Shown here piece by piece: positions 1 to 64,000 of a stretch of 64,000 nt of DNA. Where the stretch lies: the NCBI GenBank assembly GCA_014905825.1, contig JACGCN010000021.1:806001-870000 (forward strand). Reading direction: 5' to 3'. Under the pieces are notes generated by a model. It searched no databases and was not told the origin of the DNA. It was given only the letters and a program-made list of their open reading frames with translations. Within the stretch, counting starts at the first letter, position 1. Every line of letters starts with the position of its first letter. Source of the DNA: Lyophyllum atratum. Taxonomy: Eukaryota > Basidiomycota > Agaricomycetes > Agaricales > Lyophyllaceae. The position numbers and the translations under genes are program-made.

Positions 1-691
1 GAACGCGCTCCCCAAGGCGTGAGAGGTACCCATCAATCATGCGCCTCCCGAAGGATGGGAATTGTTCGTAAATGTCGAGCATGAGTTGGTCCAATTCTGC
101 GTCTGAAAGCCGGGATAAGTCGGAACAGACGCCGGAGGAATAGGTACGCTCGATGGATCCATCTGGTTGTAGCTCCTGGGTATATACCGGTGGGCCGGGG
201 GTAGATAAGTTGTGTTCTAAGAGTCGGCGGCGTATCGTTCGAGCGCTGCATCCATAGATATTGGCAATCTGCTTATGTGTTGCGCGACCGGTGGAGAGAC
301 TAGCCAGATCATCGGGTCTGATGTCGATGCGCGGGTGCCCTGGTTTGCCGTCATGTATTCTACCACCGAACACAACAGCGGGTGCATCGGGAAAATCGGC
401 GGATGTCGCAGTCGCTTCGTCCAGGGCAGTCACCATGCGCTCGATGCTGTTGTTGACATTCCGGTAGTCTTGTGCTGAAAGCAGATGGGCGTGCTGGAAA
501 TCCGGATAAGTAGCGCATAGCAGACAATGGTCATGTAAACCCACTGTGCGAAGGGCTGCTTGGAACTCCAGGCATAGTCTCTTCTGCTCCCCAAGCCTGG
601 CGGCGTCCCCTACCTGAGTACGCAACGCGAGGTCTGCAGCCGTGCAGAGCTCTTGAAAAGCAACGCCGACGTTGTGCAACGGGATTGCCAT
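1..691 (-). CDS. Integrase-like protein, N-terminal part, cut by window edge
   Basis: Reading the minus strand from the ATG at 691 gives 230 open codons to the window edge. An N-terminal region contains a HCLLCATYPDFQ segment. After it come a Gly/Arg linker (GGRIHDGKPGHPRIDI), a helix-turn-helix-like stretch (HKQIANIYGCSARTIRRRLL) and a segment ending in PSFGRRMIDGYLSRLGERV. I recognise this order from the large Agaricomycete family annotated as integrase core domain proteins, where a DDE-type catalytic core follows. That core would lie beyond the left edge, so its catalytic residues cannot be checked. An in-frame TGA lies about 13 codons upstream of 691, so this ATG is the most likely start. 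The family is multi-copy and probably derived from mobile elements, but its function is unknown. Whether this copy is intact cannot be judged here. Confidence 0.7.
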   Translation of the reverse strand, partial: MAIPLHNVGVAFQELCTAADLALRTQVGDAARLGEQKRLCLEFQAALRTVGLHDHCLLCATYPDFQHAHLLSAQDYRNVNNSIERMVTALDEATATSADFPDAPAVVFGGRIHDGKPGHPRIDIRPDDLASLSTGRATHKQIANIYGCSARTIRRRLLEHNLSTPGPPVYTQELQPDGSIERTYSSGVCSDLSRLSDAELDQLMLDIYEQFPSFGRRMIDGYLSRLGERV

Positions 692-710
692 GAAGGCGCG
701 GAGGGACAAG

Positions 711-1267
711 TACGTGTAGCAGCAGACTCACGAGAATTTCAGATGGAAAGCATCTTCAGGTTGTGCACGCAAGCTCAGACTCCCGAGGTAAAAGCAAAGT
801 TTGAAGACTTTTATAATAGTTGAACATCTAAGATGCAGGATGCGAAAACATCTCTCGCAGCATCAAGTTCAAAATGGAGCGTGGGTAAGCTTTAGTTTGG
901 AAGATCAAAGCGAAGTTGGCAATGTTTAGGTTAAATCTCCTGTTCGTCAAGGTCTAATAATTTTGTCCGGTGAGGCCCTTCATAAAGTACGTGTAGCAGC
1001 AGACTCACGAGAATTTCAGATGGAAAGCATCTTCAGGTCGTGCACGCAAGCTCAGACTCCCGAGGTAAAAGCAAAGTTTGAAGACTTTTATAATAGTTGA
1101 ACGTTGAACATCTAAGATGCAGGATGCGAAAACATCTCTCGCAGCATCAAGTTCAAAATGGAGCGTGGGTAAGCTTTAGTTTGGAAGATCAAAGCGAAGT
1201 TGGCAATGTTTAGGTTAAATCTACTGTTCGTCAAGGTCTAATAATTTTGTCCGATGAGGCCCTTCAT
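711..1267. repeat. 277-bp tandem direct duplication upstream of the integrase-like gene
   Basis: Positions 711-984 and 988-1267 are nearly identical direct copies offset by 277 bp. Both begin with tacgtgtagcagcagactca and end with gaggcccttcata. They differ at a few bases and by one 7-bp slippage: copy 2 has gttgaac twice at about 1097-1110, copy 1 once. The first copy abuts the 5' end of the integrase-like gene, so its promoter or leader region appears duplicated. No ORF of note lies in the repeats. Confidence 0.93.
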
Positions 1268-2896
1268 AGTACAAGTGCGTTGGTCGTCTTGATTCAGGTG
1301 ACGACGGCACCACCACGAGGCAATCGCATTTAATGTCGAAAGTTGTTTGTCTGATCCGGGGTCCCTGCGTCGCATTTTTTGCTATCGACAGCTGTATAGC
1401 GACAGGCAGCGGGCTGACCTCCCTTCATGGAGCAGGACAGAACAAGGACAGGCTATGTTTGATACACCGCCAATTGGGTCACACACCCCTGCCAGGTACC
1501 TTATTTAGATGATTTCAACCAAATGTGATTACCCGAATGACAGCTGCCCGCACCTTGATGCCAGGCTGCGCCTGTTCGGCTGGAATCGAGCTAGGCTGAT
1601 GCTGGGGCGACAGGTGCCTGCCACCCTATTTACCCAGCCTCTGCAATACTCAAACATGGCCCGCAGCTGGAAATGCCGCTGGTTGGCTGGTGTTCCCAGG
1701 ACTGTGGGCAATGCAGCCCCATGCGACGATTATCACAACCTCGTAAAACAACTTTTGACGAACCAATTTCAGTATGTATGAATGTATAGTATAGAAAGCC
1801 TCCAACGACTTCGATCCTTGCCCGTAAGGTAGACTCAAAGTTTGGTCAGAGTTTGACTTCAGCGATGACCTCGAACTCGTGTGCGATTATCAAAATTAAA
1901 ATTCTTACAAGTCCATTCAAGCTCCGTTTCAATTACACCAATATATACGTGGCAAGGTTCAAGTCGGTAGCATTGTCGATCTTGCCCGGCCCCCTCATCT
2001 CGTCGCCTGTCTCTCAATCTCGTAACTTGCCTTGATACGACCGGTAAGTCTCATCTGTTTTGCTGTAGCAAACTGTTGACTTCTGTCTTACATAGGTTGT
2101 AAAGCTTTTACTTCCAAAACATATTCCGGGCCTGCTGGTACGTCTCCTGTCATTTTCATCCAACTTGGGCTCATTTTCATATAGTTTTAGGACTCTTCGT
2201 GCACTGGATTAGGTTGGTAGGAGTTCGGGGGTTGTCTCGAGGATGGCGGTTTAGAAGTTGCGAGAAGGGTTCATATCAGCTCGGGATCATACCTATAGTG
2301 CCATGTCGTTGCACCCTACATACCCCTACATTCTGCTATAGCTAGTCACTGCCTGTATTAAATGTTTAAGTAGTTGATGAAATACGACACATTTACACCC
2401 TTTCTTCCATGCCCAGCCCGAGTGAATTCAGAACAATGTTTGGGCCAGCAATATACATATGTCTACCAAGATCACAGCCGGTGTACCCTACCCGAAAAAT
2501 ATCTCGCTGCTTTCTGGGATATAGCACGCCATAGGGTGACGGATTAGCTGGTTTCCAGGAGATTTCGCCAGCTGGCGGACACAAAAGCTGGGGACAGGAC
2601 CCTATTAGTGCGTTGCGGACCTGGAATCTAGCTGGAACCGAATGGGTTCCTATGTGTCACGTTTCCCTGGCCACAAATCGGGTCACAGCTGTTGGCAACA
2701 TGGGGACCAAATGGCGGTGTAGCATTACATAGGAGGAATGACAGGCGCGCAAACTGTGGTGTGACTCATGCGCGTGACGTAACCATATAGGCGGTGCTCC
2801 TGAAGACACTTGTCTCCCTCATTCTGCTATCATCCTGTTTTCCGAACGACCCACACGAACACGACTTACGATCTAAACCCATCTCGAGTAAACGCT
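1268..2896. other. Intergenic region without recognisable gene
   Basis: I see no gene, RNA gene or element here on either strand. The short open frames (for example 1509-1781) have no start context, splice pattern or recognisable residues. The last 100 bases are probably promoter and 5' leader of the YSC84 gene. The stretch is much longer than most other gaps in the window. Confidence 0.5.
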
Positions 2897-3939
2897 ATGT
2901 CAATGCTTGATAAGTTCCGCAAAGGCGCCCAGAAGGCTGGCGTCCAAGCAAGCGCTTTCGTACAGTCAAGTTCGACGAAGGTGGCAAGCGGGTCGAGAGA
3001 CTTCGTGCAAGGGTTCTCTCTCCCGGGAGAGGCAGAGAAGGCAGCGAAGATCCTAGACAGCTTCCTGGGTGCGTCGCATCACAAAGGTTCATTGCATTTC
3101 ATCTAGTTTTGTTTACCCTTGACAATGAACCAGCCGATCCTGAACGACCAGAATCAGCGTTGAACTCCATCCCCAAAGCCGTCCTACAAGGAGCTCGAGG
3201 TACGAAACGATCCATTTCTTCAGATTATAAGTCATACATGAGGTCTCATGAACTCATTTCGCTAGGTCTCGCTGTGTTCCAAGTCATCAAAGCTGGCTTC
3301 GTCTTCTCAGGCAAAGCCGGCTCCGGAATCGTTATCGCACGCCTCCCCGACGGCTCCTGGTCCGCACCCTCATGTATCGCCACGGGCGGCCTAGGATGGG
3401 GTCTCCAAATCGGTGCAGACATCACCGATTTCGTTATCGTGCTCAACAGCGAAGACGCCGTCAAGGCATTCTCCCTCGGCGGCAACGTGACGATCGGAGG
3501 AAACATCAGCGCGGCTGCAGGCCCGATTGGCACTGGCGGAAGTGTGCAGGCATCGCTAGCGCATCCAGCGCCTATGTTCTCGTACTCCAAGTCTAAGGGT
3601 GCGTGGGTCCTTGTGCCTTGGAGCCTTTAACCAGTGAAATTGACTTTTTAATCCGTAATAGGTCTGTTTGCGGGCATGTCGCTGGAGGGAACCGTCCTCA
3701 TTGAGCGCAAAGACGCCAACCGCGACTTCTACGGCTCGCCCGTGCCCGCTGTGGATATCCTCAGCGGTCGTGTTCCCCCTCCCGAAGTCGCGTCCCGCCT
3801 ATACGAGATCATCGAGGCTGCTGAAGGACTCGACGAGTCTGGTCTCCCTGAAGAAGCATATGTACCAACCGCCGACGGTAGCCACATCGCTGTTGGACGA
3901 GGGAACCATCAAATGGTGTTTGACGCTGATGGTCACTGA
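2897..3939 (+). CDS. YSC84/SH3YL1 domain protein (Las17-binding actin regulator)
   Basis: Four exons: 2897-3068, 3134-3199, 3266-3598 and 3662-3939; all introns are GT-AG and keep the frame. The product starts MSMLDKFRKGAQKAGVQ and carries the YSC84 (old DUF500) domain. Landmarks are ESALNSIPKAVLQGARGLAVF, IKAGFVFSGKAGSGIVIARL, DGSWSAPSCIATGG, GADITDFVIVLN and FSLGGNVTIGGNISAAAGPIG. Proteins with this domain bind PIP2-containing membranes and actin filaments and work at endocytic actin patches with Las17/WASP. Yeast Ysc84 and Lsb3 end in an SH3 domain. None is visible here; the protein stops soon after the YSC84 core in an acidic tail, as in many filamentous-fungal homologues. The ATG at 2897 is preferred over an in-frame upstream codon because family members begin this way. 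Confidence 0.9.
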
Positions 3940-4216
3940 TCTGCCTCCAGTGAAAGAATTCATGCCTACCTTTTCTTATTGTCCTGCGTATCGGCTGCTC
4001 CTGAATCGATTCTCGTAATTTTCTCGATATCTTCTTTTCTGTACAATCTGGAATTCCGAAGCCTTTTTCACAATGTACAATTATCAGCATCGAGCCTGCA
4101 TGATTATATTACACGATATTATGGGTATTATGAACATATACATTTGCAATGAAGAAAGGTAAATAAATATGTCTAGGGCCCTTCCCTGTCCAGAAAACGT
4201 AAAAGAGAATGACGTA

Positions 4217-6292
4217 TCATAGATATTTATCCCAGAATCCGATGCTGCCGTTGTTGGGCGCAGCGAACTCCTCAATCCCCAGCAACCTTGTGACGAGGTT
4301 GTAGACCTCAACGTTGGGGAAGCGCTCCATGATATAGGTATTACTCTCCGTCGAATGCCAATGGTCCTTGGGTCTACTGCCGGACTGGTGCAAAGCTTTG
4401 ACATCCGTGGTGAACGGCCCATGTGCAATAAACATTGCATGCATGGAAAGCTCGTTATTGTCATATCCGTGGTTCTGAAGAGGTCAGGATTAGTATGTCC
4501 TCTCACAGAGGCGACAACAAATACTCACCCCCTTGCTCATGCCGACATCACCCTCCGCTTTGGTGGTCAGCACGTATCCAATCTTCGGCACAACGTACAC
4601 AGGTGCGACGCGCTCGCTGTGTGAGAAGTGGTACCTTTCGGGCATCGTCTCGTGCGTGTACACATCGAACTTCTCTGGGTTTTGGTCGGCAGCCTTCAGG
4701 AGCAGGTCTAGGTAGTGTGTGACGTTCGCCGAAGCGCGGAACCGGAGGCCCATGGATGGCCACCCGTCCTCGTGCTCGATCATGTTCAGCCCCTCTTCGC
4801 CGAGGATATCGTCCATATAGACAAGCTCGGGATGGCTGGTGTCGGTCATGCCGTGATCACTCACGAAGACGATGTCGACGATATCAGTGAGGTTGCGCGC
4901 GTGCAGCGCGAGCTGCAGGTCTTTCGCAAAATTGTCGACTTGTGCAAGAGTTTTCTGCATGATATAGTTAAGTTTACGAGTTCTGTGATGTTTAAGTGAG
5001 AGCGCTGACGTTAACTCTGGCAGACATTGGCCCAGTGGCATGGCCAGCTTGATCCAAGGAGGGTTCGTAGGCTGAATGACCGTGAAAATCAATGAGAATG
5101 TAAGCCTTGAAACAATACGAGACGTACCCATGATAAGCTGCGGCCTCAACTCGATGGGAAGATCAATCCAGCCGACAAGCTGGTCAAGTTTCTCACTGAG
5201 AGGAACGTGATCTCTCCAAGGAACGAAGTATGTCGAGCTAGCGCCTGAGCTCGTCTTCGGTGGACCCGGCCTGGAAACTTGTGAGGTTCGTGCATAAATT
5301 GACCTAGGTCAGCTCACTGACCACATGAGGTTGGCTGTAATGAGTCCCGCTTTCCCTGCAGTTTCCCACATCTTGAATGAGTAGGTTAGAGGTATGAAGG
5401 TTACAGACACGAGATTATCTGACTCACCGGTTCTCCAAACCACCAATCAGGATTCCAACATGATTCAATTCGATTATAATGGAACGTGCTTTGTAACTTG
5501 GGATCCCAAAAGTTCTGCAGACGGGTAGAGTTTAGACCAGCAATTCCAGTATAGGTACGAAAACGCGAACATTGGCCACGATCCCATGGGACTCGGCGTG
5601 TAGTCCGGTCCTGTTAAGCTGACATTGGTATCAGTTGTTAAGAAACAACGGTGGTGCGTGCATACATTAGCGCCCAGTGATTACTAGAAGCGTCACAGGC
5701 TTGGATTAGACGCGTTTACATGCCATGATAAAGGTGACTCACGGAAATGTTAGTGTCTACTCAATCTTTCTGATTAGCTCATGCGCAATCACGTATGAAC
5801 GCAACTCACTGGAAAAATGGGCCTCATGGACTTCGCCCGGAGCCCATTCTCGCTGATATGGAGGAGGTTGGGTGTCAGCCCACGGTCCAAGTAGTCTGCT
5901 CTATGATTACGTCATTAGCAGATGAAGTACTGCCGTCTCGTGGAATCGAACCTTAGGCCATCGATAGAGACTATGAGAACAGTGCGCCTGTATTCATGGG
6001 TACCGTTCGAGAGTAGTTCGCCGCCGTTATACCACATACTGTGCGTTGATTGCACGACAGGACCTCGAAGCATCCTCCGAACGAATGCACCTGAGACGAG
6101 GAGGGCGATGAAGAAGGTGGCTGTTCCGATAATCTTTGTCCTTGACCACTGGTTGGGAGTATCGAGGTCGATATCTTCCTTCACGCCTTCGACAGGAACA
6201 CCAGACAGAAGACCTTCCTCCTCCTCTTCAATGTGCTGGGACTTGTTTGAGGGGGTCCTAGACTTTCCATGCAAGAGGCTGGAGGATGACAT
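4217..6292 (-). CDS. Ectonucleotide pyrophosphatase/phosphodiesterase family protein (type I phosphodiesterase)
   Basis: Type II membrane protein. From ATG 6292 there is an acidic cytosolic N-terminus (HIEEEEEGLLSG), then one membrane helix (TATFFIALLVSGAFV, about residue 57-71), then the alkaline-phosphatase-superfamily fold. Visible motifs are TVLIVSIDGLR (metal Asp), PTLTFPNHWALM (nucleophile Thr), TGLHAESHGIVANV, DQAGHATGP and VFVSDHGMTD, plus a late HGYDN / FIAHGP region. The last exon ends FWDKYL at 4217. Enzymes of this family hydrolyse nucleotide or other phosphodiesters outside the cell or in the lumen; the substrate cannot be told from sequence. The gene has many small exons. The catalytic motif is spread over two micro-exons at 5743-5756 (14 nt) and 5666-5683 (18 nt). 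It is convergent with the YSC84 gene, 277 bp apart. Confidence 0.88.
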
Positions 6293-6739
6293 ATTTCCGA
6301 GCTCCACGCAGATGGGAAGAGACCAGAGAGTGTTGACGTTGAACCCTGTATGTACTGGGTGGTTGTTGGATGGTGGCGACCTTCGGGGAAGGGTGTTTAC
6401 ACGTCCGTTTACAGCCAAATGTCGACAAATCGACCGCAAACACTACTTGATTAGGCCCTGGCGAGATGATGCCGCGGCGGCTGAGGTACGTCCATGAACA
6501 ATATTGTTAGCTACTCTCCAAGAAACTCGACGCGACAAATATATCCGTATGAATGTGAAGACTCAGCCAAAGCCGTGAACGCCAACAATATCTAATTAGG
6601 AAGTCACCAAGGCCCGCCATGATCGCCTACCGACGACCATCGAGCTACCTGCTTGTACAGCGGCGCCCCTCCGCCGTTATAGGATACCCGCTGGACAGCT
6701 CTATATTCACCCCGATCTCTTGGTAGATAAATACATTTT
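6293..6739. other. Intergenic spacer between two minus-strand genes
   Basis: About 450 bp lying 5' of the phosphodiesterase gene and 3' of the membrane protein gene. It should hold the phosphodiesterase promoter. No clear TATA box or other site could be assigned, and no gene is visible. Confidence 0.4.
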
Positions 6740-8271
6740 TTACCTCTGTATCTCTTGGATATGTTTTCGTTCATTATTACCTGTCTTCTCGGTCATACCT
6801 CTTTTTTCTTCCGCACTACCTGATCCTCTGGTACCAGGATTATCCCCGAATGGTTCATCCCGCACCATGGTTGGAGTAAAGATAAGGGACGCAGAATCTG
6901 GTTGGGGAGACTCTGCGTCGTGATCTTCAGCCATACTTTCGGGGTCAGCAGTTCCATCGTTCTTGAGTTCAATGCTGAAACCGTTGAACGTTTCTGCCAT
7001 TGAACGCTGTTCGCTGACAAGGACAACAATTATGGATGGATACATTGCCTACAGAGGATGGGCGCATCTTCAGCAAAGTACAAAGGTTCATAAAGCTGAA
7101 ACATACTGTGCCCATAGTCAGGATCGATTGAAGTGTTCCACTCACAACAGTGGCGGCTGTAATCTTGGTGTTTTGGATGAAGGACAGGATAAAAGTGAAC
7201 GCCTGTGAAAATTTCTTAGCCTTGCGGTCGTTCCTAGGAGGAAAGGATATACATACCTGTATCACGAAATAAGTAAATCCAGATTCGACGAGAACAACCA
7301 TGACCCTGTGCACCGGTGATGTTGACCTTGATTTTAGTCCCATCTTTCGACAAAATCGAAGGTAGCTCCTGATCAAATTCAAAAGGTAACCAGCACATGC
7401 ACGATAAATCTGCTCACCATAGCTTGTAAAGAATTAAGAGAGTGGAGGTAAGATTGCTCGCCAGAGAAAGAGCCAATGATGCGGTGAACAGGCGGGTAGT
7501 TGTCAATTGTAGGTCACCAGCGTTTCCCCGGCCGTTGTTAATAATGGCGGAGACATTGGACTGTAGCACAAGATATGTAAGAGATGTGGCTAAGAGGTAC
7601 TCCTCAGCCAAGACGCAATATATCAAGATTCAAAAATATACCGATTGTTCCAACAAAGAGAGCACATGGGGCAAGGAACGTCCATCTTCGTTCCGAATAT
7701 AATGCCCAGGTTCTCCATAGCACAACACCATCGCTGATGATGAACTAACGGGATGGAGACGTCCGTCAAACAGTACCGCTCTCAGCTTGTGACGAGATCA
7801 ACGCACCAATGTCTGGGTAATCCAAGCTTGGACTAGTTCTGGCCCAGCGATCCTGTTGCTGACTCCAGCTATTACTGCATGGTCCAGTGTCCCAGCCGAA
7901 GTAATCAGAGCTCCCTGGATTTGAATTGTGTAGACTGTAAGGAGGCAACACCAATACGTCGTTGTGAGCAGGAAGCTGGTGGATGTCGTAATCAGCCAGA
8001 ATCGGGTCGGTCTGGCACTAAGGCCCCGTTGACTGCCAATAAGTGAGTGGGAGATGTAGTATCATAGAAATTCTGCAACACTAACAGAAGAATATATGTA
8101 GATAACGAGAATAGCAGCATGAATAAGCCTGGTGAAGATTCCTGTTCAAGCAGAATTGATGAAATAAAAAATCATACCATAAAGCGCGGTAGTTGGAGCC
8201 ACGAAGATAAAGTTGTAATAAATTACCGGGCCAATACCTCGGAGCAGAGCGCGTTCCGACGCAGTAAACAT
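6740..8271 (-). CDS. Agaricomycete orphan multi-pass (seven-helix-like) membrane protein
   Basis: From ATG 8271 the product reads MFTASERALLRGIGP, then alternating hydrophobic helices across several short introns. Helix segments are FIFVAPTTALYGIF, HAAILVIYIFF, LLTTTYWCCLLTVYTIQI, DGVVLWRTWALY, TFLAPCALFVGTIG, ASLALSLASNLTSTLLILYKLW and AFTFILSFIQNTKI. A conserved loop reads ITSAGTLDHAVIAGVSNRIAGP. The C-terminal 90 residues are polar and acidic (SMAEDHDAESPQPDSAS) and end at 6740. The W-R-T-W-A-L-Y-x-E-R segment is typical of a large family of uncharacterised Agaricomycete membrane proteins with GPCR-like topology. I cannot name a function. Exon borders are approximate: the intron in TALYG|IF (about 8170-8205) and the one after it are read from splice signals. 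Confidence 0.72.
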
Positions 8272-8896
8272 GGGATGCTGGTATGCTAGCTAGCCGAACG
8301 GACTGGTTGTTATCCCTAAGAATGACCAATGACCCATAGTATTTATACGTCACCACGAAGATGCGACATCAAAGGATCGGCCATTTTTGCGCGTGAGGTC
8401 CCAACTGTGACAGTCTATCAGTGCGCCAGGAGATCATGATGGAGTGGGCTTCTATTTCGCTGAGCAACAGGAACGCGGACCGTAGCAAGAACACATCAGA
8501 ACATCCCTTCACTCGCATTAGAGATTATGAGAGCTGTTCACAACTGATTATTTCGTAGTCTTCGGTAGTAATGACGATTAGCGTGATATGGTCTGAAGGT
8601 TACCAGGCAAGTGCATTCAGTAGAAGTGGGCGTCGCGTCCAGGACCGGCGGCGTCCTGCACTGTGTTTGACCCTGGGCATTTCAGTGTGGAGGAACCGAT
8701 GCCGAAGAGAGACAGTTGCATAAATAGAGAATCAGTGACCAAAGATGTCAATTGCAATGAGGCGTGATCACGCCTGTCAATCGTCGCCTTGATGAAATGG
8801 ACGGTGAAGAAGGCCGGTGAGAATGAGAGATTTCATCTGAGCTATAAGTATGTACTTACGACACCCGCAGTCCTGGCAGAACCATTAGGCAATATA
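8272..8896. other. Intergenic region, no gene seen
   Basis: About 620 bp upstream of the multi-pass membrane protein gene. No convincing open frame, RNA gene or repeat is visible on either strand. Confidence 0.4.
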
Positions 8897-9541
8897 TTAC
8901 ACATCATAACTCAACAGCGTCCTCTCAGCGTAGTCTTCCCGTGCAGGAGGTAACCACTCCTCTTCGTGGACAAGTGTGAAACCCAGCACGCTGTTGGGGC
9001 GAAGTATAGAAGTTTCGACAGTATCCATTCGATAAAATGTTCGTGCAAATGCAGAGAAGTCGAACACGAATCCGATGCCCCCGAGATAGGCGCAGCATAC
9101 GCGTTTCAAGTCGCCTAATTCTGCACCTGATTCTTGACTGCTTTTATGTAGCGAAAGGGGGGTCCTTTGGAGCGAACGCTGTAGGAGATTTGCATCTGCA
9201 TCGATTTACTAGGAGAGCTGAAGAAAAGGATGACTGCGAAGGAAAACGTACAGATGCAATATGTCTACTTGCATCCGCCACAGTGCGTAGTGCGAGCCGC
9301 TGCAAGGGCATCCTGGGACTCTGTGTAGTGAAATTGGGCGGTCCTGGACCCAAGTGGAGTTCAGTTCATCAATTACGAGGAGGACTGGTCGAATGGTTAT
9401 ATCTTTCTCTTTGGTCGTAACAAGAGAGGCAAGAGGCGCCATTTCAAATTCCGCCCGTGAGTTGGCCTGCCACAGCCTGCCACTCGTCCACTTGAAGGTT
9501 CGTGGTGTATTGACATGCTTTAAGAATGGGATACCCAGTTT
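8897..9541 (-). pseudogene. Orphan coding-like segment, no start codon context (possible gene remnant)
   Basis: The minus strand shows two protein-like stretches. One is open from about 9541 and includes FKWTSGRLWQANSRAEFEMA, then VLLVIDELNSTWVQ. The other contains DLKRVCCAYLGGIGFVFDF, FARTFYRMDTVETS and VLGFTLVHEEEWLPP and ends at 8897. Joining them needs an intron in 9200-9290; a GC-AG intron would keep the frame, but no normal GT-AG solution does. The upstream end runs into a stop only about 20 bp from the midasin 3' end, leaving no room for a 5' exon or promoter. I do not recognise the family. A decayed fragment of a gene is the simplest reading; a small gene starting at the ATG at 9442 is the alternative. 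Confidence 0.3.
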
Positions 9542-9574
9542 GCTAATCTTTTTTTACATTCTACTACTTATATA

Positions 9575-12500
9575 CTACTCTTCTGATATACGTTCGAAGA
9601 ACTGCTTCAATGTACTCGCCAAAACATCTGGCAGCGCCTCGACATTCCTCAACACCACGTAATACTCGAATGGGAAGGAGTCCAGATATTTCTGCAGTTG
9701 CAGCTCCATACGACCATCCACAGTTTTGAATTCCGCCTTATCCATGGTTAAAATCGATCCTTGGTGCGAGCCTGACTGAGCTGTATTCGAACCCGAAACA
9801 TTGCCGGCTGTGGTATGGAGTGAGTCGATGATCAGGAACACGATCATCACTCTCTGTTCCTCCGCCTTCCTGAGAACAGTGCGAAGATGTTCGTGATCTT
9901 GACACATTCCATCAGAGATGATGAATTGCAGTTGCCATAGGTCGGCCGCAGTCGCGGAGCTCATGGAACGTCGCTCTCGAGCCTTCTCGAGGACCTTCAG
10001 GCTCGTCTCCACGAGCGAAAGAACATTGGTCGCCTTCTGGTTGAAACGGAACGCGCTCATGACCTTGATGCCAGACTGGTCCGTGAAGGGACCTTCATCA
10101 AAGCCGTGGAGGATGTCGATAGTTTCGCCGAACTTGGCAACGGCGATGTCGCCAGCCTCAAGTCGACCGAGGGCTTTGGAGACCAGAGCAAGGGTCTGAT
10201 AGGCCAAATGGATGGAGTGCGACTCAGCCATGGAACGTGAATCATCGATGGCGATCAACACCTGGTATTCCCGCTGACTCGGTCTGGTGCGGCGTAACCA
10301 TATTTTGTCTTTGGTGTAGTCGCTCGCAATGTAAGAGATGATCTTCTTCATGTTGAGACGCTTGCCGGTGCGATAGTCTCCCTTTAGTCGGGTTGCAAGG
10401 GTAGGTTCCAGAATGAGCCGCAGTTGTTCGCACAGAGCGTACGCGAGGTCGTGGGTGAGCGACTCGTACAGGCGCCATATTCTCTCCGCGGCGGCGTCCG
10501 GGAAGCCATGGGTTTGCCAGCTCCGTAGTTCCACCTCAACAGCTTCTCCTTCATCCTCCTCCATGTCCAAATCAGCCTTCCGCATCGAGGCTTCTGATGC
10601 GAGCGCGGCATCGATGACTGGGCGCGCGTTTTGTAAGATCGCGCCTTCGATATCGCCGTGTTCTTCGGAAGAAGTTGGCTCTCCTTGTGGCCCGCCATCC
10701 TGAGGCAGCTTCTGGTGCTCTTCGAGATCCAAAGGCAGGTCGATGTCCATAGGCGCTGCGTCACCGGTTTGTTCACCGCCGTCGACGAGCTTCAACTCAT
10801 TAAGCTTCGCGACCTGTTCTTCCCCAGCAGGGCCCAAAGCTTCCATGTCATGGTCTGCGTCGTCTGGTTGGAGATATTCGACCTGTGAGGGAGCATCGAC
10901 GTCACCCATCCTTTCTCGGGGCACGTCCTTTTGCTCTCCACTTATGATGTCGTCAAATCTCTGTCGTATCTCCTTCAACGCATCTCCAAGACTTCGCAAT
11001 GGATTTGTGGATGATTGGTTTTCGGGCTGGGATGGCATCTGACCCTCTTGAGCGCCTGAGGAGGCCGCGCCCGCAGCTTGCGATTCAGCGTTGGGAGCAT
11101 CTACGGAAGGTTGATTTGCTTCTGGCAAGCTTTGGCAGACATCAATAACGGAAGCAAACGAACATCAGATATCACGTACCCTTCCTTGTCTTTGGCCTGG
11201 CTATCTGAAGCAGTATCTTTCCCTGCTGCACCTTCAGAACTGCCCGCCTGCCCACTAGCTGCAGTTTCGCCCCGTTCCGGAGCTTGTTCCTCGGATGAAG
11301 CCATACCATCGCCCGTGGACACGTCGGGCCGAGCGACGGCTTCTTCACCTTGCACGTCGTCCTCGTCCTCCGGAGCTTTGTCGTCACCATCAGTTTCTTG
11401 AGGTTGACCGGGAACCTCTGGCTCCTGGTCTTGATCCATCGGCTCAGGTATTTCTTCGGGAAGCTGATCCTCCGCTCCCCACTGCTCCGTCGGCGCATCA
11501 CCTCTTTCTTGCTCAGACTCTGCCTCTTCCATCTTGTCGTCTACAGGCTCTTCATCATCCCCCTCCATGTCCTCCGGTATATCCTCTCCTCCCAATTCCA
11601 TTTCATCCCCACCCAAGTCCATGTTCTCCGGTAAATCCAAGGTGTTGGCGTCTGGAACGAAGTCTTCCATGGGAGCCCCGCTAGCGTCCGCGTTGTTTGC
11701 GTCTTCCTCCTCCTCTTCCCCAGGCTCCGGCATTGGCTCATCCTCCGCACCAGGTTCCTTCTCTTCAGCCGCTTCCTTATCTCTCTCAACCTTCTCCTTC
11801 GACTGAGTCGTATCCTTCCCCTCTTTCGCAACAACCTCGGACTCCCCAGACTTCTCCCCGGAACGATCCTTGTCCGTCCTGTCATCCTCCTTTCCATCCT
11901 CTGGCCCCTTTTCTTCCCCCCACAGCTTCTCGTCAACCGCCGATGGATCGGATGGATCGAGGTCGCCTAGTTTCTCCTCCGGTTCCACGTCGCTTTCGTT
12001 ATCTGACTCAGCTTCGTCTTGAGATCCTGTGTCCGGCACATCCTCCATGTCACCGCCGAAGTCCTCACTCATTTCTATTGCTTCCCCATCATCCTGCTCG
12101 TTCCTCGGCTCTTTTTCCTGCGCATCATCACCCTGAAGTCCTTCGACTTGGCTTTCGTCCTCGATCTCTTTGCTGACATTCTCCGTGCCCGAACCTTCAC
12201 CTAATCCTACCCCACCCGTCGCCTCCGAGGTATCGCCGCCGTCCTGGTTTTCGTCGACCTCGGGGGGTTGGCAGAACCCTTGCTTCGAGAGGGTGCTCAT
12301 CACAGAGCATAAGACAAAATCCAGTTTGAAGACGGCTTTCGTCCACTGGCTGTGCGTCGCCAACTGGTCCTTGACGAGCCCTAGATAAGCGCTGAGGAAA
12401 GGCAATATGCGCTGCAGATTCTGCTCTCTGCTGTCGGGGTGGGCAATCAGGTGGAGGAGCGCGTTGTCCAACCCAGAGGTGATCACATCAATGTTGAGGA

Positions 12501-15500
12501 GGTGAGTGAAGTCGCGAACCACTCGATAATCTTTGAGGATGAACTGTTCGTTGCTTTCTTCGTCGGCATCAGGGGTCGCTTCGGGACATTTCGACATCAA
12601 GGTTTGTACAGTAACGAGGAAAGTGTTGATGAGCGTGTCAATAGTTCCGTTACTTGTGGGAATGGTGGTTGGAGGCGGTCCAAGAGGAGGTATGTTTTGA
12701 GTGTTCAGCCACTCGTCGACGGGTCCGAACAGATACTTCAGTCTAGAGTGACGTTTTGCCCAGAGGCGCAGTTTGCTAGACAGATCAGAGAAATGCCCGA
12801 GGACCTCGACAAGGGTTTCGTGCTCATCTACATGAAAGCAATTGAGTAACGATCAGAGGTAGTCGGAAGAGAAAAAACGTACCTTTCAACAAAACTGGTG
12901 TGGAGGTGAGCTTCGTACGATCTGATACGGATACGAGACGATCTTGCAACTGGGATGTCAACTCGCGGACAGCGCTTAATTCCTGGATCAGCGAATCAGG
13001 TGCCATTGTCCTGGGTTGAAGAGAGTTGTAGGTATGTATGCCATCCAGAATTTCTTGCAGCGAGTTCGAGAGCCGGCAGAGGACATTCTTGACGGACTGC
13101 ACATGATCGACGAGGTTTGAAGCAGACACCAACGTCTCCGACTTGGAGCGTAGCATGTGTAAGCGCGTGCCTATATTCTCTAGTTTGTGTAATTTCTCCA
13201 GCACGATTGCCAGGCTGCAAACTTTGTCAAAACGTGGTGTAAGATAGAGGATCTGGACACTTACCGTGATCGCAAATCAATACCCATGTTAAACCCAGAT
13301 TCGAGCAGCATGATTCCTCTTTGGAGCTCACGGGTCGTTAGATCCGAGTGATGGGTTGATAATGAGGACCGTAGATCTGGGAGTAGACCACAGAGACGAG
13401 CAAAGTAGTCCTCGCCCTTCTGTGTTGACATGGCTGGGTCATCAATATCACGCATGGTCGGTTGCTCCCTGAGCCATCGTGCATCTGTAATACGGCGGAG
13501 CACATCGGGTTTGATGTTCGCTGCAAAGCCGGCCTGTTTCAGCTCTTTCAAGAGGTCACTCCATGCCTTCCTCTTCCGGACCAGAATCGCCTTTTGCTGC
13601 TTTCCTCGTTTTTCCGCGGGTACACTAGTGGGCACCGAAAGTGCCGCGAGCTCCTTCGCAGACACTATGATATCCACGGCGAGATTGTCCACGATGTGTG
13701 CAGATTTGGAATGTATGAAGGATCGGAGGCGAGTGGCGATGAAGGAATTGAACTTGGTGAAAGTCTGGGGCAATTTGAGTAGGTGATCAGACGATCCGAT
13801 GCCAAATTCGCCATTGGGAAGGGAATAGGAAGAGGAGGAAATCATAGCTACGGTCTCGAGACGTAGGTGTTTCGTCTCTGGGGCATCTGCTTGTTGAGGG
13901 TGTAGTCGCTCCGAGATGGGTTGTCTAAGAACGTCACGGAATTTCCGAATGATTTTGTAAAGTTGGTGATGGGTGCGCTGGGCACTAGCCTTGAGTGCCT
14001 GGACGTTTATATCCCTCCAGCTCGCCAGCTTGATGAATCCTCGGATCTCTTTCTCTAGGACCCCGCGCTGCTCCGATAAATGATTGGATATTTGAACAGA
14101 GAAGAGATCATAATAGCGTCTCGTCGAGTTCAAGATGCGGCGGACGCGATCCAGTGTGGACCGCTGATGATCTATTTTTCGGCTGCAGAGATGTTGGACG
14201 TAGATTTCGAAACTATAGAGGAGACGCATCCGCGCTTCGAATTCGCCGAGAGGGCTTTTCCGGATGAAGTCATCTAGAAGTGGGATCAAAGTCTCCAGAT
14301 ATCGGTCCAAGTCTTGCGAATCTTCGGCCGCCTCTCGTTCGCAAGCGTCCAAAGGACCGCGAATAGTCGCATCGTATAATCTAAACCACCACTCAGCAAC
14401 TCCTTCCGTGAATGCCTTGTGTTGGGATTCCAATAACACCTGCCAGCAGGACAGTTCCAGACGTCGCCATTCCACTATGAGCCCGATTAGACCCTGTTGA
14501 TATGCCTTGAGTGTATTCTGCCGATTCGCATAGATTTCCCAATCTTCTGTCTGCAACAAGAGTTGCTCGAGAGCAGAAAGTATTTTCGCAATAGGGCTAT
14601 GAAGGTCGAGCCCCAAGACGACGTCACAGCGACCTTTCAGATGTTGAAGCACCATCTGATCGGGCCACTCCTGTATGAGAGCCTCCAATCGACTTTTGAG
14701 AGTTGAGACGACAGTAGCCGCTTTCTTCACTTCGGCTACGTTTGGGTCTGCATAGAAATTATACGTGTTCCCTCCAATGATGGGCGCTTTCTCCAGTTTA
14801 GAAAGTCGATCGCGTAAAAGGTCGAATTGGAATGGAAGGCTTTCATTGTCCAGCGTGTCAGGAAGTGATGGCGATGCGGAGGATACCAAGGATGTCAGAA
14901 TGGACTTGCGGATATTGTTGAAGTTTGTAGTGTCAGTGGCGGGGCTTTCTGTTCCGAACATGGCATGGTGCAGCGAAGCCAGTTGAACGATTTCGGTTGG
15001 TGATACGAGAAGGGAAGTCTGGGATGGTTTCGCGGCAGGAGCATTGCTTTCGGGGTCTAAAGCACCCTCAAATGAAGGAAACAAGGCAAGGAACTCTTTT
15101 TCTTCCATCTCGGCTTCTCCAATATCTTCATGATCCAGGTTTTTGCGTCGATATAGTGATGAAGCCGCCATATCCGCTTCTTTCTCTTTTGCGCGGTCGA
15201 TGAGCCAAAGCCGAAGGGCCTGCCCGTAAGCCACTTCGACGACGTCCGTTCCAACGACTCCGAGCGACTTCTCCATTGCCATAGCAGATATCGTGAGGAG
15301 CAAGCGGCGGAATGGTGGCACTTCCGGTGGTACTGCCGTCCCAGCATCTGCACACACAGCAGCAGAGCTACGGACTGACGGAAATGCGATGAGTGCGGAT
15401 GCCACCTGCGATGTCGCGGAAGGAGTTGCGTGGAAGGCAGAGTGTGTAACTAACCGCAGACCCATGCGCACGTAATGTATAGCCAGCTGCAGCGGGGTGC

Positions 15501-18500
15501 CCAGATCCGCATATTCCACATAGACCGTGTTGAGCCGCTGACAGAATCCAGCTATTGATTGCTGCAGAACTTCTTCACGCGATTTTGCGCTCTCATGCCT
15601 CGATTCAAGCAGGCCAAGTAGCTCGTGGACCTTCGATAGAACGTGGACCTGGAACTGGGACACTTCCGACCAAAACATACGAAGCCGAGAAATGTCGTTT
15701 CGAAGAGGAAGAGATGGTGCATTTAAAAGATCTCTGGAGACGTTATCCAGATTGAGCTTGAGGTGGTCGATAAGTTCGTTATGGTCATTGCCAGTCGTGA
15801 GCTCTTCCTGCATTTGGTGCAGATTTAATTGTATCTGTAAAGAGTTCTCCTCCTCGCGCCATCGCTCCGTGGTGCAATTTTGGATTGCCACGGGGTCGAC
15901 TGGAGCATCAGGCACCACGAGATCCAGAACGAGGCTGCCCACGGCAATCCAACAAAATCCTAGATCCGCGATTGATCGTTCCCGAGTGCTTTCGACGCAC
16001 AAGCGTTGCAATGATGGGTTGAGGTGCTGTTTGACCGCCCGTTTGAAGGGCTCGTTGCTCGATTGCGTTAACAATGTCGAGAGCACAGTTGCCGCTGAAG
16101 CCAACTCCATCACTGATTGAGGTTGTAGTTGACAAATGGCGTCGTAGGTCTCGGCCGGGAAGGACGCTGAGAAACAGCTTGTGACCTGTAAACATAGAAT
16201 GAGACTGTCATCTTAGGGAGAGGGGCGGTCACTAACCAATTTGATAGACTGATGAAGAAGGCTCCCAAGTTCTTCTACGCGCGCAACCAGGTTCTCGGAT
16301 TGCAAGAAAACTAGACGTGAATGACGACGTATGTCCCTTTCGTAATCTTCAAAAGAAAGTAAAGGCTTCTGTGTCCAGTCACTATATAGATATTAGCCAC
16401 GGACGACTTTGTGAGAGGTAAAGGCTGTTACCAGGCTGAAACGGTTGCCAACAGTTGAGTTGGTCGAAGCAGCATAGATGGCCCGTTCAGCAGCTAAATT
16501 GGCGTTCAGATAAAATCCGAGGAGGGAGAAAGAAAAGCTTACCCCATTCGAAGACGGAATGTCCCAAAGTGAATTCAGCCATTGGATCTGCGTCTGGGCG
16601 ATGATGGGAACGGTGTCTACCAGAAGGTTAAAATCTCGAGATCAACAAAATAATTGTTGTTGACTTACTCTTCCCCGCCTGTAGGGTCCACAGAAGATGC
16701 TGGTATGATACCATCCGAAGCAAGCCGCCATGTCCACTACAGATTACTTCGATAATCTCCGAAAGCAAATTCGTTGATGCCTGAACGATGTGAGCGTGAT
16801 GTCGCTGACCACTTGCGAAGGTTCGTACCTCTATGTCGGGAAGCAGGCGGAAAGTCCCAAGCTCTGCGATAAGCAAAGATGGGTCGACCTTTCGTTCTTC
16901 CTGGTCATCATCTATGATTTGCTGGAGAAGATGCTGGAATATCATCTGTTGGTATCCAAATGCTTGAGTTCGAGATGGTACAACACCTACCGATTCAAGA
17001 TCTGCTTGAAGATTCAGCAGAGTTGAACTCATATGCTCAGAAAGGCTGATGGGCAAGGTCTGTAAGGCTATGAAGTTGAAGGCTTGTTGCCGAAGACCTA
17101 CTCAACTTATTAAGATACGTATCATGGGAAGAGTAAGCACTGAGAACGTACCTTGGACCTCTTTGCCAGGCAGGCGCGCAGTGCAATCTAGAACAACGTC
17201 TAGACGGCCTGATGATGTAATAAGCGGTCTGTCGAGAAAGAGTGATGACCAAATTTCAATCAGCCCCAGACCAGTAGAGAGAGAAATGGTATCTCTCAAT
17301 GCCCGAGCTTGGCGAGCTACAGCTGAGAAAGCGGCGGGGCTGTTTTCAACTGTATCGACGATCCATCGACAGGTAGCTTGAAGAGCCGAGAAATCGAAGG
17401 CGGTTGCAGTAATCCTGCGGAGGCGACGGCCATAACCCAGAAGCAACGACGAACGTCTGAGATCATCCTAACAAGGGATGAGCGAGTATATGACAATCAA
17501 CGAATGAATGACTCACCAATTTGGACGCTCTGCTATCACTGTCAACCGTGAAGGAGTCGAGTGTGCTATGACCCACAGCGTAGATGGCGGATAGTACGGA
17601 TGCGATATCTTTCAAGGCTCGGTTCTGTCTCTCATTCTTCTCGGCGCCTTTTACTGCGCCTGGGGTATTGGCTTGATCTTCCTCGTCCAAGAATAATGCT
17701 ACGGCGAGATCCAATGCTTGCAGAACGATGCGATGTGCGGAGGGAATATTCGATTCAAGTTTCTTATCGACGCATGGCAGGGCAGTTAGGTAAAAATCCA
17801 TGGGCTATATTCATGTGTAAAAGGTATACATGTGGATGGGACAGCACATTAAGATTAACATAAGGTCCTCGGCAAAAGAAAAGTCAGCTGACCTGAGTAA
17901 GCACAAGGTCTGAAGGTAACGCCAATGACAGAGAATATGCTTCGCGTAGACGTACGAGAACTCCAGCGACGCAGCGATCGGGGAGTATGCTGAGAAGGCT
18001 TTGTACGCGGTTGAGACTTGCTGTTTTGGAGTTCTGGGGCAGGCTTTCCAGCAGGCGGTTGAAGGGTGGAAGATGAGCAGGTGCCGCAGTGCGAGCGATG
18101 AAAAAGAGGTGGGCATCTGTCAAGTCAGAGGACCTTAAGGAAGAAACCATAATCATCGGCGCTTGGTCGACCAAACTCGAGAGGCCAGAATCTTGATCCA
18201 GAGATCGTCCTGAAGTCGATAATGACGATGGAGCTGTTGCATCTTCTCTGTGTAAACCTCTGCGCGCGCCTTCGAAAGCTAGGCTCCGTGTCTTCGGGTC
18301 GCTGAGCATCGAAGATGACAATGGCAATCGTTGGTAGTCAGAGAGAATCATCGGGTCGTCAGCAGTAGGTATCGAAATGAGAGATATTTCGATTCCTCTA
18401 TTGCGCATGGCCCGGGATAGTTCACCGTACTGGGGATCGACTGTCATGAACAGGCGGAAATTGGGGTGCGGTTTCAGCACTTCCACGCTGCCGTCAACAT

Positions 18501-21500
18501 AACCGCGTTCGCTGAGAGTCAGGACACCATCTTGCTCGCAGAGAGAATTGAGACGATCAAGAACAGATGGATTACAAAGGTTGGCACTGTCCATGAGTAG
18601 CCAGTGTCCATGTTTCATTGCTTGAACTAGTGGACCGTCGACCCATTCGAAACGACCAACGGCGTCAGGAGTGGCAAGAAGGCTGTCAATCTTACCCTGT
18701 AGTGTCAACGTGTTATTGAGGAGCCGGATCTCCGCGAGACTTTCGGAAGCCATCTGAAGTAAAGCGTGCAGGGGAGTCGGCGCTTCCCTAGCCTTCCGCA
18801 ACCTGTGCACTTGATTTTGATGGATTTTTGAGCCCGTAGTTGACCGAAATTGGTCGTCCAAGAGGGATAGCACATCGTCTACCAAAGCTAGAGCGTGTCC
18901 GTTTAGGTCTACCTGTTCAAAACTGCCTAGAATATCCATGGCGTCCGTAGCACTGTTGATGGAAATTTCTTGAAGTGTGTTGCCCGTGAAATGCGCCAGG
19001 ACCCGCACTACCTCAGTCTTTCCGCTGTTCCTTTGACCTGTTAGGATGGCGAGCCAAGATTGGGAGACGCAATGTCCGATGGATTCCAGTACTGGTAGCT
19101 GCATCTTCAGGACGCGCCCCGCCGGCGACAGAGGGGCCATGTTTCTGCGCTGGGTAAGGAAGTGGCCCACTTGCATGTAGCGAGGAGATATCGTTAGATG
19201 AGGGGAATCTCCGGATGGTTTTGTGGTAGTCGAAAACACTCCATCGAACAACAAACGAGCTTGGTTGCGATCCTCTTCGGTCCGGAAGCGATGGAGGTAG
19301 ATAGTGCGAAGATGTTCAGAGGGATGGAGGGGTGAAGTGGGAGCACGAAGGAGGGTACCCCAGCGAATCACATCGCGCAGGTTGAATTCCCACGGGCTTC
19401 CCTCTCTGGCGAATCTACGCTGCATGCCGACTGCCAACTGAAGCTGCATGTTGTACGAAATCATGTCTCGAATCACGGTCACGTCGAGGTCGGGGAATAT
19501 GTGCTGACAGACCATGAGGAGGTCACTGGGCGATAACTCCTCTACATAGACCTTGGTAAACCGATTGACGAAGGACTTTGGGAGTCCTTTGCGTCCGCCG
19601 CCCTGATTGAGAGGATTCTGGGCCGCGAAGATCCGGAAAGAGGGATGCTTAATGAAAGAACGGCCAAGTTCGGGTATATAAACTGTTCCTCGATGATCAA
19701 GGATTGCGTTGAGTCCCTCAAGAACAGCCTGGGGTGCAAGATTCATCTCGTCGAGAAGAACCCAATGGCCATCCTGCAACGCCTTCAAGAATTCCGCGTC
19801 TTTCCAAGCAAACTCCCCCGGACCTCCACCTTCTACGGGGAGGTCGGACCCGAACAAATCAATGAGATCCGTCTGATCTGAAAGATTGATTCGACATAAT
19901 TCATGTCCAGATATGTTGGCAAGCGCTGTGACGAGACTCGTTTTCCCAACGCCTGGACTGCCTTCGAGAAGGATTGGTTTCGAGACTTGGCAAGCTCTGA
20001 CAACACGCATGGCATTGTCTTGGGTGGTCGGAGCCTGAAGATTGAAGACATGGGCAGCCGTTCCTTTAGGTCCCTTAGGGATCGAGAACGACCCGAATTG
20101 AATAGACGCAGATGGGTCGTAGGAGGGGATGACCGCGAACAGGGTATCTCGATCAACGAGAGGAATAATATCCATCAGCCTCGACATTGCATCGTCTTTG
20201 AGTTGCTGGAGGCCCTCTCTGCTGTAGCCCGATAGTTGTGGGAGCGAACCAAGGCCGTCAAGGAACGTCATGTGAGCGGCATGGTGCTAAAGATGGTCTG
20301 GTAAGTATGCATTTGAAGAGAAATAAGTGCAATACGCACGAATAGCTCATCTGCGGGTATACCGTCCGGACTCTCGGTTCGATATGCAGAGTTAGTGAAA
20401 ATTACCCAAGCCTGTAAGAAAGGGAAGTCAAGCCAGTCAGTCACGACGCGCGGCAAGGAAATTCCCAAAGTTTAAACGCACCAGAATATCTCGTAAGCTC
20501 AACAAAGAGCGATCGCCAACACGAGAGCAGAGCCACTCCACAAAATCGAGCAGAGGCACAGTATACTGCTTCAGAGCCTCATGCTTCCAGAGATTCCCCA
20601 CAATCAACTCCAAATCGTATCGATCCTCAACACGCGGAACCCAGATTTCCGTGAACCGATTGCGTAAAGCAGGCGAAAGCTCCTTCTTCCCGTAATCACC
20701 ACCGGGATTCATGGTGGCAATGAGTTTGAAGTGGTCGTGGGCCCTGATGGCAGGGTGCACGAACTCATCTCCGCCTCCCTTTTCGGCAAGTACGATCGTC
20801 CTGCCCGGCTCGAGAACGCTATTAAGGCGCTCCAACACGGAGTCATCCGCGAGCGAGATTTCGTCGAGGAGGAAGACGTCTCCGTTGCGCATGGCCTCGA
20901 CAAGGGGTCCGTCATGCCATTCAAAGATGGACTGAAGCTGCAGTAGCTTGGTCTGGACGACTTGGATGCGAGATTGGTATTCCGAAGACAAGGAGGCGGT
21001 CTTGAAAACCCTGTTCAAGGCGGTGGCGAGACCATCGAATGACTTAGGAATGTCGGGGATTCCAAGATCGTGCAAGACCCAACGTTTCCCTGAAAACCTC
21101 AGCTTCCCTCGTGCTGCGATTGCGAAGCGGTCGAAGGCCACCAATGAGATCAGCAGTCTCCGTATTTTGATGACAATTCAGCCCGTGAAGGCGCTGAGAA
21201 GTGCTATCCGCAAAAACCTGGCACACCGATGTCTTACCAGCTCCGGTCTCTCCAACAAGCAGAACAGGCTCATTGAATCGGAGAGCCCTAGAAACCAGCG
21301 TGAAGAGCCGCTGCATCGCATTGGTCCAGATGACATCGGAGGACGTGGGCAGAGGGCAACCAAGGAACGACGCAACATCAACATCAGGTCTGTGGATGTT
21401 GTACATGACACCCTCATCGATCTTCACATTCATGATGGATTCGATCACCTCCTTCACCACCACTTTATCATCCTCGCGCCGAGCACGTTCCGCCAACAGC

Positions 21501-24500
21501 ATGTATCCATTCTCCGCCAGTTCCTGATACCCAACTGCATCCCTGCCTGCCCACCGGAAGAGGTCACGGAGCGTAGCGAATCCCTGTTTACTCTCAAACA
21601 CCCGACTGGATTGACGCCGCTTCTGGAGTTCGTGGAAGACGCTAACGATGCGTTTCCCGTAGGACGGAGCGATTTGGCATCGCTGGCAAAGGATAGTTTC
21701 CAGCTCGATCTGGGGCACGTCTTCGAAATGGACTTCTAGGAAACGGTTGCGGAATGCTCGCGACAGGACCTTCCGCCCTGCATACAGCCCAGGAGGATTT
21801 TGCGTGGCGAAGAGCATGAAATGAGGATGGGGCTTGACGACCTCCTGAGTTTCAGGGATGACGAGCTCGCGATTGTCATCGAGCAGCCGATTGAGAGCTT
21901 CCAGAACGTCCGTTGGGGCCAAGTTGAGCTCATCGAGCACGATCCAGTCGCCATTACGAAGGGCACGAACTAGCAGCCCATCCCTGAATACAAGCTTCCC
22001 AGTCTGGGGATCTGAGACATAAGAGCCGATATATTCTTGGATATCGGTGTGCTCGTGGTTGTTGATGCGGATGAACTGATGTCCAGTACGTTTGGCAAGG
22101 TACTCGACTGAACTGGTCTTTCCGCTCGAGGTCGGGCCTTCGATCAAGATAGGGAATCTCCGAGTGAGTATTATCCTCGCCAGATCAATGAGTTTGGTTT
22201 CCACCGACGGCGTCATGATGTACTCGTCTACTGGGTCTTCCAACAAAGGTCCTCTCTCGAGATAAAAGGGGCCGAATTTGATGAACTCCTCCGCAGAGCG
22301 GGAGTGGGGGACTTGCGGCTCCTTGGTCAACATGGATCGTGGATTTTTCACACCAGCCAGGAGATGCTTCTGAGCCAGGGTCGTAACGAGCTCTGCACTT
22401 GGCGCATCAAGGACCATCGTGAAGGCCATCAAACATCCCTCCCAGATCGCTCGTCGAAGACCAAACATGCTCGCTGTGTCGGATGCGAAGGTGAGGGCAC
22501 GGGCAAGTGTGCGCATGCTGTAGTGCGGCCGGTGGTTGGAGCCGTCTGCAATCTGACGCTTCTCAGCGAGGTCTTTGACAGCAGCGTAGAACTCTGCAAC
22601 GTTCATGATGGCCCCTTTGTCACCCACAGCGTTGGCGCCTATGTACTGGCTGACGATGCTGAGCAGAGTATCTTTGTCCGCATCTGGCGGAGGAACATCG
22701 ATCTCGGTGAACCGTGAACGAATATTGGGAGGAAGATCTTTCTTCCCAACGTCTGTCGCTGGATTCATGCAAGCAAAGAGACGAAAGTCGGGATGCCGAG
22801 GAATAGGTTCGAGGGAGCCTTGTTCGGTGAGAGTGATCGATGCAGTCGGACCGTGGAGTAAGCCAGATATGCATTCGAGCGTCTCTGGACTCGCAAGGTT
22901 GATTTCGTCGAGAAGGACCCTGAATAATTGTTGAGCATGTTGACTTTGAGGCAATAAGGTTCGAAATACTCACCAGTCACCAGACCTCAACGCCTTTACC
23001 AGCGGACCCTCAACGAAGCCAAACGCAAACTTCCCTTTGCCCAGTACATGCTGAACCTCGAACTCCTCGACATCACGGACGAATGTGGCCCAACTCCCAG
23101 CCGACACATTAAGCCCAGCGTCTTCAACCTTCCTTCTTTTCCTTGGCGCCTCCTTTTCCATATCCTCCCTGTAAAACACAATCAATATCGTCTCCATCAC
23201 CGAAAAAAAACGGTACGCACCTCTGATCCACAACTCCCTTAGCCTGTATCCTTTCCCTTGCCAACCGACTACTTTCCTTCCACAACCCCACCACCCTCTT
23301 CCACTTCCCCTCCCCAACTGCCTTCCTAACCTCCACCTCAAACTTCTCATTCTTCCTCCGACTAAACGTCCCCCCAAACAGATCCAAAAACCTCTGCTGC
23401 AGCGCCGCCCCCGGCACCCTCGCGTCCACCGGCTTAAACCCACCCAACAAATCCGACGACTCCGTTTGGTGCGACAAATTCAACGAAATCAAGGGCCGCC
23501 TCAGCACCCCCGCCAAGTGCGTCACGACACTAGTCTTCCCCGTTCCCGTCTCACCGGTAAGAAGAACCGGCTCCGCCAGCGCCACAGCCGTCGCGATCCG
23601 TGAAAGCAACAACACCGCCGGCCTATGCATCGCGAAAGGCCTCAACACAGGCTGCTTAATCCCCATCTTCGTCTGCCGGGCCGGAAGATGTGTGCGCCCT
23701 ATACGTGCAGCGGTGACCGTGCCATTGACGTCCTTCTCCAAATCAAAGTGGGGCGTGCGACCGGAGAGCACCCAGGCGCGACGGTCGGGGTCGAGGCCGA
23801 GGTGGTCTGCGATGACGTGCGCGATGGCGTCGAAGTGGGCGCGGGCGCTGGCGGTGAGGGTGCCGGCACCGAAGAAGACGTCGCGGGCTTCGAGGTACAT
23901 GTCTTCGCGGAGAGTGGGGTTGGGGAAGATGGAGGAGAGGGGGATACCGGTGTCCATGTCCATGTCCATGGGTTGGCGGGAGGACGGGAGGAGCCTCTGG
24001 ACGCGGATGCAGAATTTTTCGAGCTCGCGGAGACCGATGTCGCGCGTTGATGCAGCGGAGCCGAGAGCTTTGACAGAGTCCCAGAGACGGATGAGAGCAA
24101 GCGTCGCACTGCCCGCCAATCGAGGGAAACGCGAGTCCAGGATGGTACGTAACTCCTCTGGTGTCGGAGAAGATATGACCACCTCGTGGAATTTGTGTGC
24201 TCCAAAGAACACAGGGGCTGTGAAAGTCCCATTCCTCGACGGTAAGATTGACCTCGTTGCGAACAGCGCAAAGCTATCGGCAGCAACAACACGTCCGCGA
24301 CTTGGAACCCGAAGGGATGCACGGCCGCCGATCCATTTACCCAGCTTGAGAGACTCGACGAGGGGCTTAATCACGCCGAGGACTTCGTTGCTTCCTCGGT
24401 CTACGTCCTCGAAGACAACCCACTTGCCTTCCCGCATGGCTCTGACAAGAACACCTTCTCTCCACTCAAACGTTCCTGGCTGTGTTGGTGAAGACACATA

Positions 24501-25700
24501 AGACCCAAGAAGGGCCCGGGGGTCCAATGATGTATCAGCCAGATGGATCGTGACAATTTGGTTTTTGACGCCTGGGTGGATACGCTCGGCGAGGTGGGAG
24601 AGCAAAAGTGATTTTCCAGACGAGGGAGGCGATGTAATGAGGGTGGGAAGACGAAGAGATATGTGGAAGGCGAGTGACTGAAGGCCTTTGACCGCAGTCG
24701 GGGTGGGTATCAGGTGAGAAGTTGGGATGCCAAGGTGGCCAGGTGTTCGGAGAAGGAAGACACCATGTATGTTGACAATATGTGAGCTAGAAAGACGATA
24801 AGTAGAGTTATTTGATACAGGGAAGATGCGACAGTACCTGAGCTCTGAGGGTTGGATTGGCGAAAATGATTCTCCTTCGCCCACATCGTAGTAGCCATGG
24901 TCCTCCTGGGCAATTTTTTCTCGTGTGTCCTTGACGCGCTGTAATTCAATCACAGGCATAATCCACCCATCCACCTCTTTTCTGCTTCCATCTACATCCG
25001 TCCCATATTCCATCTGGCAATCGACCCCATATGGCTCCCCAAGAACCTCTTTTTCCATCACTTCCCGTTCTGCCTCTCCCATGCCGCTCTGGAGGGCATA
25101 ACAACGTATAGCAAGAAGTCGGACACCATTGTCTAGGTGAGGAGTCCATATTAGATTTGATAATGGAGATAGTGACCAGATAAGCAATTTCGGTAGTTCG
25201 CGATTCGCCCTGAGGATCCGGTAGTAGGTGAGGAGCAGACGCTGAAGGCGATACACATCAATGGAAAGAGGAGAGGGGGTGGTATTTATGAAGGCCAATG
25301 GCCCTTCAGCAAATGTGGGTGTCGTCAATATCCGGTATAGCATCCTGGAGCTCTGTCAGCAGGTGGAAAAACGAGATAAGGCAACGACATACGGGAACAA
25401 CTCCTCATGATTTTCTAGCAGAAGACACAACGCCACCAATTGGTCTTCTGAATTTTCTTGGTCCTCCAACCATCGCGCACAAAGATCGAAGAGGATGGGG
25501 CGATAGAGAGTTGCGATGGTTAGGGTGAAGGCTGGTAACTCGAGGAGCCGGGATAGGGTTGCCAATAATTCTTTTGTAGATGTAGCACTGAGCAAATCCG
25601 ACGCGTATTTTGATGAGTGTGGAACGGTCGACAGCAGGGCTGTAGTCTGTCGCCGTAGGTTGATGGACAGTGGGTCATGAATAACACTGCAGGATGCCAT
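9575..25700 (-). CDS. MDN1: Midasin, dynein-like AAA ATPase of 60S ribosome biogenesis
   Basis: A 16-kb gene with large exons separated by short introns. Midasin (Rea1/Mdn1) uses ATP to strip assembly factors (Ytm1 complex, Rsa4) from pre-60S particles in the nucleolus and nucleoplasm. From the N-terminus (ATG 25700) six Walker A loops are visible in order: SPPSSGKSLL (about 24.6 kb), GETGTGKTSVV (23.5 kb), GPTSSGKTSS (22.1 kb), GETGAGKTSVC (21.2 kb), GSPGVGKTSLV (19.95 kb) and GQRNSGKTEVV (19.0 kb). A long linker follows (about 18-12.9 kb), then an Asp/Glu-rich stretch (12.6-11.1 kb). The C-terminal MIDAS domain has the metal site IAIDDSRSM (about 10.24 kb) and FIISDGM. The last residues are FFERISEE. 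Order and size fit full-length midasin (about 4,700-4,900 aa). I saw no frameshift. Intron borders in 16.1-17.9 kb are approximate. Confidence 0.95.
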
Positions 25701-26391
25701 CTTTTAACGAGTCTAGATCACGAAGCAGAACGAATTCCCCGGCTTTGTGTCACTGAAATAAAGCAATCAGTATGAGTGGTATGGTCAGGAATACGGCAGA
25801 AGACACCTTTATACGAAGAGCAGTCGATTCGTAAAGTGAGCAACAATGTTGGTGTACCAGATAAAAGTTTTGAGGCCAAAGTATTTTCAGGGTCACGCGC
25901 AACAATTTTTGTTTGTCTTTGTTGGCGCTGCCAAACAACTGAACCCGTCTCGGCTCAGCGGTAGCACCCAGTACCGCAAGCACTCCGCAAGCACCTCCCG
26001 CCCAAGCACCAGAGATAGGGGTGCTGCGGTAAGCTGCGGCCTGAGACGTTGTATCCGCCCTCTGCTATCCTCCAATACCAATTCCATTATCATAATTTTA
26101 TATTCTTGGCACTGATCCGCTCTCCCTCCCCGACTCACAGTGACACATGAGCAGCAGCCCTCATGACCGCGATCCCAACAGACACAGCGCGTACCACCTT
26201 CAGACAGGAATACATCGGCCAATGGGGCCATCTATTAGGCAGGGCCATCACATGGCAACCTGATAAGCATATGGTTCAAGCCCCCTGGTTGCCCCCGACC
26301 TCCATGCATCACTTGCTGACGTACTAATCGGCTGCCAGCCATTACTCCTTAAAAGCTCCCCGATTGAAACACGACGTTCCTTGTCGCCGAG
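25701..26391. promoter_or_regulatory. Divergent promoter region between midasin and beta-hexosaminidase
   Basis: This 691-bp stretch separates two genes transcribed away from each other, so it must hold both promoters. A taaaag stretch about 40 bp before the hexosaminidase ATG is the only core-promoter-like element I can point to. No gene is visible inside. Confidence 0.5.
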
Positions 26392-28602
26392 ATGTTGCCC
26401 CTCGTTGCGCTATCTGTCCTCCTCGCAGTGTCGCCAACCCTCGCCGTTTGGCCTGTACCGCGTCAATACACCACGGGAACCACGCCCCTGCGTCTTTCAC
26501 CCTCTTTCTCGATCAAGCTTTCTGGCGTCGACCATGCCCCTCAGGATCTCGTAGCTGCCGTCGCCCGTGCCTCCGACCAGTTGCATAATGATAAGCTGCA
26601 AGCCCTTGTCCCCGACCGCGGAGCATCCTCGGCAAAAGTCATTCGCGGCGCGAAGACGCTTAGCTCGCTCACGCTCAGCCTGTCAAGCAAAGGCAAAGCT
26701 AAGAGCATTTCCGAAGAAGCCATCGTCGACATCGAGTCCCGTGTCGAGGGCTACACGCTCACTATACCCGCGGATGGATCCGCCGCGTCCTTGACGGCCA
26801 ACTCCACTTTGGGTCTATTCCGTGGTCTGACGACCTTCGGCCAACTCTGGTATGACTGGGATGGCACGACCTATACACTCGAGGCGCCCTTCGACATCGT
26901 CGATTCTCCTGCTTATGTGCGTTGTCAACCACTCTCTCAAGGCCCCGTGACCGTTTCTGACCACCGAGCAGCCTTACCGTGGGCTTATGTTGGATACCGC
27001 CAGGAATTTGTACGTTCTTTTTGTCTATGAGCCTGCGCGGTCCCTCACACTTTGTAGCTTCCCTGTCGCAGACATCAAACGTACCCTCGATGCTATGAGT
27101 TGGGTCAAGGTAATTTACCACGATTTCACCTATGGAACACGAATTGACGCGCCCCTAGATCAACACACTTCACTGGCATGTCGTGGACTCCCAATCTTTC
27201 CCACTGGTCGTCCCAGGCTTCACCGAACTTTCCAAAAATGGTGCCTATTCCGCCTCCCAGGTGTACACCCCCAGCGACGTGAAGGACATCGTTCAGTATG
27301 CAGCTGCAGTATGTCTACGCGTTTCTTCCTCCGACAAAATTACTCAGCCCTCCTTAATAGCGTGGCATCGACGTCATGGCGGAGATCGATACCCCAGGCC
27401 ATACCTCGGTCATCGCAAAGACTCACCCCGAGCACATCGCGTGCTTCGAGGCGTCCCCCTGGACCCAGTTTGCCAACGGTGCATAACGCGTCCATTATAG
27501 GTCCCTTGCATCAACTTACCTCTTATAAACTATCCAGAACCTCCTGCAGGCCAGCTCCGCCTTGCATCGCCCTCAACCACCAACTTTACCACCTCCCTTC
27601 TCAAAGCCGCTGCCTCCATGTTCCCCTCGAAGCTCTTCAGCACCGGCGGTGACGAGCTCAACGCGAACTGCTATGATAAGGATGCTGCTACCCAGACTGA
27701 CCTTGGTGAGTCAACTGCGTGAAGATCGTTTTGGGTGACATAGGCCCATTAATGCGCCCTCGTACCATAGCTGCTCAGAAGAAGACCCTGGAACAGGCTC
27801 TGGATACATTTACACAGGCCACCCACAAGGGCCTGAGAGAGGTCGGCAAGAGAGCTGTTGTCTGGGAAGAGATGGTTATCGACCATCCTGTCACCCTCGC
27901 CAACGATACCATCGCCTTGTACGTTATTGTCTGTCGCATTCTGATCCCGGCCCTTCTAACCTCGCGATAGGGTCTGGATCTCCTCTGAGCACGTCGCCTC
28001 CGTCGCAGCGAAGGGGCACAAACTCATCCACGCTGCCTCTGACTACTTCTACCTCGACTGCGGCGGTGGCGGCTGGGTCGGACAGAACGTCTTGGGCAAC
28101 AGCTGGTGTGACCCTTTCAAGACGTGGCAGAAGGTACGTGCCTGTCTATCCATCGCTCCATCACACACGCTTATTTCGTTTTTGTCCAGTCTTACTCCTT
28201 CGACCCGACTGCGAACCTGACCGCCGAGCAGAGCAAGCTTGTTCTTGGAGGTATGCCGACGCCATGCCCTGTCCTCGCTGACTCTCACTGAGAGGATCTG
28301 CTGTAGGGCAACACCTCCTTTGGACCGAACAGTCCGGCCCGTCAAACCTCGACCCCGTCGTCTGGCCACGCGCCGCGTCCTCCGCCGAGGTTCGTCCCTT
28401 TTTCCTTCCTCTCTACCTCCACTCTTCCTGATGCGTCAACGAATTGTAGCTGTTCTGGTCAGGCCCCGGCGGCGACGTTGGCAAAGCGCTCCCGAGGCTG
28501 CATGACCTTGCGTTCCGCCTTCAGCAGCGTGGCGTCAAGGCGATCAACTTGCAGCCTTCGTGGTGTGCGTTGAACGCTGGGAAGTGCGATTTGAATGCGT
28601 AA
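26392..28602 (+). CDS. Secreted beta-N-acetylhexosaminidase, glycoside hydrolase family 20
   Basis: Signal peptide MLPLVALSVLLAVSPTLA, then VWPVPRQYTTGTTPLRLSPSF, the typical start of mature fungal hexosaminidases. The N-terminal accessory domain (to about residue 160, ending FRGLTTFGQLWY) precedes a TIM-barrel domain. Landmarks across several introns are PYRGLMLDTAR, FPVADIKRTLDAMSWVK, NTLHWHVVDSQSFP, GIDVMAEIDTPGHT and FSTGGDELNANCY, holding the catalytic Asp-Glu pair. These are followed by VVWEEM, ALVWIS and a C-terminal NLQPSWCALNAGKCDLNA. The enzyme removes terminal GlcNAc from chitin oligomers, working after endochitinases in cell-wall turnover or chitin feeding. Length and motifs fit an active enzyme. 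It shares its promoter region with midasin. Confidence 0.93.
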
Positions 28603-29137
28603 GGGGTATTAGTGACGGTTTAAATAATTATTATGGACAAGTGGGGGTTGTGTTAGTCAAAATGTAGCTCGCGTATATTTGGGGCAAGATAATAATACAC
28701 ATGGAGTCCCATGAAAAGCTGAGTGTACGTAACAAAATAAAATATGGGACCAAGGCACGATCATCCCACGAGCCATTGAGGAGATGCTCCCGTAAAGTAC
28801 GATAATCATCGACCACGAGCGTATGCGACTCAACTTGCGACGCGAATGCGGTCCGCCAGACAAGTTCGTCATAGTACGGGTTGTCCTGTTTGAGTTCAGA
28901 TATGGTGGGTGCGGACGATGATCTCCTCCGACTGCAATCCACACCAGAGTTGGACGTGGTATTCGGAGGCCGACTGAATCGCAAGTTCGCCTTTGCTCCT
29001 GTTGAGCTTGCTGAAGTTCTCCTGTCTTCCTATCTGATAAGATAATAAATGACGATAAGATGATACATCTAATAATGTGAAAGTCGAATCTCTTGCGAAT
29101 CTCCGGAGACCAGTATTTACACCTTGTTCTGACCCGA
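28603..29137. other. Spacer with an orphan minus-strand open segment
   Basis: Lies between the hexosaminidase stop and the SAR1-like start. A minus-strand open stretch (28984-28631) contains protein-like text such as DNPYYDELVWRTAFASQVES and VVDDYRTLREHLLNGSWDD. It has no ATG before the far end and no clear upstream exon. It may be a remnant or a 3' exon of an unrecognised gene. Confidence 0.35.
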
Positions 29138-30045
29138 ATGTTCAACTGGATTCTGACGCAGCTTGGTTGATCCTTTTTTCTCTGAGCCTTGCTAAACTTC
29201 TTGACCTCACGCCACCAGGACTGGGAAAGAAGATAAACGTCTCGCTGTGGGGACCTAATGTCTATGAACAAACTGTGCGGTTTCAACGCTTAACACGCAC
29301 CTCCTTCGTTTTTTCCATTGACAGGCTTCATTAACAGGCCCTAGTCAATGCGCTCAAAACTGGCGAATACATACCAAACACAGTGACTATCTTTTCCAGT
29401 TAGTCGAATGTATTTATGGTTCTCCTCACTGATATGGAAGATCTCATACAGTTTCTGAGAAGTTCGACTTCGGGGATGTGACTATTGAAGCTACAGTCCC
29501 TGACGGCAACGAAGGCGGTATGTACGAGGACCATCCAGATAGTCGACATACCCTGACTTTTACGCCCCCTAGCTCGTCGGAACTGGCGGTGGTATCTTTC
29601 AAATGGCGATTTTGACGGTATCGTGTACGTGGTTGACCTCGCAGATATTGATACATCAAAATCAGAGCTGAAAAGCCTACTGAACGACGAGATAATCACG
29701 ATACCAATCGTTATCATTGCGCCCAGGTCCGTCTCAGACTTGGATGGTGAAGTCAAATTCGAGTTCGAAGAGGAAGAGTTGAAGGAAAAATTGGAGTTCG
29801 ATCCAGCAAAGGTACGCTAGCGATAATTGGCGCGTTGGAGTCAAAAATTGAAATTCACGGTGCACTCTTCTTGAGTATGATGACCGAGTCGCATTTTTCA
29901 TGTACTTGGTTTCCGAGTCTGGGCATCTTGAAGGGATTGATAAAGGTAAGCCTGTTCAGAGGATCAAGTAACGGTGGACCGGGTTCATCCCTTCGTCGCT
30001 ATCATTTCAGCGTTCCAGTGGCTTCTTGATCATCTTCGAGTGTAA
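29138..30045 (+). CDS. SAR1-like small GTPase with degenerate nucleotide-binding motifs (pseudo-GTPase)
   Basis: Seven exons fit exactly: 29138-29165, 29219-29274, 29338-29398, 29452-29517, 29573-29811, 29876-29945 and 30011-30045. They total 555 nt, or 184 aa plus stop; SAR1 is about 190 aa. The SAR1 framework is visible: MFNWILTQLGLGKKINVSLW, ALVNALKTGEYIPNT, SISEKFDFGDVTIEA, GARRNWRWYL, DGIVYVVDLADIDTSKSEL and a C-terminal AFQWLLDHLRV. The GTP-handling motifs are changed. The P-loop GxxxxGK(S/T) reads GPNVYEQT. The D-x-G-G-H switch II reads PDGNEG. The NKxD base-recognition motif is replaced by APRS. SAR1 normally recruits the COPII coat at ER exit sites. This protein is unlikely to bind GTP the usual way. 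It could be a young pseudogene with an intact frame, or a real pseudo-GTPase. The exon 6 acceptor (ttgag) is weak. Confidence 0.75.
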
Positions 30046-30851
30046 ACTGCTGGAAGAGCGCAGGTCAAAGTTTCCGACCTCGATATAGTTGTACTAGTCG
30101 ACGGCCGCTTTTCATTGCGAAACTTGTAGTTTCCAAGATGCCTAGCTTCGGTAGCCGTATAATATGAATCTATGAGAATAAGACTGTGCAACTCTATATT
30201 AGTCGGTTCGTCTTTGCTGGCTAACTCGCTGCTACTCAGTACTCAGTACTCAGTACTCAGCTTTGTGGTCGTCATGTTGTTGTGGAACTCCTTATCTTAT
30301 CTGATGAATTCACCCAATGATGGATTGGTTGATTCCTTCCCGCCCCGGGCCGCCACCAACGTGCTCGAGTCGACATTATTTGCTTGCGGAGCGTCCGTCG
30401 CATCAAGCCACCTTGTACATCCCGAACACACGTTTATCCCCAGCTAGCTCTACAACTACCTTTCACACTGCCGACCTCAATGTTCTCGTGCACCACAATG
30501 AGCTCTATTGCTGGCATTGATGTGATTCATGCCGTTGAGTCTCAGTCGCCACCTACTTCTGCATATTTTTGATAGCTTTGTTTATAGCGCTAGTCGCTGA
30601 TTTGCGGTCCTAGTCTGTGATTGATAGCAGAAAAGCAACATGGCATGGCTTTTGTAAAGGCATACAAAGCTCGGCCATGCGACTGGAAATCTCACAGGAC
30701 TTGATACACACCCGGGGCCCTCTTTGACTGCAACATTGAGGCTGATCCTGCCCTCAATCAGGCCAGCTTCGTGCGCACGTTCGCTACGACCACATAAGTA
30801 GCCTCGGATTCTTTATTGGTTCACTCTGTTCTTCTCGTGTGACCTATCCCC
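30046..30851. other. Intergenic region with a short heptamer repeat
   Basis: About 800 bp between the SAR1-like gene and the phytase-like gene. Apart from the 7-bp tandem repeat at 30233 I see no gene. The last 200 bp should contain the phytase-like promoter. Confidence 0.45.
30233..30260. repeat. Heptamer microsatellite, (tactcag)x4
   Basis: Four perfect tandem copies of tactcag. No coding frame depends on it. Confidence 0.97.
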
Positions 30852-32756
30852 ATGTTGGCATCGCTGGCGTCGTCCGTTGGTTTCTTGTTTCTGGCAAATT
30901 GGGTTTGCGCATCGCCTGCGCCAGGTGCTGCGGGTGATGGTACGCCGGCCGCACGCGTAGTCCAGTCTGTAACTTTGAATGGACAGACTTTTGTGAACAA
31001 GGTACGTCGTGAATCTTTTGTCGTCATCGTGATTCGGCTGTTGACGACTATAATTTTGAAGGGTCTTGTTGGGTTTGGACTCATCCCTTCCGACTTCAGG
31101 GAGTCCACAGGAGATACTCTCGGTGGAATTGGCAGCGCGATGGATATCAAGTATGGCTCTTTCAAAGCCTCGAATGGAAAATTCCAAGGAACCTTTGTCG
31201 TCTCGCCTGATCGCGGCTTCAACATGTGAGGATTCCCTGTCTAGAAGCTCTTCATTCCTCCTCAACGCTCGCATCGCTCAGAAATGGCACCATTGACTAT
31301 CAATCCCGTCATCACGAAATCGACTTTACCCTAACACCCTACTACGACACGGCGAATCTCAGTTTCGTCGCTGCTCAGAATACTCTTAGCCTTCGCTACA
31401 GGAAGACTATTTTGAATTCTGAAAGGGAAAACAAAAAGACGTCTGGGCTTACACCCCTTGCTGTGCGGAAAGAGCAGTCTCGATCCTCAACAAAGGCTTT
31501 CTTGGACCCGGAAATGCCAATTGCCTCAATAGCCGAGCCACACCTCTCCGTCGACGCTGAAGGCCTTGTCTCCAATCCTGACGGAACGTTAGTCATTTCA
31601 GTCTAGTCGACGGAGTTTATTCATATGTTATTTTGCAGCTTCTGGCTCAGCGATGAATACGGCCCATATATCTATCGCTTCTCATCGGACGGGAAATTGA
31701 TCCAGACCATTCAGCCACCCAATGCTTTCCTTCCTCGTGATGCCTCAGGCGCCTTGAATTTCTCGTCAGAGGCGGTCCCCAAAACTGGTCGTAATGGAAA
31801 CCAAGGTATACTTCCCGAAGTTCAACCAAAAGTTTTCTATCTTTGATCACCCTCATTTATGCAGGGTTTGAGAATCTTACGCTTGACCATAAAAATCAAA
31901 TTTTGTATGCCATGCTCCAATCCGCCACAATTCAAGACGGTGGTGACTCGAAGAGTACCTCTCGGTATACCCGTCTCGTCGCCTATGATGTCTCCCATCC
32001 ACTCCTCCGTCCCAAGCTCGTTGGCGAATGGGTGGTTCCTCTCCCCCAGAGCTCCAAGGGAAACACGCAAGCGAGCAGCGAGATCCACTTTGTGAGCCCC
32101 GGCGTCTTCTTGGCACTTGCTAGAGATGGGGACGGCAGAGGTGGTGGTGACGATAATTCTGGATATAAGTGAGTTGACCGTAGAGTCGGGTCGCATGACC
32201 AATACTGACACGTTCCAGGCAAGCAGATCTGTTCTCCATCGTGGGTGCGACAGATATCCACGGTACAAAGTTCGACGATCCGGCGCACCCGATCGCTACT
32301 GGCGGTGTTCTCGACCCCAGTATCAAGCCCGCGACATATGTTCCTTTCATCAACTACCTCGACCCCGCTGAGCTCGCAAGATTGGGGTTGCACAATGGTA
32401 TGGAATTAACAGCTGATCACTGTCTTTGTTCACTCGTGTACTGACGAGCCCTGATGCTAGGTATACCCAATGATCAAACCCTTATTGATGCAAAATGGGA
32501 GTCTTTCGCCCTGGGATCTGTCAATGAGGCAGACCACCCAGATGATTACTTCCTCTTCACCGCTGTAAGCTTTTCCTCTCTTAGGTGTTAGTCCACTTTC
32601 TTATAATTAAATATCTTGTAGTCCGACAACGACTTTCTTAGTACCAAAGGTGTTGCTTTGGGCGTTCCGTTCGATGGTGGTTTGGACGTCGACAACCAGT
32701 TCATGGTGTTCCGAGTGACATTGCCGGGTGCAACCAAGGCCCGACAGGGCCTGTAA
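30852..32756 (+). CDS. Secreted phytase-like domain protein (esterase-like activity of phytase)
   Basis: Signal peptide MLASLASSVGFLFLANWVCA, then the phytase-like (PF13449-type) beta-propeller over several exons. Landmarks are GLVGFGLIPSDFRESTGDTLG, GIGSAMDIKYGSF, GTFVVSPDRGFN, DGTIDYQSRHHEIDFTLTPYY and PHLSVDAEGLVSNPDGTFWLS. These are followed by DEYGPYIYRFSSDGKLIQTI, GFENLTLDHKNQILYAMLQS, TRLVAYDVSHPLLRPKLVGE, FLALARDGDGRGG, GATDIHGTKFDD and DNDFLSTKGVAL, ending LPGATKARQGL. The frame is continuous. Fungal members are extracellular or lumenal and poorly characterised; phytase activity is suggested only by the family name. A paralogue with the same exon pattern lies 600 bp downstream but is disrupted, so this copy is the functional one of the pair. 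Confidence 0.88.
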
Positions 32757-33362
32757 ATTTTTCCTCGTTTTGCACAAAGAAAATGACAGACATCATATGC
32801 TCTTTGGATAGAAAAGTCGAAAGCGCCGGAGCACTCTTAAAATATCTTGATGCTTAAAAAAAAGGGCACTTCCACAGACTTCCACCCACGTTGACCAAAA
32901 TAGCTCTAAAGATCGCTGCTACTCGGCGCCAATTGCGCCATTCCTTCCTTGTACCATGCTTTATCTTCCTTCCATTTCAACATCAGTGGTGACTGCGGCC
33001 ACCCTGCGAACGTTCGATGACGGCTCCACGCGTACGATGTCGATACTGCTACATTTGTCAACTCTTCGGCCTTAGGGACGGCCTTCAGCAAGCATCACCC
33101 TTGTTAAGCTTCTCGATGGCAAAAAAGGCAAGGGGTCTCTTAACAGCCCCAACGGAGCTATCAAGGAATGTCAAGTCGAATACACCCCATCACCTGGCAG
33201 ATACAGATCAGTTATCGGTGCTTCTCATCCATCGTTTGACGACGCGACTGCCATTCACGCAACGCAACTACCAGGTGATTCTCGCAGAACCCATGCTGAG
33301 CGTCTATATCAGCCTGAATTTCGGCCTCGATGCATCATATCCTCTCCCCTTGCGATCTCTCA
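32757..33362. other. Spacer between the two phytase-like copies
   Basis: Should hold the 3' end of copy 1 and the promoter of copy 2. Short protein-like stretches occur (minus strand 33091-32906, plus strand about 33030-33200). None has a start, stable splice pattern or recognisable family, so I do not call a gene. Confidence 0.4.
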
Positions 33363-33805
33363 ATGCTAACGTCCCAAACGTTTGCTCTTTGTCTCTTGCT
33401 GCTAGCGAAAGGCGTTCACTCATCTCCGGCAGGGTCCGCGACGGCCCATGGGGCGAGAGCTGCAGCATCTCCAGTTTCTCTAGCACTGAACGGAGTTACC
33501 TACGTCAACAAGGTGTGGGGTCCGGAGTAATATTTTGCGTCGCCCGTGAAACTTACTTTCCACCATGCAAGGGCTTAGTTGGTTTCGGTCTCATCCCGCA
33601 CAACTTCCGGGAAACAACCGGAGATACACTAGGTGGCATCGGTAGTGGTATCGACATCAAGTTCGGCACATGGAGGCAAGCATCCGCCGGTACCTTCATC
33701 GGAACTTTTGTCGTGACACCAGATCGCGGGTTCAACGTGTACGCACCTTTTCAATATCTTCCCGTTGCATGTGCTCACTTGTTTCTCAGAGATGGGACCA
33801 TAGAC

Positions 33806-33933
33806 CAGGCTCCTAGAACCAGCCGTCGATATGGTGAAGACGACTCTATCCCACTGCGGGTGTTGATGCCTTATCTGTAAAAATAGATTTTCTCATCATG
33901 TGATCAGTAGCCAATCAGTATCGAGGTGGTTTG
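33806..33933 (+). repeat. Left terminal inverted repeat of the DNA element
   Basis: Outer 19 bp match the right end at 18 positions. Inner blocks at about 33908-33933 (agccaatcag, gaggtggtttg) also recur in the right arm in inverted orientation. The 9-bp target repeat lies just outside at 33797-33805. Confidence 0.8.
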
Positions 33934-34274
33934 GTCGTCGCAAATCCACCTTTCCCCATTCCTCCAGTGCCATAAGTGATTAGTACGGCAGCACACGAAG
34001 AAGTCGATAACATGTCTACGCTACTGGACTCTGTAGCAATACATGGGCGGCGCGGAGAAGAAGCTGGAAGCAGCAAGACCGAGGTTTTTCTCGAGTATAC
34101 TCATGTAATAGCACTCAGCGTACGAACAAGCGGCCAATCTATTCCAGGTTCCAAAACAAATGCTTCTCCTAGTGTGCGTGAAAGTTGACAAGAAAAAAGT
34201 ATCGTACAAGGTATCGTAAATCCAAGGACAACTTGACAGCATGTTGATCAAAGCAGCGTAAAGAAGAAAAAAAC

Positions 34275-35460
34275 CTACTCCGCACGACAGACAAAGTCCA
34301 CGAGGGCGAGAAGCCCAGCCCTCTCGTCCCCAAGATGACGCTCGACGACGGCCTGCATCTCCGCGTGCAACAGCGGGCCGTGTGCGGCCTCGTCTCCCTT
34401 GGTCCGGATGGTGGACTGGTACTGCACGACGAGGGCGCCGCCCGCCGACTCGAGGAGCGCCAGTGCGGTCTCGGCCTTCTTCTTCTTGTCGCTGCCTGCT
34501 GGCACTTGATTGACGCGTTTTTGAAGAAGAGTCTTCGCGTCATCCAGGCGCTGGGTGTCGGTTTTGTTACCACTGAGCGTCTCGCGCCACCTGAGGGAGG
34601 CGGAGTTGCCGGCGGTGTCGAGCCCGGCGGCGTCGGCAAGGTGTTCCTGCGCCTTGGTGACGAGGTTGCGGAGGGCGATGAAATCGAGCTGGATGAGGAC
34701 ACGGATGTCAGCGGTGAGGCGAGCGCAGGCAGAGGTGTGCACGACGTACCGGGTTCCGGGCTTCGTTTGCCTGCCTCAGCTCCTCGACCGCCGCGTTGAG
34801 CTTCCGAGTCTGCTCCTCGAACTCGTCTGTGAGCTCACCGTGGGCCGACTGGATGCGCTCCGCCCATGCCTCGATCGACGCTTTCGATGTCGTGAGAGTC
34901 TTGATCTGGTTGGTCTGCTTGGATATTTGCCGGTCGCGCTCCCCGACGAGGTCGTGGCGCTGACTGAAGACCTCCATAAGGCGGTTGAAGCGAGCATCCT
35001 GGGACTGATTGATCTCCTCAAGCCGCTCGACCTTCCGATTGAGCTGCGCGATCTCCTTCCCCTGCACCTCGATCACCCCCTCAAGCCGCACGATCTCCTT
35101 CCCCTGCACCTCGATCACCCCGTGGAGCCGCGCGATCTCCTTCCCCTGCACCCCGATCTCCTTCCCCTGCACCTCGAGCACCCCCTTGAGCTGCACGATC
35201 TCCTTCCCCTGCACCTCGAACTTCCCCTTGTGATCCTGCATCATGTCGTTGTACACCTCCTCCCAGTTCTTTACGTGGTTCTTTGCAGCTCTCACCTCCT
35301 GGTTCTTCATCTGGATTAACGTTAACACATCGGCCTGCCGTTTTGCTGCGGCTGCATCTGCGGCTGCGGCCGCGCCAGGGACTGGCGGCAAGAAAGCGTA
35401 TAGATTCGCTGGCGGCGTGTCAGATAGGTCAGAGTCGTCGGAGAGTTCTGTAGGAGACAT
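34275..35460 (-). CDS. Coiled-coil protein carried by the TIR element
   Basis: ATG at 35460 gives MSPTELSDDSDLSDTPPANL, an Ala/Pro-rich stretch (PGAAAAADAAAAK) and then an almost continuous coiled coil. Inside it, EVQGKEI heptads repeat in 14-residue units encoded by a 42-bp minisatellite (35050-35238). More helix follows (QSQDARFNRLMEVFSQRHD, DEFEEQTRKLNAAVEELRQ). One intron lies at about 34692-34755 (gtacgt to tccag). Exon 2 encodes LDFIALRNLVTKAQEHLADA to a C-terminal LLALVDFVCRAE. I know no family for it and see no catalytic motif, zinc finger or signal peptide. It sits wholly between the TIRs, about 100 bp from the copia left LTR on its 5' side, so its own promoter may be lost. It could be a captured host gene or an element-encoded structural protein. 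Confidence 0.65.
35050..35238 (-). repeat. 42-bp coding minisatellite (two-heptad unit)
   Basis: The 18-mer gatctccttcccctgcac starts at 35050, 35092, 35134, 35155 and 35197, giving 42-bp spacing with one 21-bp half unit. On the minus strand each unit encodes 14 residues with VQGKEI at its core, that is, exactly two coiled-coil heptads. Confidence 0.93.
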
Positions 35461-35567
35461 ATTAATTGAGCAAGGAAATAGAGAGGGGAGTAGTTGCACG
35501 ACGCACCAGATGTAACCACAATCCGAGTATCGCCGTTGCGGACGGCGGCTTTGCGCTCCGCGGATAA

Positions 35568-35899
35568 TGTTAGGATTTGAGGGACACCGCAAACACCCCT
35601 TTGTGAGTGTCGCTCGATCACGGTCTCTTTATTCACGGTCTCGTTATCATACTTACACAAACGACTCTTTATCATACATTTACCTATATATACCTACTGC
35701 ACGTACTCGGGCACCCTCAGTCACTTATACATCGGACTGAGGGTGAGCCACTTTATCTTATCTCACTTACTTATCCTTACTGATCATACCGTAGTCTATT
35801 CTGTCTTGTTACAGGTATGATCATCAATACAGTCACTTATACATCGGACTGAGGTCTATTCTGTCTTGTTACAGTCTATATACGGTACTCATTCTAACA
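35568..35899 (+). repeat. Left LTR of the copia element
   Basis: 332 bp. Compared with the right LTR it has 34 extra bases just after gacaccg (about 35590-35625). Both LTRs contain two copies of cagtcacttatacatcggac, forming short palindromes (cctcagtc/gactgagg), and two copies of tctattctgtcttgttacag. Confidence 0.93.
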
Positions 35900-35909
35900 G
35901 GTTATGGGC
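35900..35909 (+). promoter_or_regulatory. Primer-binding site, half-tRNA type
   Basis: ggttatgggc follows the left LTR directly. It is complementary to the anticodon-loop side of initiator tRNA-Met (gcccataacc), not to a tRNA 3' end. This is how Drosophila copia and yeast Ty5 prime, using a cleaved tRNA half. Confidence 0.7.
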
Positions 35910-36098
35910 AATTGCCGTACACTCTAGTGCACGAGCATTTAGAATCCGTACCGTTCTATTTTTGATCTCGGGCCGCGCCCCGATCAAATCAATCTTATCA
36001 ACGCGTCGTAATCTCATCGACGCGCCTCGCGACTTCCACAGGGAAAGGTCCTTTGTCCTCATACCCTCTCTACGCACCTCATCATCACCGTCACTATC

Positions 36099-39000
36099 AT
36101 GGGCGAACCAGGCAACAACAACGATGCCACACATCCAACTATCCCCCTACTTCATGTTCGAACTTCCTTCTCGGGTGATAAACTCGAACGGGACAAAGGA
36201 GATTTCAAGAAGTGGGAACGCGACTTCATGCTCTTCATTACTATGAACCATCTAGACGGCTACTTTATCGCACCCTACGTGAGGCCTCCCTCCCCAAAGG
36301 ACGAACCGCGCGCATATGGCAACTACACCGCCAATAGTCGCATAGCCGTCGCCGCTCTACAGCAGGCCGTCGGCGAATCCGAGATGGAGTTCATCGACTA
36401 CACGAAGGGCGCCAGATCCTGCTACGAGACCATTACCAAGCGTTGCAAATCCGCCGGTCCCGTGAAACAAATCTCCCTCATCCGCGACGCTCTCTCCACG
36501 TACTGCTCTTTGTCTGAGCCACTCGCGTCGACCGCCACTAAAATCTGCGGCACGATCGAACGCGCATTCGCGATGGGGAACATCACCGAGGACCTGTTCA
36601 AGTGTATCGCGCTGCTCAACAGTCTCAACGACAAATCCTTCGAGTCCATCCAATCCAATATCTCCCGGGCTCTATCCGACTCTACCACCGACAAGCCATA
36701 TACCTCCGAGCAAATTCGCCGGGTTCTTGAAAGCGAAGATACCCTTATCTCCAGCAAGAAGCAAATGCACACGTCGGATGTCGCACTCTCCGCTAAGTCC
36801 TCCAACTCACACAACCACGGCTCGCACGACATCTGCTGCAGCGTCTGCTTCGCGGCCGGGAAACCTTGCAAGGGACATAAGAAGGAGTGGTGCGTTAGGA
36901 AAGGAGGAGGAATGGAAGGGAAGACCATTACTGAGTCGATTGCGGCGCGACGCGCTAAGGGAGCTGGGAAGTCATCCTCAGAAGGTTCGGGCTCGAATAA
37001 AATCTCCGTCCCCTTCACTATCAACAACAAAACGCACATCGCGCATGTCGACCCAAGCTCTATCCAGGAGATCGCGACTGAAGGCGCGAAGCAGGCATTC
37101 GCCGGCCTAGCGTCCACTCCCATCCCTAACGCATCCTCTATTCCAGACGTTGCTTGGCTAGCGGCGGCTGGGGGGGAGCTCAAGACATCTGTCGACTGGT
37201 CCAAGCACACCACGATCGCCAGTGAGTCCGCGCTCGCCGCGACCACACTCCAACAAACCAAACGCACTCCTGTATCCACTGAAGATTTCCCCTTCTACGC
37301 CGACACCGGCGCATCCGTCTACATCAGCATGGATCCTAACGATTTCATGCACCTGGAATCCATTCCAACCCGTTTCATCGGGGGCGTCGGGGGATCCTCC
37401 CTCGCCGCCATCGGGATAGGCAGAATTCGCCTCCGCATAGCGAGAGGGAAATATCTCGACCTACCAAACGCGTTATATGCACCCACTTCCACCGTCCGCC
37501 TAGTCTCCATCAGTTCCCTATCCATTGACGCCAACACCTTCTCGCGCTTCGACGACGAGGGGGTAAAGATCTACGATAAATCCACCGGCGCCTTCCTCGT
37601 CGGCGGATCACTCCTGCCAAACCGCCTATATTCGCTAAACTTACACTCTGTATCCGCCGAACATGCCCTATCCACTCAACATGCACCTGATCTCTTGACA
37701 TGGCATCGCCGCCTTGGTCACACGAATTTCCAGACGCTCAAAGAGATGGCGAAATCGGGCACGGTTGCAGGTATGCCCTCTTCCTTCCCCATCCTACCGC
37801 CCAAATGTGAATCTTGTATTCTTGGAAAGCAGACCAAGACTCCGGTTCCAAAGATGCGGGTGGAAGGGGCGGGGCATAGAGCGACGAGGCGACTGGGAAT
37901 TGTTTGGGTAGATCTCACAGGGCCTGCTCCTGTACAATCGCGCGAGGGTTACAGATACATAATGAATCTGGTTGACGACTACTCAAATAAGCCATGGTCA
38001 ATACCCCTCAAGCTGAAAAGCGACACGTTTAGAGAACTACAGGCATGGGAACGCGCACGGGAAGTCGAAACCGGCTTAAAAGTCGGGACATATCGTACTG
38101 GGCACGATGGTGAGCTCTCGGGACATCAAATGGAGGAATGGCTGCGATCCACGGGTACGGATCAACAGTTCGGCGCCCCCTACACCTCAGCGCACATGGG
38201 ACGCGTCGAACGAATGCACCGAACTCTCATGAATAAAGGTCGCGCAATGCGCATCTCCGCTGAATGCCCGCCAAACATGTGGGTAGAATTCTATCTGACA
38301 GCCTGCCACCTTCACGAGAAGACACCGACCAAATCACTCAAAGGCCTCACACCGTACGAACTTTGGCATAACCGTAAACCCGATTACTCTTACATCCGCG
38401 AGATCGGATGCAAAGCCTTCGTACTCATCCAGAACCGCCACAACCCAAAAATATACGAGCGCTCTATCGAGTGCATATTGATCAGCTACAACCCGAAGGC
38501 TAAAGAGTATAGGTGCTACGATAAGAAGTCGGGCCATGTCTACAGCACTTACCATGTTCGCTTCCTCGAGAGCCATGAAGGACATCCTCCCCCTACACCA
38601 ATCAACCCAGAATCGGAACTCGATGATCCCGTCACACCCAGCCAGATTCGCGACGAGTCTACCGCCGAACCCATTATATTCGATGATGACGAGGACTTTA
38701 ATCCACCTATCGACGCTATAGCGGACCCCATTGCCGACATTGTTCCCCAACCAGATGCTCCCGAACCTCCAATCGAGCCCCGCCGATCCGGACGCGTCCC
38801 TCAACCAACTGAGAAAGCAGATCCGAATAATCCTCAACCAACGCGACTTCAGCGCGCCGTGCAGGACTCCAAAGAGAGCGCCGAACGCGTCAAGGCCGCG
38901 AGGACGGAACGTCGGGCACAAGTCCCTGATGACGTCGATCACGCGGACCCTGTTCCTGATCTCGCACATATCGGAGGTAATCTCGATCATGATCGCCTAT

Positions 39001-40640
39001 TAGCCGCGATTGCGGAGACCGGCGACATAGATCCGACAACCCTGGAATTCGAGGACGAGCCGAAGTCGTGGAGGGAAGCCAGAGAGTCGGCAGATGCAAA
39101 GAAATGGGAGGAGGGGTATCGAGATGAGTTGAAATCACTGAAGGATATGGGGGTTTACGAGCTCGTTCCGAGATCAGAGGTCCCACAAGGCCACAAGGTC
39201 CGGAAAGGTCGCCCGATATTCAAGATCAAGAGGGACGAGAACGGGAAAGCCGTAAGGTTTAAGGTCCGTTTGGTATTCAAAGGCTACGAGCAAATCTATG
39301 GGAAAGATTACACGAAAACAACCTCACCTACAGCGCGCATGGAATCCTGGCGCATATTGCTTCACCTCGCGGCCTCGCAACCAGGATGGAACGCAACACA
39401 AATCGATGTTAAAACCGCCTTCTTATATGGACTACTACCTGACGACGAAGTACAATACATGGAACAACCGGAGGGATTCGAGGAGGAAGGAAAAGGAGAT
39501 TGCGTATGGAGATTGGTGCGGGGATTATATGGGATGAAGCAGAGTGGAAGGATTTGGAACCAGACCCTCAACGAGAATATGATCTCGTGGGGGTTCACTC
39601 GTCTCGCGTGCGAATCATGCATCTATTATCGAACTACTGACACTGGGACCGTCATCGCAGCCGTACACGTTGACGATTTCCTCTCCATCGCTAGCTCCAA
39701 AGACGAGAACGATCGGTTCAAGGATCAGATGCGCCAAGTATGGACCATTTCCGACTTGGGGACCCCAAGATTCGTCGTCGGTATCGGGATCGAATGGGAC
39801 CATCAGAATTCATCCGTCAAACTCTCTCAGGTCGCTCTCATCGACAAAATCATTTCCCAATTCGGCCAAAAAGACGCTACACCGTTATCCCTACCTATGG
39901 ATCCCGGACTCAAACTAAGACGCGTAGATCGCGCCACTCTTACAGACGACGAACGCGAAGCCCTATCCCGAATCCCATATCGATCACTCGTCGGATGCCT
40001 ATTGTATCTGGCGATCTCGACGCGGCCAGATATATCCTACGCTGTTCAACAACTGACCCAATACGTCGATTCCTACACCGAGATCCATTGGAACGCGGCC
40101 ATCCGCCTCGTCCGTTACCTGAAAGGTACCCGCGATCTTAAACTGACCCTTGGCGGCAAGGATAGCACCATATCATTACTGGGCTTCACCGATTCCGACT
40201 GGGCGAATTGCTTGGATACGCGGCGCAGTATCGGAGGATACGCGTGGAACATGGGATCAGGGGCGATATCCTGGGCAGCGCGTAAGCAGAAGACCGTCGC
40301 GGCTTCCTCATGCGAGGCAGAGTACATGGCTGCGTTCGAAAGCGCACAAGAATGCATATGGCTTCGCGCGCTCCTCAAAGCCATTGGACACGACATCACA
40401 CAGACGCCTACCACCATGCTGTGCGACAATAACGCCGCGATCAACCTATCAGAAGATCCCCTACTCCACGCGCGCGTCAAACACGTTGACATAAAGTACC
40501 ACTTCTTGCGCGAACGCGTACAGTCCAAAGAAATCGCGATTCGATACATTAACACCAAGAATAACGTCGCGGACATATTCACTAAAGCACTACCGGCGCC
40601 GCTATTCAATCGCCTTCGCTCTCTACTCGGTCTCCAATAG
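36099..40640 (+). CDS. Copia gag-pol polyprotein, uninterrupted
   Basis: One ORF of 1,513 codons. Order of domains: gag region (residues 1-250), then a Cys/His cluster (CCSVCFAAGKPCKGH, about 248-262) that is not a normal CCHC knuckle. Next comes aspartic protease DTGAS (about 408). The integrase has a HHCC head (WHRRLGHTNF, CESCILGKQ) and a DDE core seen as WVDLTGP, TGHDGELSG and GRVERMHRT. Reverse transcriptase shows KARLV-like FKVRLVFKGYEQ, QIDVKTAFLYG and the active site AVHVDDF. RNase H shows GFTDSDWA, ASSCEAEYMA and DNNAAINL. The C-terminus is NVADIFTKAL to LLGLQ. All catalytic residues I can check are present and there is no internal stop, so the element may still be able to move. It has no separate gag stop or frameshift; how gag excess is made is not visible. 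Confidence 0.95.
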   Translation: MGEPGNNNDATHPTIPLLHVRTSFSGDKLERDKGDFKKWERDFMLFITMNHLDGYFIAPYVRPPSPKDEPRAYGNYTANSRIAVAALQQAVGESEMEFIDYTKGARSCYETITKRCKSAGPVKQISLIRDALSTYCSLSEPLASTATKICGTIERAFAMGNITEDLFKCIALLNSLNDKSFESIQSNISRALSDSTTDKPYTSEQIRRVLESEDTLISSKKQMHTSDVALSAKSSNSHNHGSHDICCSVCFAAGKPCKGHKKEWCVRKGGGMEGKTITESIAARRAKGAGKSSSEGSGSNKISVPFTINNKTHIAHVDPSSIQEIATEGAKQAFAGLASTPIPNASSIPDVAWLAAAGGELKTSVDWSKHTTIASESALAATTLQQTKRTPVSTEDFPFYADTGASVYISMDPNDFMHLESIPTRFIGGVGGSSLAAIGIGRIRLRIARGKYLDLPNALYAPTSTVRLVSISSLSIDANTFSRFDDEGVKIYDKSTGAFLVGGSLLPNRLYSLNLHSVSAEHALSTQHAPDLLTWHRRLGHTNFQTLKEMAKSGTVAGMPSSFPILPPKCESCILGKQTKTPVPKMRVEGAGHRATRRLGIVWVDLTGPAPVQSREGYRYIMNLVDDYSNKPWSIPLKLKSDTFRELQAWERAREVETGLKVGTYRTGHDGELSGHQMEEWLRSTGTDQQFGAPYTSAHMGRVERMHRTLMNKGRAMRISAECPPNMWVEFYLTACHLHEKTPTKSLKGLTPYELWHNRKPDYSYIREIGCKAFVLIQNRHNPKIYERSIECILISYNPKAKEYRCYDKKSGHVYSTYHVRFLESHEGHPPPTPINPESELDDPVTPSQIRDESTAEPIIFDDDEDFNPPIDAIADPIADIVPQPDAPEPPIEPRRSGRVPQPTEKADPNNPQPTRLQRAVQDSKESAERVKAARTERRAQVPDDVDHADPVPDLAHIGGNLDHDRLLAAIAETGDIDPTTLEFEDEPKSWREARESADAKKWEEGYRDELKSLKDMGVYELVPRSEVPQGHKVRKGRPIFKIKRDENGKAVRFKVRLVFKGYEQIYGKDYTKTTSPTARMESWRILLHLAASQPGWNATQIDVKTAFLYGLLPDDEVQYMEQPEGFEEEGKGDCVWRLVRGLYGMKQSGRIWNQTLNENMISWGFTRLACESCIYYRTTDTGTVIAAVHVDDFLSIASSKDENDRFKDQMRQVWTISDLGTPRFVVGIGIEWDHQNSSVKLSQVALIDKIISQFGQKDATPLSLPMDPGLKLRRVDRATLTDDEREALSRIPYRSLVGCLLYLAISTRPDISYAVQQLTQYVDSYTEIHWNAAIRLVRYLKGTRDLKLTLGGKDSTISLLGFTDSDWANCLDTRRSIGGYAWNMGSGAISWAARKQKTVAASSCEAEYMAAFESAQECIWLRALLKAIGHDITQTPTTMLCDNNAAINLSEDPLLHARVKHVDIKYHFLRERVQSKEIAIRYINTKNNVADIFTKALPAPLFNRLRSLLGLQ

Positions 40641-40674
40641 ATCCCCAGGTTTCCATGCGAGGAGGAGTATTTGC

Positions 40675-40686
40675 GGTGAGGAGGAG
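40675..40686 (+). promoter_or_regulatory. Polypurine tract of the copia element
   Basis: ggtgaggaggag abuts the right LTR and would prime plus-strand DNA synthesis. Confidence 0.75.
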
Positions 40687-40984
40687 TGTTAGGATTTGAG
40701 GGACACCGTCTCTTTATTCACGGTCTCTTTATCATACTTACACAAACGACTCTTTATCATACATTTACCTATATATACCTACTGCACGTACTCGGGCACC
40801 CTCAGTCACTTATACATCGGACTGAGGGTGAGCCACTTTATCTTATCTCACTTACTTATCCTTACTGATCATACCGTAGTCTATTCTGTCTTGTTACAGG
40901 TATGATCATCAATACAGTCACTTATACATCGGACTGAGGTCTATTCTGTCTTGTTACAGTCTATATACGGTACTCATTCTAACA
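40687..40984 (+). repeat. Right LTR of the copia element
   Basis: 298 bp from TGTTAG to CTAACA, otherwise near identical to the left LTR. It lacks the 34-bp segment of the left copy and is followed by the target repeat gataa. Confidence 0.93.
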
Positions 40985-41099
40985 GATAACTCTCGAGAGA
41001 TGGCTTCCCTTAGTTCGTGTCCAGAGCGCTGGGTAGTTATCGGTATAGGTTGACCATCGGTCGTAGGAAAGTAGACCGTCAGTGTGGCGAGGATCAACA

Positions 41100-41217
41100 C
41101 AAACCACCTCTGATCTGATTGGCTGCTGAAACGCCCTCACAATTTCCACGGACTCAACACTTGCCCAAGTCCCTCAAATTACGCCTCGCCATATCGGGGG
41201 CTGGTTTTAGGAGCCTG
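41100..41217 (-). repeat. Right terminal inverted repeat of the DNA element
   Basis: Inverted counterpart of 33806-33933. Matching blocks are aaaccacctc, ctgattggct, ccatatcg and the outer 19 bp. The 9-bp target repeat follows at 41218-41226. Confidence 0.8.
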
Positions 41218-42676
41218 ACCATAGACTATCAAGCCCGACAACATGAGATTGACTTCGTCTTCACGCCGTATTATGGAACAGCAAATCTCAATTTCGCTGC
41301 GGCCCAGAAAACCCTTGCCTTGACCTACAAGAACACGGTATTGAAGTTTGAGAGGAACAACACCAAGACCAGCGGACTAGATCCTACTGCAGTCAGGGCG
41401 GCCCAGAATGGGTTCCCGCAGACTTTTACTGCCGATCCTCAACTTCCCATTGCCTCGAACTCTCTCCCGCATCTCGTCCTTGACGTGGAGGGTATCGTGT
41501 CAAATAGTGATGGAACGTAAGGATCCCTCCCTACTTGCCTTCCAGAATCCCATGATCAAGCCGCGCTTGCTCGCAGATTTTGGATCAGCGACGAGTATGG
41601 ACCTTACATCTACCGATATTCAGCAGATGGGAAACTGATTCAAACGATCCAACCACCTAATGCATTTCTTCCGCGCGACTCGTCTGGCGCATTGCAGTTT
41701 ACATCAGACACTGACCCGAAGACTGGCCGAGCGGGCAATAAAGGTACATATACATGGAACCTCCTTCGCGGGTTGCTTTTGATTTGACGGTTGGCTAGGC
41801 TTCGAGGGCCTGACCATTGACCGAACCAACAACATTTTGTATGCAATGCTCCAATCAGCGACAATCCAGGACGGGGGCGGTGACAAAAGCACCTCTCGCC
41901 ATACACGCCTTGTCGCCTATAATGTTTCCGACCCCCTCGTTCGACCATCTCTAGTGGGAGATGGGTCGTCCCTCTTCCATTGAGCTCAAAAGGGAACACA
42001 CTGGGCTGTAGTGAGATTCACTTCGTGAGCCCTGGTGTGTTCCTAGCACTATCCAGGGATGGCGATGGTCGTGGGGGTGATGATACCAACTCGAAGTACA
42101 AGTGAGCATCCACATGGAACGTCCGGGGGCTCTCATCATGATGACTCTGTTGCAGACAAGCAGAACTTTTCTCCCTTGTGGGAGCCACTGACATCCATGG
42201 CACGAAGTATGACGATCCTGCGACGCCAGTCGCGCCTGGTGGTAAACTAGTCTCCAGCATCAAGCCCGCAACCTACCTTTCGTTTGTCAGCTACGTAGAA
42301 ACCAACGGCCTCGCACGCTTCGGGCTTCATAATGGTAAGCCTTGCGTATTGTTGGATGCCTGATGATAACTCACTCCGAGTTTCCAGGCAAGCCGGACGA
42401 CCAGACGCTTGTTGACGCGAAGTGGGAGTCGTTGGTCTTGGCTTCAGTAGGAGAACCCGCCTACCCTGACGACTTCTTCCTGTTCACCGCGGTATGTACT
42501 GACTTTATGAACCATTATAAGGGAGTAGGCTGACATGTCTGTTGTAGGCGGACAACGACTTTATCAGCACAGACGGCGTGTCCCTTGATGTTCCATTCAA
42601 CGCTGGCTTGGACGTCGACAACCAGTTCCTGGTCTACAGGGTAACGTTTCCAGGAGCAGCTAAATACCATGTATAG

Positions 42677-43122
42677 GCAACTCCTTTCGAAATCGGCTTA
42701 GGGACGTTGATTCGGATCTAGCATGCATATAGTACTGGAAAACACACTATTTCGAGAGCCCAGTCTTAAGGTCAAGCTAGTCAAAAGTAATCAAGTACGC
42801 ACAGAATACAACTCGTTTGCGCTTACAAGTTATGTACCGTCAGACTTCGACTCCGACACTTTAGTCGATCCAAAGCATAGGTGCAGCAACTACGTGCTGC
42901 ACCTATGATCTGTGCACCATAGCGGAATGGCAGTTTGCCCACTCGCCGAAACAATGTTGCAAATACTGCGGTTGTTTCTGGGCTCATCGAAAAGGGATAT
43001 GTATAAATTACATGAGGGTGATCCGTATATGCGTATGCGTTGAAGTTGTTCGAAATGATAATGCAGGTGGTATGTGGAGACGAAAACGACACTGAATGGA
43101 AAGAAAACCGGAAGCACGAAGG
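42677..43122. other. Spacer between pseudogene 3' end and SLP1 3' end
   Basis: Convergent 3' flanks of the phytase-like pseudogene and the SUN-like gene. It contains a perfect hairpin (42876-42907) and no gene that I can see. Confidence 0.45.
42876..42907. repeat. Perfect 13-bp inverted repeat (hairpin)
   Basis: cataggtgcagca (42876-42888), six-base loop actacg, then its exact complement tgctgcacctatg (42895-42907). It lies about 200 bp past the pseudogene stop. Possible roles are a 3'-end structure or the scar of a small inverted-repeat element. Confidence 0.9.
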
Positions 43123-46100
43123 TCAATGTTCATTACCAGCCGCAGAGAAAGCCATTGGAGGCCCCCCTGTCCCCGTCTCCGGCTTGAAATCCCAGTCCCC
43201 CTCCCCTTCCTCAAAATCCGTATCCGTGTCCACCCACTGATCGATCTCGCTCTCTTCTGGCGGCTTGAACGTAACCGGCCTCGACCGCCTCTCACCCCCC
43301 TCAGCCCCCTTCCTCGGCGACCCTAGCCCATCCACCATAACCCCATCACTCCCATCTCTTTCCTTCTCCTCTTTCGTTTTCTCCCTCCGCGCCCAAAACG
43401 GACCAGTTGCAAACACATCCACCACCTCATTCTCCCCCTCCGCCCTTGCCCGCCTTCGCTTCGCGTCCCCATCCCCGTTCCTCACCTCATGCAGATGCGC
43501 CGTCCGTGCCCATCTCCTGGCGCTTTTATGTGTCGAGCCCGGGACCACCGGGCCACTTCCAGTAGGCGACCCGCCCAGGCCTTGCGAATTTGAGCGCTGC
43601 AAACGCGGCCTATGCGATGGAGTGGGAGTCGAAGGCGGTCTTGGGACGTGCTGATGTTGGCGGGTACCGCTGCGCATGGACGGGGTGCGCGACCGTGGGT
43701 TCGGCCAGGGTTGAACCCGCGCATCGCTTGATATCGACCGTGTATTCATACTCGTGGCTTTTAGCGGCATCTTCTCTTGTGCCCGCTCCGTAGATGGGAA
43801 GGCGACTTTCACGTTATCTTATCCCGTCTAGTCAGAACCCTCTTTGAAAAGCAAAATACGGAAGTAGGCATACCATGATCCAAATTTATGGGCAGTGGCC
43901 GTGCGGCCTGGGGATGCGGCTTGAGAACATCGCGCCCATCACTTCCACTTCGCGCTCGGCTCCGGAAGCGTGATGTCCACTCCCCGCTGAAGCTCAGATG
44001 GCGTTTCCCCCACTCCCTCATGGACCTATTGAGTTGCACTGGCTGCTGGTCGCCTCTGGAGCCGCGCGTGAGACCCATAAATACGAGCACAGCCAGAAGC
44101 AGACAGAGCTGAGCGATGCCTAGGCGTTTCTCTAGGACAATCTACAAGATGCCATCATTATAACCGATTCAGGGAGCATTGCGAAGAGTGAGGGGCATAC
44201 CTCGTCAGAGAGATACTCGACACGTGCCATGAGTTCGCCATAATCCATCTGCAACTGCTGTTGCCGCTTCTCCCAATCGCGAACTGTACGCTGATATGTT
44301 TGGCTTTGTGCTCTGCCCTATCAGACATTCAGCGCGCCGAACTTGAACATTACCGTGAGGGCACGGGTTGCGAAAAACTCACAATACCCTCGAGTCGTCC
44401 AACGTCCTCGGCAACTCTTCGTAGGAGCTCCCGCACGCCGCTCGTCTGCTGCTCAACATAGCGCGCATATAGGGTATGGTTTCCTTCGAGTGCTGTCAGG
44501 CGATTCATAATGGTACGATAGATGGATTCGCCTCCCGTCGTCACATGAGGCGAGGGAGCCGCAGATACAGATACCACCACGGAAGGTGCTATTGAGGTAG
44601 TAATTGTAGTTGTCGCAGCCTTGACTATAGTGGTCGTCTGAGACCCGTTAGTTGCCGCCGCCTTGGGGATCGAGGAGCTAGAGCCATTCAAGGAGATGGC
44701 GCCCGATGGCTGTGATTTGTATGATGCCACTTGTGTTGATGAGACATTTGACTGCTGGGCCGTGGATGAGATATTGGTAGCCGATGGCGGCATGGCGGAG
44801 GATGAGGAAATAGGAACGGAACGCGTCGTACGCAAGGAGTCGTGAGTGTGATTGTCCGCCGATACGGACAACGGTGATGCAATTGGCTTGGTTTCGGGTG
44901 TTTTGGATAGGATTGCGAGTTCCACAGGAGATTGAATAGACACAGGGGAACGATGTGAATCCGATAGTAAAGTAATTGAAGTCGGAGCAGCGTCCTTCGT
45001 GTCAAAAGGAATAGCCACCGGGCTCTCGGTAGCATTACTATCTGCAGGAGCGTGACCGGTGGATGATAGGTTCGCCGAAGATGCAACAGTCGTAGCACCG
45101 TGACTTTCGGTCAAGACTTCTGGCGCATCCCCAGGTATTGGCTGGTCGACCACAGCCTCTGCCGGTGTCGACGTCTGGTGAATGCTATCGTTGACGGTGG
45201 TCTCCAGCTTCTCTCGGCTCTCTTGTTCCCAGGTGTCCCTTTTCCATTGCTCGAGATGTGTAAGTCCATAAACACGCAGAAGGGACACCGGGCAATAATA
45301 TTCGTTTCCATAATGGGAGAGGAACTCGATACGAATGTAGCGATAGAAGTCGCGGAGAGAGTCAGGCGGGTGGAATGACTGCAATGAGAAAGCTCAGTAG
45401 GAGTCATTTGCACATCAGGTTCGACATACCTGTACTCCACGGACGTTCTTGGCTCGATATGTGCCAGCGTCGGTCCACGCTTCCTCCCTCGTAATCTCAG
45501 TTTTTGCAACACTAATGCGGAAGTCCTTGAATATCCCACTGAAGAACTCAAAGTTCGCCAGCTGTACGGTGTCGATCCTGATATCCTCGCAGAGCTCTAC
45601 TACCACGAACTGCTTCTCCTTCTTTGGAGAATTACATGGACTGAGCATGTACCTGTCGCGTTTCGACGATAGGATAGAGGATGTGGACTTGGCTGAGCGG
45701 TGTGACAACTGGACGCGGGCAGAGCACTCGAGACTGGCGTAGTTGTAGCGGTCGATTATGGGCACCTTAACCTGCGGTGGCGGGGCTTCCACTTTCGATG
45801 ACTTAGATAGGTCATCAACGTCCGCTAGTTCTCCTGTGCCCAGAATATCCTGGTATACGATTGTCGTATTGCTCCCATTGCCACCATCCCCAGACACCTT
45901 TCCGTTGATATTGGGGGTAGAGCGATTAACGGCTTCCCGTTCCTTGGCCCGTTCCTTTTCCTGCTGCACAGACTGTTTCTGCTTCCACTCTTCGAACGAG
46001 AGCAGGACCTCATCCTCCAAAGGCTCGAGTGGCTGCAAGGGCTTGAGACAGCAAACCGGGAGATCCGGTTTGCGTGGAATCTGTGCCGCGATGGCTTTGA

Positions 46101-46194
46101 ATGGGTCGTTAGAGGACGTCGGGGGAGAAGCGAATACGGGAAACGCCCAGACGACTGCCGCCAAAGCCACGGGAAGCAGTTGGAGTGGTAGCAT
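43123..46194 (-). CDS. SLP1: SUN-like domain membrane protein of the SLP1 type
   Basis: Signal peptide MLPLQLLPVALAAVVWAFPVFA from ATG 46194. An acidic segment (FEEWKQKQ) precedes the SUN-like domain. Landmarks of that domain are DRYNYASLECSARVQLSHRS, SKRDRYMLSPCN, KQFVVVELCEDIRIDTVQLA, NFEFFSGIFKDFRIS and, after an intron, FYRYIRIEFLSHYGNEYYCP and VSLLRVYGLTHLEQW. A long Ser/Thr-rich stretch leads to a coiled coil (SIYRTIMNRLTALEGNHTLY) and one membrane helix (LGIAQLCLLLAVLVFMGLT). A basic, disordered tail (RSRARSGSDGR, RTPSMRSGTRQ, WVDTDTDFEEGEG) ends at 43123. Yeast Slp1 with Emp65 guards soluble ER proteins from degradation; plant osteopotentia is similar. Topology, SUN core in the ER lumen and tail outside, follows from the signal peptide and single helix. 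A Ngaro element begins 235 bp upstream. Confidence 0.87.
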
Positions 46195-46428
46195 GGTGGT
46201 TCCAGTGAAGGAATCAGCACTGCGCCACTATTTCCACTAGTAGAATGACAGGGTCAACGCCGAGCTAATGAGAAGAGTGTAGACCGTCGAGGGCAGAGAA
46301 TTGGACACGTCTGCACCGGTGAAGCGCCTAATAATATCCTCAGGTCCCACATGTCGGACTGGCGGCCCGGCAAAGGTTCGGAGGCTAAAACCAACGTCAC
46401 AGCATGGGGTATACTTCATAGACCTCTA

Positions 46429-46711
46429 AAAATGGGTGCCCCGGTGACACGGCGCGTTTCAAACAGTCGCATACGAAACGTCGCGCGTTTCGAGACTGTT
46501 CGGCGGCGGTCTCATTGACCACGCGTGGGGATGTTACGAATACGAGACCGTACCCACCTAGAAGAGGGGCAAGGCAATTGAGACTTCCCCAGGGATTCTC
46601 TTATTGACTTTCCTTCTCTAGGTAAGACGGTTCTCTCTTTATCCCGAGGGATTTTTCGTATTGACGCCTTCGCTTAGCGCGTTCACTTAGGGCACCGATT
46701 ATTTTTCGTGT
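46429..46711 (+). repeat. Split direct repeat A1
   Basis: 283 bp beginning aaaatgggtgccccggtgac and ending atttttcgtgt; recurs as A2 at 51516-51798 with no differences noticed. Confidence 0.92.
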
Positions 46712-46769
46712 TCATAAATACATCGCGCTTGCTCAACTCAAGTCAGAATCCTTCTAAGTCAGACGTAGT

Positions 46770-48242
46770 ATGACAGGTCATGGAGACGATCCCCCACAGC
46801 AACCACCTGTCGCTTCTGGATCGACTGCGGCCTCCAGACGCCCTGCAGGACCATCTGCTAACCCAGGAGCCCCTCATGGCGAACCCGGGCGACCAGGGGT
46901 CTCAACCCGTTCCACTGCTGGAACGACTCAGCTCCCCGGGCCGGGACCTTCAGCCACCCCTGTATCCCATGGGTCCTCAGCCGCTTCTAGCTCGACTCTC
47001 CCTTCCCAGCCTACGGGAGCCGTGTCCACCACCATGGGTTTCCAGATCGAACTCTCCAGACAAGTCGAAGCGATCCTTGACGACTTCCGGCAGGGGAAGC
47101 TTGAAAAAGGGGCGGCCTCCTTATCCGTCTTCAAAATTCTTAGCTTCTCGGCAGGGGACGAGGTGGCGAAGGAGCTCGCCATCAAGGAGTACCTTTCTGC
47201 CCTTGACGACATTCACCGTGAAATCCAATCAGCCACTCGACGCGGAGAAGGAGCGGGGGCGGCGCTCGCACAGAATGCACTCAGACCACCCGGTGCCGAA
47301 GAACCCAACGGCGCCCGGGAGCCGGGGGAACCTGACGATGACCAGGAACTCGAGAGATTCCTCAACGAGGAGCAATCCCGCATCCGCGCGCGGGAGAAGT
47401 CCATCTCCTCTGATGATAACGACGACGGGGGGAGAAAGAAGAGAAAGCTCGCCGTCAGTGACATGCCGTGGTTTAAAAAGGAAACCGTCGCGCAGCAGGT
47501 CCAGCGCACCCAATGCAAGCTCACGCAGGAAATACTCGCTCGCTTCGCGAAGGACCCGGTATTTGTCAAGCGATGCCTTATGTCCAGTTGTTCCGCCCCT
47601 CCAGGATTCCCCGAGTGGGACGCGGTCATCCGAGGAACCGCTGTCAACCTCCATTCCGTCTTCTCGGCCATCCACTCCATCATCCCTCCTAAAGAGGAGT
47701 CTGGCCGCGTGGGAGACACTGAGATCCGCTTTTCCAAACCCGAGCCAGCAAAGAAAATTACGACTTCCCAAGACTGGTCCCTCGCGTGGCGTTATACGGT
47801 CGAGGCCTATACGTTCATATTCGAGGAGCGCACATCGGAGCTTAATTCTTGGGCCAAGCACATCGAGGGTATGTTCGCGTCAGTCCAAGTCTCTTACCAC
47901 GGGCGGATTATCCTCTACGACATCGCCGCCAGGAACATCGTCGCTGGTGGGCAGCAGAACTTGCTCACCGACATCCACCTCTTCTCTAACCTCTGGTTAT
48001 CCATCGGTACTTCCATGGGACGACTTGCCGGTGGATCAGACGGAAGCAAAAAAGGTTCCGGGTCAGGATCGGGATCGGGCGGAGGCAATCGCAACGAGCT
48101 GTGCAACCGGTTCAACGACAAAACCTGCACCAGCGCCGCCGGTAAATGCAAATACATCCATCAATGCCGGAAGTGTGGCTCCAAGGAGCACGGGGCTGCA
48201 AAGTGTGTCGAGAAGGGAGGCGGAAAGGATAGGGAGGCCTAA
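46770..48242 (+). CDS. Ngaro gag-like protein (ORF1)
   Basis: 490 codons. The N-terminus is rich in Pro, Gly and Ser (SGSTAASRRPAGPSANPGAP). A helical middle (FQIELSRQVEAILDDFRQGK) is followed by an acidic and basic patch (REKSISSDDNDDGGRKKRKL). The body contains FAKDPVFVKRCLMSS and SAIHSIIPPKEESGR. Near the end are a C3H1-like finger and knuckle: CNRFNDKTCTSAAGKCKYIH, then CRKCGSKEHGAAKC. Such Cys/His units bind the element RNA. The whole ORF is overlapped in the +1 frame by an open reading frame that continues into RT. Confidence 0.8.
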   Translation: MTGHGDDPPQQPPVASGSTAASRRPAGPSANPGAPHGEPGRPGVSTRSTAGTTQLPGPGPSATPVSHGSSAASSSTLPSQPTGAVSTTMGFQIELSRQVEAILDDFRQGKLEKGAASLSVFKILSFSAGDEVAKELAIKEYLSALDDIHREIQSATRRGEGAGAALAQNALRPPGAEEPNGAREPGEPDDDQELERFLNEEQSRIRAREKSISSDDNDDGGRKKRKLAVSDMPWFKKETVAQQVQRTQCKLTQEILARFAKDPVFVKRCLMSSCSAPPGFPEWDAVIRGTAVNLHSVFSAIHSIIPPKEESGRVGDTEIRFSKPEPAKKITTSQDWSLAWRYTVEAYTFIFEERTSELNSWAKHIEGMFASVQVSYHGRIILYDIAARNIVAGGQQNLLTDIHLFSNLWLSIGTSMGRLAGGSDGSKKGSGSGSGSGGGNRNELCNRFNDKTCTSAAGKCKYIHQCRKCGSKEHGAAKCVEKGGGKDREA

Positions 48243-50061
48243 GTATCTACGTCACAACCTTTGGGAGCCGCCAACCGCGCTCTCGAAGTCGGCCGCCGAT
48301 TGGACCGAACATGCTATTCCTCTACCTTCCATCCCTCTCTCCGAACTCAACGACCCTATCGCTTCCAAAACAATCGCAGAAAACCCATCGCTCTTCAAGA
48401 TCGTCACCCCTATCAAGGTGGACTACTTCGAGTCCATCCTTGCTGATCATCCAAACCAACCCTTTGTGCTCTCGGTATGCCGCGGCTTGCGAGAGGGATT
48501 CTGGCCCTGGGCCGATACCCATCCTGACGTGTATCCGCACACGTTCGACGCATCGTTCGGTTCTCCAGCGGACCCCGACGAAGCTCAATTCTTACGCGAC
48601 CAGCGGGACACGGAGCTCAGTAAAGGTCGCTTCTCAGATACATTCGGCCCTAGCCTGCTACCAGGCATGTACTGCATGCCCATTCACGCGATCCCCAAAC
48701 CGTACACGGACACCTTTCGTATGATCACCGACCAGTCGGCTGAAGAATTCTCACTGAACTCCATGATCCATCGCGAGGATATCTCCGGCTACCCGCTGGA
48801 TGACATGTCACTGCTCGGCAACATGCTACTGTTCCTTCGGGAATCTATTGGCCCCGAAGATAACCTCATCCTCTTCAAATCAGACGTCGCCGAGGCCTAT
48901 CGACACATGCCCATGTCATCCCACTGGGTCCTGAAACAGGCGAACATGATCGACGGTCTTTATTACCTCGACCGTTGCAACGCTTTCGGTGGGAGGGCCG
49001 CTCAGGCCATTTGGATATCATTCATGTCCCTCGTCGTCTGGATCGCCAAGTACGTCAGAAATATCCCGCTCCTTCTCTGCTACTCCGACGACGCTTTCGG
49101 ACCGAATTCCTCCGGGGACTACACCTTTTACCCGCCATTTAAGAAGTCGCTCCCCACCAATCAAACCAAACTCCTCATGCTCCTCGACGACCTTGGCGTA
49201 CTGCATAGCGAGAGGAAGCAAATCTCGGGCGCGCCGCTCGTCATTATCGGTATCGAAGTCGATCCCAACCTCATGACTCTAACGCTGCCCACGGCTAGCA
49301 GGATCGACCTCATCTCCAAGATCAATCGGTTCTGCATGGGAAGCAAGAGCACCGGTAACGCTAAGTTCCCCCTCCGCGAGTGGCAGGCGCTTGGCGGACA
49401 CCTCAACTGGGCCTTCAACGTCTTTCCCCTCCTACGGCCGTGCACCAGCGCGCTTTACGTGAAGATCGCGGGCAAAGACTCGCTTAACGCTCGCATCTGG
49501 GTCAATACCGATGTTCGCGAGGAACTCCTGTGGGCCCGCGACCATCTCACTCGCGCCTCGGGCGTGTACCTCGTTCGTTCTTTAGACTGGGCCGCTCTGT
49601 CTGCTGATGCCATCCTTTATTGTGATGCATCCCTCTCAGGATGCGGGTGGTACAATCCGTCCAACCATACCGGGTTCTACTGCTCTATCCCTGCTAAGGC
49701 TCCCAAAGACCTAATCTTCTTCTATGAAGCGCTTTGCGTCGTCTTCGCATTGTATCACACTGATAGCATATACTTGCCACAACCGGCGAAGATCATCATT
49801 TTCACGGATAATCACAACACCGTCGACATCTTCTCCTCACTCCACGCCTTGCCCCAATACAACCGCCTCCTTCGCGTCTCGTGCGACTTCCTTATTCGTA
49901 CAGAGCACCAGCTTAGGGTGCTGCATGTCCCGGGGAAAGAGAACGGCATCGCTGATGCGTTGTCGCGAAACCATTTCCAGCTCGCACAACAGCTGGATCC
50001 GCTCCTCGTGCTTAACGAGTTTACACCCCCCGAGAGGTTACTGGGGGCGTTGTTATTATGA
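46780..50061 (+). CDS. Ngaro reverse transcriptase / RNase H (ORF2), open frame also spans ORF1
   Basis: The frame is open for 1,093 codons from an ATG at 46780, only 10 nt after the gag ATG. Recognisable RT sequence begins at about 48.24 kb: RPKYLRHNLWEPP, MYCMPIHAIPKPY, MITDQSAEEFSLNS, FKSDVAEAYRHMPM, CNAFGGRAA and the active site LLCYSDDAFG. RNase H follows with YCDASLSGCGWY, FFYEALCVVFAL, IIFTDNHNTV and GKENGIADALSRN. These are DIRS/Ngaro-type motifs. The N-terminal 480 codons have no recognisable domain and may not be translated. RT could then be made by reinitiation or frameshifting at the gag end. The stop (tga, 50059-50061) overlaps the recombinase ATG at 50058. Confidence 0.82.
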   Translation: METIPHSNHLSLLDRLRPPDALQDHLLTQEPLMANPGDQGSQPVPLLERLSSPGRDLQPPLYPMGPQPLLARLSLPSLREPCPPPWVSRSNSPDKSKRSLTTSGRGSLKKGRPPYPSSKFLASRQGTRWRRSSPSRSTFLPLTTFTVKSNQPLDAEKERGRRSHRMHSDHPVPKNPTAPGSRGNLTMTRNSRDSSTRSNPASARGRSPSPLMITTTGGERRESSPSVTCRGLKRKPSRSRSSAPNASSRRKYSLASRRTRYLSSDALCPVVPPLQDSPSGTRSSEEPLSTSIPSSRPSTPSSLLKRSLAAWETLRSAFPNPSQQRKLRLPKTGPSRGVIRSRPIRSYSRSAHRSLILGPSTSRVCSRQSKSLTTGGLSSTTSPPGTSSLVGSRTCSPTSTSSLTSGYPSVLPWDDLPVDQTEAKKVPGQDRDRAEAIATSCATGSTTKPAPAPPVNANTSINAGSVAPRSTGLQSVSRREAERIGRPKYLRHNLWEPPTALSKSAADWTEHAIPLPSIPLSELNDPIASKTIAENPSLFKIVTPIKVDYFESILADHPNQPFVLSVCRGLREGFWPWADTHPDVYPHTFDASFGSPADPDEAQFLRDQRDTELSKGRFSDTFGPSLLPGMYCMPIHAIPKPYTDTFRMITDQSAEEFSLNSMIHREDISGYPLDDMSLLGNMLLFLRESIGPEDNLILFKSDVAEAYRHMPMSSHWVLKQANMIDGLYYLDRCNAFGGRAAQAIWISFMSLVVWIAKYVRNIPLLLCYSDDAFGPNSSGDYTFYPPFKKSLPTNQTKLLMLLDDLGVLHSERKQISGAPLVIIGIEVDPNLMTLTLPTASRIDLISKINRFCMGSKSTGNAKFPLREWQALGGHLNWAFNVFPLLRPCTSALYVKIAGKDSLNARIWVNTDVREELLWARDHLTRASGVYLVRSLDWAALSADAILYCDASLSGCGWYNPSNHTGFYCSIPAKAPKDLIFFYEALCVVFALYHTDSIYLPQPAKIIIFTDNHNTVDIFSSLHALPQYNRLLRVSCDFLIRTEHQLRVLHVPGKENGIADALSRNHFQLAQQLDPLLVLNEFTPPERLLGALLL

Positions 50062-51068
50062 ACCTTACCCCCGTGCGGTCCAGACAACCTGACCGTCCTG
50101 TCTGGTCTCGCGAGCGTCTCATTCGGACGCGGGCTATCGCCCTCGGTCAAGCTATTGATTCCACCACTGAAAACAACTACAACTCTGCTCTTAACTCTTA
50201 TCTAGAATTCGTTCGCCAACATGACTTCCCTATCGAACCCACCGCCGACACCTTGAGCCTCTACGCCGGCTACATGTGTTTCCAAATTCGCCCAACTTCC
50301 GTCAACTCTTACCTCTCGGGCATCTGCAACCTCCTCGAAGCCTATTTCCCCAACGTCCGAGAATTTCGCAACGCACCCATCGTCCACCGTACCATCAAAG
50401 GCTGCAAACGCTGGCGGGGGACACCTGTTAATCGTAAGGAGGCTTTAACCATCGAGGATCTCGACTTCGTCGCTGAGCACTACGCATCATCTTCGGCGCA
50501 CGACGACCTCCTTTTCTGCGCCCAATTATTTACCGGGTTCTTCGCGCTGATGCGTCTGGGCGAGCTTACCTACCCCGACAATCATGCCCTTCGTAACCCG
50601 CGCAAGGTCACTCGGCGAAACACCGTCATCTTAACCATCGACGATTACAAATTCTTTCTTCCCTCTCACAAGGCCGACACCATGTTCGAGGGGAACACCA
50701 TCATCGTCCCAAGGAAGAACGCTCGCCACGACCCTCACTCCGCATTCCTAGCCTACCTATCCAGTCGCGATCGTCTTTTCCCTTAGAGCTCTCCCCTCTG
50801 GCTTAGGGCCGACGGGACCATCCCTACACGCAAATTTTTTATCAACCGGCTTCGTCAATTCTTCGACGCCAACTTCGCGGGGCAATCTATGCGGGCTGGT
50901 GGCGCCACCGCCCTTGCATCCAGTGGTGTCGCGCCGTCCGTCATCAAGGGGATCGGCCATTGGTCCTCGGCGTCTTTCGAGATTTATATTCGTAAACACC
51001 CCGTCCTGCTCCAGGCTATATTATACGGGCGCTCCCTCCATGACCCCTTCTACGCCCATCCTACCTGA
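50058..51068 (+). pseudogene. Ngaro tyrosine recombinase (ORF3) with an in-frame TAG
   Basis: The frame starts at ATG 50058 in an atga overlap with RT. The N-terminal core-binding part includes STTENNYNSALNSYLEFVRQ and LSLYAGYMCFQIRPTSVNSY. The catalytic part has the first Arg in GFFALMRLGELTYP. A TAG at 50784-50786 interrupts the frame after SSRDRLFP. Beyond it the same frame continues with PLWLRADGTIPTRKFFINRL, SMRAGGATALASSGVAPSVI, IGHWSSASFEIYIRKHP and ends at 51068, giving the second Arg, the His and the Tyr nucleophile. The lesion removes all later catalytic residues, so this copy needs readthrough or help from another element. Confidence 0.85.
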
Positions 51069-51335
51069 ACACTTTCCTATTCTCATCTACCTCCCTCCCT
51101 CCCTCGGCCGCCATCGCTTAAAGCCTACTCCATTTTTTCTGGCCCTTCTCGCTCGCACTCGGACCCAGCTACGTACTCCTCTATTAAATATCTTTGAACA
51201 ATGTCCCCTTCCTGAACATTGCGGGCTGGTGCTGCCACCGCCCGTCTGAATTTTACCTACCTACTTATTATTCTTACCGCGATTTATATTTTCCCATCGC
51301 TCCTCACATCGTACCTCATCTCTATATTAGGTTTT

Positions 51336-51475
51336 TAGCACTACCACGATACGAAAATGGATACGATCGGTTTTTTCGGCTTTCCGGCTGGCTCGTTTGC
51401 CGCCGGGACAGCTGACCGATTTATTGCTATTCCTTTTTCAAGTCCGATAACTGAGGACCCAAGCCAAGGCATTGG
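51336..51475 (+). repeat. Split direct repeat B1
   Basis: 140 bp from tagcactaccacgatacg to ccaaggcattgg; identical as far as I can read to B2 at 51904-52043. Confidence 0.92.
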
Positions 51476-51515
51476 TCGGTGTTTAAATTTTTATTTACGC
51501 TAGTCCAACGTCGCC

Positions 51516-51798
51516 AAAATGGGTGCCCCGGTGACACGGCGCGTTTCAAACAGTCGCATACGAAACGTCGCGCGTTTCGAGACTGTTCGGCGGCGGTCTC
51601 ATTGACCACGCGTGGGGATGTTACGAATACGAGACCGTACCCACCTAGAAGAGGGGCAAGGCAATTGAGACTTCCCCAGGGATTCTCTTATTGACTTTCC
51701 TTCTCTAGGTAAGACGGTTCTCTCTTTATCCCGAGGGATTTTTCGTATTGACGCCTTCGCTTAGCGCGTTCACTTAGGGCACCGATTATTTTTCGTGT
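51516..51798 (+). repeat. Split direct repeat A2
   Basis: 283-bp copy of A1, placed between B1 and B2 with spacers of 40 bp and 105 bp. Confidence 0.92.
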
Positions 51799-51903
51799 CC
51801 CACCCACCCGCTATCCTTCTCTGCTGTGTCTTTTTTCACATCAGGTATTCGTACGTTCATTTGTTGGCTCGACGCCACTGTGTTATTACTTTGTACGGCT
51901 CGC

Positions 51904-52043
51904 TAGCACTACCACGATACGAAAATGGATACGATCGGTTTTTTCGGCTTTCCGGCTGGCTCGTTTGCCGCCGGGACAGCTGACCGATTTATTGCTATTC
52001 CTTTTTCAAGTCCGATAACTGAGGACCCAAGCCAAGGCATTGG
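51904..52043 (+). repeat. Split direct repeat B2, right end of the Ngaro element
   Basis: 140-bp copy of B1. Its last base marks the end of similarity and hence the element border. Confidence 0.9.
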
Positions 52044-52256
52044 ATTAATCACAGCATGTTAGTAGCCAGGTCTTCCGTCCACCTCTAGTAGCACAACAAC
52101 AGAACAAAACCCCATCCTATATAGTATGTATGTATGTATACCGCAAAAAACTAGTAATAGCACTGTAGACCTGATAGTGAGAAATAATTGTAAAAGATAT
52201 CAACATAGCTGAACGCTGTAAATCGTGTGTGTTGTAAATCGTGTGTGTACTTTTGA

Positions 52257-53858
52257 TCACCAAAAGCGGATGCTGATAGGCTCCTTGCCGTCGACCAGCC
52301 GCCGGTGGTTAATATTACTCGTGAACGACGACCACTGCGCAAAGATCGTGTTAGCAAGCAGTAGGACGGAAGGGGACAACGACTCTTACCCCATTACCAA
52401 CGAAGACCGCAGCCTTACGCGCGATGTCCATGTCGATCGCCATATTTGTGTCAATGCCTTCGCTGTCCAGCTCTAGGTCATTGCTAGTCACGATGGTGTT
52501 CCAACCATCCTTCTTCAACGCCTTCTTCAAGTTCTTGATCCACTCTCCCTTCTCATTCGTCAGCAGATACATGATATCCAGCGACCGCCTCTTCCCAGGC
52601 GACGCCTTAACATACTCGTCCCTCGAGTTACGGGCCTTGCGTATCACCGCATCAAAGTCGGGCAGGCAGCGCTCCAAGTGCGCATCGTGGTACTCTGTCG
52701 TATTCCACACGATGTTCGGGGCGAACACGAGGCGATCTGGGAGCTGCGGGAGGAGATTCCAGCTGTAGAACGTGGAGTTCCACGTCGCAAGGTGCAGACA
52801 CGCCCCCTTGAAGTCGCCACGGCGTATGTGCATCGCCAGCATACGGGCGTATGGGTCCGGGGAAACGGGGTACGTCGGGCGCGGGCCGCGAGGCAGGAAG
52901 AGGTACTCGTTGCGCTTGACAGCCGCACCTACGATGGGCGACGTCTGAAGGAGGCGTGATGTGGGAGACTTGGAGAAACTGTCCCACAACGGCAGAATGC
53001 GGTCGGAGCCCCAGAGCCATAGGTCGAACGTCTGCGGGAATTTGTCTTCGCCGGTGGCTTGGATCTCGATGCAACGCTCGGGCGCGTCACGTAGGAGCTT
53101 GGCCCAGTGCTCGAAGATCTCGACGCCGCTCTTCCATGCCAGGCCAGGCTTGACGTCTCCGGTACCGATGAAACGGCGCTCGCTATACGGGCAAACTGTA
53201 TCAAACCACTTTTCTGAGATTGACCGGGGTGCGTCGTCACCCTCGCTGAAAGGCTGGCCCACAACTGTGCCAGCGATCAGGGCGCCTAGAGGTGTGCGTG
53301 GGGGGTTCTCGCGCCGCTGGCTCTCGGGCCATGGATAATAGTCGGGCTTCCAAACATAGTCCTTGAACACGTAGGAACGCTTCGATGCGTATGCGAGATG
53401 CGCGTTCATGAGCCTGCAACGTGGTGTCATACACATATGTCGTGTGCACAATAAAGCCTCTACTCACACTTCATTAAGAACGTTATTCCAGCCAAGCATA
53501 ATGATCTGATTGGAGAACTTCACATAGCGCCCCGTCTTTCCTTCAGGGAAGGGCAGCTCAAGGTCCTGCTGCGGAAGGTTTTCCTCCCATTTACGCAGGC
53601 TCTCGTAGGTTGGGGGTGGGACTTTCGGCTGGGAGAGGGTTTCCTGGTAGATCTGAGGGGGCTCGGTCTGTGGCCTGTTGATAAATCGCTGGTATGTCTG
53701 CGCTGGGCTGACGACGAAAAGCAGCAGAATGAAGGAGAGGGCGAAGGCGATGATGAAGTGCAACTTGTACCGCGCGTACGTCGCCCTCGCTGAGTGGGGA
53801 AACGGCCTGGAATTTTTATCAGTAGTAGACAAGCATCTCAAGATTTGTGGACGTACAT
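52257..53858 (-). CDS. O-fucosyltransferase-like type II membrane protein
   Basis: The start codon seems split: AT at 53858-53857, a 50-bp GT-AG intron (53807-53856), then G at 53806, giving MPFPHSARATYARYKLHF. No other in-frame ATG exists upstream before a stop. A signal anchor follows (FIIAFALSFILLLFVVSPA), then a stem (PPQIYQETLSQPKVPPPTY). The catalytic part has KFSNQIIMLGWNNVLNEV, LMNAHLAYASKRSYVFKDYV, the nucleotide-sugar motif MLAMHIRRGDFKGAC and SRDEYVKASPGKRRSLDIMY. The last exon encodes WSSFTSNINHRRLVDGKEPI and ends SIRFW. The H-x-R-R-G-D motif and C-terminal SSFTSN are typical of fungal proteins related to GDP-fucose O-fucosyltransferases, acting in the Golgi. Donor and acceptor are not known. 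It follows the Ngaro right end by 213 bp. Confidence 0.78.
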
Positions 53859-55008
53859 GACGGCCAGTGAAGGTCGTCGATGGGGGCTGAGCAGTTTGAA
53901 ACCCGGTATTTTTGTTGACTGACGTTTACAAAGGTGATCCCATCAGCGTTGATGATTTCGCTACGGCGACTGATCCCCTGAGCCGAGCACTGTGTTTCAG
54001 TAAAGATTGAATCGTTTTGCTGTACCTGACTCGAGCAGTGCTATAGTTTGGCAAGGCAGGAACTGGCAGGAAGCAATACTGAACGACGCAAATCTTTTTT
54101 TAGGCTTGTGTCGGATGAGGACAGACATTGACTGAGATACGATCGACTGATGTAATCAGTATGCCTCTGTTGTGCGTAGGCCTAGCCAGCAAGCAACCAC
54201 AAACAACGTCCTTGATTTGAAATTTAAGAAAACGCCAAGAAGGTTCTAAATATACCACTCACCTTCAGCCGCACATGTTGAGTGTATACCTTTCATTCTA
54301 GGGAATAGAGGACATGCCGAGGGGAAAAGCCAGGCTTTCCTCCGATAACGTACCTCCTTTGCTTTATTTCTCGAAGCAACTTGCCGCAATAGACCCCGAG
54401 CCACGGCCTGCGATTTGATGCCACTAAGTTCATTTAGCGCGGGAGGTCGTATGGAATGCCCCGAGATACTCATTAGTGCACTCTCATGTTCCAAACCTGC
54501 TCATCATTCATTGGAGTTCCATCCATTCACACGATAATCGAGACTTTTCGATAAGAAGAGGAATGGCGTTCCCTGCTTTCGGCCTTCAACGGCGTGGGTC
54601 TGGCGGGGCCAGGCAGGGCCATGCTTGGAGTATTAGCAAGGTTAAATGAGGGGGAAGCACAAGAATAACATACCATCTCCACCAGTTGCAGGCGAGTAGC
54701 TCGATCGAAGGGCAATCTACTTACAGAAGTCAGATTACTCACCGCCCTCAATGCAAGGCGACCACGCAATACCAAAAGCCGGAGGATATCTGATAGCTTC
54801 CGGAACTTGGCGGTCCCTGCCCATACTCATGCCCACTGATACACGTTGATCCTCGATCCCGAGCCGTATCGAGCCTTGAGGACACAGCGTTGAGAGGTAA
54901 AGTATGCCCAAGTGAACGAACGATGGATAAAGATTCGGGATCAGGATGACACGGCCATCCCATGACAGGAACAGAACGTGGGATGTGCAGAGGACTAGTA
55001 GAATTAAG
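53859..55008. other. Intergenic region, no supported gene
   Basis: About 1.15 kb between the fucosyltransferase-like gene (5' side) and the CDC43 3' end. Several short minus-strand frames (54246-54494, 54527-54775, 54735-55121) exist, but they disagree in frame and show no family features. The part next to 53860 should be a promoter. Confidence 0.45.
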
Positions 55009-56643
55009 CTAAGCTTCAGTCTCAGTCCGCTGAGCCGGAATATACTTCTTCGCCCACCGCGCCGTCTCCTCGCGCGCATTGAGTAGCGGGTCAAGTGGCT
55101 CGAACGACCATGACGGGGCATGTATGTGGATGTGGTTCGGGCCCATCGCTGACGCGGGCGGATACATTGACAGCGCGGCGAGGGAGAGATACGTGTGATA
55201 TGGGTCTAACGATAACCGGCGACCAAGGGTGGAGTCAGCTGTCATACAGGTTCGGCATAAGGCCAGGACGCCCACGTACCTGGGTGCTCTCCGGGGGCCT
55301 TTGCGATGCCGCCGTACTTAAACTGGCAGCTCCCTAGAAACATGGCGAGGGCACTGGCATCGACGAGGTCGCTCGCGCCGAGGATCTGGGCCACCATGCG
55401 TCAGATGCTTTGGCCGGTCGGGGCAAAAATGAGTCACCACGAACTTGAAGGGCGGCGCCACACCAGAAGCAGTAGCACGCATCGGCATCCTTGCCTGTGC
55501 GTCCGCTGAACCCACCAGACGGGTGCTGATTACGGACGAGCCATTGAATTGTGAGCTGACGCTCGGTAGCTGTTAATAGGGGTGCTGGTGTGGGAGGCAC
55601 AAGATGAAGCGACGCGATCGCGATGTAAGTCGTTCCCCCTGAGAGAATACCTTACTCGAGGCGGCGAAAACATTAAAATTGCGGCTGACCTTGGGCTTCA
55701 CAGAACGGGGCCTGGCCGTATCCGCCTTCATAGGTCTACGGGTGGTCGGAAATATGTATGCCAAGAATGATGCAACAAGGCGTACCCTGCAGGATGCGAT
55801 AAAGGCGATAGCTTGGTCTTTGTTGACGGCTGACCAGTCATCTAACATATGACTGATCGCAAATGCACAATAGAGCGACCTCAGGTCAGTCTCATTACTT
55901 CCGGGCACGGTGGAGAAGCTGCATGCCGTGATAAAGATAGTCTCGATGAACCATACCTAGAGTATTTACCTTCCATCGTCCCTTTGGCATGCAGAGATGA
56001 AGTCTAGCAGACCTCCGCGGTCTAACCGCGAAAAATCGTCCCGAAGGATGGCGAGAGTGAGTAACGCTGTATAGGTCATAATAATGTGAGGCGTGTCGTA
56101 ATTCGTGTACTTCTCGTCCTATGGAGAAACCACTCGTTAGAGAACCATGATTGGTGCCGCGTGGAATAATGACTAACGTGTGTGCGGGGACCGGGGGTCA
56201 TGAATGGGCTGGGCCGGAATCCAGAGCCATATTGACCACCTGAAGGTGGCAAGGGTCAGAGAGGATGACACCGCATAGGCGTTGCGACTGAACTGGTCTG
56301 CTGCTCCCAGATCCATTCCCGCCATTCCTCGCGGTCTGTGATGCAAGTTTTTTCCTGGATAGTACCCAGGAGGTCTAGAGATCCTATGCAATAAAACGCG
56401 AGCGCCATCCTTGGTAACCAGAAGAAAAATGTAAGAATCATAAGCAAAAAAACGTCGCAGGTTGCTCGATCACCTTGACGCGTCGACCTCAGTTTGTGAC
56501 TCTGGAAGAGCTAGAAGATGGCGTGAGCGTTGTATGTCGAGATTACTCCTATTAACGGTACCTTGGAGACATCGTATACAGTGTGCAGTGTGCCCCCCGC
56601 GGGCAAGAGGCGGAAGAGTCGGCATTTGTTCGAAATCTGACAT
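55009..56643 (-). CDS. CDC43: Geranylgeranyltransferase type I beta subunit
   Basis: From ATG 56643: MSDFEQMPTLPPLARGGHTA, HCIRCLQ, an intron, a short exon (ESQTEVDAS), then RMALAFYCIGSLDLLGTIQ and CITDREEWREWIWEQQ. Further exons give GSGFRPSPFMTPGP, YDTPHIIMTYTALLTLAILR, RGGLLDFISACQRDDGRFS, DLRSLYCAFAISHMLDDW, LLTATERQLTIQWLVRNQH, SGGFSGRTGKDADACYCFW and LSLAALSMYP, ending at 55009. The prenyltransferase repeats form an alpha-alpha barrel. The zinc ligands Asp and Cys are in KDADACYC and the His is in PYHTYLSLAAL. With the shared alpha subunit (RAM2) it adds geranylgeranyl to CaaL-box proteins such as Rho1 and Cdc42. Length and motifs fit a working enzyme. Confidence 0.9.
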
Positions 56644-57181
56644 AGACTCAGTAGGGCTTTTTGCGAGAGATGAGATATGTACAAGCACGAGATGCAGACG
56701 CAGATACAAGAAAGCAAGCAGGGGTCTTATAGAGCTGAAATGGGCATGGCTACAATCGCGTGAGGCAGAGATTATGGTCCAAGAAGAAGACGCGTGGACT
56801 CGATCATCACCCAAATTGTAGTCGCGGAGTGAAACCATCGATTGACTGCCAACGCGGACGATGTGGATCCACTATTAATACCATTGCAGACTCGGAGCCA
56901 AGCCATAGCCCTCGACAGCCCTCGAGGTGTACTTCAGCTGAACACCCTGAGCACGCCACTTCCCGAGAGCTTCTTATGTGTACTCATCAGTCCGATGCAA
57001 AAAACAAAACCGATTACGGTGACAATGTGCAATTGGTTAAAGATGCTGGGTCGGAATAAGAGACGACAGGGGTAGAGGGTGATGATGGTAGAGGTACAAA
57101 TATCGGAGCACACGCTGGGGGGGAAAATAAGACGAAACACAGAAATAAAGCAGAGTGTCTGCAAGCGGCCAAGATAATCAT
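56644..57181. other. Spacer between CDC43 promoter side and NOT2 3' end
   Basis: About 540 bp. No gene seen; it should contain the CDC43 promoter and the NOT2 3' untranslated region. Confidence 0.4.
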
Positions 57182-59531
57182 TCACAGCCCTGCCATGCCC
57201 ATCTGGAAAGATCCTCTTTGCGTCAGCTGCACCTGCCCTCCCTGCGACTGGTGCTGTTGCTGCCCCACAGCCTGCGCTTGCGCCTGCACCGCCGATTGCG
57301 CGAGCACTAGCCCGGGACCCGTCACAAACGCCGGCACGTTCTTCTCCTCCAGGTCGGAATAAAGCACCGTCATGTCCTTCCTCTCCTTGACCCAGTTTTC
57401 CGGATCCCAGAACGTGTACTGCCCTTGCTCCCCACCTGGCACCTTCTGGGAAGGCGAAGTGCCACTTTCCTTCGTGATCCACAACCGCAGGTCCTTATGA
57501 TACCGCCAATTTCGGTTCCACCTATGGGAGACCATGAGTTTTCAGATTTATCATCCACGAAGATAGCAAGGGTTTGCACAAGAAAGCCGCGGTGGTTTAC
57601 TAATGAAAAAGCGAAAAACACGCACAGTTCTTGCGCAGCAACCTCCTGTAGCGCATCCCTCGGACTTGAGTAGAACATGAAGAATAGGGTCTCATCGCTG
57701 AATGCCGTTGCCTTATTAGGCCCCGGGGGTGGTGCCTGTACACTGGCGTAGCATGTGGGTAGATGGAAATCGGGCTCTACTGTCCTTGCGGCCGATTGGT
57801 CTGCCCAGGGTGTGATGAACGTCGAATATAGGTCGCTGGTCACGTTTTGTGTATCAAGATCGGAGCAGCCTCGATGGGACGGCCCAACTCACCCAGAATA
57901 CCCCATATCCAGGCCCATCGTGCCCAGATCCGTTCCGATACCCGACATCCCTTGATCCAGGTCTGTCCCTACGTTCTTAAGCATCGCCAACAGCCCCAGC
58001 AGGCCCCACCTATCTGCGGCACTGACGAGTACTTGTTGTGCTGGCGTTTGCGGGTGGTGTTGTGTGTGCGGTATTGAGCTCGACTGCAGCGAGGCAGGAT
58101 TTTGGTGCGTATTCGGGTTCGTCGAGTTTGGTGGAGGATTTGACTCTCCGGGTGCGCCATTAGGGGTGTACTGGGGTTGTCCGGATGCGGATGCGTTCGC
58201 CGGTGTGTGTGCGTATGGCGGCGGCGGTACACCTGGAGGGGCATTTAAATGTGTTGTCGATGCCGTTTGAGACAAGTGAGTGCCGTTTTGCTGTGGTTGC
58301 GTCGAGGGTGTCTGAGAACGGGTTGAGAAAGACCCTTGAGTGTCTACGCCTTGTGATTGGGAGCCAGGGTTGGCATTAGGGGAGTTCCATGCTTGTGCTT
58401 GGTTCAGCTTGACGGCGAAGTTATTCTGCATTGAATATCACGTCAGCGTTTGGTACGCTATGTAAATTGTAGCAGCGGCAGGTAGCTGAAAAGAAAGTCG
58501 CGCGAAAGGATCCGACTCGACAACGGAGCGAACCACGATGAAAATTGTTGCAATGAGACGTACCCGCTGTTGTTGTTTCTCTGCCTCTGTCTGCCCCTGA
58601 TTGAACCCCGGATGCACATTTCTCGACTGTCCCAAGTTCAACATGCCTGGTGTTCCCGGCTGCAAACTCCCACCTAGCGCGCCTAGAAGGTTCTGTCGAT
58701 GTTGCTGTTGCGACGGATCCGAGTGCTGGAAGCCGTTGAGCCCTGGAGGATGCGATTGGCTGTCTTGGCTCGAATTTTGACTTTGTCCGTTCTGGCCTTG
58801 GGTTTGTGGTTGACCGCCAAGTGCAGGAAAATCGTCGGGCGTGAAGTCTCGTGTTTGGACCGTACTGCCACCGACCCCTCCGCCGATTGTCCCTGCTCCT
58901 GTTCCTCCTAAAGGCACACCCGTCCCTGCCTGACTCGCGTAACTCGTCGTGACGGAGCCCCCCGCTGCCGTCCCATTGCTCCCCGTCGATGTATTGTTCG
59001 CTGGGGTTGATCCGAGCGCGGGGAAGTCGTTCGGGTCGAGGCCGACGTCGCTCGCCGACGACACCGACTGCGCGTTTGCTAGATTCGGGGTCTGTGTGAG
59101 ATGCGGCGGTAGGGATGTTGAAGTCCCGTTCGTTTGTTGCTGATGCGATGAGGATTGCTGCTGTTGCTGTTGGAGCGTCGTGCTTGATGGGTGCTGACCC
59201 AAGCCACCGCCAAATGCAAAACTACTCTGCCCTCGCTGCTGAATGAACCCTGGAGTCGACTGCGAGACCATAGCTTGCACTTGGGACTGTTGTGAGGGGG
59301 CTCGGTGGGTGTTCGGCTGCATCCCCGTGACATAACCGCTGCCTGGAAGTGCATTGACATTTCTTGGTGGCACGCCGTATGAGGGATAGGTCGGTCGAAA
59401 TTGGCTTGTAATGCCTGGATTCTGTGTTAGACTCGGAGGTCTTTGCTGCGGCTGGCCTGGAATGGTTCATTCCAGGAAACATCAGTGCATAGATAAATTG
59501 CGAAGACTCTAGACACACCTGGTCGATTCAT
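57182..59531 (-). CDS. NOT2: CCR4-NOT complex subunit NOT2
   Basis: Exon 1 encodes only MNRPG (ATG 59531); after an intron comes QPQQRPPSLTQNPGITSQF. The first 500 residues are Gln/Ser/Gly-rich and disordered. They include two DFPALG motifs (DPNDFPALGS at about 59.02 kb, TPDDFPALGG at about 58.84 kb), a motif also found in animal CNOT2. A segment ADRWGLLGLLAMLKNVGTDL (about 57.96-58.02 kb) and the exon with NVTSDLYSTFITPWADQ lead to the C-terminal NOT2/3/5 domain. Its landmarks are ETLFFMFYSSPRDALQEVAA, then NRNWRYHKDLRLWITKES, YTFWDPENWVKERKDM and a Gln-rich tail. NOT2 joins NOT1 and NOT3/5 to form the core that recruits deadenylases for mRNA decay and repression. No defect is visible. Confidence 0.92.
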
Positions 59532-60999
59532 GGCTCTGAAAATTGGTGGAAAAAGGCTGGAAAAAAGGGAGATGAGCGTTCTCTTTTCGTTTTATATGGC
59601 AGGCGAGAAAGCGACGGACTATGTGCGCAGATATCGTGTTTGAAGACGAGATATGTGCCGGTCAGCGTTCAAGAAATCTGTTGCTCCTCCTCTCTTTGTT
59701 GACCCTTTGTTTGGAGCACACCCTCCGTTATGTAAGCGCTGCCCCATTCTTTGCTCACTCTCTTCTTTCATCCATCCACGACGACGACGGCCACGTTAAT
59801 TCTGGCCGACAAAGGAACTCCTAAGCTAGGCTCGAGGGCGCTAATTTGGCGATTGAACGCCTCGTGACCACGTTGCATCTGGGTGTGATGTGCACTCACT
59901 AGAGTCTCAGATTCGAAAGGGAACTCAATTTTTGTCCAGTGAAATGTATTTCCCTGGGACTCGGTTGGACGTTTCCCCACACCTTGGCCTCCGACGCCGT
60001 CACCACCAGCGTGATTCAGACGTGGGCTGAAGTCCGCACGAAGGTGGAGCTTAACTCTTAGCGAGACGTCTCCCCGCCACTCCGCACCGGAATTCGCGAA
60101 ACACATCCACCGTCGTCACAGAATAGGACAACCATCCTCCATATCCATTTTTCTGTAGTGCAAGACCTTTCGACTCAAATGTACTACATGTCAGTGATTC
60201 ACATTCCCATGCCATACACATTTTCTTTGTTAGCATGAATCGTTGTTTCTGTACGCGTAATGGGAATACTTCCGGGCTCTGCAGCCTTACGTTAACAGCC
60301 AAGTTGTTGCGTTCGAAACCACCGTCGAGATGACAGCTGATGACAGGCTATGCACTCCATTAGACTCCATTCCGTCGCTTGCGCCTTCACGATCACCTCA
60401 GGCTAAAACTGAGTTGTCGTGTGTTTGATCGTGAAGCTATAAGCTTTTAGGATTGTGATGGTGATCGATCATTGCAGTACACATAGATCGTAGTGAGCTC
60501 CTTTACGATCTGCACAGTCTGCGCCGTTTCTCTGTATAAGACCGTCACCAACGTCATTAGCATAGCAATAGCAACAAATTCCAAATCACCCAACGGACCC
60601 AAGCCCCAATCTGGTGTACAACAATTGATATTTGAACAGGAAAGAAAAAAAAAAACATAGGGTGCCAATAACACATCTAGCTTAGCGATAAACATGCATA
60701 GCGAACAAAAAGGAGTGACTGAGGTGTAAAGAGTGACACAGTGGTAACAAAGTACCGAGACGCGGACAAGACCGGGGGGGCACAAAGTGTCCAATGTGGA
60801 GTGGGAGGCCAGGATGCGGCGGGAGGGGATATGGGAAGGATGATATGCTATGTATAATATACACTGAATGGGAGGTTGGATGGATGAATGGAGGGTTGCG
60901 ATGATGGGGGGTGCGGGGACGGGGGGGCGTGCACACATGCATGGTGGCGACAGCAGTAGAGCGCGGGGGGAACTGATATGGAGGGTACACGAGGGCGTC
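59532..60999. other. Intergenic region between NOT2 promoter and the next gene's 3' end
   Basis: About 1.47 kb. It should hold the NOT2 promoter on the left and the 3' untranslated region of the gene at 61000-62161 on the right. The long minus-strand frame 60447-61094 is antisense-free but has no family features and overlaps the last exon of the next gene, so I treat it as chance. No RNA gene seen. Confidence 0.45.
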
Positions 61000-62161
61000 C
61001 TACGCGAAGATGGCAACACAAATGACAAATGGGATATAAGTGAAAACGGAAATGACGGCCATGACGCGACACCGCAAGCGCCATGATTTCGCATCTAGGG
61101 AGCAACATGAATAATGTAACATGAGACGTAAACCACCATAGAAACTCACCATATTCCACCTGCGGGTCATCCAACACCACCCCCTTCTCCAGCTCACCCC
61201 CATCCAGCCTCCGCGTCTTCGGAATGCCCGTAAACGACGCAACCCACCACATCGGGAACACCACAAACCCCAAGAAAAACATCCACGCATGCAGGGGACT
61301 CCCCCCACGCTCCACCCACCCCCTCCACCCGCTCATCCCATCCACATTTCCAGATGGAAACGACAGCGACCACGGCGTACTCTGGATCGGCGCGGGTTTT
61401 CGCGGATCGCGCATGTGGAAAGTCGAGGATCGGGCGACCGAGGGCGCGTGCGGCGAGATCAGCGCGGACATGGGTATGGATGCTTGGGAGAGGCTGCGCC
61501 GTGATGGAGCGCGCTGTGGGGGTTGATGAACTGGAGTGGGCAGCCGGAGCTGCTGCGAGGCGCTGTGTTTGCTTGACCACGAGCCGGTGTTGGCGGCATT
61601 TTGGATTTCGCCGGATGTGCGCGAAGGGGAACGGGATTCGGGCGTTGTAGAGAGGCGGGCTCGTTTCCGGTGGTATGAGGAGGGCGCGCTCCGTGTGGAG
61701 TTGGAGTTTGCAGAGGCGCGGTGTGCTACATATTTATAATGAACACGAGGATCAGCGATGAAAGAAAAGAACGTACGTCTAGGCTCGATAACGAATGTTG
61801 CTCGAGGTTCCTTCGTCTCTTTTGGTGGGGTTCCGCCGCCTTCAACGCCAGCTTCATCCGCCTTCCTCTTCCCTTTGTGAACGGACGCCGGTCTTGCGGC
61901 AGGGGGCGTCGAGGGTACCCGCAGAACCGAGACGAGAGGTTCCGTAGATGTGTGATGGGCGGGATGGCGGAAGGTGGGTGAAATAGGGGAGATTTGTGGG
62001 GTAGCGGCAGTGAATGAGAGCGATGGTGGCGCTAGGTTCGAAGTCGAAGGCGCTCCAGGGGCCGGATATGGAACGGTGTTGATTTTTGGCGGGGGTGAGG
62101 GAATGCGTTCGGGGGTATTCGACTTGGACCCTTGTGATGGGCGCGAGGTGCTCCTGGCCAT
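61000..62161 (-). CDS. Fungal membrane protein with disordered N-terminus and two C-terminal helices
   Basis: From ATG 62161: MARSTSRPSQGSKSNTPERI, then a long Pro/Ser-rich region (PSPPPKINTVPYPAPGAPST; HKGKRKADEAGVEGGGTPPK). An intron follows FVIEPR; more Ser/Arg-rich sequence follows (SSYHRKRARLSTTPESRSPS). The conserved end has HAWMFFLGFVVFPMWWVASF, a polar loop (IPKTRRLDGGELEKG) and, after an intron, DAKSWRLRCRVMAVISVFTY with IPFVICVAIFA. Two membrane segments flank a short loop, so the long N-terminus and C-terminus should lie on one side. The W-R-x-R-C-R-x-M helix is shared by an uncharacterised fungal family as far as I recall; no function is known to me. The GTG further upstream could be passed over, since ATG 62161 is the first Met. 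Confidence 0.68.
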
Positions 62162-62285
62162 GGCAAGTCTTTTGAGGCTGCGATTGCTAATTCCAGACGT
62201 CACAAGATAAGGGGGAGCGGGAGTATTACTGCTGCGCGTAGCAGTGGGTATATTATGCGTGTGGGCGTCTGTAAGATCGTCAGGT

Positions 62286-63708
62286 TTACACGTGTAGGCG
62301 CCACCGACAGAAACGCACGTTGAAGTAGAAATGGAGATCCCAGAACAGGTGTCCTAAACGACTGTCGCCGCACCCGACGCCGCGAACGAGGAAAGAGAAA
62401 GAAAATGGATAGGAGAACGGACGGTGAGCGAAAAACAAGGACAGATGTGACAAGCCAAAAGCACCCACGCGGTTTCCTCGTGCCTGTCCTGATTGGGACG
62501 AAGTCGGCTCGGCAATCATTTCGGTTCCCGGTCTTGCCTGTTTCACACCCAATGACATCCACACCATTTTCCTCGAGACCTGGGCTTCCCAACTTCCTGC
62601 CCGCCCGTTCCTATGACCGACCGAAGATGCCTGTTCTGCGCTGAAATCTGCACTGACTCGTCTACTGCTTTTACTTGCGTTACTCTCCGATCTCTTGTGC
62701 GCCTGACGACGTGAAATGGGTGTTGTATACTCTGCTTCCGAATAATACTCAAGTGGTTGGGTTCTTGATTGCGTTCTTGCGCGTTTTCTGATGGATCTTC
62801 TAGAGGGGACTCTACTTTTATGCGAAAGGGATGGTAGGGAATGTGAGTGACGTGCGACTTTGGACGAGCCCATTTCATCGGCGGACGGGACAAGAGGGAA
62901 GCTACTGTCCTCGCGGCGTTTTTTTGAGACCGACTGGAACGCTGGATGGTCGAGTGGTGGCATGGGTGGAGGCGGGGTTTCAGTAGATGCGTGCGTCTTG
63001 TGGTGTGACGCAAGTGTATGCGCAGGCGAAGACACCCCGAAAGTGTTGCTGGAGGACACTGTATTACGACGGCTACGTTCGCTCTGTGAAAAATCTGAAG
63101 ACGAGCCAGATATCGATCTCTGAGAATAATATTGTGTATCGTTTGCTGTGTCCCGCGAAAGCTGGGAATGAGGTGTCGTCGGAGCAGTGCGTTTCGGAAG
63201 CTGGCGACGTGGAGCATCTCCTTGGCCAAAGGTCTCTCCAGACATGTTGCGACCAGTTGCAGACGATGCGCTTGAGCTGGATAATGACTGGTCAAGCTTT
63301 TGGATAGTATTTTGTACGTCATCATTCGTATTCAAAGGCGCTGCAAGAGAGATGGGTCGAGTGAGTGTGACATAAGGCAATAGACTCAATCAAGCTACCA
63401 GCGGACTGCGCACTGGCATCGTTAGGACGTCTTCGAGTACTCGAGGTCAGGGAAACAAATTGTGTGCTCGCTGACTTCTCCGTTTGCGTAGTTGTTGGCA
63501 AATCGTCTCGATCAAATTTGGTCTTCAACTTGTCTGGTTCTTGCTCGAGTAAAGAATTCAGGTCCGGATGGATTCTGCGATCGATCGGGTGAAATAAAGG
63601 AACATCTTTGCCCGAGTAAACTTCTTCAGATATTGTGATATGCTGGCCTCGTCGCTTCGAGCGCCATTCCATGATACGGGTCATAAAACTCAGCATCGGT
63701 TCCTTCAT
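62286..63708 (-). CDS. Ser/Arg-rich protein of unknown function, 5' end uncertain
   Basis: From ATG 63708: MKEPMLSFMTRIMEWRSKRR, ISEEVYSGKDVPLFHPIDRR, then Ser/Thr-rich text (TQTEKSASTQFVSLTSSTRR). After an intron at about 63345-63390 come NTNDDVQNTIQKLDQSLSSS, SSSDFSQSERSRRNTVSSSN, RVPSRRSIRKRARTQSRTQP and, near the end, SFSFLVRGVGCGDSRLG. The stop is at 62286. Composition suggests a disordered, phosphorylated protein; I do not recognise it. Upstream frame continues to RLYETRDLEKKTQPS before a stop at the ttctag, so an earlier exon is likely. An open segment 63979-63852 starts MEFQPYTACFLLTFWCSLKV and ends at a perfect gtgagt donor, but no acceptor joins it in frame to this exon, so the 5' structure stays open. 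Confidence 0.5.
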
Positions 63709-63851
63709 CGATGGTTGTGTCTTCTTCTCCAGGTCTCGAGTCTCGTAAAGCCGCTAGAAAGAGCGTAAGTAATAGATTGCTAGCTGGGCAGGTGCATCTG
63801 CAGTGGTCGAGGTAGAACTCAGACTGTAAGTTGTAACGCGTCACGACTCAC

Positions 63852-63979
63852 TCAATATTGTCGCGTTCAATCACGTGAACATAACTCCCCCAACGGGAAT
63901 TCAGAAGCGACGACGCTCTCACTTTCAAGCTGCACCAGAAGGTAAGCAAGAAACAGGCAGTGTACGGCTGGAATTCCAT
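63852..63979 (-). CDS. Possible first exon (signal-peptide-like) of the gene at 62286-63708
   Basis: ATG 63979, hydrophobic start MEFQPYTACFLLTFWCSLKV, later SYVHVIERDNIE, then gtgagt at 63851. The next good acceptor (ctgcag, 53 bp on) gives a frame that ends in a stop after about 50 codons, not the main frame. It could belong to a short separate transcript. Confidence 0.3.
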
Positions 63980-64000
63980 AGTTCCGTACGCTTGAATGTA

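What the first reader, a model, noticed from the sequence alone, without database searches (positions are those of the whole stretch)
33797..41226. Gene-carrying long-TIR element inserted in a phytase-like exon with exact 9-bp target duplication
Termini match at 18 of 19 bp, with further inverted blocks to about 125 bp. Both sides carry accatagac, and the uninterrupted paralogue at 30852 shows the empty-site reading. Without the nested copia the element is about 2 kb and holds a coiled-coil gene and no transposase. That is the layout of a Pack-type (gene-capturing) element, which is rarely described in basidiomycetes.
Basis: partly seen in the sequence, partly recalled or inferred. Interest (0 to 1): 0.8.

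Follow-up and report, generated by a model that had tools for sequence, protein, structure and literature searches.

The report
Gene-carrying 9-bp-duplication transposon in fungus
A two-kilobase jumping element without a recognisable transposase, but with an intact-looking gene of unknown function, sits inside a broken phytase-like gene of a fungus, and it belongs to a scattered family of elements that duplicate nine bases on insertion, one larger member of which carries pieces of recognisable cellular genes.

Summary
A TIR element lies at 33806-41217, flanked by an exact 9-bp duplication, inside an exon of a phytase-like gene. A younger Copia (35568-40984, 5-bp duplication) is nested in it; without it the element is 1990 bp. 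A second contig (C86), probably the other haplotype, has the same insertion, lacks the Copia and has two other LTR insertions. TIR and duplication lengths fit Mutator-like elements (MULEs), but no transposase was found between matching TIRs, so this is likely, not shown. 'Pack-type' is half supported: the cargo, a predicted 374-aa coiled-coil gene with one intron, has no DNA-level donor in the genome, only ~41% protein relatives there and two relatives in Lyophyllum shimeji. One family member, the 13.8-kb C35 element, carries ATG4-, MIOS- and APH-like pieces that recur elsewhere at 94-96% identity; which copy is the source is not settled. New member of a known kind.

The parts
33797..33805 (.). 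left copy of the 9-bp target site duplication ACCATAGAC
   Evidence: exact match to 41218-41226, only at length 9 of the lengths 5-13
33806..33933 (+). left terminal inverted repeat (about 128 bp; 93% to the C101 copy over 135 bp)
34275..35460 (-). predicted cargo gene: exon 35460-34750, 61-bp GT..AG intron 34749-34689, exon 34688-34275; 374 aa, coiled coil plus a conserved C-terminal part
   Evidence: hand splice, no transcript evidence; C-terminal part 46% and 41% identical to two Lyophyllum shimeji proteins; no transposase domain
35563..35567 (.). 5-bp duplication GATAA of the Copia insertion, left
35568..40984 (+). nested Ty1/Copia element, LTRs 35568-35899 and 40687-40984, one open frame 36099-40640
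   Evidence: LTRs differ by 1 substitution and one 34-bp gap; open frame; Pfam RVT_2, gag and integrase-type domains
40985..40989 (.). 5-bp duplication GATAA of the Copia insertion, right
   Evidence: the C86 copy has the site once
41090..41217 (-). right terminal inverted repeat
   Evidence: about 80% over 134 bp to single ends at C80:167640 and C75:539048
41218..41226 (.). right copy of the 9-bp target site duplication
33363..42680 (+). interrupted phytase-like gene (outer limits approximate); besides the insertion its right part has a reading-frame break near 41960, present in both contig copies
   Evidence: the paralogue's product matches PF13449
30852..32757 (+). uninterrupted phytase-like paralogue, used as empty-site reference

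Best explanation
The feature is a non-autonomous, gene-carrying TIR DNA transposon, most likely of the Mutator-like (MULE) kind. Inferred mechanism: a transposase supplied from elsewhere in the genome recognises the long TIRs, cuts the element out and inserts it with a 9-bp stagger, whose repair leaves the 9-bp duplication. Here it landed just inside an exon of a phytase-like gene and interrupted it. Shown: the TIRs, the duplication, the family of related copies with the same duplication length, the later Copia insertion, the same insertion on a second contig. Inferred: the class (MULE), trans-mobilisation, and that the coiled-coil gene is passenger cargo rather than an old accessory gene of the element.
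For: Exact 9-bp duplication. TIR-core sites in the own genome: 51 against 10 for the reversed-pattern control; 16 against 0 for a longer pattern. 11 of 13 paired loci, 440 bp to 13.8 kb, have exact 9-bp duplications. Recent activity in the family: C60 and C80:98466 have 80 of 80 identical bases between their two ends. Papers: MULEs have 8-11 bp duplications and long TIRs (PMC6446971, passages); maize Mu elements make 9-bp duplications and have ~220-bp TIRs with unrelated interiors (PMC3276141, passages). The superfamilies named in PMC12730594 (passages) use other lengths: Zisupton and Dileera 8, hAT 5-8, IS3EU 6, EnSpm 3. The genome has MULE transposase-like segments (PF10551: 9 matches, 8 over cut-off).
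Against: None of the 9 MULE transposase matches lies between paired ends of this family, so the transposase is unidentified. The two TIRs of the window element match only in blocks, so this copy may be immobile. The CAGG start resembles hAT ends (recalled), though hAT duplications are 5-8 bp. Inside C35 only 5,001 of 13,772 bases plus the two ends were read, and of C60, C69, C80:98466, C119 and C2 only 80 bases at each end.
Confidence: 0.66

Rival explanations
1. The coiled-coil gene is not captured host DNA but an accessory gene of the transposon lineage, left after loss of the transposase gene.
For: No DNA-level donor in the genome; relatives only at 41% protein identity at C46:324190 (with one stop inside) and C13:1077887, and two paralogous proteins in Lyophyllum shimeji, as expected of a dispersed old family.
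Against: No core TIR site was found near C46:324190 or on C13; the cargo DNA is in no other family member, as one search found it nowhere but here and in the C86 copy.
Confidence: 0.35
2. The element belongs to another or an undescribed cut-and-paste superfamily with 9-bp duplications, not MULE.
For: No transposase was linked to these TIRs; the ends start with CAGG.
Against: 9-bp duplications with TIRs of more than 100 bp are a usual MULE pattern; the superfamilies named have different lengths.
Confidence: 0.25
3. The break in the phytase-like gene arose by rearrangement, and the repeat pairing is chance.
For: Both contig copies carry it and no insertion-free allele was found.
Against: Exact 9-bp duplication; 11 of 13 family loci show the same; 0 of 156 cross pairings.
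Confidence: 0.02

Closest known systems
Mutator-like elements (MULEs)
   Same: 9-bp duplication, TIRs of 100 bp or more, unrelated interiors between related TIRs
   Different: no transposase between these TIRs found here
Tm1 Mutator/Foldback family of root-knot nematodes (PMC3169594; abstract and section list seen)
   Same: variable TIRs, 9-bp duplications, MITE-like members and a member enclosing a gene (Cg-1); low copy number per a section heading
   Different: Tm1 has a member with a putative transposase; different kingdom
Pack-TYPE / Pack-MULE elements of plants (PMC8903248; passages seen)
   Same: TIR and duplication, no transposase, gene between the TIRs
   Different: a donor gene for the window cargo was not found; captured pieces are a possibility only for C35 and C62
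hAT element with captured histone H3 in Dothideomycetes (PMC6710886; abstract and passages seen)
   Same: fungal DNA transposon with a host gene between its ends
   Different: hAT with 8-bp duplications, ascomycete, donor known
Helitrons with cargo genes in Pleurotus ostreatus (PMC4289320; passages seen)
   Same: gene-carrying DNA transposon in a basidiomycete, with cargo genes of unknown origin; [quoted passage not shown]
   Different: rolling-circle element without TIRs or duplications (recalled)

Membership tests
MULE superfamily | target duplication of 8-11 bp, commonly 9 | tested here: met
   exact 9 bp at 11 of 13 paired loci, the window element among them
MULE superfamily | long TIRs | tested here: met
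   about 128 bp in the window element, in blocks; similarity between the two ends over about 150 bp, 74-76%, in C101 and C66:398423
MULE superfamily | transposase with MULE domain in an autonomous member with the same TIRs | tested here: inconclusive
   9 PF10551 matches in the genome, none between paired ends; interiors of several members unread
Pack-type element | no transposase between the TIRs | tested here: met
   no Pfam transposase in the 374-aa product or 8 further ORFs of the 11 ORFs listed; the two not scanned reach into the phytase gene and the Copia. The nested Copia is left aside
Pack-type element | cargo derived from an identifiable host gene | tested here: not met
   window element: no DNA match but itself and pieces of its C86 copy. 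Family member C35: duplicated gene pieces, direction unproven
hAT superfamily | 5-8 bp duplication | tested here: not met
   9 bp; hAT lengths
KDZ (Zisupton, Dileera) | 8-bp duplication | tested here: not met
   9 bp; lengths
Foldback/Tm1-like | composite TIRs of variable length with internal repeats | tested here: inconclusive
   the TIRs of C101, C66:398423 and C94 seem to hold a second, inverted copy of part of their own end (seen by eye in the alignment); not analysed further

The most novel reading that the evidence does not exclude
A MULE-like family in a mushroom-type fungus that works as a Pack-type gene shuttle: short empty members, a 2-kb member with one gene, and 9-14 kb members that carry patchworks of DNA found elsewhere in the genome, in one of them gene pieces (ATG4-, MIOS- and APH-like), all with 9-bp duplications.
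Probability: 0.42. Interest if true: 0.55.

Novelty: new member of a known kind. Interest (0 to 1): 0.42.

Why it matters
If the capture reading holds, it would give a basidiomycete case of TIR transposons moving gene pieces, which I saw described for plants (Pack-TYPE) and ascomycetes (hAT with histone H3); for a basidiomycete I saw Helitrons with cargo genes, whose authors doubt capture from the host. It would make it testable whether such elements supply new genes in mushrooms. In the searches (open-licence papers only; I read the listings, which showed 12-15 of 131, 13, 503 and 32 papers) I saw no Pack-type MULE described in a basidiomycete; that is a limited search.

Tried and rejected
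Rearrangement as the cause of the break: rejected because of the family-wide 9-bp duplications. Search for a donor of the cargo by DNA: only itself and its C86 pieces. Protein search with the whole cargo product: none at E <= 0.001 among the 7996 candidates scored; with its C-terminal 137 residues two Lyophyllum shimeji proteins among 7504 candidates. Structure prediction of the C-terminal exon alone: pLDDT 57, too weak for a fold search. Rfam: 0 matches in 33600-41500. C62 and C35 as autonomous partner: no Pfam family at E <= 0.01 in the 17 scanned of 30 C62 ORFs of 110 aa or more, and no transposase in the 5 ORFs scanned from the 5.0 kb of C35. C80/C75 single right-type end: no second end, and no exact 9-bp repeat within about 9 kb on C80; one repeat with a single mismatch at C80:175774 has no TIR end beside it; C75 was searched over about 5 kb. 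A Pkinase_fungal gene lies next to this end. I first took C35 as copied from C108/C71; but a C62 stretch that lies beside the shared part on C108 and C71 has no counterpart in the C35 DNA read, so their surroundings differ and donor and copy cannot be told apart. A reading of one C62 ORF as an EH-domain gene was dropped, as Pfam gave nothing.

Full report
What is there. The element runs from 33806 to 41217 with ACCATAGAC directly outside both ends. The ends match at 18 of 19 bases, 88% over 32, with a further inverted block to about 128 bp. It sits a few bases inside an exon of a phytase-like gene (my reading of the splice site); the paralogue at 30852-32757 reads through the same point and its spliced product matches PF13449. 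The interrupted gene also has a later reading-frame break, shared with the C86 copy.

Nesting and alleles. The Copia at 35568-40984 has a 5-bp duplication GATAA, LTRs that differ by one substitution and one 34-bp gap and one open frame. Without it the element is 1762 + 228 = 1990 bp by coordinates. Contig C86 is collinear with the window (95.1%, 96.5% and 96.6% in the outer blocks, 99.9% in 30187-34441, 99.6% in 34539-35567) and I take it as the other haplotype, which is an inference. It has the same element and the same 9-bp duplication, no Copia, and two LTR insertions with identical LTRs (824 and 868 bp) and 5-bp duplications at 34437-34441 and 34539-34543, both inside the last exon of the cargo gene. 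So the TIR element is older than the nested insertions, and its cargo gene is whole on one contig and broken on the other. No insertion-free allele was seen.

Family. A DNA search with the left end gave 11 matches in the genome, itself included; a 34-base pattern 9 sites against 0 control, a 32-base pattern 16 against 0, the 16-base core with one mismatch 51 against 10, and a 20-base pattern with three mismatches 41 against 8. From I paired inward-facing sites within 14 kb on one contig: 13 loci, counting the window and its C86 copy once; 22 of the 51 sites are in no pair. Exact 9-bp duplications: window, C101, C66:398423, C94, C62, C24, C119, C69, C60, C80:98466, C35, that is 11 of 13; C2 is off by one base and C46 has none; mismatched pairings gave 0 of 156. 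C101, C66:398423 and C94 (916, 912 and 457 bp) share only terminal parts with the window element. C60 and C80:98466 have 80 of 80 identical terminal bases, which suggests recent activity.

Cargo. The window cargo is a predicted 374-aa protein with one 61-bp intron, Pfam hits only below curated cut-offs, relatives at C46 and C13 (41%) and in Lyophyllum shimeji (46% and 41% in the C-terminal part; 35-36% overall). No DNA-level donor. In C35, 5,001 of 13,772 bases and the two ends were read; ORFs there match Peptidase_C54 (ATG4; its last 45 profile positions), MIOS_a-sol, zinc_ribbon_16 and APH, while one of the five scanned matches nothing. The stretch C35:868000-871000, which holds the MIOS- and APH-like parts, recurs at C108 and C71 at 94-96% and in pieces at C77 at 80-86% (one 34-base piece 91%), with a 198-base match of 74% at C130; no core site lies near these places. 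Whether the ATG4-like part recurs was not tested. A 1.5-kb stretch of C62 matches pieces of several other contigs at 74-97%, a patchwork. Whether these are donors, products or common repeats is open.

Class. Duplication and TIR length fit MULE and not the other superfamilies named. The defining transposase was not linked: 9 PF10551 matches, none between paired ends (against 28 and 51). I therefore call it MULE-like.

Verdict. Real and more than chance; a non-autonomous gene-carrying TIR element of a small family. The Pack-type label is plausible for the family and unproven for this copy.

Noticed in passing
C86:745734-780851 (loci L014-L018): A 35-kb LTR-bounded insertion (868-bp identical LTRs) inside the C86 copy of the element holds many near-identical inverted repeats of about 2.5-5 kb; a pile of nested elements or an assembly artefact.
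   Followed up: no
L023 (C63:631416) and L024 (C86:1913923): Two duplicated loci (87-92% alike over kilobases) share a ~110-bp left-TIR remnant upstream of the same start codon, 133 bp away in the C86 copy and 428 in the C63 copy: a possible reuse of the TIR as promoter or leader.
   Followed up: partly
C80 about 172604-173230 (L026/L057): A 627-bp insertion with 91-bp inverted ends (89%) is present in C80 and absent in the otherwise 99.9% identical C75: a polymorphic element of another family.
   Followed up: no
window 41010-41085: About 76 bp near the right end of the element are absent from the C86 copy.
   Followed up: no
window 46430-52043: About 5.6 kb of the window have no counterpart at the collinear place in C86, where the flanking blocks meet directly.
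   Followed up: no
window 30187-34441 and 41218-42680: Identity between the two contigs is 99.9% here against 95-97% in the outer blocks: recent common ancestry or gene conversion around the element.
   Followed up: no
L058 (C62:256380-265620): The left arm of C62 is interrupted by a piece with its own inverted ends; the two arms of about 489 bp are otherwise nearly identical, which hints at template switching.
   Followed up: partly
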